Below are positions 1 through 57,279 of a stretch of DNA of 57,279 bases, piece after piece. The notes below the pieces were generated by a model, which did not search any database, was not told the origin of the DNA, and was given only the letters and a program-made list of their open reading frames with translations. How positions within the stretch are numbered: position 1 is the stretch's first letter; every line of letters starts with the position of its first letter. The DNA comes from Fidelibacterota bacterium (GTDB taxonomy: Bacteria > Fidelibacterota > Marinisomatia > Marinisomatales > TCS55), in assembly GCA_029936965.1 (NCBI GenBank), contig JAPYRG010000003.1, positions 95,417 through 152,695 on the forward strand, in the 5' to 3' direction. The translations under genes and the position numbers were made by a program.

Positions 1-2937
1 ACCAGTTAAAACCGTTTCTGCCTCTGTATTCATTTCAAGCTTTTGATAAGCAATAACTAAATGAGAAACAATATTTGAATAATTATTTTGCCATTGTCTC
101 CATGATTTTGAAGATAAACCTGCTGATTCTAATCCTCTGGTCTGGACTATCCTTTCGGTATTATTAAAAGAATCATATAATGCCTCATAAATATTCTTTG
201 CAATACCGGGCTCATCTAATTCAACAAGATATGATTGTCCATAATCTAATCTATCTTTGATAGAGATATCATCTCTCAGTAATAAATTATCCAGCACATC
301 TCGTAATTTTTCTTCGTGACCTACTCCATAATATAATCTACCCATTTGATAATAGAGTTCTTTTGAATCCATGCCAATTGTATTATCGGGAATATTTTCA
401 TTCATTTCGTCGAGTATAAGCATCACTTTTGCTTTTAAGGATTTTCCTTTATCACCTTCTTTTTGATCTTTAGAAAGCTTTTGGTAATCCATAAAATAAT
501 GTACAGCTAACTGCATATATGCACTTCTATAATTTTGAAGCAATCGAATTATTTGTTCATTATAATAAACATTTTCATTTCCTAAATGTCTAAATAAATA
601 CCTAGGATCATAATCTTTAAACCAAACGCGATCCTCATCATCTTTCCACTCACTACTATTATATGGCTTAGACCATTCATCTTGTCCAAAATCAGTAATC
701 AAGTGTTTTGACATATTTTCAGGATTTATTCCTTTAGTCTTATAGGGACGTAAACGATATGCCAATCCATCCATTTCTAAATAGGGCTCAAGACCTAGTC
801 GATTACTTGGTGAGACAGTAACAGCAAAGTAAATCGGTGATGTCCATTTAGAATCATTAATAATTTGCATAATCATCATATCTTGAATTTTTAATGCTTG
901 TCCAGCATATGTAGGCTTCACTGACCATGTGATTTTGTCTTTTGTATCAACAGGTAACGTTACTTCTCGTTTTTTCCAAGGAGTTAACCCTCGCGTAAGA
1001 TCTCTTATCTGACGATCAGATAATTTGATAATCTGATTTACAGAACTGTTTATTTCATTTTCACTTCCTGAAAAAGAAATAAACCTATCCTTTTCAAATT
1101 CTCTAATTTGTCTGAGCTGTCTGATATACCACGGAGTATTTAATAGACTTAGGTTTGCAACCGTCACATCTCTTCTTATACCATCCACTTCCTGTAAATA
1201 CCATAAAGGAAAAGTATCATTATCGCCATTTGTAAAAAGTACAGCGTTCGGTTCACAAGACTGTAATAGATTATAACTATAATCCCAAGCGACTAAATTA
1301 CCTGATCGATTATGCTCATGATAATTTGCTTTAAGCATCATTCCCGGAACAGCAAGTAATTGAAAAATTACTAAAAAGGAAATTATTCGCATTCCATGCT
1401 TTTTATCTTTGAGAAAGTTTGAGCACCATTCAATTATCGATGCGCTGCCAATACCTATCCATATTGAAAATGCCAGAAAACTACCAACATAGGAGTAATC
1501 TCTTTCTCTTGGCTGGGGATTATCTTGGTTAAGGTACAGAATTACGGCAATACCCGTCATTAGAAATAAGGTGAATACAGAAAATGCATGCTCACCGTCT
1601 TTATTAAAATGATAAAAAATTCCTACAAGGCCTAATAATAGAGCTAATGGAAGCCCAAAATGGAACCAGTATACACCATCTTGAGGCGATGGGTGAGCAG
1701 GAGAATTGGCACCAAAAGAACTTACTCCTGGATCACCTGAAGGTCCCCGTCCAGCAAATTGCCAAAGAAAATAGCGCCAATACATTTTTTTCATTTGATA
1801 GCCCCAGAAAAAGTCCCACTGCGTACTAAAATTATGAAACATATATTTTCGATTTTGTCTACTAGAGAATTCTCGATATGATTTGCCATTGTTAGTTTTT
1901 ACTTTTTCAGGGTTACCTACAATTGTTGCTTTATGAGATGGTGTCCCAACTTTATTTTTTATATACTTTCTGGGTAGTTGCCCTATTGTACCATACTGCT
2001 CTCTCTCTAAATAAGAAATTGCTCTTGAAATTGTTTCTGGATCATTTTCATCAATCATTGGATCTTGTCCAGAACGAATAAATATAGTAGCATAACTTGA
2101 ATAGCCAACTAGGATAAGGACTATCGAAGTAAAGATAAGAGATAATATTTGTTGCTTATTTTTTATTGCCCAAATAGCGATTGCAAAAGTGATAATGACC
2201 AATAATCCTACACCCTCCAAACCAATTAACTTACTCATTCTTGGCAAGCCTTTGATTATCCCATTATGAATAACTAGAAAAACAACTGCGGTTAATCCCA
2301 TGGTAATAAAAAATGTTTTCCATTTAAAATCTGTCTTCCTGAAATAAATAATTAGAGCCAAAAATGGGAGTGTTAATAAATTTAAAATGTGGACTCCTAT
2401 TGCTAAACCAAACATATAAGCAATAATTAATAAATATCTTTCACTGCCATCATTGTCTGCATTCTCTGACCATAACAAGATTAACCAAACTACTATTGCA
2501 GTAAAAAATGTGCTCATTGCATATACTTCCGCTTCAACTGCATTAAACCAATGACTATCAGTAAATGCAAAAGTAAGAGATCCTACCAATGCTCCACCAA
2601 ATGCAATGAGTATATCTGTATTATCTTTTATTTTCCCTCTCCAATGCAAAATTATTTTTACAATTGATAAATATAATAACATACATGCAATGGCGCTAAC
2701 TAAGGGAGAAATAATAGTTACTCTAAATGCAATATCAGGATTTGTTGGGATCATAGAGAAAATTCTACCAAGAAGTAGATAAAGAGGACTCCCGGGAGGA
2801 TGAGGTACTCCCAAAATATATGATGTTGCTATAAATTCACCACAATCCCAATACGATACTGTGGGTGCCATTGTAAAAAAATAAACCATAAAAGAAAAGG
2901 CTAATACAATAGAAGCAATAATTCGATTTAGTTTCAT
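1..2937 (-). CDS. DUF2723 (TMEM260/GT117-like) multipass membrane protein, 3' end cut by window
   Basis: An open frame reads from ATG at 2937 to the window edge without a stop, giving at least 979 residues; the C-terminus is missing. The N-terminal half is a string of hydrophobic helices and begins MKLNRIIASIVLAFSFM, followed by the family signature APTVSYWDCGEF and PHPPGSPLY near residues 24-50. A conserved NGDNDTFPLW block lies near residue 567, at the start of a soluble region. The family (DUF2723, related to eukaryotic TMEM260 and placed with protein O-mannosyltransferase-like GT117) is thought to transfer sugars at the membrane; the substrate here is unknown. It is probably the first gene of its transcript or follows the DUF1844 gene, which ends 17 bases upstream. 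Family assignment is confident, function is not. Confidence 0.88.
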   Translation of the reverse strand, partial: MKLNRIIASIVLAFSFMVYFFTMAPTVSYWDCGEFIATSYILGVPHPPGSPLYLLLGRIFSMIPTNPDIAFRVTIISPLVSAIACMLLYLSIVKIILHWRGKIKDNTDILIAFGGALVGSLTFAFTDSHWFNAVEAEVYAMSTFFTAIVVWLILLWSENADNDGSERYLLIIAYMFGLAIGVHILNLLTLPFLALIIYFRKTDFKWKTFFITMGLTAVVFLVIHNGIIKGLPRMSKLIGLEGVGLLVIITFAIAIWAIKNKQQILSLIFTSIVLILVGYSSYATIFIRSGQDPMIDENDPETISRAISYLEREQYGTIGQLPRKYIKNKVGTPSHKATIVGNPEKVKTNNGKSYREFSSRQNRKYMFHNFSTQWDFFWGYQMKKMYWRYFLWQFAGRGPSGDPGVSSFGANSPAHPSPQDGVYWFHFGLPLALLLGLVGIFYHFNKDGEHAFSVFTLFLMTGIAVILYLNQDNPQPRERDYSYVGSFLAFSIWIGIGSASIIEWCSNFLKDKKHGMRIISFLVIFQLLAVPGMMLKANYHEHNRSGNLVAWDYSYNLLQSCEPNAVLFTNGDNDTFPLWYLQEVDGIRRDVTVANLSLLNTPWYIRQLRQIREFEKDRFISFSGSENEINSSVNQIIKLSDRQIRDLTRGLTPWKKREVTLPVDTKDKITWSVKPTYAGQALKIQDMMIMQIINDSKWTSPIYFAVTVSPSNRLGLEPYLEMDGLAYRLRPYKTKGINPENMSKHLITDFGQDEWSKPYNSSEWKDDEDRVWFKDYDPRYLFRHLGNENVYYNEQIIRLLQNYRSAYMQLAVHYFMDYQKLSKDQKEGDKGKSLKAKVMLILDEMNENIPDNTIGMDSKELYYQMGRLYYGVGHEEKLRDVLDNLLLRDDISIKDRLDYGQSYLVELDEPGIAKNIYEALYDSFNNTERIVQTRGLESAGLSSKSWRQWQNNYSNIVSHLVIAYQKLEMNTEAETVLTG

Positions 2938-2954
2938 ATGATCATTGGAGTAAT

Positions 2955-3278
2955 TCAAGATTTTTTTTCCTTTTGATTTTTATTTGAGTTGATACCACTT
3001 TTTTCATTTGTATTATTTTTCTGTTCTACATAATTTATTTTTAACGCGTGAATATTTTCACTAAAAAACTTTTCTTCATCCTGAGATAAATTTCCTGTCA
3101 TTCTTTTATATATCATATCAAGCATGTCTATTTGTATAGAAGCTTGTTCTAAATCCTTTTCAAGATTGTCATTCATTGGATTTTTCATTGTCCCGAGATA
3201 GACCCACGCGCTATGAACCAGCGATGAAACTAGCTGGTCAAATAATTGTTGTTCAGTTAATTTGCTTTCAAGTACCAT
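2955..3278 (-). CDS. DUF1844 family protein
   Basis: This 107-residue protein has the DUF1844 layout: an N-terminal helix (FDQLVSSLVHSAWVYLGTMK) followed by the signature DLEQASIQIDMLDMIYKRMT and an acidic stretch LSQDEEKFFSENIHALK. The tail after about residue 88 is low complexity, rich in Asn, Lys and Glu. DUF1844 proteins are small helical proteins of unknown function, common in Bacteroidota, Planctomycetes and relatives. It lies directly upstream of the DUF2723 gene, with 17 bases between them, and is probably co-transcribed with it. No catalytic residues are evident. Confidence 0.8.
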   Translation of the reverse strand: MVLESKLTEQQLFDQLVSSLVHSAWVYLGTMKNPMNDNLEKDLEQASIQIDMLDMIYKRMTGNLSQDEEKFFSENIHALKINYVEQKNNTNEKSGINSNKNQKEKKS

Positions 3279-3348
3279 AAATAATACAATTTAATCCAAA
3301 TAAAGTCAGCAAATATAGAATTATTGAATATAAAATGCGTTATGGATT

Positions 3349-4218
3349 CTATTTTATAATAAATATAAGCGAACTACATTTATCTTTAGAGAAAATGGAT
3401 GACAGCCATGAATTAAACCCATTTATTAATCCATATATCACAGATTTACCCATATGCCTTGCGCTTAATATTGAAACATAAAATGGATCGAAGTTCATTC
3501 TATATATAGATCTTATATTAAATCCATAAGGATATACAATTTTATTTATTGATTCTTTTGTAAAGTGATATAAATGGCGTGGGGTATCATAAGCTGCCCA
3601 AAATTCTTTATACATTTTAGCATCTGTTGAGTGATAATTAGGCAATGCTATAATTAATATTCCATCAGGATTAAGACTTTTTTTTATTTTATCTAAATAC
3701 ACCCAGGGTTCATGAACGTGTTCTAAGCTATGCCAACAAGTGATTACATCATATTGCGTATCGCTTTTAATCCAACTATCAGGATCCATCACTTCAATAT
3801 TTAACTTATTATTAACTATTCCTCTCACTTTTTCAGATGTATCAACACCATTAATATCCCAATGACTTTTTTTCATAACACCCAAGAATTCACCTGTGCC
3901 ACATCCAATATCAAGAATTTTTCCATTAATTTTATTACAATATTTTTTAATTAATTTTTTTTTCTTATTTAATTGATATGACCGAACAAAACCATAAATA
4001 TAACCATATATTCCCGATGCATTATCATTGTGCGATATATAATCATTAGATGAATAGTAATTACCAATGTTTTGTTCATTGGGGAATGGATTTGTAATTC
4101 TTAGATAACATGAATTACATTCAAAAATATCAAAAGATTCACCAGAGACTAAATAATCTTTTGTTGCGAATATAAATTTCATTTCACTCTTACAGATTGG
4201 GCAGCAATTCATCATCAT
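3349..4218 (-). CDS. Class I SAM-dependent methyltransferase with N-terminal zinc-ribbon cysteines
   Basis: The 289-residue protein carries SAM-binding motif I ILDIGCGTGEF at residues 101-111 and a CWHSLEHVHEP block near 161-171, typical of the Methyltransf_23 group. Two Cys pairs precede the fold (CPIC at 6-9 and CNSC at 34-37) and probably bind zinc. Such enzymes often sit in cell-surface polysaccharide loci, but the substrate cannot be read from sequence. Three consecutive ATG codons start the gene (4218, 4215, 4212). The first overlaps the recG stop as TAATG, which suggests translational coupling to recG. The C-terminus from about residue 255 is hydrophobic and may contact the membrane. 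Confidence 0.82.
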   Translation of the reverse strand: MMMNCCPICKSEMKFIFATKDYLVSGESFDIFECNSCYLRITNPFPNEQNIGNYYSSNDYISHNDNASGIYGYIYGFVRSYQLNKKKKLIKKYCNKINGKILDIGCGTGEFLGVMKKSHWDINGVDTSEKVRGIVNNKLNIEVMDPDSWIKSDTQYDVITCWHSLEHVHEPWVYLDKIKKSLNPDGILIIALPNYHSTDAKMYKEFWAAYDTPRHLYHFTKESINKIVYPYGFNIRSIYRMNFDPFYVSILSARHMGKSVIYGLINGFNSWLSSIFSKDKCSSLIFIIK

Positions 4219-6296
4219 TAAGTAATATTTATTGTATCAAAATATTGAGAATAATCATTTAACAATCTTTGCTTCATTATTAAATGATTTTCCAATTTTG
4301 AATCATTATCAACTATTCTCTGTGCACAATTTCGAGCTTTTCTTATAAGTGCCCCATCATTAATCATATCTGCTAGTTTATAATTAAAAAAGCCACTCTG
4401 CTCAGTGCTAAAGAATTTACCTGGCCCACGCATTTTTAAATCCTCATCAGCAATAATGAAACCATCGCTAGTTTTTTCCAATACTTCTAAACGCTTTTTT
4501 GAATTTGGCGTCACATATCTCTCCACAAGAATACAATAACTTTTAGCAGTCCCTCTTCCAACTCGACCACGCAGCTGATGAAGTTGAGTTAAACCAAAGC
4601 GTTCAGAATGTTCAATTAGAATAACGGAAGCATTTGGTACATCAATTCCTACTTCTATTACTGTGGTTGATACTAAAATATTTATAGTATTATTAACAAA
4701 TTGTCCCATAATTGTATCTTTTTTTATCTTTGTCATTTTTCCATGAATCAGGCCTAGATTTATATTTTTGAAAGCTTTCTTTAACTTTTCAAATCCCTCT
4801 GTCGCAGCCGCTAAATCAGATTTATTAGTTTCCTCTACCAAAGGATATACAACTATACATTGTCTCCCAAAACTTATTTCCTGTTTCATAAAATCATATA
4901 CTTTTAATAATCTTTTATTATTAACAACCTTAGTTATAATCTTTTTTCTATTTTTTGGCATTTCGTCAATTATTGAAAGATCCATGTCGCCATGATATGT
5001 AATCGCCATTGTTCGTGGAATAGGTGTAGCAGTCATTGCTAATAAATGTGGTTGGACTCCTTTATTAAGCAAATTCCCTCGCTGAAGTACTCCAAAACGG
5101 TGTTGTTCATCCACCACAATTAATCCTAAATTACTAAACTTCACCTTTTTTTGTATTAAAGCATGGGTCCCAATAATGATATTGATTTTTCCATCCTTTA
5201 ATGCTGATAAAATATTTTCCTTTTCAGTATTTTTTTGCTTACCAACGATTAACGCACAACTTATTTGTACCAAATCTAAATATTTAATAAATGATTGATA
5301 ATGTTGATTGGCCAATATTTCTGTTGGAGCCATTATAGCTACCTGCATGTTGTTTTCTACGGCAACTATTGATGTTATAATGGAAACAATTGTCTTCCCA
5401 GAACCAACATCTCCCTGTAATAACCGATTCATAGCACTATTACCAGCTATATCATTATTAATTTCTTTAATTACTTTTTTTTGTGCATTTGTAAGTTCAA
5501 AACCTAAATTATCAATTATTTTTTTTTCTTTTTTTCCACCAATTTTAAACGGTTTAGTATTTATTCTCTTTAAAGAAGATCTACGTAAAACCATTAATAG
5601 TTGAAGAAAAAAATGTTCATCAAACTTTAATCTTTCAATTGATAGCTTAAGATCAATAAGCGAATCTGGGAAATGAATATTTTTTATTGCCTTTCTTAAT
5701 GATATTAATTTTTCTTTATCTAAGAATTCTCTATCAAAATAATCATATATTTTTTCTATATATGGTTCAGTTTCTCTCATTAATCGACGAAAGAAACGAT
5801 GTTCAATCTTTTCTTTTTTAAACTCGCTAGTAAGCGGGTATAACGCTACTATAGAGCCAGTATTTATTGGATCAATATCTGTATGAATTTTATCATAATC
5901 TGGATGTAAAATCTGGTATCCATTAAAAAATTCAATCTTACCATGTACAGCTAATCGATCGTCTTTCTTTATTAACTGTTTAATATACTTAGCTCCATTG
6001 AACCAAATTAGTTTTACAAAACCTGTGCCATCTGAGATAATAGCTTCAAACAATGCTCTATTTCTTGTTCTTCTTATCCCACATATTTCAATATTTCCTA
6101 AAATTGTTACACTATCATGAATTTTTAAATCTTTAATTAATTTCACAGTACTTCGATCTAAATAACGACGAGGATAATAATTCAATAAATCAATTACGGA
6201 ATAAATTGAAGAATTATTAAAAGCCTGTAACTTTTTAGGCCCTATACCTTTAAGATTTTTTATAGATGTATTTAAACTATAATCGGTTTCTGACAC
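4218..6296 (-). CDS. recG: ATP-dependent DNA helicase RecG
   Basis: RecG is a superfamily 2 helicase that reverses stalled replication forks and branch-migrates Holliday junctions. The 692-residue length is normal. The N-terminal wedge/OB domain (about residues 60-140) is followed by Walker A GDVGSGKT at 295-302, Walker B DEQH at 396-399, motif III TATPIPRT at 422-429 and motif VI QLRGRVGRG. The conserved C-terminal segment with DLKMRGPGKFF is present. It follows the DUF4139 gene by seven bases and its stop overlaps the methyltransferase start, so it lies inside a long minus-strand operon. Confidence 0.96.
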   Translation of the reverse strand: MSETDYSLNTSIKNLKGIGPKKLQAFNNSSIYSVIDLLNYYPRRYLDRSTVKLIKDLKIHDSVTILGNIEICGIRRTRNRALFEAIISDGTGFVKLIWFNGAKYIKQLIKKDDRLAVHGKIEFFNGYQILHPDYDKIHTDIDPINTGSIVALYPLTSEFKKEKIEHRFFRRLMRETEPYIEKIYDYFDREFLDKEKLISLRKAIKNIHFPDSLIDLKLSIERLKFDEHFFLQLLMVLRRSSLKRINTKPFKIGGKKEKKIIDNLGFELTNAQKKVIKEINNDIAGNSAMNRLLQGDVGSGKTIVSIITSIVAVENNMQVAIMAPTEILANQHYQSFIKYLDLVQISCALIVGKQKNTEKENILSALKDGKINIIIGTHALIQKKVKFSNLGLIVVDEQHRFGVLQRGNLLNKGVQPHLLAMTATPIPRTMAITYHGDMDLSIIDEMPKNRKKIITKVVNNKRLLKVYDFMKQEISFGRQCIVVYPLVEETNKSDLAAATEGFEKLKKAFKNINLGLIHGKMTKIKKDTIMGQFVNNTINILVSTTVIEVGIDVPNASVILIEHSERFGLTQLHQLRGRVGRGTAKSYCILVERYVTPNSKKRLEVLEKTSDGFIIADEDLKMRGPGKFFSTEQSGFFNYKLADMINDGALIRKARNCAQRIVDNDSKLENHLIMKQRLLNDYSQYFDTINIT

Positions 6297-6303
6297 AAGG
6301 TTA

Positions 6304-7638
6304 TCAATTCCATTCCTTGCGATAAGTATAAGTTATTATTGCTTTTTTACCCTTTGATACAGATAATGGAAAATGTATTGTTGTAACATCTTTTTTTATA
6401 TAATTATTTGAGGATTCCTTGATAACCCAGTCTCCAAGAATCTTTTCCTCTAACCTTATATTAATTTCTTCATCTTTTGTATTATTAATTATTATTTCAA
6501 TAGAAGCTTCCTCGCTCTTTCTTTGTCTATCAAAGTTAACAACTCTTCTTTTTCCAATAACATCGAAGGATCTTCCCGCACGAAAGGTAAGTGTTTCTCC
6601 TTTAGGCGTTTGTTTTATATTGTCCTCGCCAGTGAATTCTAAAACTGTATCTGAGTATTCATATAATAATATACGTCCTTGTGGAAGGGGTATGTTAAGA
6701 TTGTTATCAATTGTGTTTTTTACTTGAAATTCTATTTCTAGAGGTTCTTCTTTTTGTTTTCTTTCACCATTTTGAAAAACATAAATTTTTGAATAGTTGA
6801 TTTGTCTAGATTCATATAATCTTACTGAAATATGTTCATTGCTTCCAAAAGATAGTCTTTCAGGATAATTATATATATGATAATCTCCAAGGGATGATTC
6901 ATTACCAATCTGAGTTCCCATTTCGTTATCTCTTGACACAGAAGATAATCTCCTATTTGATCGTATTGAATTTTTTATGTTATTCCCTAAAGCACCTTCT
7001 ACTAACTTAATTTTCAATTTATTAAATGCCACGCTACTATTATTAGAAACATATGCTTCAGGAATCAATGTTGCTGAACCATCTTCAAGCAGCTCCATCC
7101 TGTACACAGCATTCCATTCAAAACCACTTGTCATATATACTAGGTTTCCCGATATATTATTGCTTTCTGAAAAAATATCCCATTGAAGCACAGGTTTCAT
7201 CCTTGGATTATTTATGATTTTTCTTAATGAGATTTGCTTCACATGATTTTTTTTAATATAAATCACATCACGTCGTGCCTGAAGGGTATAACCTTCAGGG
7301 GAAATAGAAATTAATGTACCAAATTGATCTTCATCATCTATAGTCGTTATAGTTACAGAAGAACCTAAAGACTTTTTAAAAAGTGTATTTTCAGAAAATA
7401 AATTTTTGTTCAACTTCTGATTTAGCACTTTTCCATTTGATAGATTAAGATATGGAGTGCTTTCCCTAATTCCTTCAGGAAGTGTGCCATACTCAATTTC
7501 ACTAGATTCATTATCAATCGACCAAGAGACAGGTTGTTTTATTAAAGCAAATCCATTTTTATAAATAGTCATTGTTGCATCAATAGACTGACTATATATA
7601 ATTACACAAGTAAAAAATAATAGTACAATTTTCTTCAT
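6304..7638 (-). CDS. DUF4139 domain-containing secreted protein
   Basis: A 444-residue protein with a short signal peptide (MKKIVLLFFTCVIIYSQS). After an N-terminal domain, the DUF4139-type beta-rich domain starts around residue 160 (SGNLVYMTSGFEWNAVYRMEL) and runs to the C-terminus, including FEWNAVY and the late LPQGRILLYEY and TLTFRAGRSFDV. Proteins of this family resemble the C-terminal part of the animal mucoidy inhibitor-like MuiA proteins and are exported, but have no known activity. The ATG overlaps the valS stop as ATGA, so it is coupled to valS. It is probably periplasmic or surface exposed. Confidence 0.72.
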   Translation of the reverse strand: MKKIVLLFFTCVIIYSQSIDATMTIYKNGFALIKQPVSWSIDNESSEIEYGTLPEGIRESTPYLNLSNGKVLNQKLNKNLFSENTLFKKSLGSSVTITTIDDEDQFGTLISISPEGYTLQARRDVIYIKKNHVKQISLRKIINNPRMKPVLQWDIFSESNNISGNLVYMTSGFEWNAVYRMELLEDGSATLIPEAYVSNNSSVAFNKLKIKLVEGALGNNIKNSIRSNRRLSSVSRDNEMGTQIGNESSLGDYHIYNYPERLSFGSNEHISVRLYESRQINYSKIYVFQNGERKQKEEPLEIEFQVKNTIDNNLNIPLPQGRILLYEYSDTVLEFTGEDNIKQTPKGETLTFRAGRSFDVIGKRRVVNFDRQRKSEEASIEIIINNTKDEEINIRLEEKILGDWVIKESSNNYIKKDVTTIHFPLSVSKGKKAIITYTYRKEWN

Positions 7639-10265
7639 TGGATCATTTCAAGGTTTTTTGTGATTTTATCTAGCTCTAAAATCATATTATCTTTTTTTTC
7701 TTTCTCATGGAGAATTATATTTTCAGGAGCACGATTTAAAAAATCTTTGTTTTCCAGTTTTTTCTTAACATTTACTAAATGCATTTTTAATTCATTTATC
7801 CGTTTTTGCAATCGATCTTTTTCTAGATCAAAATCAATAATTCCATGTAATGGAATAAAGATCTCCATATTATCTACAATTGCAGTGGCAGATTGAGATG
7901 GTTTCTTAGCATCTTCTGTCATTTCTATATTGTCTATTTTAGCTAATGATTCGATTATTAAACTATAAGAATTTAAAATTGATTTTTGTTTTGTATTACA
8001 TTGCACAACCATATTGCAAAGTTTGTTTGGAGGAACATTCATTTGTGAACGAATTGTTCTAACAGATGTAATTAAATTTTTTAATATTTTCATTTCATGT
8101 TCAGATGATTTATTAATCCATTTCTTATCAACACTTGGCCAACTTGTAATTATAAGATCAGAGTCACCCTGCTTTTTTATCTTTGACCAAATTTCTTCTG
8201 TAACAAATGGTGCATAAGGATGAAGTAGAATAATAATATTTCTAAGCACATATTTGGAAATAATCTTAACCGTATTAGTATAGGACTCATTATTTTTATT
8301 AAAACTAGTTTTTGCAATTTCAATATACCAATCACAATAATCGCTCCATGTAAATTCATAAATTACTTTTGCAGCTTCATTAAAATTGAAGCTATCTAAA
8401 TGTTTATTTACTCGTTCAATTGCAATTTGTAAACGATTTAGAATCCATAACTCAGGAAGCTTTAAATTATTTTCTAATAATTCATCACTTATATCATCTT
8501 CAATGTTCATTAATACAAATCTAGAAGCATTCCATAGCTTATTAATGAAATTCCGTCCAACCTCAAGACCTTTAGATGAAAATAATACATCTAAACCCTG
8601 TGGGGCCATTAACATAATTCCAAATCGAACTGCATCTGTACCATACTCATCAAAAAGAGTAAAAGGGTCTGGTGAGTTCCCTAAAGATTTACTGAATTTT
8701 TTACCAGTTTTATCTCTTAAAATGCTAGTAAAATAAACATCTTTAAATGGTAAATCACCCATAAACTCAAAACCAGACATAATCATTCTTGCAACCCAGA
8801 AAAATATAATATCAGGTCCGGTCACTAGCGATGCTGTCGGATAGTAATATGATAAATCTTGATTATTTTCTGGCCATTTATGAACTGCAAATGGCCACAA
8901 CCAAGAGGAAGCCCAAGTGTCAAGAACATCCTCATCTTGTGTCCAATTTTCAGGGTCAGGTGGTCCATCAATAGATACATGAATCTTATCATTATCATCA
9001 TTATGATACCATACTGGTATTCGATGACCCCACCATAATTGACGACTGATACACCAATCATTAATATTTTCCATCCAATGATTATATGTTTTAACCCAAT
9101 GTTTAGGGTGGAATTTTATTAATCCATCATTAACGGCCTGTGACGCAGGTTTTGACAATTCACTCATTTTCAAAAACCACTGACTTGACATATAATATTC
9201 AATCGGGACATTACCCCTTTCAGAAAAACCAACTTTATGAATATGTTCTTCAGTTTTTTCTAATAGACTTATAGATTTTAAATCATGAAGAATTTTCTCT
9301 CTCGCAGATTCTCTCGATAAATTTCTATATTTTTCTGGAACATTAGAATTGAGCGAAGCATCTTCATTCATAATATTTATAAACTCAAGATCATGACGTT
9401 TGCCTATATCAAAATCATTTGGATCATGCGCAGGTGTTACTTTAATACAGCCAGTTCCAAATTCCATATCAACAAACTCATCTCCAATAACAGGAATTTT
9501 ACGATCAGTCAATGGTAAAATAACTGTCTTGCCAATTAAATGTTTAAATCTTTTATCTTTAGGATGTACGGCAACAGCTGTATCTCCTAACATTGTTTCT
9601 GGACGCGTTGTTGCAACAATTAATTCTTCATCAGAATCTTTAATTGGATAGCGAAAATGCCATAAATTCCCGTTCACTTCCTCATGTATTACCTCTTCAT
9701 CGCTAATCGCTGATTGTGATACCGGGCACCAGTTTACCAAACGGAACCCTTTGTAAATCAGACCTTTATTATATAAAATAATAAAAGCTTCTAATACTGC
9801 ATTATTATAATTGTCGTCCATAGTAAATCGTTCTCTATCCCAGTCGCAAGAACAACCTAGTTTTTTAAGTTGTTGTATTATGATACCACCATATTTTTCT
9901 TTCCACTCCCAAGAATACTTTAAAAATTCATCCCGGGATAAAGATTCTTTTTTTATTCCCTTATCCTCTAGCATTTTTACTACTTTAGTTTCTGTCGCAA
10001 TAGATGCATGATCAGTTCCTGGAATCCAACAAGCTTCTTTCCCTTCCATTCTTGCTTTTCTAATTAATATATCCTGGATAGTGTTATTTAATACATGCCC
10101 CATCGTGAGTATGCCGGTAACATTCGGAGGAGGGATTGTAATTGTATACGGTTCTTTATCAGGATCTGGTTTAGAATGGAAATAATTATTATCCATCCAA
10201 TATTGGTACCATTTATCTTCTATATTTATTGGATTATAAACTTTATCTAGTTGAGATATAGACAT
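7635..10265 (-). CDS. valS: Valine--tRNA ligase
   Basis: This class I aminoacyl-tRNA synthetase charges tRNA-Val and edits threonine. The 876 residues match bacterial ValRS. The HIGH-type motif appears as TMGH at residues 54-57 within PPNVTGILTMGH, and the KMSKS motif as KFSKS near residues 525-529. The editing domain region with VATTRPETMLGDTAVAV is intact. An anticodon-binding domain follows, and a C-terminal coiled coil (LEKDRLQKRINELK onward, about residue 805) is the typical ValRS arm. It is spaced 30 bases after the cyclic-nucleotide-binding gene. Confidence 0.97.
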   Translation of the reverse strand: MSISQLDKVYNPINIEDKWYQYWMDNNYFHSKPDPDKEPYTITIPPPNVTGILTMGHVLNNTIQDILIRKARMEGKEACWIPGTDHASIATETKVVKMLEDKGIKKESLSRDEFLKYSWEWKEKYGGIIIQQLKKLGCSCDWDRERFTMDDNYNNAVLEAFIILYNKGLIYKGFRLVNWCPVSQSAISDEEVIHEEVNGNLWHFRYPIKDSDEELIVATTRPETMLGDTAVAVHPKDKRFKHLIGKTVILPLTDRKIPVIGDEFVDMEFGTGCIKVTPAHDPNDFDIGKRHDLEFINIMNEDASLNSNVPEKYRNLSRESAREKILHDLKSISLLEKTEEHIHKVGFSERGNVPIEYYMSSQWFLKMSELSKPASQAVNDGLIKFHPKHWVKTYNHWMENINDWCISRQLWWGHRIPVWYHNDDNDKIHVSIDGPPDPENWTQDEDVLDTWASSWLWPFAVHKWPENNQDLSYYYPTASLVTGPDIIFFWVARMIMSGFEFMGDLPFKDVYFTSILRDKTGKKFSKSLGNSPDPFTLFDEYGTDAVRFGIMLMAPQGLDVLFSSKGLEVGRNFINKLWNASRFVLMNIEDDISDELLENNLKLPELWILNRLQIAIERVNKHLDSFNFNEAAKVIYEFTWSDYCDWYIEIAKTSFNKNNESYTNTVKIISKYVLRNIIILLHPYAPFVTEEIWSKIKKQGDSDLIITSWPSVDKKWINKSSEHEMKILKNLITSVRTIRSQMNVPPNKLCNMVVQCNTKQKSILNSYSLIIESLAKIDNIEMTEDAKKPSQSATAIVDNMEIFIPLHGIIDFDLEKDRLQKRINELKMHLVNVKKKLENKDFLNRAPENIILHEKEKKDNMILELDKITKNLEMIQ

Positions 10266-10295
10266 ATAATAGGTTAATCCAATAAAAAGACTGTA

Positions 10296-10799
10296 TTATC
10301 TTTCTAATACAAGACTAAAAGCGGTTGTCAATTTCAATACATTTTGATTGGTCTCTATTACTTTTCTAGAAAGAATCTTGGACAGATTCTTCATCACTTT
10401 ATATCCTATATCTGTATTTTTATCACAAATTGAAAATAAATCATCTTTCATTAATTGACTTAATTGACACTCTGTAATTGCTATAACGCTAGCGCTACGA
10501 CGATCTTCTTTATCGAATAATGACATTTCACCAAATAATGGTCTTTTATTTGCAGATAAATTGATAATAGCTTTTTCACGATTATCAAGCCCTCCCTTAT
10601 GCATAGAAAGAGTTAGAGCCTGATTGATTCTTACATTACCTTTCAATAAAAGATATATCGAATCTCCAACATCTCCCTCAATAATAAAGTTCTCACCTTC
10701 TGGTACAGTAATTTTCTTCATTTTTTCTTTAAATAATGATACTTCTTTATCATTTAAGTTTTTAAATATCTCAAATTGTTTTAATTCATTAATATCCAT
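10296..10799 (-). CDS. Stand-alone cyclic nucleotide-binding domain protein
   Basis: The protein (167 residues from ATG 10799) is a single CRP-type cNMP-binding domain without a DNA-binding helix-turn-helix. The phosphate-binding cassette is readable: FGEMSLFD followed by RRSASV with the ligand Arg. I prefer ATG 10799 to the GTG at 10805, because the GTG lies inside the ribosome binding site GAGG, which overlaps the stop of the upstream channel gene. The gene follows the K+ channel gene almost without gap. This arrangement suggests a regulatory subunit for the channel, although that is inference. Confidence 0.82.
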   Translation of the reverse strand: MDINELKQFEIFKNLNDKEVSLFKEKMKKITVPEGENFIIEGDVGDSIYLLLKGNVRINQALTLSMHKGGLDNREKAIINLSANKRPLFGEMSLFDKEDRRSASVIAITECQLSQLMKDDLFSICDKNTDIGYKVMKNLSKILSRKVIETNQNVLKLTTAFSLVLER

Positions 10800-10806
10800 A
10801 TGCACC

Positions 10807-11931
10807 TCAAGGAATTACTATGGCTCGTTGGCCTTCTTCAATTAAAAAATTACTTTTTGGGTTAATTACAGTAGTAACTTTGCTCTCTTCTTGCAAAGAA
10901 ATCCCCCCCTCATTTAATTTTCTTTCAATAAATGCATCTAATGCAGACGAGTCTGCAGATAAAACTTCACCGATTCCTAAATTCTCTTCTTCAGAATACA
11001 ATCCAACAAGAATCCATCCGTTTGTTGAGCGGAAATAATCAAATAAATCATCAAATGATCTTCCAACAAATTGTGATGGGATATCAACACGTCTCAGCCT
11101 CTCTTTAGAGCTGGCATTAAGCAAACCTTTTGTAGTTTGTGGAATTCCAGGATCAATAACATGAGAAGCTAACATATAGGCACCAAAATCATCACTTAAT
11201 ACCACTTCATCCACATTAGCTCTCCGAATATGAGTTAAGTTTTCTCTTTGCATGAGATATGCAACAACGCGAACGCTTGATGATAGACTTTTTATGGTTA
11301 GTGTAGCAAAAATTGTTTTTTCATCTGGTGAACCAATTTTTTCATCTTCTATATTGGGAATAATAATTACTGTATGAGCCTCTTGAATACTGGCTCTTTT
11401 TAATATCTCTTCACTAGTAAAATCACCAGCGACAAAATATAAATCTATATCTTTATATTTATTTCTAAGATGATTAACTATGTCTTCATGAATTTCATTT
11501 ACAAGTATTAAATGTAATGAATCACTTTCAGATAGCTTTCTTAATGAATCAATAATTGATTCAGCATTTCTATTCCAACCACATAAAATAATATGATCAC
11601 TTATATTTACTTTTTCCAAACCTTTATCCTCCCGAATTCTTTTTGCTACATATATAGATGAAATAGATGCAGTTAATAGAGACACTAGCGCTATACCTGC
11701 AAACATAATAAAAACAGCAAATAATCTTCCCTCTGGTGTATTAGGAGAGAAATCACCATATCCTACAGTTGTCATAGTAACAATTGCCCACCAGAAAGGT
11801 GTTTCTTTTTCTGTTATAGAACCAGTTTCTAAATACATAATTATAAATCCGCCAATGATCATAACTATAAACAAGCCAGCTCCAACCTGGAAGAAACTGT
11901 TCCGTATTAGTTTTCTAAACCATCGTCTCAT
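10807..11931 (-). CDS. Two-TM potassium channel with RCK (TrkA-N/TrkA-C-like) domain
   Basis: This inner-membrane protein has a first transmembrane helix at about residues 15-34, a pore loop with the K+ selectivity filter TVGYGD at 55-60 and a second helix at about 69-92. A Rossmann RCK domain begins at IILCGWN (114-120), which resembles the VICGWS start of the MthK RCK domain. A further C-terminal domain ends at RAIVIP. Length (374) is as for MthK-type channels. Those are gated by Ca2+ or nucleotides binding the RCK ring. The next gene downstream encodes a free cyclic-nucleotide-binding domain. Confidence 0.9.
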   Translation of the reverse strand: MRRWFRKLIRNSFFQVGAGLFIVMIIGGFIIMYLETGSITEKETPFWWAIVTMTTVGYGDFSPNTPEGRLFAVFIMFAGIALVSLLTASISSIYVAKRIREDKGLEKVNISDHIILCGWNRNAESIIDSLRKLSESDSLHLILVNEIHEDIVNHLRNKYKDIDLYFVAGDFTSEEILKRASIQEAHTVIIIPNIEDEKIGSPDEKTIFATLTIKSLSSSVRVVAYLMQRENLTHIRRANVDEVVLSDDFGAYMLASHVIDPGIPQTTKGLLNASSKERLRRVDIPSQFVGRSFDDLFDYFRSTNGWILVGLYSEEENLGIGEVLSADSSALDAFIERKLNEGGISLQEESKVTTVINPKSNFLIEEGQRAIVIP

Positions 11932-11985
11932 ATATAAAAATTTAAGTCTAGAATAATTAAGATATAAAGGATGGATTTATATTAA

Positions 11986-13386
11986 TTATTTTTTTAACAA
12001 TGCAACTGTTTCAATATGCGGTGTGTGTGGAAACATGTCAACTAAGGTCATTGATTCTAATTTCCAACCCCAATGAATTAATTGAACTATATCTCGAGCT
12101 TGAGTTGTTGGATTACAAGAAACATAGACTATTTTATTTGCTTTAAATTTTGGTAATGATTTTAACATATTTTTGTGAACACCTGATCTTGGTGGGTCGA
12201 TAACTAAGGCATCTGGAGTAGGATAATTTTCTATATTCCTCCCTTTTTTAAAATAAGTATCAAGATTAACTTTATGAAATTTGACATTTCCTATCCCATT
12301 AATCACTGAGTTTCTAGTTGCATCTTCTATCGCACTTTTAATTATATCAAATCCATATATTTCTTTAGTTAATTTTGCTAAAAATAATGATATCGATCCA
12401 GTACCACAAAAAAGATCAAAAATAATTTCTTCTCCTTTAAGATCAAGATAATGCTGTACTGCTTCAAATAATTTCACTGCTTGTTCACTGTTTGTTTGAA
12501 AAAAAGAGTTGGCTGAAACCTCATAAGTAATATCTCCCAATTTCTCTCTTATAAAAGAATCTCCATGTAAATTAATTTCTTTTTCACCATAAGCAACGTC
12601 TGCCTTACGAGTATTTATATTATTAACTATAGATTGTATATTGGGAAAGTGATTTATTATTGCATTTTTTATTGGTTTTAGCTTACTTGGATCTTCATAC
12701 CTTGTAACAATATTGACCATTAATTCTTCAGTGTAAAATCCCTTTCTAAGCATTAAATGACGTAAATACCCATTATTTGTTTTATTATCGTATGGTTTAA
12801 TTTCGTTTTTAATTGCTTCCGTTCGAACTAAATCTAAAATTTTATTAAAATCCTTATCTTGTATATGGCACTCTTTAATATCTACAATTTTATCATAACG
12901 CCTAGGAACATGAAGCCCAAGTGCAAATTTTGAATTGTTCTTTTCTTCTACATCTAAATACCAAGGTCGATTGCTAAATGAAAATTCCATTTTATTTCGA
13001 TAATAATATTGGTTTTCAGCTTGAACTACGTTTTCAATTATAAAATTATCAATACCTGCTTGCCTAACGTAGATATCCTCTACTTGTTTAATTTTTTGTT
13101 TTATCTGCTCTTCATATTCAAGGTTTTGTGTGCTACATCCTCCACAAACACTAAAATGATTGCATTTAGGATTAACATTATATGGGGATTCTGATAATGT
13201 TTCTATTACTCTAGCTTCAGCATATCCACTTCGTATTTTATAAATAAATACGAGCACATCTTCACCTGGTAGAGCATTGTTTACGAATATAACAAAATTC
13301 TGATGCCTAGCTACCCCCTTTCCACCATACGCCAAAGACTCAATTTTTAGTTTAAGCTCAGCACCTTTTACTACCGATTGAGACAT
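11986..13386 (-). CDS. rlmD: 23S rRNA (uracil-C5)-methyltransferase, RlmD/RlmCD type
   Basis: The enzyme methylates C5 of a uracil in 23S rRNA (U1939 in E. coli) using SAM. An N-terminal TRAM domain (about residues 5-62) is followed by an iron-sulfur cluster motif with Cys near 75, 81 and 84 and a fourth near 173. The SAM site FDLFCGTGSISLFLAK lies near 320 and the catalytic loop VSCNPTTQARD near 425 contains the nucleophilic Cys. Total length of about 466 is normal. I chose ATG 13386 over the preceding TTG at 13389. The exact target base among RlmC, RlmD and TrmA types cannot be fixed from sequence alone. Confidence 0.9.
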   Translation of the reverse strand: MSQSVVKGAELKLKIESLAYGGKGVARHQNFVIFVNNALPGEDVLVFIYKIRSGYAEARVIETLSESPYNVNPKCNHFSVCGGCSTQNLEYEEQIKQKIKQVEDIYVRQAGIDNFIIENVVQAENQYYYRNKMEFSFSNRPWYLDVEEKNNSKFALGLHVPRRYDKIVDIKECHIQDKDFNKILDLVRTEAIKNEIKPYDNKTNNGYLRHLMLRKGFYTEELMVNIVTRYEDPSKLKPIKNAIINHFPNIQSIVNNINTRKADVAYGEKEINLHGDSFIREKLGDITYEVSANSFFQTNSEQAVKLFEAVQHYLDLKGEEIIFDLFCGTGSISLFLAKLTKEIYGFDIIKSAIEDATRNSVINGIGNVKFHKVNLDTYFKKGRNIENYPTPDALVIDPPRSGVHKNMLKSLPKFKANKIVYVSCNPTTQARDIVQLIHWGWKLESMTLVDMFPHTPHIETVALLKK

Positions 13387-13402
13387 CAAATAATATTATA
13401 TC

Positions 13403-14266
13403 TTAATAACCTATGGGATGCCAAGTTGTTTTAATTTCTTGACAATCCATTATAAAATAAGGATCTTGAGAATCATGATTCATCCAATCAATAGCTCCAT
13501 AATTAATAACTCTTTTAATATTAACGGCAGAATTTTTTTGAATTAATTCTGTATCCTTCAAATCTAATCCACAATTAATTACAGTATTTACATCCATATG
13601 AGATGAAAAATGGTCAATTAGTTCATTTGTAAATCCACTTAAAATATTAATTACACCATTGGGTACATCTGATGAATGCAATACTTCTGAAAAAGATATT
13701 GCACATAGAGGATTATTTTCAGAAGCAAGCACTACAACAGTGTTCCCACCAATAATAGCAGGTACAATAACCGATATAAAACCTAAAAGATATGAATCTT
13801 TTGGTGCTATTATTGAAACGACGCCAGAAGGCTCAGGCGTAGAGAAGTTATAATGAGGGGTTGATACTGGATTTACTCTGCTAAAAATTTGCTGAAATTT
13901 ATCAGACCAACCAGCATAATATACTAGACGATCAATTGACATTGAGACTTCCTGCTTTGATTGTTTTTTACTTTTCCCTTGAACCATTAATTCAGATATA
14001 AATTGCTCTTTTCTACTATCTAACATTTCAGCAATACGATATAATATTTGTCCCCTATTATACCCTGAAAAATTGTTCCACTTATTAAATGCATTTCTCG
14101 AAGACTGTACAGCATTTCGATAATCTTTTCTTGAAGAACGACAAAAATTGATAGTTTGATCATTATTTGGATTAACCCATTTCATATATCTGCCAGATTC
14201 AGTCCGTGAAAATTTTCCATCTATATATAGCTTATAGGTTTTATTAATATGCATGGATGTATTCAT
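13403..14266 (-). CDS. Short ALDH-fold protein lacking the catalytic domain (ALDH16 C-terminal-like partner)
   Basis: The 287 residues align with only the N-terminal coenzyme-binding part of aldehyde dehydrogenases (KLYIDGKFSRTESGRY onward; IIGGNTVVVLASENNPL). The ELGG block and the catalytic Cys region are absent, so it should not be active alone. It sits directly after a full ALDH gene in the same reading frame, separated only by two stop codons (TGA TAG) before ATG 14266. An AGGA lies 9 bases before the ATG, so independent initiation is plausible. Together the two proteins (493 plus 287) match the two-domain ALDH16 plan, in which the second domain is non-catalytic. A degraded pseudogene is the alternative, but the frame is clean and the tight spacing argues against decay. 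Confidence 0.78.
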   Translation of the reverse strand: MNTSMHINKTYKLYIDGKFSRTESGRYMKWVNPNNDQTINFCRSSRKDYRNAVQSSRNAFNKWNNFSGYNRGQILYRIAEMLDSRKEQFISELMVQGKSKKQSKQEVSMSIDRLVYYAGWSDKFQQIFSRVNPVSTPHYNFSTPEPSGVVSIIAPKDSYLLGFISVIVPAIIGGNTVVVLASENNPLCAISFSEVLHSSDVPNGVINILSGFTNELIDHFSSHMDVNTVINCGLDLKDTELIQKNSAVNIKRVINYGAIDWMNHDSQDPYFIMDCQEIKTTWHPIGY

Positions 14267-14269
14267 CTA

Positions 14270-15751
14270 TCAAGTCCTATTAATAAAATTAACATAAGGT
14301 GATATACCTTCTAATCCACCTTCTCTACCAATTCCACTTTCTTTATAGCCTCCAAAAGGAGATGTTGGATCAAATATATTAAAGGTATTTGCCCAAATTA
14401 CTCCTGCTCGAATTTCTTTAGATATCTGAAATATTTTTGAACCTTTATCTGTCCAAACGCCTCCAGATAATCCATATGGGGTATTATTAGCTTTGGCTAT
14501 TACTTCATCAATTGTACGAAAAGTTTGAATAGCTAAAACTGGGCCAAAAATTTCTTCTTGTACAATCCTATGAGACTGACTGATATCAGTAAAAAGAGTG
14601 GGGGCACACCAATAACCCTTTTTTGGGATAGAATGTTTTGATTGATAAATAATACCACCTTCATTTTTACCAAGATCTAAATACATTTTAATTTTTTTTA
14701 GTTGGGCATTAGAATTAATAGCCCCTATATCAGTATTCTTATCTAGCGGATCTCCCAAGATTAAATGATCCATTCTATTCTTCAATTTTGATATTATTTG
14801 ATTAGATATACTCTCTTGAACATATAATCTTGAACCAGCGCAACAGACATGCCCTTGGTTAAAGAATATACTATTAATTATTCCTTCGACTGCTTGATCA
14901 ATAGATGCGTCCTCACAAATAATATTTGCAGCTTTTCCTCCTAACTCTAAAGAGTATTTCTTTTTCGAACCAGCTAAAGATTTAATGATAATTTTACCTA
15001 CTTCCGTTGATCCGGTAAATGCAATTTTATCTACTTTAGTATTATTTACTAATAACTCGCCTGTAGTGCCGTCTCCAGTAATAATATTCACCACTCCTGG
15101 GGGTAAATCAGACTCTTGAATAATTTCTGCAAGTTTAAGAGCGGTTAAAGGTGTGCTTTCTGCAGGCTTTAAAACAACAGTATTTCCTGAAGCAAGCGCA
15201 GGTGCTATTTTCCATGCAGCCATTAATAGGGGAAAGTTCCATGGTATAATTTGTCCAGCAACTCCAATTGATGAAGTTTTTCTTCCGGGAAAAACATAAT
15301 CTAGTTTATCAGCCCATCCTGCATAGTAAAAAAAATGTGCTGCCGCCAAAGGGATATCAATATCTCTCGATTCTCTTATTGGTTTTCCGCCATCTAGAGA
15401 TTCAATAATTGCTAATTCTCTTGATTTTTCCTGAATTAATCTTGCAATACGGTATATATATTTTCCTCTTTCTGCAGAATCCATTCTGCACCATACATTA
15501 TCATAAGCTGATCTTGCAGCCAATACAGCTTTATTAACATCAGATTTCCCAGCTAATGCTATTTCGGCCAGTTTTTTCTCATTAGCTGGATTAATAGAAT
15601 TAAAATATTTTTTAGTTAATGGTTTGACAAATTTTCCACCAATATACAAGTTGTAAATTGGAGAAATTGAAATATGATCCACACTCTCTAATGCATTACT
15701 ATATTGCCAAGTTGTTGATGAATTTTTTTTCGCTTTACTATTTTTAGACAT
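14270..15751 (-). CDS. Aldehyde dehydrogenase (ALDH16-like catalytic subunit)
   Basis: This NAD(P)-dependent aldehyde dehydrogenase of 493 residues is complete. The oxyanion-hole Asn is in IPWNFPL (about residue 172), the general base Glu is in LELGGK (269) and the catalytic Cys is in GHVCCAGSR (303). The conserved EEIFGPVL and [14 protein letters not shown] blocks follow. It lies 4 bases downstream of deoC and immediately upstream of the short ALDH-like gene. With deoC it probably oxidises acetaldehyde or another aldehyde released from 2-deoxyribose 5-phosphate; the substrate is inferred from context. Confidence 0.92.
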
Positions 15752-15754
15752 AAC

Positions 15755-16639
15755 TTAATCTAAGGAAAAATAATTAGAGGATTGATAATTACCTTGACCC
15801 TGCTTAATTATTTGCATCAAAACATCGTTTGCAAGAGAACTTGCTCCAAATCTAAATAGATCAGGTGTGAGCCAATCATTGCCAAGTGTCTCACGAACCA
15901 TAACTAAATATTGTATAGCAAGTTTTGATTTGCTTATCCCTCCTGCCGGCTTCATGCCAATCTTTTTACCTGTAAGATGATAATTATCTCGTATTGCTTC
16001 TAACATTGTTAATACTACAATAGGGGTAGCGCTTTCTGTAATTTTACCTGTAGAAGTTTTGATAAAATCTGCCCCTGAATCCATTGCCAAATCACTTGCT
16101 TTTCTTACGTTATCTAATGTGCAAAGCTCTCCCGTTTCAAGAATAACCTTAAGTTTTGCATTGCCACAAGCTTCTTTAACTTTTGCTATTTCATCAGAAA
16201 CATAATTCAATTCTCCGCTTAAAAAATGTCCTCTAGATATTACCATATCAACTTCTTCCGCTCCTTCATTTACTGCATATTTAACTTCATCTAATTTTGC
16301 TCTTAAATTAGTCATTCCACTCGGAAATCCTGTCGCTACAGATGCAGTCTTTATATTTGTCCCCTTTAAAGATTCTTGAGCTATTGATACCATATTTGGA
16401 TAAACACATATTGCAGCAACTCGTGGTAATCCAGGATGCTTATCATGTAAATGTGCAGCTTTGTAGCATAACTGTTTTACTTTTCCAGGAGAGTCGCTTC
16501 CTTCTAAAGTAGTAAGATCTAACATGCTTAGAATCTTCTTTAAAGCCCACATTTTAGACTCTTTTTTAATACTTCTTGAAAATATTCTTTTAACTCTTTC
16601 AGAGCATCCAACTTGATCTATGGTAGTATTATATATCAT
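15755..16639 (-). CDS. deoC: Deoxyribose-phosphate aldolase
   Basis: DeoC cleaves 2-deoxyribose 5-phosphate to acetaldehyde and glyceraldehyde 3-phosphate through a Schiff base. The key residues are visible: Asp in EEVDMVIS (about 131), the Schiff-base Lys in DFIKTSTGK (194) and the second Lys in GMKPAGG (near 228). At 294 residues it is longer than the short E. coli-type enzymes (about 255) because of an N-terminal extension of roughly 35 residues. It sits between a phosphohexomutase-family gene and the ALDH pair with gaps of 7 and 3 bases, which argues for one catabolic operon. Confidence 0.95.
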   Translation of the reverse strand: MIYNTTIDQVGCSERVKRIFSRSIKKESKMWALKKILSMLDLTTLEGSDSPGKVKQLCYKAAHLHDKHPGLPRVAAICVYPNMVSIAQESLKGTNIKTASVATGFPSGMTNLRAKLDEVKYAVNEGAEEVDMVISRGHFLSGELNYVSDEIAKVKEACGNAKLKVILETGELCTLDNVRKASDLAMDSGADFIKTSTGKITESATPIVVLTMLEAIRDNYHLTGKKIGMKPAGGISKSKLAIQYLVMVRETLGNDWLTPDLFRFGASSLANDVLMQIIKQGQGNYQSSNYFSLD

Positions 16640-16646
16640 AATACAA

Positions 16647-17990
16647 TTAATTATTCATAAATGATTTTACTTTATTAATTAAATCTTGAGCCGTTTCTTC
16701 ATCTATTGCCTCGGAATATATACGTACGATTGGCTCGGTATTTGACTTGCGCAAATGAATCCATTTATTATCCCATGTAAATTTTGTTCCATCTTCAATA
16801 TTTATATTTGCATCCCCAAAAATTCTTTTTGAATGCATAATTAAATCATTAAGATCGTTACTAGAAATTTTGATTTTATCCTTAATAATTATAAATTGAG
16901 GGAAACCTAGATAAATATCATGTAAGCTCTCGTTAGTTTGGGCCAAACGGTTTAATACCATTACACAACCAACAAGTGAATCGCGGCCATAATGTGATTC
17001 TTTTAATATAATACCTCCATTCCCTTCTCCTCCTAATTCAGCGCCTGTTTGTATCATTTTTTCCACAACATTAATTTCGCCTACAGCTGTTCTAATTACT
17101 TTACAATTATTCTTATTTGCTATTTTTTCTAATACCATAGATGTCGATAAATTTATCACAAATGTCTCTTCTGGTTGTTTCCCCCTTATATATCCATCAG
17201 CAGCTAAAGCCAAAGTGTATTCATCACCGATTGGTGTTCCTTTATTTGATACTACTGCTAAACGATCAGCATCTGGATCAAGAGCAAGCCCAATATCTGC
17301 TTTTGTTTTTAAAACAGTTTCACTCAACATAGTTAGATTTTTTGGTAGAGGCTCTGCTCCTCTAATAAAATCACCGCTAGGATCACAATTAATAGCAATT
17401 ACATTGCAGTTTAAGGCTTCAAGTAGCCTAGGCAAAGCATCATACCCCGCACCGTTTATCGCATCAATAACCACATTAAATCTTCTCTTACGGATTTGAC
17501 TAATATCAACACAGCTTAATCCAAGGATATTAATAATGTGTTTTTGTACAGCATTAACATCCTGCATAATCACACCTAAAGCATGTTCATGTTTTGTAAA
17601 ATTATTTTTATCCATTATTGAAAAAAGATTTTGACATTCGTTAGGTCTAAAAAATGTACCATCATTTCTAATGAATTTAAATCCATTCCACTCTATTGGA
17701 TTATGGCTGGCAGTAATAACTATACCTCCCTGAGCTTCAGTGTTTTGTACCATATATTGAATTGTAGGAGTTGGAACAATGCCTAATGTAATAACATTTC
17801 TACCACAATTGAGCAATTGATCAGAGACATTTGCCAATAATTCCTCTCCAGATGGGCGCGTATCTCTACCAATCATAATCACACCATCAGGAATTATTTC
17901 ATGAATTGCATTAGCAAAATTATAACAAGATTGTTTTGTCAAATCAGAGTTGGCCAAACCTCGTATACCAGAAATACTACGAATCAACAT
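16647..17990 (-). CDS. Alpha-D-phosphohexomutase superfamily enzyme (GlmM/PMM-like; possibly a phosphopentomutase)
   Basis: The 447-residue enzyme has the four-domain phosphohexomutase pattern: the phosphoserine loop TASHNP with Ser about 95, the metal-binding loop DPDADR near 238-243, the sugar-binding loop GEGNGG and the phosphate-contact RKSNTEPIVRIYSE near the C-terminus. By similarity it would be called phosphoglucosamine or phosphomannomutase. Its operon with deoC raises a different possibility: members of this superfamily act as phosphopentomutases beside DeoC in Thermococcus. A housekeeping GlmM role stays equally possible. Confidence 0.85.
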   Translation of the reverse strand: MLIRSISGIRGLANSDLTKQSCYNFANAIHEIIPDGVIMIGRDTRPSGEELLANVSDQLLNCGRNVITLGIVPTPTIQYMVQNTEAQGGIVITASHNPIEWNGFKFIRNDGTFFRPNECQNLFSIMDKNNFTKHEHALGVIMQDVNAVQKHIINILGLSCVDISQIRKRRFNVVIDAINGAGYDALPRLLEALNCNVIAINCDPSGDFIRGAEPLPKNLTMLSETVLKTKADIGLALDPDADRLAVVSNKGTPIGDEYTLALAADGYIRGKQPEETFVINLSTSMVLEKIANKNNCKVIRTAVGEINVVEKMIQTGAELGGEGNGGIILKESHYGRDSLVGCVMVLNRLAQTNESLHDIYLGFPQFIIIKDKIKISSNDLNDLIMHSKRIFGDANINIEDGTKFTWDNKWIHLRKSNTEPIVRIYSEAIDEETAQDLINKVKSFMNN

Positions 17991-18002
17991 ATATTAAAAT
18001 AA

Positions 18003-18033
18003 AAAAGGTTCAGGAATAACACCCGAACCTTTT
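18003..18033 (-). terminator. Rho-independent terminator after rpsU
   Basis: A perfect 9-base inverted repeat, AAAAGGTTC and GAACCTTTT, separated by 13 bases, is followed on the minus strand by a T run (plus-strand A6 at 18001-18006). It lies 30 bases after the rpsU stop and 12 bases before the phosphohexomutase start, so it should end the sigma factor-rpsU transcript. Confidence 0.75.
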
Positions 18034-18062
18034 CATGAACCTTCATAATTAAATTATTAGAT

Positions 18063-18251
18063 TTAATAATGGGATATTCTAGTCATTCTTCTTGCTGCTT
18101 TTTTTCTCTCAGCACGCTTTTTTTCGCTAGGTTTTACATAATATGCTTTTTGTCTTACTTCTCGTAAGATTCCAGCTCTTTCCCATTTCTTTTTAAAACG
18201 CCTTAACGCACGCTCTAAAGGCTCACCATCTCTAACGGTTACTTCAACCAA
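18063..18251 (-). CDS. rpsU: 30S ribosomal protein S21
   Basis: The 62-residue basic protein begins VEVTVRDGEPLERALRRFKK, the hallmark of bS21, and ends in a basic helix. The start codon is TTG at 18251, preceded by an almost perfect Shine-Dalgarno AAGGAGGTGA; there is no in-frame ATG nearby. It follows the primary sigma factor gene by 24 bases, a variant of the classical rpsU-dnaG-rpoD linkage with the order reversed and dnaG missing. Confidence 0.95.
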   Translation of the reverse strand: MVEVTVRDGEPLERALRRFKKKWERAGILREVRQKAYYVKPSEKKRAERKKAARRMTRISHY

Positions 18252-18275
18252 TTTATATTCACCTCCTTAGAAGAA

Positions 18276-19130
18276 TTATCCTAAATAGTTTCTTAACGTT
18301 TTACTACGAGAACGATGTCTTAAACGACGAATCGCTTTTTCTTTAATTTGTCTAACACGCTCACGTGTAAGATTAAACTCTTCTCCTATTTCATTTAATG
18401 TAAGAGCATAGTCTCGTTCAATTCCAAAATACATTTTGATCACCATTCGCTCTCTATCCTTAAGGGTGTCAAGAGAGTTGCTAATTTCATCTTTCAAAGA
18501 ATCATTCATCAAAGGAGCGTCTGGCGCCAATTGATTGTCATCTTTAATTATATCAATAAGAGAATTTTTATCACCGTCTCTAAATGGCGCATTTAACGAT
18601 TGATGTCTTCTTGATATTCTCATAGCATCTATAACTTCATCAGGTGTCATATTTAATTGTCTACCAATTTCTTTTTCATTTGGTGAGCGTTCAATTTCAG
18701 CTTCAAGTTTTTCAGCTGTTTTAGTAATCTTACTAATTGTCCCAACGCGGTTTAGAGGTAAACGAACAATTCTAGAATGCTCTGCAAGTGCTTGAAGAAT
18801 TGATTGTCTTATCCACCAAACTGCATAAGAAATAAATTTAAATCCTCTTGTCTCATCGAATCTACCTGCAGCTTTAATTAACCCAAGGTTACCTTCATTA
18901 ATTAAATCTGTTAAAGGCAATCCTTGTCCTTGGTAATCTTTAGCTACTGATACAACAAAACGCAAATTAGCCTTAACAAGCTCTTCCAAAGCATTATGGT
19001 CATCTTGTTTGATTCGAATCGCAAGCTCTACTTCTCTATCGGGATTTAACGGTTCAAAATCACCAATTTCCTCCAAATATCTACTCAAGCTCCGATTAGA
19101 CTCATTTACGGTTCTTCCAGTTTTTGCCAT
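18276..19130 (-). CDS. rpoD: Primary RNA polymerase sigma factor (sigma-70, RpoD/SigA)
   Basis: The 284-residue sigma factor has regions 1.2 ([15 protein letters not shown]), 2 ([32 protein letters not shown]), 3 and 4 ([19 protein letters not shown]). It lacks the long acidic region 1.1 and the non-conserved insert of E. coli RpoD, as is usual for primary sigma factors of the Bacteroidota/FCB lineage. The end LRNYLG is conserved for housekeeping sigma factors of that group. GAGG six bases before the ATG is a fair ribosome binding site. rpsU follows in the same transcript. Confidence 0.93.
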
Positions 19131-19166
19131 TTATACCTCGTGATTATTATTCTAGATTAGCCAGTA

Positions 19167-19196
19167 AATTTACACTATTTAACATATACGACTCAA
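19167..19196 (-). promoter_or_regulatory. Possible sigma-70-type promoter for the sigma factor gene
   Basis: On the minus strand TTGAGT and TAAATT are separated by 18 bases, about 37 bases before the sigma factor start, in the 88-base gap after rsmA. The fit to TTGACA/TATAAT is only moderate. Confidence 0.3.
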
Positions 19197-19218
19197 GGAT
19201 CCTGTTAAGAAGTTTTTT

Positions 19219-19977
19219 TTACTCAATTAATGATGCAAATTCTTTTATGGATAGAGTCTCCGGTCGACGTGTAAAATCAATTGTTTGAATTATTTGATCT
19301 GAAATATCCCAACTTTTCATTGAATTTTTAAGCATTTTACGTCTTTGATTAAATGCGGTTGATACAATTTTATTAAACGTAATATAATTTTTATCTTCAA
19401 TAAGTGGTTTTAATTTTTTTGTCAAATGAATAAATGCAGAGTCTACTCTGGGTTTAGGGATAAAAACATCAGGAGGGATAATAAATTTGGATTTTATATC
19501 TAAATATGCTCCCACAACTACGGTTAATTTTCCATATGCCTTTGTTGATGTTTGAGCAACTAATCTATTTGCTACTTCCTTTTGTACCATTAAAAATGCA
19601 TCATCCCAATAATCTAATTGCTCAATTAACCAAAATATTATTGGAGTTGTAATATTATACGGAATATTTCCAATAACTCTTACTGGATTAGAAATCGGTA
19701 ATTTATCTATCTCATATAGTAATACGTCGCCTTTAATGATAATTAAATCTTTTAGTTTATCGTGTATTTTTAATTTTTCAATTAGTAAAGGATCTATTTC
19801 AACCCCCACCATTTCTTTAACAATGGGTAATATTTTTTCACTTAAGGCACCTTCTCCTGGCCCAATCTCTAAAATAGAGTTATCAGATTTTGGATTAATA
19901 GTACGTACAATTTTTTTTAATAGATTATTATCTACTAGAAAATTTTGCCCCCATTTTTTTCTAAATGGGTGGTTCAT
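19219..19977 (-). CDS. rsmA: 16S rRNA (adenine1518-N6/adenine1519-N6)-dimethyltransferase
   Basis: RsmA (KsgA) dimethylates two adenines in helix 45 of 16S rRNA during 30S assembly. Visible motifs are RKKWGQNFLVD at the N-terminus, the SAM site ILEIGPGEGALSE, VGVEIDPLLI and the catalytic GNIPYN (about 98-103). The length of 252 is a little short but normal. ATG 19977 overlaps the tatD stop as TGATG, so I prefer it to the TTG at 19980. Confidence 0.95.
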   Translation of the reverse strand: MNHPFRKKWGQNFLVDNNLLKKIVRTINPKSDNSILEIGPGEGALSEKILPIVKEMVGVEIDPLLIEKLKIHDKLKDLIIIKGDVLLYEIDKLPISNPVRVIGNIPYNITTPIIFWLIEQLDYWDDAFLMVQKEVANRLVAQTSTKAYGKLTVVVGAYLDIKSKFIIPPDVFIPKPRVDSAFIHLTKKLKPLIEDKNYITFNKIVSTAFNQRRKMLKNSMKSWDISDQIIQTIDFTRRPETLSIKEFASLIE

Positions 19978-20732
19978 CAAAAAGAAAACAACTTATTTAT
20001 ATTTTTCGTTGTTTGATTGGCAATAGATTCAAAAGAAATATTATGAATTTCAGCTAATTTTTCTGCAACATATCGCGTTCTACCTGGCTCGTTAGGTTTT
20101 CCACGGAAAGGTTCAGGGCTCAAATATGGAGAATCAGTTTCAACTAATAATCTATTAAGTGGCAAATGTTTTGCTACACTTGGCAACATACTATTTTTAA
20201 ATGTTAGATTACCAGAAAATGAAATATAATATCCCATATCTAATAATTTTTTAGCTGTAGAAAGAGTAGAGGAAAAACAATGAGATACGCCAATAACATT
20301 TGGATAGCAAGATAAGATATCAATTATATCCTTATCGGCATCTCGATTGTGAAATATAATTGGCTTTTTAATATTATCTGCAAGTTGTAAAAGCTCGTGA
20401 AATACTTTTATCTGGCTCTTTTTAGAAGAAATATTTCTAAAATAATCCAGCCCAATTTCGCCAATAGCAATCATTTTTTTTGATTTCATTATTAATTCTA
20501 TTTGCTGAATATAGTCTTTATCAACATTTTGAGAATCATGAGGATGTACACCGGCAGAACAAAAAACATTTTCAAATTTCTTGGAAATATCTAATGATAA
20601 TAGGGAGTCATTTATATTTGTTCCCACACAAATAAACCGATTAACACCTAATTTTTTTGAACGAACAATAACATTATCAATATCTTGAAGTATTTCATCA
20701 TAGAATAGATGGCAGTGACTATCGGTTAACAT
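19977..20732 (-). CDS. tatD: TatD family metal-dependent hydrolase
   Basis: This 251-residue TIM-barrel amidohydrolase-fold nuclease has the metal ligands DSHCHL at the start, IGEIGLDYF near residue 92 and VETDSPYL near 200. TatD-type enzymes are 3'-5' exonucleases or deoxyribonucleases active on RNA and DNA. The gene lies between metG and rsmA, with 16 bases to metG and a one-base overlap with rsmA. metG-tatD-rsmA is a common bacterial cluster. Confidence 0.93.
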   Translation of the reverse strand: MLTDSHCHLFYDEILQDIDNVIVRSKKLGVNRFICVGTNINDSLLSLDISKKFENVFCSAGVHPHDSQNVDKDYIQQIELIMKSKKMIAIGEIGLDYFRNISSKKSQIKVFHELLQLADNIKKPIIFHNRDADKDIIDILSCYPNVIGVSHCFSSTLSTAKKLLDMGYYISFSGNLTFKNSMLPSVAKHLPLNRLLVETDSPYLSPEPFRGKPNEPGRTRYVAEKLAEIHNISFESIANQTTKNINKLFSF

Positions 20733-20748
20733 AAGAAAATCGTATTAA

Positions 20749-22239
20749 TTATTGAATGCGAGGAAAAAGAGTATTATGATCATTCAACTTGGATCCTGAT
20801 TTTAGCTCTCCCCACTTTCTTGATTTTCCTGAATTAAATGCATGCAACACTTCAGCGCATCTATTTGGCATCACTGGAGATAATAAAACTGCTGCAATCC
20901 GAATTGATTCTCCAGCTGTATACAATACTCTACCAGCCATATTTTTATCTTCTTTAACAAGAACCCATGGCTTTTGATCTTCCATATATTTATTAATGCT
21001 TCTTACAAACTGCATGATTTCTTCAATGGAATCATTAATCTTCATTTGCTTAATTTTTTTATCCATATCATTAACTAATTTTTCTGCTGATTCTATAACA
21101 ACTTCTTCATCAGAAGTTTTGCTGCCTTGCTCTGGGATTATACCTTCATAATTTTTCTTAATAAGAGTAGATATGCGATTTAATAAATTTCCAAAATCAT
21201 TTGCTAAATCACTATTATAACGCTTAATAAAAGATTCCATAGTAAAATTAGCATCTTGCCCCAAAACCATCTCCCTCATTAAATAATACCGAACAGGGTC
21301 AACTCCATATTTTTCTATCAAATCAAGAGGATTAACTACATTACCAATAGATTTACTCATTTTAGATGACCCGCTTAACCACCATCCATGTGCAAATATT
21401 GTCTTTGGAAGAGGAATCCCTGCTGATAGCAACATTGTTGGCCAATAAACAGCATGAGTGGTTAAAATATCTTTACCAATAAGATGATAATCAGCTGGCC
21501 ACCATTTATTGTACGATATATCATCATTTCCATATCCAGTCGCAGTTAGGTAATTAATTAAGGCATCAAACCAGACATAAGTAATATAATCAGTATCAAA
21601 TGGTAATTCAATTCCCCAATTTAATCTTGATTTAGGTCGTGAAATACATAAGTCAGATAAGGGCTTCCTTAAAAAACCAAGAATTTCATTTCTTCGATGC
21701 GCAGGTTGAATAAAATTTTCATTATTTTCGATGTATGCGAGTAATTGAGATTGAAAATTGCTCATTTTAAAGAAATAATTAATTTCTTTTAATTCTTTTA
21801 TATCACGAAAGTCCTCACTTTCAGCTTCTTTTTCAGTAATAAATCTCTCCTCAGATACAGAGTATAACCCCGTATACTCATCTTTATAGATATCTCCCTT
21901 ATCATATACCAACTGCAAAAAATCTTGGACAACTTTTTTATGTCTTTGCTCTGTAGTTCTAATAAAATCATCATTTGAAATATGGAGCTTATCCCATAAT
22001 TCTATAAATCTAGGCGCCATTTCATCACAATGTACTTGCGGTTCAATCTTACGATTACTAGCTGCTTCCTGTACTTTTTGACCATGTTCATCTAAACCAG
22101 TTAAGAAAAAAGTGTCATAATCAAGCTGTCGATAAAAACGTGCTATTACATCCGCTAATATTGTTGTATAAGCATGACCAATATGTGGTTTATCATTTAC
22201 ATAATAAATAGGTGTTGTTATATAAAAACTATCGGTCAT
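20749..22239 (-). CDS. metG: Methionine--tRNA ligase (short form)
   Basis: The class I synthetase shows HIGH as PHIGHAYTT (about 18-26) and KMSKS as SKMSKSIGN (near 292). At 496 residues it lacks the C-terminal EMAP/tRNA-binding domain found in longer MetRS. The knuckle region reads GLYSVSEERFITE without the zinc Cys pairs, so it belongs to the zinc-free type. It starts one base after the delta-prime gene. Confidence 0.96.
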   Translation of the reverse strand: MTDSFYITTPIYYVNDKPHIGHAYTTILADVIARFYRQLDYDTFFLTGLDEHGQKVQEAASNRKIEPQVHCDEMAPRFIELWDKLHISNDDFIRTTEQRHKKVVQDFLQLVYDKGDIYKDEYTGLYSVSEERFITEKEAESEDFRDIKELKEINYFFKMSNFQSQLLAYIENNENFIQPAHRRNEILGFLRKPLSDLCISRPKSRLNWGIELPFDTDYITYVWFDALINYLTATGYGNDDISYNKWWPADYHLIGKDILTTHAVYWPTMLLSAGIPLPKTIFAHGWWLSGSSKMSKSIGNVVNPLDLIEKYGVDPVRYYLMREMVLGQDANFTMESFIKRYNSDLANDFGNLLNRISTLIKKNYEGIIPEQGSKTSDEEVVIESAEKLVNDMDKKIKQMKINDSIEEIMQFVRSINKYMEDQKPWVLVKEDKNMAGRVLYTAGESIRIAAVLLSPVMPNRCAEVLHAFNSGKSRKWGELKSGSKLNDHNTLFPRIQ

Positions 22240-22240
22240 G

Positions 22241-23359
22241 TTATAAATTATTATTTTTAATTAAACAATTTTTTTGGACACCAATTAAGAAATTGGTTAA
22301 TTGTATGGGCATAAAAAAGTTTTTCTTTGGGGCATTAATAATTTCCTCAACCATAAGATTTATTTGATCCAATCTTCCATCAGGAAACCTGGAATTAAAA
22401 TTTTCAATATTTTCATTAATTTGCTCAAATAAAGATTCTCCATATAAGTTATTACGTTTTTTTCGAGCTTGCTTCAGCCAACATTGAAATAAAAAAAGAT
22501 GAAATTCATACTCGGTAAAATTATTTTGAGCCATTCTACTGTAGTCTTGAATAAATATTCTCCATCTTTTTTCATTATATACTATTAATGTACTAGTAAA
22601 CTTTTCTATTATTTGCTTTATATCCTCAATTCCATTTTTACATATTCTTTGGGCATAATTCATATTACCCTCAGACATACCAGCAGCAAATTCAGCTAGA
22701 GAACTATCAACCCCGCTTAAAGATAAATAACTAATAATTTCATCATTTTGCAGAGGGGGAAAATTTATAATTTGACACCTGGACAAAATTGTTGGTAGTA
22801 ATTCCCCTTTACGATCAGAAACCAAAATAAATGTTGTATTTTTAGGAGGTTCTTCTAATATTTTTAATATAGCATTTGCAGATGAAGCATCTCCAACACA
22901 CAACATATGTGCATCGAAAATCAGTACAATCTTTCTACCTGAATCAATTGATTTTAAGAATAATTCTTTTTTCAAATTTCTAATTAAACTTATAGGTATC
23001 CTTTTTGCTTTGGGGATAGAAATCTTATGAAAAGGATTATTAGATTTTAATTTCATTTCTGTTAATAGGGTGTTCTTTTTATAGGAATTAGATAGTTGTT
23101 TATCGCTTGGTATAGGAACTATTAAATGACAGTTTTCATGCTGGAAAGCTAATGTCCTTTTGCATGAACTACAGATGCCGCATGGATCAATAGTGGCTTC
23201 ATTACAATTTAAATGCGCAGAAAGTTTTAAAGCTAATGCCTCCTTTGCAGATCCATTTGGTCCTAAGAATAAATATGCACTACCAACACGGTTATTTTTT
23301 TTTGAAAGAATCATCCTTTCCCATATAGTATTTTGCATTTTAATATTCATAAAGTTCAT
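22241..23359 (-). CDS. holB: DNA polymerase III clamp-loader subunit, delta-prime/HolB-like
   Basis: The AAA+ protein has a four-Cys zinc module (CNEATIDPCGICSSCKR, near residue 50) and the arginine-finger SRC region (LPTILSRCQIINFPPL). The P-loop is degenerate (GPNGSAKEA), as expected for the non-hydrolysing delta-prime subunit. LILVSD-type and ILEEPP sensor segments are present. I place the start at ATG 23359, which overlaps the upstream stop as ATGA; an ATG at 23350 and a longer open frame to 23407 are alternatives. Length is 372 residues. Confidence 0.85.
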   Translation of the reverse strand: MNFMNIKMQNTIWERMILSKKNNRVGSAYLFLGPNGSAKEALALKLSAHLNCNEATIDPCGICSSCKRTLAFQHENCHLIVPIPSDKQLSNSYKKNTLLTEMKLKSNNPFHKISIPKAKRIPISLIRNLKKELFLKSIDSGRKIVLIFDAHMLCVGDASSANAILKILEEPPKNTTFILVSDRKGELLPTILSRCQIINFPPLQNDEIISYLSLSGVDSSLAEFAAGMSEGNMNYAQRICKNGIEDIKQIIEKFTSTLIVYNEKRWRIFIQDYSRMAQNNFTEYEFHLFLFQCWLKQARKKRNNLYGESLFEQINENIENFNSRFPDGRLDQINLMVEEIINAPKKNFFMPIQLTNFLIGVQKNCLIKNNNL

Positions 23360-24552
23360 CGTTTCATTAACCATTTTTCTGGATTTAATTTTTGACCATT
23401 CCCCCATATCTCAAAATGCAATTTTGAACCTTCAATTGAACCAGCATCGCCCATATAAGCAATCACATCTCCAGCCTGAACTTCTGCCCCTTCATTAGCT
23501 TCTACATTAGTAACATGACTATAAACGGTATAGAAGCCTCCTCCATGATCAATAATTAATGTAGTTCCATATCCTCGAATATATGTTATCGTTGTTACAA
23601 TGCCCCCGATAATAGATCTTACTGAAGATCCAGGTTTCCCTTTAATATCTATACCGGGGTTTTCTGTGGTTGTTTTTCTTTCAGGATTCCAAGATCGGCC
23701 AAACTTTTTTACTACTCTACCGCTTGCAGGCCAAGGTAGCTGACCTTTAAGCTTACCAAACACTTGTGTCTTTAATGCGGCTTGTTGCTTTCTGATACGA
23801 TCTGCTCTACCATAACTTGATTTATCTTGACGAATTTTCTTTAGTAAAGCTTCTAATTCCTGCATGCCAGCCTGTTTTTCTTCAAGATATTTTGTTAACT
23901 CAGATTGATTTTTTTTAATCTTATCTAGTTCTTTTTGGCGTTTTTTTCTACTAGCCCTTAATGACACTTTGCTTTCTTCTTGATCCTTTTTTAATCGAAC
24001 TTTATTTCTATAATTTGACTCTAGAGAAATTCTCTGTTTCCCTATATCAATCAATAACGATTTAATTTTGTTTTGAGTTCTTTGATCAATATCTGATATA
24101 ATACCCATGTATTTTGCACGATATATTGCCTGTCTCCAGGAAGAAGAACTCAAAATCTTCTCAATATCTGAAAGTGTTCCCTTTTTATACAATTGAGTAA
24201 TTCTTTTTGAATATCTATACCGCAATTTTGATAATTGCTGCTCATTAGCTTTTATACCTTTTGATAACTTATCAATTTCTACTTCTGTGTTATTTAATTC
24301 GTTTTTGAGCTGATTAAATAATTTATTTGTTAATGAAATTTCTTTATCAATATTTAATAAACGTCGGGATGTTGTTTTTTCTTTTTGCTTTTGCGATTTA
24401 ATCTTTCTTCTTGTCTCTTCAATTTCTTTCTTTACCTTATCAATTGCTCCCGATTGATAATTTAATTCAGCATCAAAATCCCGTCGATCATCTTGAGCAT
24501 GGATATTATAATTGATAATTACACTAATAATTAATAAAAAACGTATAAGCAT
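23356..24552 (-). CDS. EnvC-like murein hydrolase activator (coiled coil plus degenerate LytM/M23 domain)
   Basis: The 398-residue protein has a signal peptide (about 1-19), a long coiled coil (about 25-260) and a C-terminal M23/LytM domain (about 285-398). The zinc site looks incomplete: the usual His before GID is Asn (NPGIDIKG), and the HxH motif reads KLH in KLHFEIW. That is the pattern of EnvC and NlpD, which do not cut peptidoglycan themselves but activate N-acetylmuramoyl-L-alanine amidases at division sites. No amidase or ftsEX gene is in the window. It starts a minus-strand transcript facing the divergent promoter at 24621. Confidence 0.87.
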   Translation of the reverse strand: MLIRFLLIISVIINYNIHAQDDRRDFDAELNYQSGAIDKVKKEIEETRRKIKSQKQKEKTTSRRLLNIDKEISLTNKLFNQLKNELNNTEVEIDKLSKGIKANEQQLSKLRYRYSKRITQLYKKGTLSDIEKILSSSSWRQAIYRAKYMGIISDIDQRTQNKIKSLLIDIGKQRISLESNYRNKVRLKKDQEESKVSLRASRKKRQKELDKIKKNQSELTKYLEEKQAGMQELEALLKKIRQDKSSYGRADRIRKQQAALKTQVFGKLKGQLPWPASGRVVKKFGRSWNPERKTTTENPGIDIKGKPGSSVRSIIGGIVTTITYIRGYGTTLIIDHGGGFYTVYSHVTNVEANEGAEVQAGDVIAYMGDAGSIEGSKLHFEIWGNGQKLNPEKWLMKR

Positions 24553-24620
24553 ACTGTGTGAAGGTACCTAGTAGTGTAAAATCTATCCAAAAGGTTTTAA
24601 TGATCAATTAAAGAGTAATC

Positions 24621-24649
24621 TTGACAACACTAAAGATCCTGTCTATTTT
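24621..24649 (+). promoter_or_regulatory. Sigma-70-type promoter for the cNMP-binding/AI-2E operon
   Basis: A perfect -35 TTGACA (24621-24626) is followed after 17 bases by TATTTT (24644-24649). This lies 33 bases before the TTG start at 24682, in the 129-base gap between divergent genes. It is the best promoter match I found in the window. Confidence 0.55.
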
Positions 24650-24681
24650 TATCTAATCATTAATATTATGAGGTAAAGAAT

Positions 24682-25197
24682 TTGAAAAACGCATATTGGA
24701 AAAATATTTTTACAAACTGGGGTAAAGAAGAAAGTGAAACTGTTACAATAATCAAAAGAATACCCATTTTTGCTAATCTAAATCATAAAGAATTGGAAGA
24801 GGTCAGTAAGTTGCTCCATGATAGAATCTATAAACCAGATGAATATGTATTTAAACGTCATGCTCCTGGAGAAGGGATGTTTATTATTCATTCAGGCATA
24901 GTAAATATTATAGTTGGAGAGGCAAGTGGAAATTCTCAAGTATTAGCAGAACTTTCCAATGGGGATTTTTTTGGAGAAATGGCTTTAATGGAAGATGAAG
25001 TTCGTTCTGCTGCTGCTTTAGCACAAGATCATACAAGACTATTAGGTTTTTTTAGACCAGACTTAGAAGCTCTAATTGAAATAAATCCTTCATTAGGTAA
25101 CAAAATTTTACAAAATCTTTCCAAAGTAGTATGTACAAGACTTAGAAAAACAAATGAATTACTGATGGAAAACCAATTGAAAAAGAAGAATAAATAA
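24682..25197 (+). CDS. Stand-alone cyclic nucleotide-binding domain protein
   Basis: The protein has 171 residues and a single CRP-type domain, with FFGEMALME and the ligand Arg in VRSAAA. A roughly 30-residue N-terminal extension precedes the domain and a short basic tail follows; no helix-turn-helix is visible, so it is not a transcription factor of the CRP type. The start is TTG 24682 with GAGG eight bases upstream. Its stop overlaps the start of the next gene as TAATG. It may sense a cyclic nucleotide for the AI-2E family membrane protein, which is inference from linkage only. Confidence 0.83.
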   Translation: MKNAYWKNIFTNWGKEESETVTIIKRIPIFANLNHKELEEVSKLLHDRIYKPDEYVFKRHAPGEGMFIIHSGIVNIIVGEASGNSQVLAELSNGDFFGEMALMEDEVRSAAALAQDHTRLLGFFRPDLEALIEINPSLGNKILQNLSKVVCTRLRKTNELLMENQLKKKNK

Positions 25198-26318
25198 TGA
25201 ATAATAATGATAAAAATTATATTCAATTAATATATAGATTAATTGTAATAGTAATTTCATTTGGTTTCTTTATAATCATATGGCCATATATTTCATCTGT
25301 GGTAACTATGCTAATTTTTGCATTCCTATTTACTACAATTTTGCTACCATTAGTTGATCAATTAGAAAGTAAAATAAAATCAAGGGGAATCAGTATAGTA
25401 ATTGTTACGATTAGTTTAATAACGACATTTGTTGTATTCTTAAAAAGCTTCGCATCTGGAATGGTAAGTCAAGCTCGTGAGTTTTCTAAGCAGATTGAAA
25501 CTAAAGGGTATGATGATAATTTAAATTCTTTATCCACAAATCTTGAATCATATTTAAATAAATATATCAATATTCCAGATATAGATTCCTCAAATTTTGT
25601 ATCAAAGCTTAATGTCATGGTAGGTGAAATAATCCAAAACTTAATGTCCCTAGCTAGCGCTATTGGAGGTTTTATTTTTACTACTATTATGGTTTTAATA
25701 TTTACAATTATTCTGCTATCAAACTACTATGAATTCAAAAAATCAATCGTTCAGTTCATTCCTAACAAATATTTCGAAATGGGTCTACGCGTAATATTTA
25801 ATATTGAACGACAAGTTTCTAAATATCTTCAAGGGCAATTATTAGCAGCTTCTAGCGTTGCTTTAATGTCTTTTATTGGTTTATCTATATTAAATCTAAT
25901 GGGGGCAAATTTAACTCTTGTGGTTTTTATAGCAATTATTGCTGGTCTTGCAAATCTAATCCCTCTTGTAGGACCATTCGCTGGTATGTTACCTGCAATC
26001 TTAATAGCAATTATGAATAATATTGGATTTGATGTTGCAATAAACCATCAAATATTTAATACAATACCATCGCCTTTTTATATCTTGGATATTATCATTA
26101 TGTTCCTAATCGTACAACAAATTGATAATAATATTATAACTCCTATATTAGTAGGGGAAAGTGTGGGGATACATCCCTTAATTGTTATGATTTCTTTACT
26201 GATCGGAGGAACACTCATTGGACCAATTGGTATGCTGCTTGCTGTTCCTGCAGCTGGAATTCTTAAAGTTATTGGTGTAGAAATTATGTTTTTAAGAAGA
26301 AATGCCCATTTATTATAA
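25197..26318 (+). CDS. AI-2E family transporter (PerM/UPF0118)
   Basis: The 373-residue inner-membrane protein has about eight hydrophobic segments: two at the start (residues 8-60), one at about 62-82, then after a soluble loop (about 85-150) the C-terminal group with the family signature LANLIPLVGPFAGMLPA and the late ILVGESVGIHPLIVMISLLIGG. Members include AI-2 exporter-like TqsA and Na+/H+ antiporter-like proteins, so the substrate is open. It ends one base before the convergent gene at 26320, so the two genes meet with no room for a separate terminator. Confidence 0.88.
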   Translation: MNNNDKNYIQLIYRLIVIVISFGFFIIIWPYISSVVTMLIFAFLFTTILLPLVDQLESKIKSRGISIVIVTISLITTFVVFLKSFASGMVSQAREFSKQIETKGYDDNLNSLSTNLESYLNKYINIPDIDSSNFVSKLNVMVGEIIQNLMSLASAIGGFIFTTIMVLIFTIILLSNYYEFKKSIVQFIPNKYFEMGLRVIFNIERQVSKYLQGQLLAASSVALMSFIGLSILNLMGANLTLVVFIAIIAGLANLIPLVGPFAGMLPAILIAIMNNIGFDVAINHQIFNTIPSPFYILDIIIMFLIVQQIDNNIITPILVGESVGIHPLIVMISLLIGGTLIGPIGMLLAVPAAGILKVIGVEIMFLRRNAHLL

Positions 26319-26319
26319 G

Positions 26320-28152
26320 TTATTCAATCTTAAATAATTTATAATCAAAAAAAGATAATTCTAAATTTTTATCATTACTTAAATTATATAACCAAAGCTG
26401 GGCATCCTTTCCATAAAGATCCTGTTCGTGAATAATCTCAATTGGTTTTCCAATAATATCCATTACTTCAGGTATGGTCATACCAATCTTAATTGTAGCG
26501 CTATTTAATCTAATGCGACGATATCTTTCCTCTTCCATTCTTTTATCGATTCCATAACGAATAGATAAATTTTCAATAATAGTTAATCGTTTTTTTAATT
26601 CTTGATATATTTTTTCATTTACGGTCCCTAACCCGCTTAATTTTTTTGCCTCTTCAAGGCTAACTATTGCTAACTTTATTTCGCCTGGATCATTAATATC
26701 CTTAATATCATTTACCATCATAGCAGCAATCTGAAAACGGTATGCATTTATCTGTCTATTAAATATTGGATATTTTTTGGATGCGTCATTAAATAGCTGA
26801 AGAGCTTTATCATAAAAACGATATGTTAAGGCAATTTCTCCTATTCCCATCATTATTAAAGCTTCAAATCTTGGCATTTCTTTCTCTGCTTTTTTTGAAA
26901 ATATTACTGTTTTATTTAATAATGCTTTAGCTTCATTATATTTACCCTTACTAATCAAGACTTCAGCATCCTGCATTCTAAAACTAGCTATTTTTTTAAG
27001 ATGCGCATTTATTTCAAGAGATAAAGTTGAATCGGCATTTTGCAAAGATGACATGTATCTATCAACTGCTCTATCAATCATTCCTCTAGTTTCAAATTGC
27101 AACCCTTCTTTAAATAATTGATATGGAATCTTTTTTAATGAAAGTTGATGATACATCTTTGCTCTATATAGGTTGCTATGAGTTGGATTGTCATTAATAA
27201 ACTCTTCGAATATTTTTTTTGATTCAATAAAATCCCCCCTATAATAGTACTCTTTGGCATTATCACCGCTGGATAAGTCCCCTCCATAAAACGATCCAAT
27301 AGTAAGATAAATTCCATAATCTTGCAGATCAAATCGATTGATTGGGGTTATATCATTAGGGTCATCAATATTTTTTATTTTTACATAAGAATGTTTTAAA
27401 TCTAGTCCAACTGCAAACCTATAATTTTTTTCCGTTTCGAAAATATATCTTAAACCAATTGAATATGAAGTAGACGGGCCCCAGCCAATTGGATTATTAT
27501 CGTTCGAATTAGAATTTAAATAAAATTTTGACCTTGCTATTCCCCATGTGTACCTCATATTTAAATAAAATTGTTCAAACCATTGAAATATCAAGGCATG
27601 GCTTAAACTAAATTCAGAAAGTTTTGGTGAAAATTTTCTATTTATATTCCAATTAGGATTAATATTTCCCCATTGATTCATGGGGATTGTATCTGGGAAA
27701 AAAAGATTTGAATAACGATAGTTAATTCCTGTATTCATATCTAACCAGCTTGTATTTAAAATCAAATTAGAGATATTTAATTTTAACATATCAATATCAA
27801 GTTGGTGCCCAAACTTGGCAATCTTTTTTCCCGCATTAAAATGACTTCCTCCAAAATCTTCATCATATTTTATCCAACTTGTCGGCATATTTTGTCCATA
27901 ATCACCAGCTCCACCGGTAAAGCTTAATCCATAACGCAATTCGAGAGGAATAAAGTTGATCGGATGATGAAATTCTCGCGGATGATAAATGCGATCCTTC
28001 CAATATCCCGGTTCATATTGGATTTTTGGTTTAGGATTAATTTTAATTAAACCCCACATATAGGATTTAACTGAATCCTCAACCGCCGGGCCAGCATAGA
28101 CTAGTGATATGTGGCTGCAAATTAGAATAATGGAATAAATTCGTAATTGCAT
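26320..28152 (-). CDS. Secreted protein with beta-barrel-like N-half, TPR region and BamE/SmpA-like C-end
   Basis: I do not recognise the whole protein. It has a signal peptide (about 1-20, ending VYAG). Residues about 50-290 are rich in alternating aromatic and polar strands, as in outer-membrane barrels (LRYGLSFTGG, FEQFYLNMRYTWGIA, YSIGLRYIF). From about 300 on come helical TPR-like repeats (YYYRGDFIESKKIFEEFIND; GKYNEAKALLNKTVIF; YDKALQLFNDASKKYP). The last about 55 residues resemble the SmpA/BamE fold: IKIGMTIPEVMDIIGKP and LWLYNL. An outer-membrane assembly or trafficking role is only a guess. The gene is transcribed alone, divergent from the DUF4159 operon. Confidence 0.55.
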   Translation of the reverse strand: MQLRIYSIILICSHISLVYAGPAVEDSVKSYMWGLIKINPKPKIQYEPGYWKDRIYHPREFHHPINFIPLELRYGLSFTGGAGDYGQNMPTSWIKYDEDFGGSHFNAGKKIAKFGHQLDIDMLKLNISNLILNTSWLDMNTGINYRYSNLFFPDTIPMNQWGNINPNWNINRKFSPKLSEFSLSHALIFQWFEQFYLNMRYTWGIARSKFYLNSNSNDNNPIGWGPSTSYSIGLRYIFETEKNYRFAVGLDLKHSYVKIKNIDDPNDITPINRFDLQDYGIYLTIGSFYGGDLSSGDNAKEYYYRGDFIESKKIFEEFINDNPTHSNLYRAKMYHQLSLKKIPYQLFKEGLQFETRGMIDRAVDRYMSSLQNADSTLSLEINAHLKKIASFRMQDAEVLISKGKYNEAKALLNKTVIFSKKAEKEMPRFEALIMMGIGEIALTYRFYDKALQLFNDASKKYPIFNRQINAYRFQIAAMMVNDIKDINDPGEIKLAIVSLEEAKKLSGLGTVNEKIYQELKKRLTIIENLSIRYGIDKRMEEERYRRIRLNSATIKIGMTIPEVMDIIGKPIEIIHEQDLYGKDAQLWLYNLSNDKNLELSFFDYKLFKIE

Positions 28153-28174
28153 CTAATGAAAAATAAACGTTAGA

Positions 28175-28194
28175 TACACTTGTTTGCAAGTGTA
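28175..28194. promoter_or_regulatory. 18-20 bp palindrome between divergent genes
   Basis: TACACTTG and CAAGTGTA form a perfect 8-base dyad around TTTG in the 175-base gap between divergent genes (starts at 28152 and 28328). It could be an operator or a short hairpin in the leader of the minus-strand gene. No regulator is assigned. Confidence 0.35.
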
Positions 28195-28327
28195 AGCTAT
28201 TAAACTATATAAAATATATTATATATACAATTTTGTTCTAATTTTTATATGGATATGACAATTATATGATGGAACATAATTTATTTACGACCATTGAAAA
28301 ATATATTTAGAGTATTAGATTAGTGTT

Positions 28328-28978
28328 ATGAAATATTCAAACACCAAGTTAATAATGATATTTTTTCTGAATATCTTATATGGTCAAACCTTTTCAATAT
28401 CGCGCGTACACTATGGAGGTGGTGGCGATTGGTATAGTGATCCATCTAGCATACCAAACTTACTTAAGTTTTTAACCATCAATACAAAAATAAAAGCTGA
28501 ACATGAAGAAAATAGAATTAAGCTGTCAGATAAAGAGCTCCCTTCTCATCCATATTTATACTTAACTGGGCACGGAAATATTAGATTAAATGATGAAGAA
28601 ATTATTGCACTTAGAGATCACTTATTAAATGGGGGTTTCTTACATGCCGATGATAATTATGGATTAAACCAATCATTTCGTCGTGAAATGAAACGCGTCT
28701 TCCCAAATAAAGATTTTGTAGAGATTCCACATTATCATAAAGTGTTTCATTCATATTATGACATGCCTAATGGACTTCCTAAAATACATGAACATGATGG
28801 TAAACCTCCTCAATTATTCGGCTTATTTAATGGAGATAAGATTATGGTCTTATATTCTTTTGAGTCTGATTTGGGGGATGGTTGGGAAGATGAAGAAGTG
28901 CATAATAATCCCAAGGAAATCAGATTAAATGCTTTACAGATGGGTGTTAATATTGTTTATTTTGCTTTAACTCAATAA
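28328..28978 (+). CDS. DUF4159 domain-containing exported protein
   Basis: The 216-residue protein has a signal peptide (about 1-19) and one DUF4159 domain. Marker segments are GGGGDWYSDPSSIPNLLKFL, YLYLTGHGNIRLNDEE and LLNGGFLHADDNYG. DUF4159 has a flavodoxin/GATase1-like fold and is often encoded in envelope operons of FCB bacteria; its activity is not known. It is the first gene of a five-gene plus-strand operon and ends one base before the DUF4175-like gene. Confidence 0.82.
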   Translation: MKYSNTKLIMIFFLNILYGQTFSISRVHYGGGGDWYSDPSSIPNLLKFLTINTKIKAEHEENRIKLSDKELPSHPYLYLTGHGNIRLNDEEIIALRDHLLNGGFLHADDNYGLNQSFRREMKRVFPNKDFVEIPHYHKVFHSYYDMPNGLPKIHEHDGKPPQLFGLFNGDKIMVLYSFESDLGDGWEDEEVHNNPKEIRLNALQMGVNIVYFALTQ

Positions 28979-28979
28979 C

Positions 28980-31900
28980 ATGCGATCTATCACAGACCAC
29001 TTAAAACGAATTCGTAAAGAAGCAGTGCAAAATGACTTCATAACATTTGCGTGGTTATTATACTCTATTCTCCTAATAATATTTTTTCTAGGAATTGGCT
29101 ATGAATCTATTTTTTATCTATCTAGTTCAATTCGATTATTCATATTAAAAACTCTTCTTGTTTCAGGTCTTCTTATTATTCTATTTGTATTTATAATTAA
29201 TGTATTAATAGAACAAAATAAAATTAAACGTTATTCGTGGTCCAAACTTGCCCGCTCTGCTGGTAAGCTAGCATTCCCCAAAAGTGATGTTGTAATTAAC
29301 GCATTCCAATTAGAAAAGTCTAATAGCCCTATTGAATCAAATTCATTAAGCAATTCTTACATTGATGGGATATCAAAAAAACTAAATAGGTTAAATCTTA
29401 AAAAACTATTTCCAACTAGACTTGCAGAATTTTGGAAAGTAATTAATTTGTTAATTCTTTCATTAGGAATAATAATGATTGTGTTATCTTGGAATTCGAC
29501 ATCAAATGCAATGATCCGATGGGGCCATCCATATCATGAATTTGAGGTTCCAAAACCTTTTTATATTGAAGGAATTACGAGAAATATTCACTTGCTTGGA
29601 GGAGAATCAAGTCCTTTGAATTTTAAAGCTTTTGGACAAGTGCCTGATTCACTTTATCTAGAATTAATTGCTAGTTCAAATGACACATCAATTTTATATA
29701 TAATGAATAGGGATTCTAATGGTTTATATACTTATGAAGTTGAAGACGTATACGAGGATTATAGATATCGAGCATATTCACCAGCAGAATATTTTTGGCA
29801 AGCATGGGATAAAATTATTACACCCTACTATTATATATCGGTTACAGACAGACCAATTATGGAAGAGTTTACAATAAAGATCTCCCCCCCTAATTATTCT
29901 GGTTTACCAATAAGTATTCAAAAAGCAAATCAATCGGATGTAAATGCATTAATAGGTTCATCAATTAGAATTGATTTAAAAAGTAATAGGAAATTAAAAA
30001 ACGGATATTTAAGTCTAAATGAGCAAAAAACACCTTTGAAAATCAAAGGAAAACGGGCAGCTGGTGGATTTATATTTAAAGAAGATGCTTTGCTAAAAAT
30101 ATTATTAGAGGATCATCGTGGTGTAACTAACCAGAACTCTATACCATATTATTTGCAAACAATTCCTGATCTCAAACCTGAAATGAGCGTAATTCAACCG
30201 CAACCAATATTAGAGCTAGGAACTGAACAACAGATTCCTATTCAAATTAAAATTGAAGACGATTTTGGATTTAGTACTCTTCAAATCGGATATGAAATAA
30301 AACGCCCAAGTTATATAGAGAACCAGTCTCAAATATCTATATTCCCGATTTATATTTCTGATCCAAGAATCCTTTCTCAGGAAATAAAGAGTATTTGGAA
30401 GTTAAATAAATATAATCTAATGCCTGAAGATGAAGTCCATTATCATTTTGAATTATATGATAATGATAAAGTTTCTGGACCAAAAAAATCTATTTCAAAT
30501 ACATATATCGCAAGACTTCCCTCTTTGGGTGATTTATTTGCATCAATTGAAGAAAAAGAAGATAAGATGGTGGATGATTTAATCATGAGGTCAAATGAAA
30601 TAGATAAAATACAAGATCAATTAAAGAATCTTAAATTAGAAATGCTAAAATCTGATAAAGTTGATTGGGCTCAAAAGAAACAAATAGAAGAAACATTATC
30701 AAAAATACAAAAGGAAACTGAAGCCTTAAAGAATATTGCTGAATCAATGGAAGCAATTAATAAAGCAGCAGAAAAACATGAATTATTCTCAGATGAGCTT
30801 ATGTTAAAGCTTTCAGAACTTCGTGAATTAGTAAATGAAATATTAGATCCTGAATTAATGACTGATTTAGATGAGATCAAAAAGGCTTTAGATAGAATGA
30901 ATACAAAAGATCTAATGAAAGCGATGGAAAACCTATCATCAAATCTTGATAATATTGAACAACAACTTGATCGTTTTCTTGATATATTTAAAAGAATAAA
31001 AGCAGAACAGAAATTAAATGAAACAGTACAAAGATTAGATAAACTTGTTGAACAACAAGAGCAAACAAATGATAAAATTCAAGATCTTAATTCTAAATCT
31101 GATAAAAACTTATTAGAACAGTTAAGATTTGATGAAAAACGAAATAGCAATGAATATTCCAATATACGCGAAATAATGGAAGACGCCGCTAAAGCAATGG
31201 ATGAATTTGATAAAGAATCATCGCAAGCATTAGAAGATCTTGCGAGTAGTCGCACTGCAAATGAAACTGAATCATTAATAAACCAAACGATAAGACAGCT
31301 TCAAAAGAATCGTAAAGAGAGGGCAAAACAAAAGAGCGCATCTGCATTAGAGAACATGAAGAATATTCAATCAGAGATGAATAAAATTAAAAATCAATTT
31401 GAAAAAAAAACAACTCAAGAAATGGCTTTAAAATTCCAAAATATTTTTAAAAATCTACTTGAACTATCAAAAAATCAAGAATCACTTGAAAAAATAACAA
31501 GATCTATACCAAGAAATTCGCAAAGATTAGGTGAAATGGCAGGAAAACAGCAATTTATACAAGACCAACTAACAAAAATTGTTTCTGAAATAATTGAACT
31601 TTCAAAAGAGACATTTGCAGTTACGCCAAAAATTGGCCAAGGAATGGGAATGGCAAATAATCATATGGAAGAAGCTAAGAAAAGATTGGCAGAAAGAAAC
31701 GGGAGAGGGGCAGCAAACAATCAAAAATCTGCAATGGAAGGATTAAACTCAGCTATTTTAGCAGTTTCACAATCAATGGATCAAATGCAATTAACCGGAT
31801 CAGCAAGTGGATTTGAACAATTTTTAAAACGTATGCAACAAATGTCTGATCAGCAACAGGGAATAAATAATGAAAGCATGCAATTAGCACTAGGTCAGCT

Positions 31901-32387
31901 ATCATCTTCTATTAAAGAAGGGCTTATGGGAAGGCTATTAAGTCAACAGCAACAAGTTCAAAAAAGTCTACAGCAACTAATGAATGAAAGTAAAAAATCA
32001 GGCAAGGGTGGCTTGGGTGATATGCAAGGTATTTCCAAAGAAATAGAAGATGTGATTAATGATTTTCAAAAAAGAAGATATAATCAACAAACGAAAGAAC
32101 GCCAGCAGCGAATATTATCACGAATGCTTGATAGTCAAAAGTCGATGACACAAAGAGGATTTAAAGAAGAGAGGAAAGCAGAAACTGCAAACGAAATCAT
32201 TTATGAAGGCCCATCAGGGCTTCCATTAGACTATGGTCAAAGAAGAAATCTTGCTATGGAAGCCCTAAATCAATCATTAAAAGCTGGTTATTCCCGTGAT
32301 TATCAAACAATGATTAGAAGATATTTTAATTCGTTAAGTAAAATTGAACAAATTAGCACTAAAAAAGACTCGACAATTAATGAATAG
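28980..32387 (+). CDS. DUF4175-like large membrane coiled-coil protein
   Basis: The 1135-residue protein has three transmembrane helices near the N-terminus (about 22-45, 50-75 and 155-175), then a beta-rich region (about 190-510; two domains with PPNYSGLP), and then a very long coiled coil (about 515-1000) rich in Gln, Glu, Lys and Met. The C-terminal part contains Gln-rich segments such as MQQMSDQQQG and RQQRILSRML. It best matches the DUF4175 family of membrane-anchored coiled-coil proteins. A role as an envelope scaffold is a guess. It overlaps the next gene by 8 bases. Confidence 0.7.
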   Translation: MRSITDHLKRIRKEAVQNDFITFAWLLYSILLIIFFLGIGYESIFYLSSSIRLFILKTLLVSGLLIILFVFIINVLIEQNKIKRYSWSKLARSAGKLAFPKSDVVINAFQLEKSNSPIESNSLSNSYIDGISKKLNRLNLKKLFPTRLAEFWKVINLLILSLGIIMIVLSWNSTSNAMIRWGHPYHEFEVPKPFYIEGITRNIHLLGGESSPLNFKAFGQVPDSLYLELIASSNDTSILYIMNRDSNGLYTYEVEDVYEDYRYRAYSPAEYFWQAWDKIITPYYYISVTDRPIMEEFTIKISPPNYSGLPISIQKANQSDVNALIGSSIRIDLKSNRKLKNGYLSLNEQKTPLKIKGKRAAGGFIFKEDALLKILLEDHRGVTNQNSIPYYLQTIPDLKPEMSVIQPQPILELGTEQQIPIQIKIEDDFGFSTLQIGYEIKRPSYIENQSQISIFPIYISDPRILSQEIKSIWKLNKYNLMPEDEVHYHFELYDNDKVSGPKKSISNTYIARLPSLGDLFASIEEKEDKMVDDLIMRSNEIDKIQDQLKNLKLEMLKSDKVDWAQKKQIEETLSKIQKETEALKNIAESMEAINKAAEKHELFSDELMLKLSELRELVNEILDPELMTDLDEIKKALDRMNTKDLMKAMENLSSNLDNIEQQLDRFLDIFKRIKAEQKLNETVQRLDKLVEQQEQTNDKIQDLNSKSDKNLLEQLRFDEKRNSNEYSNIREIMEDAAKAMDEFDKESSQALEDLASSRTANETESLINQTIRQLQKNRKERAKQKSASALENMKNIQSEMNKIKNQFEKKTTQEMALKFQNIFKNLLELSKNQESLEKITRSIPRNSQRLGEMAGKQQFIQDQLTKIVSEIIELSKETFAVTPKIGQGMGMANNHMEEAKKRLAERNGRGAANNQKSAMEGLNSAILAVSQSMDQMQLTGSASGFEQFLKRMQQMSDQQQGINNESMQLALGQLSSSIKEGLMGRLLSQQQQVQKSLQQLMNESKKSGKGGLGDMQGISKEIEDVINDFQKRRYNQQTKERQQRILSRMLDSQKSMTQRGFKEERKAETANEIIYEGPSGLPLDYGQRRNLAMEALNQSLKAGYSRDYQTMIRRYFNSLSKIEQISTKKDSTINE

Positions 32388-34263
32388 ACTATTCCCTTTA
32401 TTTATCACAGGTATATTATTATCACAAATAAATGTAATGACTCAGAGAATGAGTAATATACAAGATGCTTTATTTATGGAACGCAAAGGCGAACTAGAAA
32501 AAGCAAAAAATATATATGAAGAATTGCTTGATAAAAACCCTAAAAATAGACAGGCATATCAGCGATTGAAGGATATTTTTAAAAGAACTGAAGAACTATC
32601 TAAAGCTACTCTGCTAATTGAGAATTGGATTAAATCACATCCTAATGATTTACAGGCCCATATAGAGCTTGGGGAAATATTATATCTAAACAATGATAGG
32701 TTAAATGCAGATAAAGTTTGGGAAAAGTTTGAAAATAATTATGGGAAAAACCAAAGTGCATATAGGATGCTTTTACACACATATAGCCGACTTAGTTTAA
32801 CTCAAAAAATGAAGAAATTAGTTTATACAGGAAGAAGAAAATTAAATAAAAAAGATTTATTATCACTTGATTTAGCAAATTACTATTATTCTAGACAAAC
32901 ATATGATCTCTCTTTAGATGAATTATTGGTATATATTAAATCAAATCCAGCTCATGAAAAACTTGTCATGGATAAGATATTACTTATTAGTGATGATCCA
33001 GAAAATCACCTATTAATAGAAAAAATATTGGTTTCCAATCTAGAAGAGAACAATTTTAGAATTCACAAACTATTAGCAGGATTTTATTTTAAAATAGAAA
33101 AGTATAATGATGCATTTAATATGCATCTATCAATGGGTTTGCAAAGTAATTCTGATTTTCAGAGATGGTTAAACCTCGCAGAGAATTTGAGAAAAGAAAG
33201 TCAGTATAGATTGTCAATTGATAGTTATCAAAAACTATTAGATATTAAATCAACCCTTAACTCATCTATTATTGGAGATGCATTACTAGGACTCGGTAAA
33301 ACATATGAAACCCAATTACTTGAAAATAATTATCAAAATAGATTAGTCAATTTCTATCCAGATAATATATTCTTTATTAATCAAGTACATGAATTTCAAA
33401 AGGATTCATTGAAATATATTGAATCAACATTTAATTTATATCAACAAATACTAAAAGAGCTTCCTGCGTCTACTTTTTCCTCGAAGGCGCATTATCGACT
33501 AGGAGAATTACAATTAAATATCATGAATGATTTTGAAGGAGCAAGAAATTCATATTTTTCTGCTTTTAAAGCAAGGCCAAATAATGATCTTCGAAATAAT
33601 ATTATCTTAAAAATAGGAGATACATATTTAGCTGAAGGAAACCTAAAGAATGCTAAAAATCATAATGAACAATACTATCAGCAAGATCGTTCAATAAAGT
33701 ATATTAATTCGTTTACCATGAAAAAAATTCATTTAACATTTTTATCAGGTGATATTGATACAACAAAAATATTAATCGATTCACTTATTGCAAATACAAG
33801 TCCAAGCGATAAATATTTTAATGATCTAATGGAATTGCAAGGCATCATATCTCAATATTTTTCTTATGGCAATAAGCATGATAAGGAAGCTTTTTTATTT
33901 TATGTTAAAGCTGAAAAATATTTACAAGAATTTAAATTTATTGAAGCCGCTGAAATGTTATCATTTGTACGAGAAAACTATCCAAATACATCTATAATTC
34001 CCACAGCTATGCTAAGAGAATGCTTGTTAAGAATGGTAATTGATGATGCTAGTATATCACTTAATATAGCAAAATTATTACAGGAAACATCATTAGCTCC
34101 TGAGGGGATTACTGCACAAGGAGAGATATATGAAAAATCATATAAAGATACAGAAAAAGCTATGGAGATGTATAATTTACTACTAGAAGAATATCCTATG
34201 TCTATGCTTGCAGAGCCAGTTAGAATAAGAATTAGAAAACTAAATACTATAGATAAAAGTTAA
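32380..34263 (+). CDS. TPR-repeat secreted protein
   Basis: From ATG 32380 the protein has 627 residues, a signal peptide (MNRLFPLFITGILLSQ) and many tetratricopeptide-like helix pairs, for example GELEKAKNIYEELLDKNPKN near the N-terminus and DTEKAMEMYNLLLEEYPMS near the C-terminus. I prefer this ATG to the TTG at 32344, because it gives a clean signal peptide and an 8-base overlap with the upstream gene. TPR proteins usually scaffold complexes, and here it may bind its DUF4159/DUF4175 neighbours in the periplasm or at the outer membrane. Confidence 0.75.
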   Translation: MNRLFPLFITGILLSQINVMTQRMSNIQDALFMERKGELEKAKNIYEELLDKNPKNRQAYQRLKDIFKRTEELSKATLLIENWIKSHPNDLQAHIELGEILYLNNDRLNADKVWEKFENNYGKNQSAYRMLLHTYSRLSLTQKMKKLVYTGRRKLNKKDLLSLDLANYYYSRQTYDLSLDELLVYIKSNPAHEKLVMDKILLISDDPENHLLIEKILVSNLEENNFRIHKLLAGFYFKIEKYNDAFNMHLSMGLQSNSDFQRWLNLAENLRKESQYRLSIDSYQKLLDIKSTLNSSIIGDALLGLGKTYETQLLENNYQNRLVNFYPDNIFFINQVHEFQKDSLKYIESTFNLYQQILKELPASTFSSKAHYRLGELQLNIMNDFEGARNSYFSAFKARPNNDLRNNIILKIGDTYLAEGNLKNAKNHNEQYYQQDRSIKYINSFTMKKIHLTFLSGDIDTTKILIDSLIANTSPSDKYFNDLMELQGIISQYFSYGNKHDKEAFLFYVKAEKYLQEFKFIEAAEMLSFVRENYPNTSIIPTAMLRECLLRMVIDDASISLNIAKLLQETSLAPEGITAQGEIYEKSYKDTEKAMEMYNLLLEEYPMSMLAEPVRIRIRKLNTIDKS

Positions 34264-35517
34264 ATGAAAATATTAATAACTCTTTTTCTATTAATAAAAT
34301 TTTTATCTGGTGCAGATAAATTATTAATTCCTATGGATCAAATTCAAAAGGATCATTTAAAAGCTTACGGTATTGCATTTTGGATATTGGAAAAAAATAT
34401 AAATATCGAATGGCTATTAAATTATAGGGGAGGTTCATTTCTTATTGATTATTATTCCCCTATAGCACAAGAATGTAGAATTAGAGGTGTAAGCTTAAAA
34501 AAGATATCTGCGAATGATCTTATAGATATTTATTCAGAAGTTGAAAAAAATAATATGGATATTGTGCTTTTGGAAAAAGCGCCTAAAATTGCTATATATA
34601 CACCTGAAAATAAACAGCCATGGGATGACGCAGTTACCCTTGCATTAACTTATGCAGAAGTACCATATAAAACTTTGTGGGATAGAGAAGTTTTTGAAGG
34701 AGATTTACAAAAATATGATTGGCTACATTTGCATCACGAAGATTTCACTGGTCAGTATGGTAAGTTTTATAGGAATTATCATACAGCTCAATGGTATATA
34801 GAGCAACAAAAGAAATTTGAATCGATGGCTAAAGAACTAGGTTTTCTAACAGTACATGAACAAAAAAAAGCGCTCACACGTCTAATAAGAACATATGTTG
34901 GTAATGGTGGCTTCCTTTTTGCTATGTGTTCCGCAACAGATACATACGATATAGCACTGGCTGAAGAAGGGTTAGATGCAGCACACCATGTCTTTGACGC
35001 CACCCCTATCACGCCTAATGTGAATTCAAAACTTAATTACAAGAATACTTTTGCATTCACTGATTTTTCATTAATGACGGATCCAATGGTATATGAATTT
35101 TCTGATATTGACTTTCCACCAAGTCATAATCCTATTACGCGTGGAGCGGAAGCAGATTATTTTACTTTATTTGAATTCTCAGCAAAATATGATCCAGTCC
35201 CAACTATGTTAACACAAAATCATGTTTCAGTAATTAAAGGATTCATGGGTCAAACTACAGGTTTCAATCGAGGTAAAATAAAAAAACATGTAGTTATAAT
35301 GGGTGAAGATCCAGTTTCGCCGCAAGTAAAGTATCTTCATGGAAATTATGGTCAGGGAACTTATACTTTTCTCGGAGGGCATGATCCAGAAGATTATCAA
35401 CATTTTGTTGGAGATCCGCCAACTGATTTATCTTTACATAGAAATTCTCCTGGTTATAGATTAATTCTTAATAATATTTTATTTCCTGCTGCAAGAAAAA
35501 AAGAAAGAAAAACATAA
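34264..35517 (+). CDS. Exported GATase1-like protein of unknown function
   Basis: This 417-residue protein has a signal peptide (about 1-16) and begins LLIPMDQIQKDHLKAYGIAF. A putative class I glutamine amidotransferase-like fold is suggested by AIYTPENKQPWDDAVTLAL and by GNGGFLFAMCSATDTYD, where the Cys sits where the nucleophile elbow would be. A long family-specific C-terminal half includes LHGNYGQGTYTFLGGHDPED. I recall homologues being labelled asparagine synthetase B, but no Cys2 N-terminus and no SGGxDS ATP-pyrophosphatase motif is present, so that name is not supported. It directly follows the TPR gene, starting on the base after its stop. Confidence 0.6.
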   Translation: MKILITLFLLIKFLSGADKLLIPMDQIQKDHLKAYGIAFWILEKNINIEWLLNYRGGSFLIDYYSPIAQECRIRGVSLKKISANDLIDIYSEVEKNNMDIVLLEKAPKIAIYTPENKQPWDDAVTLALTYAEVPYKTLWDREVFEGDLQKYDWLHLHHEDFTGQYGKFYRNYHTAQWYIEQQKKFESMAKELGFLTVHEQKKALTRLIRTYVGNGGFLFAMCSATDTYDIALAEEGLDAAHHVFDATPITPNVNSKLNYKNTFAFTDFSLMTDPMVYEFSDIDFPPSHNPITRGAEADYFTLFEFSAKYDPVPTMLTQNHVSVIKGFMGQTTGFNRGKIKKHVVIMGEDPVSPQVKYLHGNYGQGTYTFLGGHDPEDYQHFVGDPPTDLSLHRNSPGYRLILNNILFPAARKKERKT

Positions 35518-35531
35518 TTGAATAATTAAAA

Positions 35532-35957
35532 ATGTGGTTTCAAAAAGAAATTTCTATTTCACCAAAACCTAGGGGATTTCACCTGATAACTAATGATATA
35601 ATTAATAATATAAATGTTATTAGTACAGTGAAAAATGGTATCCTAAATCTTTTTATAAAACATACATCTGCTTCATTAACAATTAATGAGAACACAGACC
35701 CAACTGTTAGGGCCGATTTTGAATCTCATTTTAATCATATTGTTCCAGAACAACGGGGATATTATTCTCACACAATGGAAGGACCGGATGATATGCCAGC
35801 GCATTTGAAATCTTCAATACTTGGTGCCTCAATTAATATACCAATAACAAATGGTAATCTTAATCTTGGTGTATGGCAAGGTATATATTTATGTGAACAT
35901 AGGAATCGAGGAGGAAGTAGAAAAATAATTGCAACTATAAACGGTGACAGTATTTAA
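35532..35957 (+). CDS. YjbQ family (UPF0047) protein
   Basis: The 141-residue protein has the UPF0047 core: LFIKHTSASLTINENTDP, the conserved acidic pair in TVRADFESHFN, and LGVWQGIYLCEHR. E. coli YjbQ has weak thiamine-phosphate synthase activity, but the physiological role is unsettled. It is last in the DUF4159 operon and its last 4 bases overlap the end of the convergent mazG gene. Confidence 0.85.
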   Translation: MWFQKEISISPKPRGFHLITNDIINNINVISTVKNGILNLFIKHTSASLTINENTDPTVRADFESHFNHIVPEQRGYYSHTMEGPDDMPAHLKSSILGASINIPITNGNLNLGVWQGIYLCEHRNRGGSRKIIATINGDSI

Positions 35958-36739
35958 GGATTATTATTCTTTTTTATAGTATTCCATATATCATCCATTT
36001 CATTTAAGGATGATTTTTCAATATTTTTACCTCTCCTACTTAACTCATTTTCAATCATTTTGAATCTAGCAACAAATTTTTTGTTTGATTTCCTAAGAGC
36101 ATCATCTGCAGATACACCTAAAAATCTAGCAAGGTTAATTAAAGAAAAAATGGTATCACCAAGTTCCTCTAATATTTCATCCTTATTATTTTTTTCTTGA
36201 GCATTTTTTAATTCTTCAATTTCCTCTAATATTTTTTCCCAAATGTCATCTTCATTTTGAAAATCAAATCCAACGTAGGAAGCTTTCTCTTGTATTCTTT
36301 GTGCCCGAATAAGCCCAGGTAGGCTTTGAGGAATTCCGTCTAATCGAGAATTTCTTTTCTTCTCTTTATGTTTTTGTAATTCCCAATTTGGTTTAATATT
36401 ATCTTTAACCAAGTTTTTTTTATCAAAAACATGCGGATGTCTTCTCACTAATTTCTCATTAATATTTTTTAACGATTCAGAAATATCAAATAATTCATTA
36501 TCATTTGCAATGGTTGCTTGAAAAACAATATGAAGCATCAAATCTCCCAATTCTTCTTTTAAACCATCCCAATCTTTTTCATCAATAGCTTCAATAACTT
36601 CATACGTCTCCTCCAGCATATATGATATTAAAGATTCAGATGTTTGCTCCTTATCCCAAGGACAGCCCTCTGGCCCTCTTAATCTTTGAACTATTTTAAT
36701 TAATTCTTCAAATTGATCTCCTATTGATGAATTACTCAT
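35954..36739 (-). CDS. mazG: Nucleoside triphosphate pyrophosphohydrolase MazG
   Basis: MazG hydrolyses (d)NTPs to monophosphates and PPi. Two MazG domains are present in the 261 residues: the first with LRGPEGCPWDKEQT and EELGDLMLHIVFQA (EExxD-type metal residues), the second with EELGDTIFSLINLARF. The length is typical. It is followed 5 bases downstream of ybeY's stop, in a minus-strand run with ybeY and pgpH. Confidence 0.93.
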   Translation of the reverse strand: MSNSSIGDQFEELIKIVQRLRGPEGCPWDKEQTSESLISYMLEETYEVIEAIDEKDWDGLKEELGDLMLHIVFQATIANDNELFDISESLKNINEKLVRRHPHVFDKKNLVKDNIKPNWELQKHKEKKRNSRLDGIPQSLPGLIRAQRIQEKASYVGFDFQNEDDIWEKILEEIEELKNAQEKNNKDEILEELGDTIFSLINLARFLGVSADDALRKSNKKFVARFKMIENELSRRGKNIEKSSLNEMDDIWNTIKKNNNP

Positions 36740-36744
36740 AATTA

Positions 36745-37182
36745 TTAAAATATTTTATTCCAATCAAAATCTTTCAAGTATTTATTTTCTAATTTTGTCA
36801 TAATTAATTTTTCTTCCTCTGTACTATCTTTATAATTCAATAAATGTAGTGTGCCATGTATTATAAGTCTTGCAAGTTCCTTCGATATCTCTTCATCATA
36901 CTCTTTTGCATTATCAATAGCTCTTTCTAAACTAATATAGATCTCACCTTCTACTTCTGTATCTGTATAATTATTAATTCTAAATGCTATTACATCAGTT
37001 AGATGATCTTTTTGGAAATATTCTATCTTTAAATTATTTAGCAATTCATCCTTAGCAAATATCAGATTGATTTTTGCTTTACTAATCAGCTCTTTCTCTA
37101 AAGTAGATTTTAAAATATTAATTGATTTTTTTTCATCTATACCTAATAAATCAAGGTCTATTTCAACATTAACATCAATCAT
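36745..37182 (-). CDS. ybeY: Endoribonuclease YbeY (rRNA maturation factor)
   Basis: YbeY is a single-strand-specific metallo-endoribonuclease involved in 16S rRNA 3' maturation. The 145-residue protein has the motif HGTLHLLNYKD. The canonical third metal ligand, His of GYDH, is replaced by Asp, a pattern I associate with Bacteroidota-type YbeY proteins. DVIAFRIN is the other conserved segment. ATG 37182 overlaps the pgpH stop as ATGA. Confidence 0.9.
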   Translation of the reverse strand: MIDVNVEIDLDLLGIDEKKSINILKSTLEKELISKAKINLIFAKDELLNNLKIEYFQKDHLTDVIAFRINNYTDTEVEGEIYISLERAIDNAKEYDEEISKELARLIIHGTLHLLNYKDSTEEEKLIMTKLENKYLKDFDWNKIF

Positions 37183-39509
37183 GTATTATCGGAAGAAGTA
37201 TCATTTTCAGGGTATTCTATTCTAATATGATAAATACCTCTAAGAACTGGTATCATACCAGAATTTCCATCGACAGTTCCCTTAATCTTTCGTAAATCAT
37301 CAAGAGTAAGTGGGCACTCGTCCAATTGTCCATCTTCTAATCGTCCTTTTATAACCTTATCTACCATAGCCTCAATTTTTAAAATATCTGGGTTTTTTAT
37401 TGATCTTACCGCTGCTTCGACAGCCTCGCATATCATTAAAATTCCTGTTTCTTTTGTATTAGGCTTTGGTCCTGGATATCGATATGCACTATCATCAACT
37501 TTTTCATCTGTATCTTTAACCGCCTCTAAAGCCATTCGATAAAAATATTCGACTCTAGATGTTCCATGATGCATTGGGATAAAGTCACTTACAATATTAG
37601 GCAATCCATAATCGTTTGCCAGTTTTAATCCATCAATAACATGTTTTCTAATAATTTTTGAGCTCATAGCTGGTGTTAAAGAATCATGTTTATTATCACC
37701 CATAAACTGATTCTCAATATAATACTCAGGTCTTTCCATTTTACCTAAATCATGATAATAGGCCCCAACTCTACACAGCAAGGACCTTGCATTAATTGCA
37801 TCAGAGCTAGCCTCAGCCAAATTCCCTACTACTACACTATGATTGAAGGTGCCATTTGCTTCTTGTTGTAATCTTTTTAATAATGGATGATTAAAGTCTA
37901 GAAGTTCAACTAGTGATAGATCAGTCGTAATCCCAAATGATACCTCAAGAATAATTATTAAACCATAAGTAATAATAGGAGAAAAAATACTATTTACAAT
38001 TAGATAAACTAAATCAGCGCCCATCGTACTAAAATTATGCCCAATAAAAAGACCATGGCTTAAGACAATAATTATACTTGCTCCTATAAGTGAAAATATT
38101 GCAGTGATAAATTTGCTTCTAGTTCGAATTCTCCTTACAGTATATATAGCTATTGATGACATGAATAAACCTGTTACAATAAACTCCAGATTATTACCAA
38201 TCATAATCCCTACTAAAAGCACTATTGATGTCGTACCCATAAATCCTATACGAGCATCAAATAAAATTGTTAATAACATTGCCGCAACAGTAATGGGTAT
38301 TAAGAATTCAGAAAAGTCAAGTTGGTAAACAAATAAATTTGCTATTATAATTATAAACACATAAATAATAGCAATAACTAATAACATTTGCCATTTCTCA
38401 AAAATATGCGATCGAAAGATTGATAAAAATGTAAAGAAATATGAAATTAAGATTCCTATGATTAATAAGCGACCCATGTAAGTTATAAAGGTATCTTTTA
38501 AACCAAGTGTGCGATTTTCTTTGCTTATTTCTACTGCCAAAGATTGTAGTTTTTGTAAATCCTCTTCATTTATTCTTTGATTAGCATCAACTATCATTTC
38601 ATCTTTTAGTACTATTCCTTTACTCCTAGGAACACGGTCTAAACTAGCATTTTGTCTTCTTTCTGTTGTTTGCTTATCGTAAATCAAATTTGGTATCATA
38701 AATTCAACAATTAAGTCATAACCTAATTCTCGTCTTATATCATTTTCATCATTATATATACTAGTGATTTCTTTTTTTGCTTCAGTCCATGCTTCATTAA
38801 GATCATCTAATTCGCTTAAACTATACAATATTGGTATATCACCATTATCTACTGTCAATTGGTTGCTAACAATAATCGATTCATTAATATCTAAAATTCC
38901 AATTGCCCATCTATTCCTACATATTTGTAAAATATCTTTTTGGAATTCTTTTAAAGAATACTGTGGGCCTCCTTGAGAAACGGGCATTAAAAATTTATTC
39001 CAGTCTTCTTTATCCTTCGCAAAAGAATATAATTTATAAAATTCAATTACTTTTTGTGATAAAGAAGCACTATCGGATGATGCAATGGATTTTGCTTCTA
39101 GAAATTTATCCGTATATCGGTAATCATAAACTAGATTCCTTGAATTCAATAAATCTATATTTACTAGGCGTATATCATTAGAAAAAAGGAAAAAGGAAGA
39201 TAAATTTGATGATTGCTTATCAACAATTTCTTGTTTTCGATTAAAAATAAACGGCTCTGCTTTTAAGGTATTATTTAAATCTTCCTCAAGTTTTACTTTG
39301 GTTTTTAGAATAGGAAAATTATAAGGGGCAATAATTGGTTCTCGAGCTATATCATCAATATTATAACTGTATTGTAAAGATCTTCCTCTTTGAAAAAATA
39401 AGGATAGTATAATCGTTAAAGATATAAGAATTGAAATCTGTTTATAATTATTGCTAAGAAATATTCTTATTCTCTCTACGAGGGATTGACTGTTATTTTT
39501 TCTAATCAA
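37179..39509 (-). CDS. pgpH: 7TM-HD family cyclic-di-AMP phosphodiesterase (PgpH/YqfF)
   Basis: The 776-residue protein has one N-terminal transmembrane helix (about 20-38), a large extracytoplasmic 7TMR-HDED domain (about 45-330), seven helices (about 345-545) and a C-terminal HD domain with NHSVVVGNLAE, YYHDLGKMERP and the late PMHHGT. PgpH homologues degrade the second messenger c-di-AMP. The start codon is TTG at 39509, overlapping the acyl-CoA dehydrogenase stop, with no usable ATG nearby. The pgpH-ybeY linkage is shared with Firmicutes. Confidence 0.92.
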   Translation of the reverse strand: MIRKNNSQSLVERIRIFLSNNYKQISILISLTIILSLFFQRGRSLQYSYNIDDIAREPIIAPYNFPILKTKVKLEEDLNNTLKAEPFIFNRKQEIVDKQSSNLSSFFLFSNDIRLVNIDLLNSRNLVYDYRYTDKFLEAKSIASSDSASLSQKVIEFYKLYSFAKDKEDWNKFLMPVSQGGPQYSLKEFQKDILQICRNRWAIGILDINESIIVSNQLTVDNGDIPILYSLSELDDLNEAWTEAKKEITSIYNDENDIRRELGYDLIVEFMIPNLIYDKQTTERRQNASLDRVPRSKGIVLKDEMIVDANQRINEEDLQKLQSLAVEISKENRTLGLKDTFITYMGRLLIIGILISYFFTFLSIFRSHIFEKWQMLLVIAIIYVFIIIIANLFVYQLDFSEFLIPITVAAMLLTILFDARIGFMGTTSIVLLVGIMIGNNLEFIVTGLFMSSIAIYTVRRIRTRSKFITAIFSLIGASIIIVLSHGLFIGHNFSTMGADLVYLIVNSIFSPIITYGLIIILEVSFGITTDLSLVELLDFNHPLLKRLQQEANGTFNHSVVVGNLAEASSDAINARSLLCRVGAYYHDLGKMERPEYYIENQFMGDNKHDSLTPAMSSKIIRKHVIDGLKLANDYGLPNIVSDFIPMHHGTSRVEYFYRMALEAVKDTDEKVDDSAYRYPGPKPNTKETGILMICEAVEAAVRSIKNPDILKIEAMVDKVIKGRLEDGQLDECPLTLDDLRKIKGTVDGNSGMIPVLRGIYHIRIEYPENDTSSDNT

Positions 39510-40666
39510 ACTAACGACTCAACTTTTTTTAATATTTGTTTTAAAATAATTAAACGCTGAACCTCACTTGTTCCTTCTCCTATTTCAAGGATTTTTGCAT
39601 CTCTAAAATATCGTTCTACATCATAATCTTTAACATATCCATATCCACCATGTATCTGAATTGCATCTGTAGTAATCTTCATAGCAGCTTCACTTGCAAA
39701 CAATTTTGCCATTGCAGCTTCTTTTATAATATCATGTCCGTTATCTTTTTTCCATGCTGCGTGAAAAGTCAACAGTTTTGCAGCTTCAATTTGTGTAGCC
39801 ATATCTGATAGTTTAAATCCAATCGATTGAAAATTATTAATTTCTTTTCCAAAGGCCTTACGTTCTGTAGAATATTTTAGTGCTTTTTCATACGCTCCTT
39901 GAGCAGTTCCTACTGCTAAAGCTGCAATTGAAATCCTTCCTCCTGTTAAAATTTTCAAAAATATTTTAAATCCTTCTCCTGGTTCTGCAATCATATCTGA
40001 TTCACTTATTAACATATTATTAAAGAATAATTGTCTTGTATCGCTTGCCTTCCAACCCATCTTTTTTTCTGGTTCAGATATAGTTAATCCATCAATATCT
40101 GTAGGGATAATAAATGCACCAATACCTTTATTTTTTCCATCTTCAATTATTTGTGCAGTAAAACTTAATAAACCAGCAACTCCTGCATTTGTAATAAATA
40201 TCTTACCACCATTAACGATATAGTTATTTCCTTTTCTTTCTGCAGTTGTTCTTGTTGCACCCGCATCACTGCCCGCCTCTGGCTCTGTCAATCCAAATGC
40301 GCCAAGAATTTTTCCAGTAGCTAATTTTGGTACATATTTCTTCTTTTGCTCTTCAGTGCCAGAAAGCACTATAGGCATTGTCCCTAAAGAAGTATGTGCT
40401 GCTACTGTAATTGCAATAGAGGCATCAGCCTTTGCTAATTCCATAATTGCTGCTGCATAAGCAACATTATCCATGCCGGATCCACCATATTTTTTTGGCA
40501 CTGGTATGCTCAATATACCTAGATCTCCTAATTTGCTTATTACTTCAGATGGAAATCTGCTTGTTTGATCAATTTCTTTTGCTATAGGTATAATTTCAGA
40601 TTTAGCAAAATCTGAAATCATTTCTATTAACATATTATGTTCATCTGTAAAGAAAAGTGTATCCAT
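39506..40666 (-). CDS. Acyl-CoA dehydrogenase (short-chain type)
   Basis: This FAD enzyme oxidises acyl-CoA to trans-2-enoyl-CoA. It has 386 residues with FGLTEPEAGSDAG (FAD/substrate loop), the GRISIAALAVGTAQGA helix and the catalytic Glu in GEGTSEVQR (about 364). IQIHGGYGYVKDYDVER is also canonical. The chain-length preference cannot be fixed, although the Glu position is that of butyryl-CoA type enzymes. No electron-transfer flavoprotein genes are in the window. Confidence 0.93.
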   Translation of the reverse strand: MDTLFFTDEHNMLIEMISDFAKSEIIPIAKEIDQTSRFPSEVISKLGDLGILSIPVPKKYGGSGMDNVAYAAAIMELAKADASIAITVAAHTSLGTMPIVLSGTEEQKKKYVPKLATGKILGAFGLTEPEAGSDAGATRTTAERKGNNYIVNGGKIFITNAGVAGLLSFTAQIIEDGKNKGIGAFIIPTDIDGLTISEPEKKMGWKASDTRQLFFNNMLISESDMIAEPGEGFKIFLKILTGGRISIAALAVGTAQGAYEKALKYSTERKAFGKEINNFQSIGFKLSDMATQIEAAKLLTFHAAWKKDNGHDIIKEAAMAKLFASEAAMKITTDAIQIHGGYGYVKDYDVERYFRDAKILEIGEGTSEVQRLIILKQILKKVESLV

Positions 40667-40704
40667 AAACGAAATATTATTATACTATATCATTAATAAT
40701 ATAG

Positions 40705-41697
40705 CTACCAACGGATAGCGGTAGATGCCCAAGTAAATCCTGCTCCAAATGCAGCTAAAATAATTATATCATCAGAAGAAAATAGTCCTTTTTCTCTTGC
40801 TTCACACATTGCAATAGGAATTGATGCAGCAGTAGTATTACCATAATTTTTTATATTACTAAATACTTTATCCATTCCAACGCCCATACGCCTGGCAACC
40901 GCTTCACTTATACGGTGGTTAGCTTGATGAGGTATAATTTGGGCAATATCATCTATGGTCAATTTATTTGCATCCAATGCCTCATTTATAACTTCAGGAA
41001 ATCTTCTGACTGCATTTTTGAAAACTTCTCGCCCATTCATATAAGGGAGGTGTTTTCCTTCATCTAAAATATCTTTTGTAAGGCGAGGATTATTTGAGGT
41101 TCCTGGGGCTTCACACCATAATTCCTTTAAAAATTTACCATCTGAATGCAAATGAGTAGATAAAATTCCTTTATTACTATCAGTCGCTTGCAAAATAGCT
41201 GCTCCAGCTCCATCAGCAAAAAGAACAGAAATATTTCTGCCTTCATCTGAAATATCTAAAGCTGTGGATTGAACCTCCGCACCAACGACTAAAATGGTTT
41301 TATATTGTTCAGTTCGAATAAATTGATCTCCAATTGAAAGAGAATAAATAAAAGCTGAGCATGCAGCCTTAATATCGAAAGCTCCAACTTTTCTCATCTC
41401 AAGTGCATGCTGTATTTGATTGCTTATACCAGGAAAAAAATAATCGGATGTAAGTGTAGCACATATTACTAAATCAATATCATTCGCATCTATTTTAGCA
41501 TCTAACATCGCATTTTTTGCAGCCTTAATTGCCAAAATTGATGTATTGCTTTCTTCGCCAACCCAATGTCTTTGAGTTATACCAGATCTTTTTTGAATCC
41601 ACTGATCATTTGTATCCATAATCTTTTCTAAGTCTTGATTGGTTACAATTCTTTCAGGAACATTAAAACCTATACCTGTAATTTGTGCTTTTTTCAT
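40705..41697 (-). CDS. fabH: Beta-ketoacyl-ACP synthase III
   Basis: FabH starts fatty-acid synthesis by condensing acetyl-CoA with malonyl-ACP. The triad is readable: Cys 113 in KAACSAFIYS, His in IPHQANHR (near 257) and Asn in NYGNTTAAS (near 287). The 330-residue length is normal. It is first in a run with the acyl-CoA dehydrogenase and lies 80 bases after the RNase P RNA gene. Unlike many genomes there is no plsX or rpmF next to it. Confidence 0.95.
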   Translation of the reverse strand: MKKAQITGIGFNVPERIVTNQDLEKIMDTNDQWIQKRSGITQRHWVGEESNTSILAIKAAKNAMLDAKIDANDIDLVICATLTSDYFFPGISNQIQHALEMRKVGAFDIKAACSAFIYSLSIGDQFIRTEQYKTILVVGAEVQSTALDISDEGRNISVLFADGAGAAILQATDSNKGILSTHLHSDGKFLKELWCEAPGTSNNPRLTKDILDEGKHLPYMNGREVFKNAVRRFPEVINEALDANKLTIDDIAQIIPHQANHRISEAVARRMGVGMDKVFSNIKNYGNTTAASIPIAMCEAREKGLFSSDDIIILAAFGAGFTWASTAIRW

Positions 41698-41777
41698 AAC
41701 TTTTTATCTACGTTTAATATCAGTTTACTATAATTCTTCTACAAGAGTTTTTAATATTTAGATAAATATAAATTATT

Positions 41778-42159
41778 GATAGTCTGAAAAAATCTATAAG
41801 CCGAGTTTTGTCTCCTTTGAAATACAAAGGTCAGTGATCATTCCTCTGGGATAATCGTTGCCGGTTACCTCAAGCGACCTACCCGCTTCTCATAGTGATA
41901 CGAACAATATCTGGAAGCTTATTCGATCTTGCACCAAGTGGGGTTTACAAGCTCTCTTAGTCACCTAAGAGACTGGTGGTCTCTTACACCACCCTTTCAG
42001 CCTTGCTTGAAATTTGCCAAAACAAATCCATTAGCGGTTTACTTTCTGCTGCACTTTCCATATCTAAAAGACTCCTCCCGTTAGGAGGCACTCTGTTCTG
42101 CGGTGCTCGGACTTTCCTCTCTGAATTTCAGAGTAATCACTCAATTTTCTCAGACTATC
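41778..42159 (-). ncRNA. rnpB: RNase P RNA (rnpB), bacterial type A-like
   Basis: On the minus strand the universal RNase P RNA blocks appear in order: GAGGAAAGTCCGAGC, then GGAAAGTGCAGCAGAAAGTA, then GGTGGTGTAAGAGACCACC, and near the 3' end AAAACTCGGCTTATAGA. The ends are set by a long P1 helix: plus-strand 41778-41792 pairs with 42145-42159 over 15 positions with one G-U-type position. The resulting about 382 nt is a normal length. It matures tRNA 5' ends. The small open frames on both strands here are chance. Confidence 0.95.
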
Positions 42160-42222
42160 AAAAAACTGGAGGAGATTAAAGGGGTTATGGAAAAAATCCA
42201 AGTAAGAAATTTAAAATATAGT

Positions 42223-42924
42223 TTATTTTTTATAATAAATAAAACGACTACATATATCGCAATTATAATAATTATCCTTATCACGAAGATCAGCAACATC
42301 TTGAGGGGGAATAACAAATCCGCAACCACCACAAGCACTTCCTTCAAGATTAACTACAGCAAGACCTTCTCTTGCTGTACCAATCCGCGTATATCTACTT
42401 AAAACAGATTCATCTATATTCACCAATTTTTTGTGACGTTCTTTTTCTAATGCAGATTTATTTTCTGCTGATTCAGACATTAATTCCTCTAGCTTTACCC
42501 GTCTGACTGATAAATCTTCGCTTAATGATTCAAGATTTTCTTCTTTTTCATTAATATCATTACTTAATGTTTCTTTTTCTTCTTCAAATTCAAGATCTTT
42601 AAGCTCAACTTGATCTAATTCTTGTTTTAAATATTCTATCTCCTGAGTAAGCGCATCATACTGCTTATTTGACGTGACTAAAGATAATTGATCTTTTAGC
42701 TTATTAATCTTTTCTTTAAGGTCAGTCATCTGGTGTTCTGCTTTATTTAATGATAATTCGATTTCTTTAAGACGACCTTTTCCTTCTTTTACATCATTTA
42801 TTAATCCTTCTTCTTTAGAACGTAATTTGTCAACTTTCTTTGGTAAATCACCTAACAGTTCATTTATATCTCTTAACTGAGTATCTAAATCTTGAAGTTC
42901 GATTAAAGGTAAAATTTTACTCAT
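42223..42924 (-). CDS. Coiled-coil protein with C4 zinc ribbon (CT398/DUF164-like)
   Basis: The 233-residue protein is a long coiled-coil hairpin (about 20-175) followed by a zinc ribbon with the Cys pairs CGGCG and CDIC near the C-terminus, and a final FIYYKK. This family (zf-RING_7, CT398/CdsZ-like) occurs widely; some members interact with sigma-54 or flagellar/secretion proteins, but the role here is unknown. A terminator-like hairpin lies about 24 bases upstream of the ATG, which may matter for its control. Confidence 0.85.
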   Translation of the reverse strand: MSKILPLIELQDLDTQLRDINELLGDLPKKVDKLRSKEEGLINDVKEGKGRLKEIELSLNKAEHQMTDLKEKINKLKDQLSLVTSNKQYDALTQEIEYLKQELDQVELKDLEFEEEKETLSNDINEKEENLESLSEDLSVRRVKLEELMSESAENKSALEKERHKKLVNIDESVLSRYTRIGTAREGLAVVNLEGSACGGCGFVIPPQDVADLRDKDNYYNCDICSRFIYYKK

Positions 42925-42940
42925 CTAATTAATATCTCCA

Positions 42941-42964
42941 TAAAAAAAGCACCTGATTAGGTGC
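42941..42964 (-). terminator. Terminator-like hairpin in the leader of the zinc-ribbon gene
   Basis: GCACCT and AGGTGC pair around a GATT loop (42949-42964), followed on the minus strand by seven T residues. It stands 17 to 40 bases upstream of the ATG at 42924, with no minus-strand gene upstream that it could end. It may be an attenuator or the end of a small RNA. Confidence 0.5.
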
Positions 42965-43108
42965 ATTTACATTGTTCTTTTTTGTGCCTTTAATTTTTAA
43001 TAAAAAATTCAGCGATCTATTCATTCGAAATAAATCGATTTTTTGGACTAAATTGGTTCATAGCGGGGCAGAATATACATTAATTTCCTCAAGAAAAATT
43101 TAAGAAAA

Positions 43109-45676
43109 ATGAATATTATAGATAAAAAATTATTTTACATCATGATTTTATATCCCCTTCTAACTGCGCAGCAAGTAGATCATATTGAATTACCTATGGA
43201 TATTAGTGAAACTACTTTTAATGCATCAATACCAAAACCAATTGAAATATTTAATCATCATTTAGGTGAACAACACACCCGAACTGATCAAATCATTGAT
43301 TACTTTTATGCTGTTGAGAACAAAAGTAATAGGGTTGTAGTAGAAGATCATGGCTCTACACATGAAGGTCGTAGATTAATTCATGCAATAATTACTAGCG
43401 TTGAAAATCAAAATAATTTACATGAAATATTAAATAATAATAGAAATCTATTTTTGAACCCGAACAAAGTTTCAAAAAAAACAATTAAGAAAATGCCTGT
43501 GGTTGCATATTTCGGATATTCAATCCATGGTGATGAGGCTAGTGGTAGCGAAGCTGCTATGTTATTATTGTATCATTTAAGTGCAGGATCAAGTATAGGC
43601 ATTAGAAATTATTTAAATAACATTGTATTAATTATAGATCCTATGCTAAATCCTGATGGCAGAGATCGTTTTGTAAACTGGGTAAATGGGAATCGGGGCC
43701 ATGTACCCACGCTTGATATAAATGATAGAGAGCACAATCAACCATGGCCAAGTGGAAGAACAAACCATTATTTATTTGATTTAAATCGAGATTGGCTCCC
43801 CGCTACTCAACCGGAATCAAAAGCAAGGCTTAGCTTATACTATAAGTGGCGCCCCCAAATTGTAGTAGATTTTCATGAAATGGGAAGAAACAGGACGTAT
43901 TTCTTTCAACCAGGAATCCCTAGTAGAAATAATCCTAATACTCCGAAGAATGTAATTTATTTAACTAATCAACTTGCAGAGTATCATGCTGAAGCTCTTA
44001 ATAATATTGGATCATTATATTATTCAAAAGAAAGCTACGATGATTTTTATTATGGGAAAGGGTCTACATTTCCTGATATTACTGGAGCAGTAGGTATTTT
44101 ATTTGAACAAGCATCTTCAAGAGCATTAAAAACGACCACAACTAGTGGTGAATTAAGCTATGCGTTTACAATTAAAAACCATTTTAATGCATCTCTAGGA
44201 ACATTAGAAGGGTTATGGAAAATGAAAGATAAATTTCTAACCCACCAACGAAACTTTTATCGCGATGCATCAAAAGCATCCATTCAGTTTTCTACAAAGG
44301 CCTATTTAATTAACACTGAATACAAAAAAACTAACGTGCGATTCTTGCTAGATAATCTTTCCCATCATCAAATCAAGGTATATTCATTAAAAAAACCTTA
44401 TGCTGCAAATAATATAAAATTTGATCCAGGTAAAGCTGTACTTATTCCGGTAGATCAACCACAGTCTCGATTAATTAAATCAATAATGGAAAAAGTTACT
44501 GATTTTAATGATTCATTATTTTATGATGTTTCTTCTTGGTCTTTACCTCTATCTGCTGGAGTTGAATATATTGAATTAAAACAGAATCCTAGTGCAATTA
44601 TAGGAAAGGAACTGCCAGATAATTTTTTTACTACTGGGCAAAAAATAGGGGGGCGTGCAACATATGCCTATATTATGAAATGGGGTGATTACTATGCTCC
44701 TAGAGCATTATATAGAATTTTGGATAGTGGAATTTCACCGCTGATGGCAATGAAACCATTTTCAATTACAATTAATGGGGGAAAAGAAGAGTTTGAAAAA
44801 GGATCAATAATTGTTCCACTTGTACAAAGAGATAATCATTCAAATGTAACCAAGGATGATGTGCATAATATCATACGTAAAATTGCTACTGAAGAATTTA
44901 TTAATATTTATGCCGTGAATACTGGCCTATCAAATTATGGACCGGATTTAGGAGGGTTACATGAAGTTATAAATATACCAAAAGTAGCTATTTTATCTGG
45001 AAAAGGTACAAGCGCCTATAGCGTTGGACAGGTTTGGCACCTACTCAATGAAAAAATGCATATCCCAGTATCATTAATTAACACAGATAACTTAAACAGA
45101 ACTCTATTAGATAATTATAATGTGTTAATTATGAGTGATGGAAGCTTCAGTCAAATTGATTCTAATAATGTAAAATCTATCAAATCTTGGATAAATAGAG
45201 GCGGCTGTTTTATATCAACAGGAACCGGATCAGAATGGGCAATAAATAACAAAATTATTAGTGAAACCATAAAAGAAATAAAAAAAGACACGCTTGATAT
45301 AGCCTATGAAAATGTTCAAGCAAAAAAAGGGGCACAACGTATTGGAGGGGCAATTTTTCAAATTAATTTAGATAATACACATCCTATTGCGTATGGCTAT
45401 CAAAGAACTCTTCCAGTTTTTAGAAATAATGAAATATTTTATGAACTATCGACTGCCGATGCAGCAAATGTCGGACGTTACACTACAAAACCTCTTATGA
45501 GTGGCTATATATCAGATGAAATGAATAAAGAAATCAATAATTCAGCTTCAATAATTGCTCACAATGTAGGTAGTGGCAGCGTAATTCTATTTGCAGATAA
45601 TCCGCATTTTAGAGCATTCTGGTTTGGCACAGAAGGATTATTTTTAAATGCAATATTCTTTGGTAAATCATTTTAG
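43109..45676 (+). CDS. Secreted M14 family zinc carboxypeptidase with C-terminal GATase-like domain
   Basis: The 855-residue exported protein (signal peptide about 1-21) has the M14 metal-binding HGDE in YSIHGDEASG (H about 140, E about 143), the third His in VVDFHEMG (about 256) and a likely catalytic Glu in GILFEQAS (about 332). The remainder beyond about residue 390 includes VAILSGKGTSAYSVGQVWHL and WINRGGCFISTGTG, which resemble a GATase1-like domain. Such large M14 proteins are common in Bacteroidota-related bacteria and digest peptides or peptidoglycan fragments; the substrate is unknown. It is the only gene of its plus-strand unit. Confidence 0.88.
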   Translation: MNIIDKKLFYIMILYPLLTAQQVDHIELPMDISETTFNASIPKPIEIFNHHLGEQHTRTDQIIDYFYAVENKSNRVVVEDHGSTHEGRRLIHAIITSVENQNNLHEILNNNRNLFLNPNKVSKKTIKKMPVVAYFGYSIHGDEASGSEAAMLLLYHLSAGSSIGIRNYLNNIVLIIDPMLNPDGRDRFVNWVNGNRGHVPTLDINDREHNQPWPSGRTNHYLFDLNRDWLPATQPESKARLSLYYKWRPQIVVDFHEMGRNRTYFFQPGIPSRNNPNTPKNVIYLTNQLAEYHAEALNNIGSLYYSKESYDDFYYGKGSTFPDITGAVGILFEQASSRALKTTTTSGELSYAFTIKNHFNASLGTLEGLWKMKDKFLTHQRNFYRDASKASIQFSTKAYLINTEYKKTNVRFLLDNLSHHQIKVYSLKKPYAANNIKFDPGKAVLIPVDQPQSRLIKSIMEKVTDFNDSLFYDVSSWSLPLSAGVEYIELKQNPSAIIGKELPDNFFTTGQKIGGRATYAYIMKWGDYYAPRALYRILDSGISPLMAMKPFSITINGGKEEFEKGSIIVPLVQRDNHSNVTKDDVHNIIRKIATEEFINIYAVNTGLSNYGPDLGGLHEVINIPKVAILSGKGTSAYSVGQVWHLLNEKMHIPVSLINTDNLNRTLLDNYNVLIMSDGSFSQIDSNNVKSIKSWINRGGCFISTGTGSEWAINNKIISETIKEIKKDTLDIAYENVQAKKGAQRIGGAIFQINLDNTHPIAYGYQRTLPVFRNNEIFYELSTADAANVGRYTTKPLMSGYISDEMNKEINNSASIIAHNVGSGSVILFADNPHFRAFWFGTEGLFLNAIFFGKSF

Positions 45677-45692
45677 TTTAATATTTAATTTA

Positions 45693-46610
45693 TTAAAAAG
45701 AATCTACTGTTCTATATGCATCAATTACTGCTTGTTCTCCAGATTTTCCTGATTTAGAGTTACCGTGTTCCATCCCTAGAACACCTTTATATCCTTTTTC
45801 ATAAATATGCTTAAAAATATTCTTATAATTAATTTCCCCAGTTGTTGGTTCTTTTCTACCCGGGTTGTCACCAATTTGAAAATAAGCAATTTCCTCCCAT
45901 GCTTTATCTATATTTGGAATAATATTCCCTTCTGAAATCTGTTGATGATAAATATCAAATAAGATTTTACATGAAGGACTGTTTACCGATCGACAAATTT
46001 CATATGCTTGAGGAATTTCACGCAAAAATTGTCCCGCATGATTTGACCACCAATTTAGTGGTTCTAATACCATAATTAAATCATGTGGCTCTAGCACTTC
46101 ACTTGCTCTTCTTAAAGCTTCTATAACATTTGCGGTTTGATAAGCTGATTCTTTTCCTAAATCCACATGCCCTGGAACAACAGTCATCCATTTAGCATTA
46201 ACGCGCTTTGCAACATCTATTGAATCTTTAATATCTTTTATAAATTGATCCCGGTAATTTCTATCACCACTAGTGAGATTTGGAAAGTCCCAATAAATTT
46301 TATGGGCAACAAAAACACCCATAGTCATACCCAATTTGTTCATTGTTTTTGCGATACGGTTTTGGTCTGAAACTGAACGATCTTTCATCCCATTATCTTC
46401 AAGGGAAAGGAACCCCATATCATACATGAATTGAATTTGATCAACCAAATCACTTCCACTATGTTTACTAAACATTCCAAAGTGTGGTGCATAAAGAAGA
46501 TTAAATGGTTGATTCTCCCTATTTGTTTGGGGTTCACCATAAAGAAGTCCGCCTATAGTTGGAATCGTGGTAGCTAAAAGACTATTTTTTATAAATTTTC
46601 TTCTTTTCAT
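45693..46610 (-). CDS. Tat-exported TIM-barrel sugar isomerase/epimerase-like protein
   Basis: The 305-residue protein starts with a Tat signal (MKRRKFIKNSLLATTIPTIGG), followed by an AP-endonuclease-2-type TIM barrel. Metal-site candidates are Glu in VLEPLNWW, Asp in ILFDIYHQ, His in the QQISEG neighbourhood and Glu in GMEHGNSKSG. The best match is the hydroxypyruvate isomerase-like family. It lies downstream of the Tat-exported Gfo/Idh protein. An exported sugar lyase or isomerase is likely, with the substrate unknown. Confidence 0.82.
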   Translation of the reverse strand: MKRRKFIKNSLLATTIPTIGGLLYGEPQTNRENQPFNLLYAPHFGMFSKHSGSDLVDQIQFMYDMGFLSLEDNGMKDRSVSDQNRIAKTMNKLGMTMGVFVAHKIYWDFPNLTSGDRNYRDQFIKDIKDSIDVAKRVNAKWMTVVPGHVDLGKESAYQTANVIEALRRASEVLEPHDLIMVLEPLNWWSNHAGQFLREIPQAYEICRSVNSPSCKILFDIYHQQISEGNIIPNIDKAWEEIAYFQIGDNPGRKEPTTGEINYKNIFKHIYEKGYKGVLGMEHGNSKSGKSGEQAVIDAYRTVDSF

Positions 46611-46627
46611 TAATCTATCCTTTCAAA

Positions 46628-47965
46628 TTAAATAAATTTTGTTACACCAGGAATAGGAATAGGGTATTTACCGTGTTTATCTGGATAAACAGGCGCACTA
46701 TCTTCAAATGAAGTCAAATTGTTGGGTACAATATTTAAATTAGATGACAATGCTTCATCCCACGTAATTTTCTGCCCTGAATAAGTAGCCATTCTTCCTA
46801 ATATTGCTGTCAGCGTACTATTTACTCCCCTTTGAAAATCTTTATATAAATATTCACCTTCCTTTATTGCTGCAAAAAGCTCATTGTGCTCCTGCTGATA
46901 TGGGTTAATATCATTTTCACCATCATGTAAATATAATTTTCTACCACGATGAGATTGTATTAAACCGTAATTACCACTATGGACATGAATATTCCCTTGC
47001 GATCCTTGGAAAACTTCATCTACTCGATTCATGCATCCAGGTTGATGGCGGCATTGGCTAGAAATTACTTGTCCTTTTGGATATGTAAATTCCACAAAAT
47101 GATGATCAAAAATTTGTCCATTATCTTTTCCATTCCTTATTTCTCTTCCGCCCATTCCTTGAGCAGAAATAGGCGTAGCTCCAATAAACCAATTAGCAAC
47201 ATCTAGATTGTGAATGTGCTGTTCTACAATATGATCTCCGCATAACCAATTAAAATAATACCAATTACGCATCTGGTACTCTAATTCAGTTTGATGTGGA
47301 TTACGTGGTCGTACCCAAACGCCTGCTCCATTCCAGTAAACTTGACCAGAAATAATTCTTCCAACAGATCCTCTACCAATAAGTTTTTTAACCTTACGAT
47401 ACGAACGTTGATAGTGTCTTTGTAAACCAACAACTACATTCAATTTTTTCTTTATAGCAAGTTTCCCTGCATCTATGACTTTCTTTATCCCAACAATATC
47501 AGTTGCTACAGGTTTTTCCATAAACACATGTTTATTATTTTCCACAGCATAAGTAAAATGTTGCGGTCGGAAACCTGGAGGTGTTGTTAGAATAACAACA
47601 TCAGCCATATCTATTGCTTTCTTATATGCATCAAACCCTATGAAACTTGTTTCTTTTAATACGGATAACTGCTCAGAATCGCCATATTTTTCTACAAGTG
47701 AATCCAAACACGATTGCGTCTGATCTTTGAAAACATCTGCTATTGCTACTAATCTAACATCGCGATCCGAAGCAATAGCCTGTATAGCTGCTCCTGTACC
47801 TCTTCCTCCACATCCAACAAGCGCTACTTTTATTTCTCCATCCCATGAATTATATTTTTTTGTAGTCGCAGATAGTTTATTAAATATGATTCCTGCAGCT
47901 GCAATTTTAGCTGAGTTTCCCAAAAATTTTCTCCTATTTATTGTATGATTTTGTTGTTTTTTCAT
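46628..47965 (-). CDS. Tat-exported Gfo/Idh/MocA family oxidoreductase
   Basis: The protein has 445 residues with a Tat signal (INRRKFLGNSAKIAAAG), a Rossmann NAD-binding site VALVGCGGRGTG, the conserved EKPVATDIVG and the C-terminal alpha/beta domain. Exported members of this family carry their cofactor and act on sugars or glycosides, for example as 3-dehydrogenases. With the TIM-barrel gene 17 bases after it, it is probably part of a periplasmic sugar pathway. Substrate is unknown. Confidence 0.9.
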   Translation of the reverse strand: MKKQQNHTINRRKFLGNSAKIAAAGIIFNKLSATTKKYNSWDGEIKVALVGCGGRGTGAAIQAIASDRDVRLVAIADVFKDQTQSCLDSLVEKYGDSEQLSVLKETSFIGFDAYKKAIDMADVVILTTPPGFRPQHFTYAVENNKHVFMEKPVATDIVGIKKVIDAGKLAIKKKLNVVVGLQRHYQRSYRKVKKLIGRGSVGRIISGQVYWNGAGVWVRPRNPHQTELEYQMRNWYYFNWLCGDHIVEQHIHNLDVANWFIGATPISAQGMGGREIRNGKDNGQIFDHHFVEFTYPKGQVISSQCRHQPGCMNRVDEVFQGSQGNIHVHSGNYGLIQSHRGRKLYLHDGENDINPYQQEHNELFAAIKEGEYLYKDFQRGVNSTLTAILGRMATYSGQKITWDEALSSNLNIVPNNLTSFEDSAPVYPDKHGKYPIPIPGVTKFI

Positions 47966-47968
47966 ATT

Positions 47969-48925
47969 TTAATATTCCTTTATAGGTTTAATCCAATATT
48001 TTTCTAACTCATTTTTATTGGCTATAGATTTGGGCCTAATAATTCTAAATCCTACATGTACAGCATCTGTATGCCACCATAAGCTCTTTGGGGACTGGGG
48101 ATCTCTTCTTTTCCATAATTCCTTTGAATAGCCTCTCGCTGCTGAGCGCAACCTTGCTGGACTATCTTTAAATGAACCTCCACGAACTACGCGAGGATAT
48201 AATCTTTCCGCAAATTGTACTGGATCAATTTGTACATTATTATTAACAGAATATCCTTGTGAATTATAATAATCTAATACCCACTCTGCGGCATTACCAT
48301 GCATATCATATATACCTAAGGCATTTGGTTCTTTTAATCCTCCTTTATGTAATTTTCCATCACTATTTTTTTTATACCATGCATACCGTTTAATTGATAT
48401 GCTTGCCTTGCCAAATGAATAAGATTCTTCTGATCCTGCGCGACACGCATACTCCCATTCCACCTCGGTAGGCAACCTGTAAAAATTCCCTGTTTTTGCA
48501 GTTAGCCATTTACAAAATTGTGAGGCAGCATACTGAGTAACATTTATAACAGGATGACCTGGCTGATTATAATTTTCATAGGGCATTGTTGCTCCAGATA
48601 TAGCATCAATATCCATATTATACTTTTCATTATCTACTAATAATGAATCAATATTTCTAAGTAAAAATAATTCGTATAAATCCCAGGAAACTTCTAATGA
48701 ACTTATCCAGTAATCGCTTACGAAGACTTGATGTGTTGGTCCTTCATCTTCACGTCTTCTTTTTTCTGATTCAAGGCTTCCCATCCTAAATTCTCCTCCA
48801 GAAACAGGAATCATTCGAATACTTTGATCTGTACCAATTAATGTTTCATCATATTCCACAAATTTTGAATTATCTATTTGAGCAAATAAGATGGAAACAA
48901 ATATTAGAAATGGAAATCTATCCAA
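47969..48925 (-). CDS. SUMF1/FGE-domain secreted protein
   Basis: The 318-residue protein has a signal peptide and a formylglycine-generating-enzyme-type fold: VSGGEFRMGS, YRLPTEVEWEYACRAGS, MHGNAAEWVLDYY, RVVRGGSFKDS and the end VGFRIIRP. The Cys pair that follows RGGS in true FGE (as in LCHxxYC) is missing here, so it is unlikely to mature sulfatases; no sulfatase is in the window. The start is TTG at 48925 with no strong ribosome binding site. It precedes the Gfo/Idh gene by 3 bases and probably belongs to the same operon. Confidence 0.85.
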   Translation of the reverse strand: MDRFPFLIFVSILFAQIDNSKFVEYDETLIGTDQSIRMIPVSGGEFRMGSLESEKRRREDEGPTHQVFVSDYWISSLEVSWDLYELFLLRNIDSLLVDNEKYNMDIDAISGATMPYENYNQPGHPVINVTQYAASQFCKWLTAKTGNFYRLPTEVEWEYACRAGSEESYSFGKASISIKRYAWYKKNSDGKLHKGGLKEPNALGIYDMHGNAAEWVLDYYNSQGYSVNNNVQIDPVQFAERLYPRVVRGGSFKDSPARLRSAARGYSKELWKRRDPQSPKSLWWHTDAVHVGFRIIRPKSIANKNELEKYWIKPIKEY

Positions 48926-48933
48926 ATTGATAA

Positions 48934-49659
48934 TTAAAATAACTTTGGAATAAGCATCCCTGTTTTCTGTTTATACTCTTTCCATTCAGGATAACGAGAC
49001 ATGGAAGCTTCTTTCTGTAAAATATTGACCAAGAATACTCCAATCCAAACCCAAGCCAAAATAGCCCATGGAATCCAATGTTGAACTATCATCGCATACG
49101 ATGCATAAAGCATAATCTCTCCAAGATAATTTGGATGCCGAATATATTTAAATAAGCCTTCCTTAATAAGTCCCTGATGATATTTTAATGTATAATATTT
49201 CTGACAATCAGCTACCATCATAATTACAACACCTAAAGTGTGTATACTGATTGCAGCTGTTAATATTGGAATACTTGCCATTTTTTGATCTGGTCCCAAT
49301 ATTCCTGAAATTAAAAGGAATGGGAAAACCCAGTAAAGACCCAACACTAATATAAATGCCATAAGTCCACCGCCAACAGTTACCTTTTTTTTCCAACTTC
49401 TATCAGGAAATGCAAAATGTTTTAACATCCAGCAAAAACCATACATTCCATGTAAAGCTAGATAAACACTTGCGGATACAGAAAAATTTTGATAAAAATT
49501 CATTAATAATAGTATGTAAAAAAAAGTACCAGTTTTTTGGAAATTAATGACCCACGATAATTTTAATATTTGTGGACCTCCAAGAAATCTTTCAGTCATA
49601 AAACTTGTAAAACGAGCCCAATGAAACCATAATGGTACATTCGATTGCTTCTCATTCAT
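48934..49659 (-). CDS. Membrane methyltransferase-like protein (DUF1295/isoprenylcysteine methyltransferase family)
   Basis: The 241-residue protein has about six hydrophobic segments and the family signature FKYIRHPNYLGEIMLYA near residue 170, with a conserved EWKEYKQKTGMLIP at the end. It belongs to the ICMT/PEMT/DUF1295 steroid-reductase-like group, so methyl transfer to a lipid or reduction of a lipid double bond are both possible. A very good ribosome binding site (AAGGAGG) lies seven bases before the ATG. Confidence 0.82.
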   Translation of the reverse strand: MNEKQSNVPLWFHWARFTSFMTERFLGGPQILKLSWVINFQKTGTFFYILLLMNFYQNFSVSASVYLALHGMYGFCWMLKHFAFPDRSWKKKVTVGGGLMAFILVLGLYWVFPFLLISGILGPDQKMASIPILTAAISIHTLGVVIMMVADCQKYYTLKYHQGLIKEGLFKYIRHPNYLGEIMLYASYAMIVQHWIPWAILAWVWIGVFLVNILQKEASMSRYPEWKEYKQKTGMLIPKLF

Positions 49660-49718
49660 AATGTCCTCCTTAATATTGGATTATGATAGTAACAATTTAT
49701 TAAAATATTCTCACTCTA

Positions 49719-50465
49719 TCAGTTGAGATTCTCATCAGAAAAAGGGTTGTTTGGGTGAACCATGGGTACGAAACGCACCGGTATAATAGTTTTTTCATTT
49801 ATATTTGAATCCGATGTTTTTGAAATGACTTTTAGTTCCTGCCAATATTTACCAACAGGAATTACTAGTTTTCCTCCAGTTTTTAATTGTTTAATAAGCG
49901 CCTCTGGTATTGTATCGGGCGCTGCAGTTACGATTATACAATCAAATGGTGCTTCAGTAGGCCATCCTTTGTATCCATCTCCCCAACGTACATACACATT
50001 ATGTATCTCTAATTCTTGCAATACTTTTTTTGCTTGTACAGCAAGAGATTTTACTATTTCAATTGTGTATACTTTATTAGATAATAATGATAGTATAGCA
50101 GATTGATAACCAGAACCTGTGCCAATCTCTAAAACTTTTTCTTTACCAGATAAACTCAATAATTCAGTCATAAGAGCAACAATATATGGTTGTGAAATTG
50201 TCTGGCCTTCACCTATAGGTAACGGACTATCATCATACGCATAAAGGACCATATCAGTAGGTACAAATTTATGTCGTGGGGTGTTACTTAATACATCCAA
50301 AACTTTTGGATCTACTATACCACGATCTTTAATCTGCTTTTTCACCATCGTTTGTGCAGCAATTTTCCAATCGGAAGGAAAATCATTGTTATTATTCTGA
50401 TCTGCATTTCCAAACAAAGGTAAAACTAATATGGTAAATGATTGTATTAATAATTTTACCTTCAT
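49719..50465 (-). CDS. pcm: Exported protein-L-isoaspartate O-methyltransferase
   Basis: PCMT repairs isoaspartyl residues using SAM. Motifs are PRHKFVP, IGEGQTISQPYIVALM, the SAM site VLEIGTGSGYQSAIL, DGYKGWP and FDCIIVTAAPD. Unlike cytosolic PCMT it carries a hydrophobic N-terminal extension ending LPLFGNA, probably a signal peptide, so it should act in the periplasm; SAM supply there is unexplained. The 248 residues include this extension. It lies 15 bases after the SDR gene. Confidence 0.9.
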   Translation of the reverse strand: MKVKLLIQSFTILVLPLFGNADQNNNNDFPSDWKIAAQTMVKKQIKDRGIVDPKVLDVLSNTPRHKFVPTDMVLYAYDDSPLPIGEGQTISQPYIVALMTELLSLSGKEKVLEIGTGSGYQSAILSLLSNKVYTIEIVKSLAVQAKKVLQELEIHNVYVRWGDGYKGWPTEAPFDCIIVTAAPDTIPEALIKQLKTGGKLVIPVGKYWQELKVISKTSDSNINEKTIIPVRFVPMVHPNNPFSDENLN

Positions 50466-50480
50466 AGAATAAAAAAACTA

Positions 50481-51251
50481 TTATTTAATTGCTGAATTAA
50501 TTTCCTCTATGAAACTATCCTGTAGTTTTTGCATTCCTTCTATCCACCCTTCATAATCTGCAGCTTTAAATTGAATGTATTCCCTGACTTGTTTATGAGG
50601 GGTAACCAAAAACTGATCATTTTCAATTGCTTCTAATGTATCATTTGCAACAACCTCAGGTTCAATCATTCCATCTATTCCAGCAACGCCAGCTCCTTGT
50701 GCAGTCATTGCTGTTCGTACAGCTTGTGGGCAGATACACGATACCCCAATTCCATCCTTTCCATATGTAATCTTCAACCATTCAGCCAAACTAACAACCG
50801 CATGCTTGGTTACTGAATACGTAACTGAACCTAGCTGTGATAATAGACCAGCAGCGGAAGCTGTAAAAACGAAATGACCTGATCCACGATCTAACATCTG
50901 TTGAAGCACATGTCGGACACCATATATATGCGACATGAGGTTTGTATCAATCATTTTGCGCCACTGTTCATTGCTAAGTTTTAAAAAATCTTCATATGCC
51001 CCAATACCTACATTTGAACAATATATATCTATATCGTGTTCACATGCATTAATCATCTTTTTTACATCTTCTTCTTTAGTAACATCCGTTGTAATTGCTG
51101 TACCATTGATTTTATCTGCTACATCTTTCACTCCATCTGTATTGATATCTGAAACAATAATATTTTTGGCGCTCGCATTATAAAAAGCAATCGCAAGAGC
51201 TTCACCAATTCCACTGGCAGCCCCTGTTATAATAACATTTGTATTTTTTAT
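50481..51251 (-). CDS. Short-chain dehydrogenase/reductase with a non-ATG start
   Basis: The frame contains a full classical SDR: TGAASGIG cofactor loop, the CSNVGIG segment (NAG-equivalent), catalytic Ser in FTASAAG and YxxxK in YSVTKHAVV. The first ATG/GTG/TTG candidate (GTG 51131) is inside the fold and would delete the TGxxxGIG loop. The open frame runs upstream to a stop at 51288-51290, but no ATG, GTG or TTG lies between that stop and the loop. I place the start at ATA 51251 (IKNTNVIITG) because it is where homologues have Met; ATA 51260 is the other candidate. The 256 residues match the family. Substrate is unknown. Confidence 0.7.
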   Translation of the reverse strand: MKNTNVIITGAASGIGEALAIAFYNASAKNIIVSDINTDGVKDVADKINGTAITTDVTKEEDVKKMINACEHDIDIYCSNVGIGAYEDFLKLSNEQWRKMIDTNLMSHIYGVRHVLQQMLDRGSGHFVFTASAAGLLSQLGSVTYSVTKHAVVSLAEWLKITYGKDGIGVSCICPQAVRTAMTAQGAGVAGIDGMIEPEVVANDTLEAIENDQFLVTPHKQVREYIQFKAADYEGWIEGMQKLQDSFIEEINSAIK

Positions 51252-51301
51252 TTGGATTATGGACCTTAAATAATATTTGTTATTGGATTATGAAGCTTTT
51301 A

Positions 51302-51784
51302 TTAATCTTCATCTAATATTTTATTAGGCTGATAATCCATTGCTTTTAATGCAACGCTTTTAAAGCCCACATTGGATCCATGTTCCCCAACATTGAGTCT
51401 TTCCAAAGATGATTTAAACGGAAATCCTTTTGCCCAAGTTCTTGAATAACCTTTTTCCTTGGATATAAATGCTTGATCATGAATTTCTATGCGATATTTA
51501 AACTTTGGATTGTATGCAATAAGAGCTATTCTATCTTCTACTTTTGAATTATCATATCTATAAGCGCCCCGATGCTTACCTAAATTAACTTCCCAAATTA
51601 AATATCCTTCTTCATATAATTCCATCGTAATAGGTAATGGGGCTCCCGTAATCTCTGAACGGTTGTAGTCATCATCTTTAAATAAACATGATGTTATTTC
51701 CACAGAGTACATTTGCTTTCGCTGTAAAATTTGATCACAGGAGAAAAAGGATAAGCAAGTAATAAGTACTAAGGTTTTTCTCAT
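51302..51784 (-). CDS. Small lipoprotein of unknown function
   Basis: The 160-residue protein begins MRKTLVLITCLSFFSCDQ, a lipoprotein signal with Cys at about residue 16. The mature part is beta-rich with no recognised domain (LYEEGYLIWEVNLGKHRGAY; VEDRIALIAYNPKFKYRIEI). It lies one base after the SCP2-like gene's stop codon and 11 bases before the stop upstream of the SDR frame. A partner role for its lipid-related neighbours is only a guess. Confidence 0.65.
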   Translation of the reverse strand: MRKTLVLITCLSFFSCDQILQRKQMYSVEITSCLFKDDDYNRSEITGAPLPITMELYEEGYLIWEVNLGKHRGAYRYDNSKVEDRIALIAYNPKFKYRIEIHDQAFISKEKGYSRTWAKGFPFKSSLERLNVGEHGSNVGFKSVALKAMDYQPNKILDED

Positions 51785-51785
51785 T

Positions 51786-52079
51786 CTAAAATAAAGTTTG
51801 AAGTTTCATTGCAACGCTCATATCTCCAGACACTTGAATCTGTCCGCCCATAAAAGCTGCCATTGGGTTTAATTCTCCAGATAACATTGATTCAAAATCA
51901 TCAAGACTCATATCTATAGTACATTGAGTTTCAGAATCATCTGTTGATACTACATTGGAATCGCCTGTGCCATTAATTACAATCTGGGAATCTCCAAAGT
52001 TAAATTTTATACTTGCACCCATTGGGCTTGTGTTGCCAGCCATCTCTGATACCTTTGTAATTATATTTTCTAAACTCAT
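51786..52079 (-). CDS. SCP2-like sterol carrier domain protein
   Basis: From ATG 52079 the protein has 97 residues and the SCP2 pattern: SIKFNFGDSQIVINGTGD, TQCTIDMSLDDFESMLSGE and the C-terminal AAFMGGQIQVSGDMSVAMKL. The longer open frame to 52139 adds residues unlike the family; AGGAG lies about ten bases before ATG 52079. SCP2 domains bind hydrophobic lipids. It heads a minus-strand run with a lipoprotein and an SDR. Confidence 0.8.
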   Translation of the reverse strand: MSLENIITKVSEMAGNTSPMGASIKFNFGDSQIVINGTGDSNVVSTDDSETQCTIDMSLDDFESMLSGELNPMAAFMGGQIQVSGDMSVAMKLQTLF

Positions 52080-52198
52080 CGGTAATATACTCCTAAAATT
52101 TATTGCAAAAGGTATGTTACGATTAGCAAATTTGTACATAAATTGTCATTATTCAAATTATTTAGACGATCAAATAATTAGAATTGAAAAGGAAAATC

Positions 52199-53020
52199 AT
52201 GAAAAAATTCATTCTATCTACATTTTTACTAATAACTATGATCGTAGTTAGTTGTGAAGATGATGAATCTACCGTTGAAGCACCAACTGCAAGGTTCACT
52301 TACATCGTACATCAAGATGACGGGTTAATTATTAATTTTACAAATTCATCATTAAATGCCGACATATATATCTGGGACTTTGGTGATGGTTCGTCTTCAG
52401 CAGAATTGAATCCAAATCATACGTATGAAGCTAGTGGAACATATACTGTAAGTTTGACTGCAACAAATTCTGGGGGATCTGATGTGGCTTCTGAAGAAAT
52501 TGAAGTCACAGGTGCTTTAACATATGCCGATCTTGTGGATACTTGGAAAGTGGCTCCGGAAGCTGGTGCATTAGCTGTAGGGCCAACCCAGGGTGATGGA
52601 AGTTGGTGGTCATTATCTGAAGCTGACGTTACAACAAGGTCATGTTTCATGGATGACAAATATACGTTAGGAAGTGATGGCTCATTCTTCATTGCAATGG
52701 ATGGCGAAACTTGGCTGGAAGCAGCCTTTCAAGGAGTGGATTCTGATCAGTGTGGTACACCTGTTGCACCTCATGATGGCTCTGGCTCATACACATATGA
52801 ATCAAATGCTTTTGATGCTACTCTAACTTTATCTGGTGAGGGTGCCTTTATGGGTTTACCTAAAGCCAATAATAATGGTGAGCTTCCAAACACTGATGTT
52901 CCAACATCAATCACCTATACAATTACTGAGTTTGTCAGAGATGGTGCTGGCAAAAGACTTGTTTTAGATATTGAATGTGATTTTGGTCTTTGGTGGCGTT
53001 TTACGTTTGTTTCACAATAA
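52199..53020 (+). CDS. PKD-domain lipoprotein, probable surface glycan-binding protein
   Basis: The 273-residue lipoprotein starts MKKFILSTFLL with lipobox VVSC. A PKD domain follows (about 30-110; IYIWDFGDGSSS, NPNHTYEASGTYTVSLTAT). The C-terminal domain (about 115-273) has WKVAPEAGALAVGPTQGDG, GSWWSL and TRSCFMDDKYTL. These resemble PKD-linked domains found next to laminarinases in marine Bacteroidota, so beta-glucan binding is a reasonable guess. ATG 52199 is preceded by AAGGA. Its base composition is visibly richer in G and C than its neighbours. It is followed by a long perfect hairpin. Confidence 0.78.
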   Translation: MKKFILSTFLLITMIVVSCEDDESTVEAPTARFTYIVHQDDGLIINFTNSSLNADIYIWDFGDGSSSAELNPNHTYEASGTYTVSLTATNSGGSDVASEEIEVTGALTYADLVDTWKVAPEAGALAVGPTQGDGSWWSLSEADVTTRSCFMDDKYTLGSDGSFFIAMDGETWLEAAFQGVDSDQCGTPVAPHDGSGSYTYESNAFDATLTLSGEGAFMGLPKANNNGELPNTDVPTSITYTITEFVRDGAGKRLVLDIECDFGLWWRFTFVSQ

Positions 53021-53029
53021 ATTCATACC

Positions 53030-53071
53030 GATAATATTAGGCGGCTGAACAATCAGCCGCCTAATATTATC
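53030..53071. terminator. Long perfect hairpin after the PKD lipoprotein gene
   Basis: A 19-base perfect inverted repeat (stem with GGCGGCTGA, loop ACAA) lies 10 bases after the stop at 53020 and 68 bases before the GH16 gene. There is no T run on either side, so it is a terminator candidate without the usual tail, or a 3' stabilising structure. Confidence 0.55.
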
Positions 53072-53138
53072 AAATCAATCTTGATATTTTTCATACTATA
53101 AAACACAATCTAAAGGCAAAGAATAATTAACTTTAAAT

Positions 53139-54311
53139 ATGGAATTTCTAAGAAAATTCTTAATCACATCTATTGTATTTCCTTTTTTTTCATGTAATAA
53201 TGATACCAAGGATAGCCCCCCTAGCGTATATATAGAAAGTGTTCAAGTAGAAGAAGGAAATACAAATAATAATCTTGAAATAACTTTAACGTTGTCTAAT
53301 GCTGTTGATTATGACCTTTCTGTGGATGTGCGTACTGTAGATGGAACGGCGATGAAAGATAAAGATTATACTGATTTATACGAAATAATTGTCTTTTCTG
53401 CTGGGCAAGAACAGTCCTCATTTAATATTGAGATTCTTGGTGATGATACTCCGGAGGATAATGAAATATTTTCAATTAGACTTGAAAATCCATATAATGT
53501 AACCATAGAAAATAATATAGCTACGGTTACGATCATTAATGATGATGAGCATATTTTTTCTATCCCGGAAACTGGCTATTCCACTCCCGAAACATATGAA
53601 GGCATGAATTTAGTGTGGAGCGACGAATTTGATGGATCTACTATTAACATGAATAACTGGATATTTGAGATTGGTACAGGAAATTGGGGGTGGGGAAATA
53701 ATGAATTACAATATTATCAAGAAGATAATTCAAGTATAATTGAAGGGAATCTTGTGATTGAAGCAAGAAGACAAACACTAGACAATAGTAATTATACATC
53801 TTCCCGATTAATTACAAGAGGGAAGCAATCTTTTCGATACGGTCGTGTGGATATACGCGCAGTTATGCCGGAAGGTCAAGGAATATGGCCAGCCTTATGG
53901 ATGCTAGGGAGCAATCATCAACAAGTTGGTTGGCCTGCGTGTGGTGAAATTGATATTATGGAAATGATAGGCGGTGGCGATGGAAGAGATAATGTGCTTC
54001 GAGGAACTGCACATTGGAATCAAGGAGGTACCGTATCGCATGGTCAAGGATATACACATGAATCTAACTTAAGCGAAGAATATCATGTGTATTCCATTAT
54101 GTGGGATGAACAAAATATACGCTGGTATTTTGATGATATAAACTTCAACACCATGGATATAACACCAGCGGAATTAAGTGCGTTTCATAATAATTTCTAT
54201 TTTATAATGAATGTTGCGGTTGGTGGGGAATGGCCAGGTAGCCCGGATAATACAACTTTTTTCCCTCAATGGATGATCGTTGATTATATACGAGTATTCC
54301 AAGAAAACTAA
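53139..54311 (+). CDS. Lipoprotein endo-beta-glucanase, Calx-beta plus GH16 domains
   Basis: The 390-residue protein has a lipobox FFSC, a Calx-beta domain (about 27-140; SVYIESVQVEEGNTNNN, DDTPEDNEIFSIRLE, VTIINDDEH) and a GH16 catalytic domain from about 160 (LVWSDEFDGSTINMNNW). The catalytic ExDxxE motif is complete: GEIDIMEM with Glu270, Asp272 and Glu275. PEGQGIWPALWML and the final DYIRVFQ are family signatures. GH16 of this type cleaves beta-1,3- or mixed beta-1,3/1,4-glucans such as laminarin; the exact substrate is inferred. It is probably exposed on the cell surface. Confidence 0.9.
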   Translation: MEFLRKFLITSIVFPFFSCNNDTKDSPPSVYIESVQVEEGNTNNNLEITLTLSNAVDYDLSVDVRTVDGTAMKDKDYTDLYEIIVFSAGQEQSSFNIEILGDDTPEDNEIFSIRLENPYNVTIENNIATVTIINDDEHIFSIPETGYSTPETYEGMNLVWSDEFDGSTINMNNWIFEIGTGNWGWGNNELQYYQEDNSSIIEGNLVIEARRQTLDNSNYTSSRLITRGKQSFRYGRVDIRAVMPEGQGIWPALWMLGSNHQQVGWPACGEIDIMEMIGGGDGRDNVLRGTAHWNQGGTVSHGQGYTHESNLSEEYHVYSIMWDEQNIRWYFDDINFNTMDITPAELSAFHNNFYFIMNVAVGGEWPGSPDNTTFFPQWMIVDYIRVFQEN

Positions 54312-54439
54312 TTAAAGCTTTTTTTCTATTAATTCAATCCAATTAATTTTTTCATATTATCTATGTAATCAATAATTGTTTTTTTTTATATAGATTGAGA
54401 CGTAAAATATATGAATTAATAGCTATAAAGGATTTAATC

Positions 54440-55768
54440 ATGAAAATTACCAGATTATTACAATTATTTTTCATTCTTTCAATTATCTTCGTTCCATCAT
54501 GTGGTGATAATGATGAAGAGATTATAGTACTGGAAGAGGTTACGCTTATTTCATTTGAAGAAGCAACATTCTCTGAAGACGAATTCATCATTTATTTAAC
54601 GGAAGATCCCATCGGAAAAACATTTTCTTTCGGGCCTGGGACATACAGTTTTGCAAATACAATTCCACTGGCAGATATTGATAATCTTACTATTAAAGGT
54701 GCCGGGATTAATGAAACGTATTTTGATTTTAGTAATTCCACTTCTACCACCGGTGAAGGAATTGCTGCCGTAGATTGTTCTAATTTACTTTTCTGTGGAT
54801 TTACTGTTCAAAACACGAATGGCGGAAATGGTATCACAGCAAGAAATATTACAGGACTTAGATTCGATGGCGTTGGTGTTGTATGGTCAGAAAGAAGTTC
54901 AGATAATGGAGCGTATGGTATATATCCTGTGGAGAGCGATGATATTATTGTAGAAAATTGTTACACCCAAGCAGCTGTTGACGCAGGCATATATTCTGGT
55001 CAAAATCAACGGGTAATTATGAGAAATAATGTAATGACCCTAAATGTTTTTGGAATGGAAGCGGAGAACAATATAGATGTAGAGATATATGGGAATGAAT
55101 TTACTAGAAACACCACTGGTCTATTGACATATGACCTTTTTGGCGTTAGCAGAATTAAATCTGGTTCTAACTGTAAAGTCTATAACAATACATTTACAGA
55201 TAATAATGAAAGTAATTTTGCTGAATTAGGAAGTGGCCTGGCAGCAGATGTCCCGCCTGGTTTTGGGATTTTATATTCTGCCACTACCGCATTAGAAATT
55301 ACAGGTAATACATTTGTTGACAATGAATGCGGTGCAGTACTTGGAGTTGCATATTTTCTAGTAGATTTTAATTTTGATCCTAATGAGGATTCATCCTTTA
55401 CCTTTTTGAATGAAGATATTTACATACATGACAATTCATATAGTAGCGGTGGTGGAACGTATAATGTAGCTGGAATATTAGACCGACCAGCAGGTCCACT
55501 TGTATGGTACACTATAGCCTTGAATGGAAATGTTAGACCAGATATTTTCCTAGATGACCAGGACTATACTGCTGGTGGGGCTCCATATGCTGGTTCAAGA
55601 GCCGTGATTGAGGAGTCTTCCGATGTAGTATTAATTGAGGCTAATTTTGTGCAGGCTGGCGATGGTATCATTACAATAACCTCAACATCATTAGATGATT
55701 TTACTGGTACAGGAACTACTCATACCAATTTTGATTTAGTTGATACGCCATCGGATTGCGTAGAATAG
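54440..55768 (+). CDS. Parallel beta-helix lipoprotein (TIGR03805-like)
   Basis: ATG 54440 gives 442 residues with lipobox VPSC; AAGGA lies seven bases upstream. Right-handed beta-helix repeats fill the middle (about 85-330): NLTIKGAGINETYFDF, ITARNITGLRFDGVGV, DIIVENCYTQAAVDAGIYS, VEIYGNEFTRNTTGL. Acidic C-terminal segments follow. The match is to the beta-helix family TIGR03805, which as I recall is regularly encoded beside an SO2930-type diheme cytochrome; the next gene, 16 bases on, is exactly that. Function is unknown. Polysaccharide lyase or epimerase activity is a possibility of the fold but no catalytic residues are certain. Confidence 0.8.
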   Translation: MKITRLLQLFFILSIIFVPSCGDNDEEIIVLEEVTLISFEEATFSEDEFIIYLTEDPIGKTFSFGPGTYSFANTIPLADIDNLTIKGAGINETYFDFSNSTSTTGEGIAAVDCSNLLFCGFTVQNTNGGNGITARNITGLRFDGVGVVWSERSSDNGAYGIYPVESDDIIVENCYTQAAVDAGIYSGQNQRVIMRNNVMTLNVFGMEAENNIDVEIYGNEFTRNTTGLLTYDLFGVSRIKSGSNCKVYNNTFTDNNESNFAELGSGLAADVPPGFGILYSATTALEITGNTFVDNECGAVLGVAYFLVDFNFDPNEDSSFTFLNEDIYIHDNSYSSGGGTYNVAGILDRPAGPLVWYTIALNGNVRPDIFLDDQDYTAGGAPYAGSRAVIEESSDVVLIEANFVQAGDGIITITSTSLDDFTGTGTTHTNFDLVDTPSDCVE

Positions 55769-55784
55769 GTCTGGTCTATCAAAT

Positions 55785-56855
55785 ATGCAAAAAACATTCT
55801 TTATTGTCATTTTATTTTTAATTACACTGCTGAGTAGTTCATGTAATATTGAAGATAAATATGCTCCAATAAATGAATATGCAAATATTGATTTAAGCCA
55901 GGTGCCTTATAATAATCTTTCAGATTATAAATTTTTTACTGGAGAGATGAATGAGCTAAACCCTGATCAAGGTGTTTATTCATATAATGTGACTTCACCA
56001 TTGTTTTCTGATTATACTTCGAAAGAAAGATTCATTTATTTACCAGAAGGCACTAATATGGAATATCAAGGTGATTTTAATGTATTAAATTTTCCAATTG
56101 GGACAATCATCATAAAAAACTTTATCTATTACAAGGATATTAGAGATAAATCTCTTGGGAGAACAATTATAGAAACTAGGCTTCTTGTAAGGAAAGAGAC
56201 CAAGTGGAAACCATTTAGTTATAAATGGAACGATGAACAAACAGAAGCCGCCAGATTAATAGTTGGTGGGACAGTAACAGGTTCAACAATTGCTGAAAAT
56301 GGCAATCTGAAAGAAATTCCCAGATATGTTATACCAAGAGAATTAGATTGTAGAACCTGTCATAATTTGAATGAAGATATGTTGCCTATTGGACCTAAGC
56401 CAGCTAATCTGAATCGTCTTATGGCAGATGATTTATCTGTAAATCAAATAGAAAATTTTGTGGAACAAGGAATCCTCAGCGGGACTCCTGCGAACATAAG
56501 CCAGGTTCCAGATTATAGGGATACTTCACTTGATCCTATAACAAGGGGAAAAGCATACTTAGATGCTAATTGTGCATTCTGTCATCGCCAAGGAGGAACA
56601 GCAAATGCGAATGGATTATTTATTAATTGGGATTATGAAGGAGAAGGAATTCATACTGGAATTTTCAAAATACCAACAAATTTTAATGCTCCTGATTTAC
56701 AATATGATATTGTTCCAGGGAGCCCTGATGAATCCATCTTACTATACCGTATGACACAGACTCAAGCGCCGGATGTCATGCCTCAAATTGGACGTTCAAT
56801 CAATCATGATGAAGGCATTGAAATTATCAGGGAATATATTTACAATATTGAATAA
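55785..56855 (+). CDS. Diheme c-type cytochrome lipoprotein (SO2930/TIGR03806-like)
   Basis: The 356-residue protein has a lipobox (LLSSSC) and two heme-binding CxxCH motifs: CRTCH at 189-193 and CAFCH at 263-267. A late MPQIGR provides possible axial Met. Segments SYNVTSPLFSDYTSKERFIYL and FPIGTIIIKNFIYYKD precede the first heme. This is the TIGR03806 (SO2930) family layout. The gene follows the beta-helix gene by 16 bases, so the pair is probably co-transcribed. The partner redox protein is not visible in the window. Confidence 0.85.
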   Translation: MQKTFFIVILFLITLLSSSCNIEDKYAPINEYANIDLSQVPYNNLSDYKFFTGEMNELNPDQGVYSYNVTSPLFSDYTSKERFIYLPEGTNMEYQGDFNVLNFPIGTIIIKNFIYYKDIRDKSLGRTIIETRLLVRKETKWKPFSYKWNDEQTEAARLIVGGTVTGSTIAENGNLKEIPRYVIPRELDCRTCHNLNEDMLPIGPKPANLNRLMADDLSVNQIENFVEQGILSGTPANISQVPDYRDTSLDPITRGKAYLDANCAFCHRQGGTANANGLFINWDYEGEGIHTGIFKIPTNFNAPDLQYDIVPGSPDESILLYRMTQTQAPDVMPQIGRSINHDEGIEIIREYIYNIE

Positions 56856-57127
56856 TTATGATATGCAAATGATGATAGCGCTGAGCACCCGGCTGAACCT
56901 ATTATTATATTTCGATCGCCATCCTTCGGAATTTTTTTAAAAACATGTGTGACTTCCCAGACTAAGCTATATAATATATCTTCAGTCACATTAAACGTAT
57001 ATAATATTTTATTACACGATAATAAATATATATTTCATTTAGATAATATTACACTATGTATGTCTTAAATGCCTAGGAACAAAAAAATCTAACTCATTAT
57101 CTTTTACTAATGGTAAAATCTAGGACA
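56856..57127. other. Intergenic leader before Rrf2-type gene
   Basis: The 272 bases between the cytochrome gene and the regulator hold no open frame of note. A short T run follows a weak GC-rich stretch at about 56915-56940, which could serve as a poor terminator. The rest is AT-rich and may hold the regulator's promoter, but I cannot place it reliably. Confidence 0.4.
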
Positions 57128-57279
57128 ATGTTATATAGCAAATCAGCAGAGTATGCTATACAAGCAATGATTTATCTTGCAGAGAATAAATCAGATAAAC
57201 CGATTATGACCTCTAAAATTTCTGAAGAGTACAATATCCCACATCAATTTCTAGCAAAAATAGTACAAACACTTGTAAA
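57128..57279 (+). CDS. Rrf2 family transcriptional regulator, 5' part only
   Basis: The frame starts at ATG 57128 (AGGA just upstream) and runs off the window after about 50 residues. MLYSKSAEYAIQAMIYLA is the standard Rrf2/IscR N-terminus, and SEEYNIPHQFLAKIVQTL is its helix-turn-helix. Whether it binds an iron-sulfur cluster depends on the three C-terminal Cys, which lie outside the window. It may control the upstream lipoprotein genes or something downstream; nothing here decides this. Confidence 0.88.
   Translation, partial: MLYSKSAEYAIQAMIYLAENKSDKPIMTSKISEEYNIPHQFLAKIVQTLV

Follow-up and report, generated by a model that had tools for sequence, protein, structure and literature searches.

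MbnP, MopE and CorA are exported proteins whose genes are paired with those of diheme c-type enzymes related to MauG, and their oxidation by the enzyme is known or proposed (PMC3621798, PMC3912023). MbnH/MbnP, SACCP/MopE, CorB/CorA and MauG/methylamine dehydrogenase share this organization with the pair described here, which is formed by a right-handed beta-helix protein of family TIGR03805 and a diheme cytochrome of the TIGR03806 type, and a MauG/MbnH-type enzyme is moreover the alternative partner of the same beta-helix family. The pair differs from these systems in that TIGR03806 gave no detected homology to the CCP/MauG fold in any search, and in that the partner protein is a beta-helix and not MbnP, MopE, CorA or MauA. 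As for the two families themselves, SO_2930 and SO_2931 of Shewanella oneidensis have been catalogued among the outer-membrane or extracellular c-type cytochromes (PMC4837345), and SO2931 was removed in a Shewanella mutant for all outer-membrane cytochromes (PMC5829830). In the literature we found, SO_2930 and SO_2931 appear only in such lists and multi-gene deletions, and no function is assigned to TIGR03805 or TIGR03806.

The locus studied here belongs to a Fidelibacterota genome and lies in a stretch of 57,279 nucleotides that was analysed as a whole (hereafter the window); its features are collected in Table 1. Both products carry export signals: P0001 has a signal peptide with a VPSC lipobox whose cysteine is followed by an acidic segment (CGDNDEE), P0002 has a signal peptide ending in SSSC, and 16 bases separate the stop of the first gene from the start of the second. 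The first-pass annotation, which had described two neighbouring lipoprotein genes with this gap and lipobox and two CxxCH motifs in the second protein, agrees with the coordinates and N-termini, and the motifs are exactly two. It had also named the families, and both profiles indeed match. P0001 reached 230.7 bits against TIGR03805 (curated NCBIfam cut-off 141.5; profile positions 11-286 of 314) and is a member of that family. P0002 matched TIGR03806 with 300.3 bits (E 1.5e-89; positions 3-312 of 314), 13 bits below the cut-off of 313.3, and is by score a sub-threshold relative and not a formal member, as are its paralogue (291.6 bits) and orthologue (289.1 bits); it has the two CxxCH motifs, and a TIGR03805 gene is present in the same genome, directly upstream. 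Like other TIGR03805/TIGR03806 pairs, the window pair presents the beta-helix gene and then the cytochrome gene on one strand, both exported and with full-length matches. Unlike them, it has a cytochrome under the cut-off, its beta-helix (judged from the orthologue L013) stands on a long branch in the type A part of the tree described below, and its genome holds a second, 82-84% identical pair. The first-pass annotation is correct in its observation, which concerns a known but uncharacterised pair.

Table 1. Features of the beta-helix/cytochrome locus (positions in the window; gene ends include the stop codon)
Feature	Position	Strand	Evidence
TIGR03805 beta-helix lipoprotein gene (P0001), 442 aa	54440..55768	+	ORF, TIGR03805 and Pfam matches, AlphaFold2 model
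Codon of W149, kept only in the SO2930-partnered beta-helix clade	54884..54886	+	conservation across partner types
Conserved patch, residues 159-210 (Y159, Y162, D181, Y185, E207, E209, N210), probably outward-facing	54914..55069	+	conservation; facing from strand alternation
SO2930-type diheme c-type cytochrome lipoprotein gene (P0002), 356 aa, TIGR03806-like, sub-threshold	55785..56855	+	ORF, TIGR03806 match
N-terminal beta-rich heme domain, residues 43-193, cytochrome P460-like at family level	55911..56363	+	model, Foldseek, Pfam on relatives
Codon of Lys111, invariant (62/62), aligned with heme-cross-linking Lys78 of M. capsulatus P460	56115..56117	+	alignment (weak)
Heme 1 motif CRTCH, residues 189-193, in a domain with no conserved His/Met sixth-ligand candidate	56349..56363	+	motif, conservation
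Heme 2 motif CAFCH, residues 263-267, class I cytochrome c / cbb3 subunit III-like domain	56571..56585	+	motif, Pfam, conservation
Codon of Met332, invariant, likely axial ligand of heme 2 (MPxxGR)	56778..56780	+	conservation

Homologues of both genes were found together in other genomes, as the first-pass annotation had stated for these families. The census drew on TIGR03805 matches over the cut-off from samples taken by class or phylum (Gammaproteobacteria, Bacteroidia, Alphaproteobacteria and the phylum of the window), plus 80 contig loci found with the cytochrome, and partners were assigned by profile searches of six-frame translations around each match. Four arrangements were distinguished. 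Type A is a beta-helix gene beside a TIGR03806 gene (46 same-strand pairs in the cytochrome-found contig loci, with a median gap of 4 bases), and type F, present in some Gammaproteobacteria, is a single polypeptide of about 1000 aa with the beta-helix ahead of the TIGR03806 domain, which bears out the statement of the first-pass annotation that the two are sometimes fused. Type B is again one polypeptide, of about 765 aa, in which a MauG-type diheme part precedes the beta-helix, and type C has a MauG/MbnH-type diheme gene and, after it, a gene for a beta-helix of about 500-530 aa that carries a monoheme motif at its C-terminus.

The two proteins form a genuine and nearly obligate pair. Of the 247 Bacteroidia genomes, 39 encode a type A beta-helix of full length and 36 an over-cut-off TIGR03806; the beta-helix is present, linked or unlinked, in all 36 genomes with the cytochrome, and the cytochrome in 36 of the 39 with the beta-helix (Fisher p 3.6e-40, a value that ignores the relatedness of the genomes). 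One of the three remaining genomes (G396) has a split TIGR03806 copy below the cut-off. Where a beta-helix has no cytochrome next door, the cytochrome is encoded elsewhere in the genome in 16 of 17 cases, and genomes with only type B or C have no over-cut-off TIGR03806 (0/16). In the alphaproteobacterial sample every over-cut-off beta-helix is partnered, 11 as type A and 2 as type C. Exceptions do occur: in G551 and G578 type A beta-helices are found together with a type C operon while TIGR03806 is absent, and in G449 the beta-helices have neither partner nearby. Seventeen Bacteroidia genomes have only full or partial TIGR03806 matches below the cut-off, and 16 of these are without a beta-helix.

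Several loci of unusual composition were met during this census. In L030, L036, L052, L060, L067 and other Flavobacterium/Chryseobacterium loci, a TIGR03806-like cytochrome with no adjoining beta-helix is followed by a T9SS protein of about 671 aa with FG-GAP and UnbV_ASPIC domains. Loci L260 to L263 combine in one operon a MauG/MbnH-type diheme, a monoheme-tailed beta-helix, a type A beta-helix and an SDR; L260 and L262 also contain a phytoene-desaturase-like gene, and L260 and L261 also TIGR03806, so that both systems are found in one cluster. The Pseudoalteromonas plasmid pPBSW1 (L321, 6607-14431) encodes a 2157-aa protein with a TIGR03806-like region, adjoining a DUF1552 gene, and two Bacteroidia genomes (G424, G546) have a TIGR03806 domain within open frames of 1350-1820 aa.

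The diheme partner of the beta-helix is not always the same protein. The type C partner has as its best NCBIfam matches TIGR04039 (MbnH, 3.6e-69) and TIGR03791 (MauG, 1.5e-58), both below their curated cut-offs; over the alternative partners, E-values against the MauG/MbnH families run from 1e-55 to 1e-69, and the N-terminal half of type B matches Pfam CCP_MauG. TIGR03806 is replaced in these loci by an unrelated diheme protein of the MauG/MbnH family. In a quick maximum-likelihood tree of the beta-helix domains, type A, the solo beta-helices and type F are separated from types B and C with an SH-aLRT support of 100, and types B and F form one group each; the exchange of the diheme partner therefore tracks an ancient divergence within the beta-helix, and since the sister clade has a MauG/MbnH-family partner, two unrelated diheme proteins serve one beta-helix family. 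The window orthologue L013 stands on a long branch within the A/F part of the tree; the window sequence had been dropped from the tree for redundancy, so that its exact place is unsure and L013 stands in for it.

The source genome illustrates both arrangements. Its assembly of 2.14 Mb contains a second, paralogous pair (84% and 82% identity) on the minus strand of a short contig (G000:C27, L022, 459-2872), where it fills most of the 3.4 kb. A 765-aa protein supplies a third TIGR03805 domain in its C-terminal half, the N-terminal half being a diheme CCP_MauG domain (E 7e-52); after this fusion (G000:C7, L023:8072-10369) comes the gene for an 801-aa protein whose C-terminal tail is T9SS-like (L023:10387-12792). 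The MauG-beta-helix fusion is present in 6/6 genomes of the genus, the SO2930-type pair in 2/6.

The beta-helix nature of P0001 is indicated by Pfam Beta_helix PF13229 (E 6e-19) and by a confident AlphaFold2 model of a right-handed beta-helix (pLDDT 83, pTM 0.84), a fold that it shares with mannuronan C5-epimerases and beta-helix lyases. By sequence no solved structure matches P0001 or P0002, and profile searches for solved structures returned just generic beta-helix and chance matches. The Foldseek neighbours nearest to the P0001 model are the alginate C5-epimerases AlgE4 and AlgE6 and polysaccharide lyases (E 3e-7 to AlgE4), the AlgE A-module and PL6 lyases being the top matches. The likeness seen is that of the right-handed beta-helix fold: the TM-score is about 0.5 and the catalytic Tyr-Asp-His motif of AlgE (YGFDPH) is not aligned at the profile level, since hhalign places it out of register with a probability of 20%; by eye, the YGIYPV of P0001 would be without the Asp and His of this motif. 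An AlgE-type epimerase identity was considered and not adopted, the fold agreeing and the profile alignment not, and because the catalytic motif is not alignable by profiles, no enzymatic assignment of the beta-helix is made. The acidic polymer proposed as its ligand in the first-pass annotation is accordingly not borne out as worded but may still be correct, since the nearest folds are those of alginate epimerases and polysaccharide lyases.

Conservation in the aligned beta-helices singles out a patch that probably faces outward, to judge from the alternation of strand residues. Y159, D181, Y185, E207, E209 and N210 are kept in all partner types and Y162 becomes Phe in type C. No Trp is conserved across all partner types, W149 being clade-specific: 107/108 type A and 8/8 fused (type F) sequences have it, against 0/35 of types B and C, where all 35 show a gap at this place. 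A NosD-like Pfam score was seen for P0001, and no conserved His or Met cluster was found in the aligned beta-helices.

P0002 also gave a confident AlphaFold2 model (pLDDT 90). Across 62 TIGR03806 homologues, K80, R82, K111, E130, R132, W141, Y146, W148, both CxxCH motifs and M332 are invariant. No His or Met that could be the sixth ligand of heme 1 is conserved within the heme 1 domain of these homologues; H341, conserved at 95%, sits in the second domain. Neither NCBIfam nor Pfam gave a MauG or MbnH match to P0002, which by these searches is outside the CCP_MauG family and fold.

The heme 1 domain weakly resembles cytochrome P460 and cytochrome c'-beta, a resemblance that is likely but not established. 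In M. capsulatus P460, Lys78 is the residue cross-linked to the heme (PMC6427953; PMC11928373), and what TIGR03806 would share with these proteins is a beta-sheet heme domain ending in CxxCH and a P-x-G-x4-K motif whose lysine occupies the cross-link position; this lysine is Lys111, present in 62/62 members, on an underlying alignment that is weak. Pfam PF16694 (Cytochrome_P460) matched 18/62 members at E<=1 (best 1.4e-4), and its better matches run in register from the Lys111 strand through to the heme 1 CxxCH; the gathering cut-off of 27 bits was not reached, the best individually scanned relative scoring 21.1 bits and P0002 being undetected. With a custom P460 profile, the best real member scored 16.1 bits versus 8.3 for the top of 248 controls (sequences reversed, or shuffled with CxxCH kept). 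P0002 scored only 0.1 bits, so that the P460 reading rests on its relatives. Foldseek ranked P460 6th and cytochrome c'-beta 17th for the P0002 model, with E-values of 0.4-0.95 and low TM-scores, and hhalign of TIGR03806 against P460 (probability 10.6%, 15 columns) placed Lys111 on A5 column 50, that is on Lys78 of McP460. Plain P460 membership of P0002 was not adopted, Pfam cut-off, Foldseek E-value and hhalign probability all being weak. TIGR03806 differs from P460 and c'-beta by this weak sequence and fold similarity, by its fusion to a second, class I cytochrome c domain, and by a cross-link that is only putative.

What surrounds the pair is of local character. Just upstream lie a GH16 lipoprotein with a Calx-beta domain and an intact EIDIME motif and a PKD lipoprotein (window 52184-54311), which may together form a small unit for laminarin-type binding and cleavage; from this unit to the pair, no SusCD-like genes were seen. 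The GH16/PKD order is kept in the sister species (G001), where an opposite-strand gene of 227 aa separates GH16 from the pair and a neighbouring gene looks by eye like a GH43 enzyme. Over 99 non-redundant loci, the pair has no general neighbour gene. TonB receptor genes are modestly enriched within two genes (16/372 versus 8/575 genes, p 0.009, uncorrected), occur at 13/99 loci and flank the pair on both sides in Novosphingobium; sulfatase-like genes lie within two genes in 7 of the 99 loci; a phytoene-desaturase-like gene recurs beside type B/C loci (5 versus 0); and SDR neighbours show no significant enrichment (p 0.18). No relatives of the pair were found on viral contigs. Since the neighbours vary from taxon to taxon and none is general, a glycan-utilisation locus as a property of the pair was rejected: the glycan genes, taken in the first-pass annotation as a possible clue to the role of the pair, are particular to the window locus and its orthologue and local to its genus.

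The rest of the window contains other groups of genes. The start of an Rrf2-family regulator lies directly downstream of the pair (57110-57279), interrupted by the contig end. On the minus strand, genes for an SCP2 sterol-transfer protein, an SDR and a DUF1295/steroid-reductase-like membrane protein are clustered (48934-52139), a cluster kept in G001 (L185), and a xylose-isomerase-like TIM barrel, a Gfo/Idh/MocA oxidoreductase and an FGE-sulfatase-like gene stand in a row (45693-48925). A 1135-aa DUF4175 protein is encoded at 28980-32387.

For the function, the reading we favour, tentatively and at rather less than an even chance, is that the pair consists of a beta-helix and an oxidising diheme oxidoreductase comparable to MauG/MbnH, surface-bound or periplasmic, acting on or through the conserved Tyr/Asp/Glu face. 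Heme 1, whose P460-like beta-sheet domain carries the invariant lysine and leaves the distal side open, would be the site of oxidation, and heme 2, in an ordinary cytochrome c domain, the electron exit to the respiratory chain. The cytochrome would dock on the beta-helix, whose conserved face would be the place of action; the target would be residues of this face, as for MauG/MbnH-type enzymes and their partner proteins, or a ligand bound there. Pairing, co-occurrence, fusions and partner swap are observed, whereas we infer the catalysis and chemistry of heme 1, the docking face and the substrate. To our knowledge no peroxidase or modification activity has been described for the pair, which speaks against an oxidising enzyme. 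Further points against this reading are the low P460 score of P0002 with the weak hhalign and Foldseek matches, the lack of a Trp common to all the beta-helices, and the exceptional genomes G551, G578 and G449. Of the two-protein system proposed in the first-pass annotation, the exported pair with co-localised and fused homologues stands, and the ligand, the glycan clue and the electron role do not stand as worded. A cytochrome that moves electrons is probably an incomplete description, because the alternative partners are of the MauG/MbnH type and heme 1 lies in a P460-like domain without a conserved distal His or Met. If the cytochrome were nevertheless an outer-membrane electron carrier and the beta-helix a mere scaffold, which we consider quite improbable, the normal class I domain of heme 2 would be expected, as would the place of SO_2930/SO_2931 among outer-membrane or extracellular cytochromes (PMC4837345) and the deletion of SO2931 in the mutant for all of them (PMC5829830). 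Two hemes about 70 residues apart in a small protein are however unlikely to span a membrane alone, no recurring porin-like gene was noticed next door in the neighbourhoods viewed, the alternative partner belongs to an oxidising enzyme class, and the face of the beta-helix is conserved beyond the apparent need of a scaffold.

Two other readings give the oxidising enzyme a different object. The groove of the beta-helix could bind or cleave a polysaccharide and the diheme enzyme oxidise the bound sugar or the released product, which would agree with the AlgE4/AlgE6 and lyase folds (E 3e-7), with the upstream GH16 and PKD lipoproteins, their order and the GH43-looking gene in the sister species, and with the sulfatase-like genes in 7 loci and TonB receptors in 13/99. 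We regard it as a minority option, somewhat unlikely: such fold neighbours are expected for any right-handed beta-helix, the AlgE motif is not recovered by profile alignment, glycan genes are not general neighbours of the pair, and an opposite-strand gene stands between pair and GH16 in the sister species. Less credible still is metal acquisition, in which the diheme enzyme would equip the surface protein with a site for copper or iron and the metal would then pass to a TonB-dependent receptor, as in MopE/SACCP, CorA/CorB and MbnP/MbnH. The MbnH/MauG family of the alternative partner, the TonB enrichment with its Novosphingobium example, the NosD-like score and the CorA and MopE precedents (PMC3912023, PMC3621798) would fit; yet the beta-helix has no conserved His/Met cluster, its conserved face being Tyr/Asp/Glu/Asn, TonB neighbours are a minority partly shared by descent, and NosD similarity is generic to beta-helix repeats.

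New in this analysis are the exchange of the diheme partner, a co-occurrence that is almost perfect, a Trp confined to one clade of the beta-helix, and a P460-like heme accompanied by an invariant lysine. The pair is present in several bacterial phyla, and the partner swap together with the invariant lysine at the P460 position turns a "function unknown" into specific testable predictions. A bolder form of the favoured reading, which we think unlikely, would make TIGR03806 a second, independently evolved class of protein-oxidising diheme enzyme, combining a P460-type lysine-cross-linked heme with a class I cytochrome c; its role would be the maturation or activation of a beta-helix surface protein, and it would be functionally interchangeable with MauG/MbnH. 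The favoured reading itself, if correct, would bring a new diheme enzyme fold into the oxidative modification of proteins or substrates at the bacterial surface.
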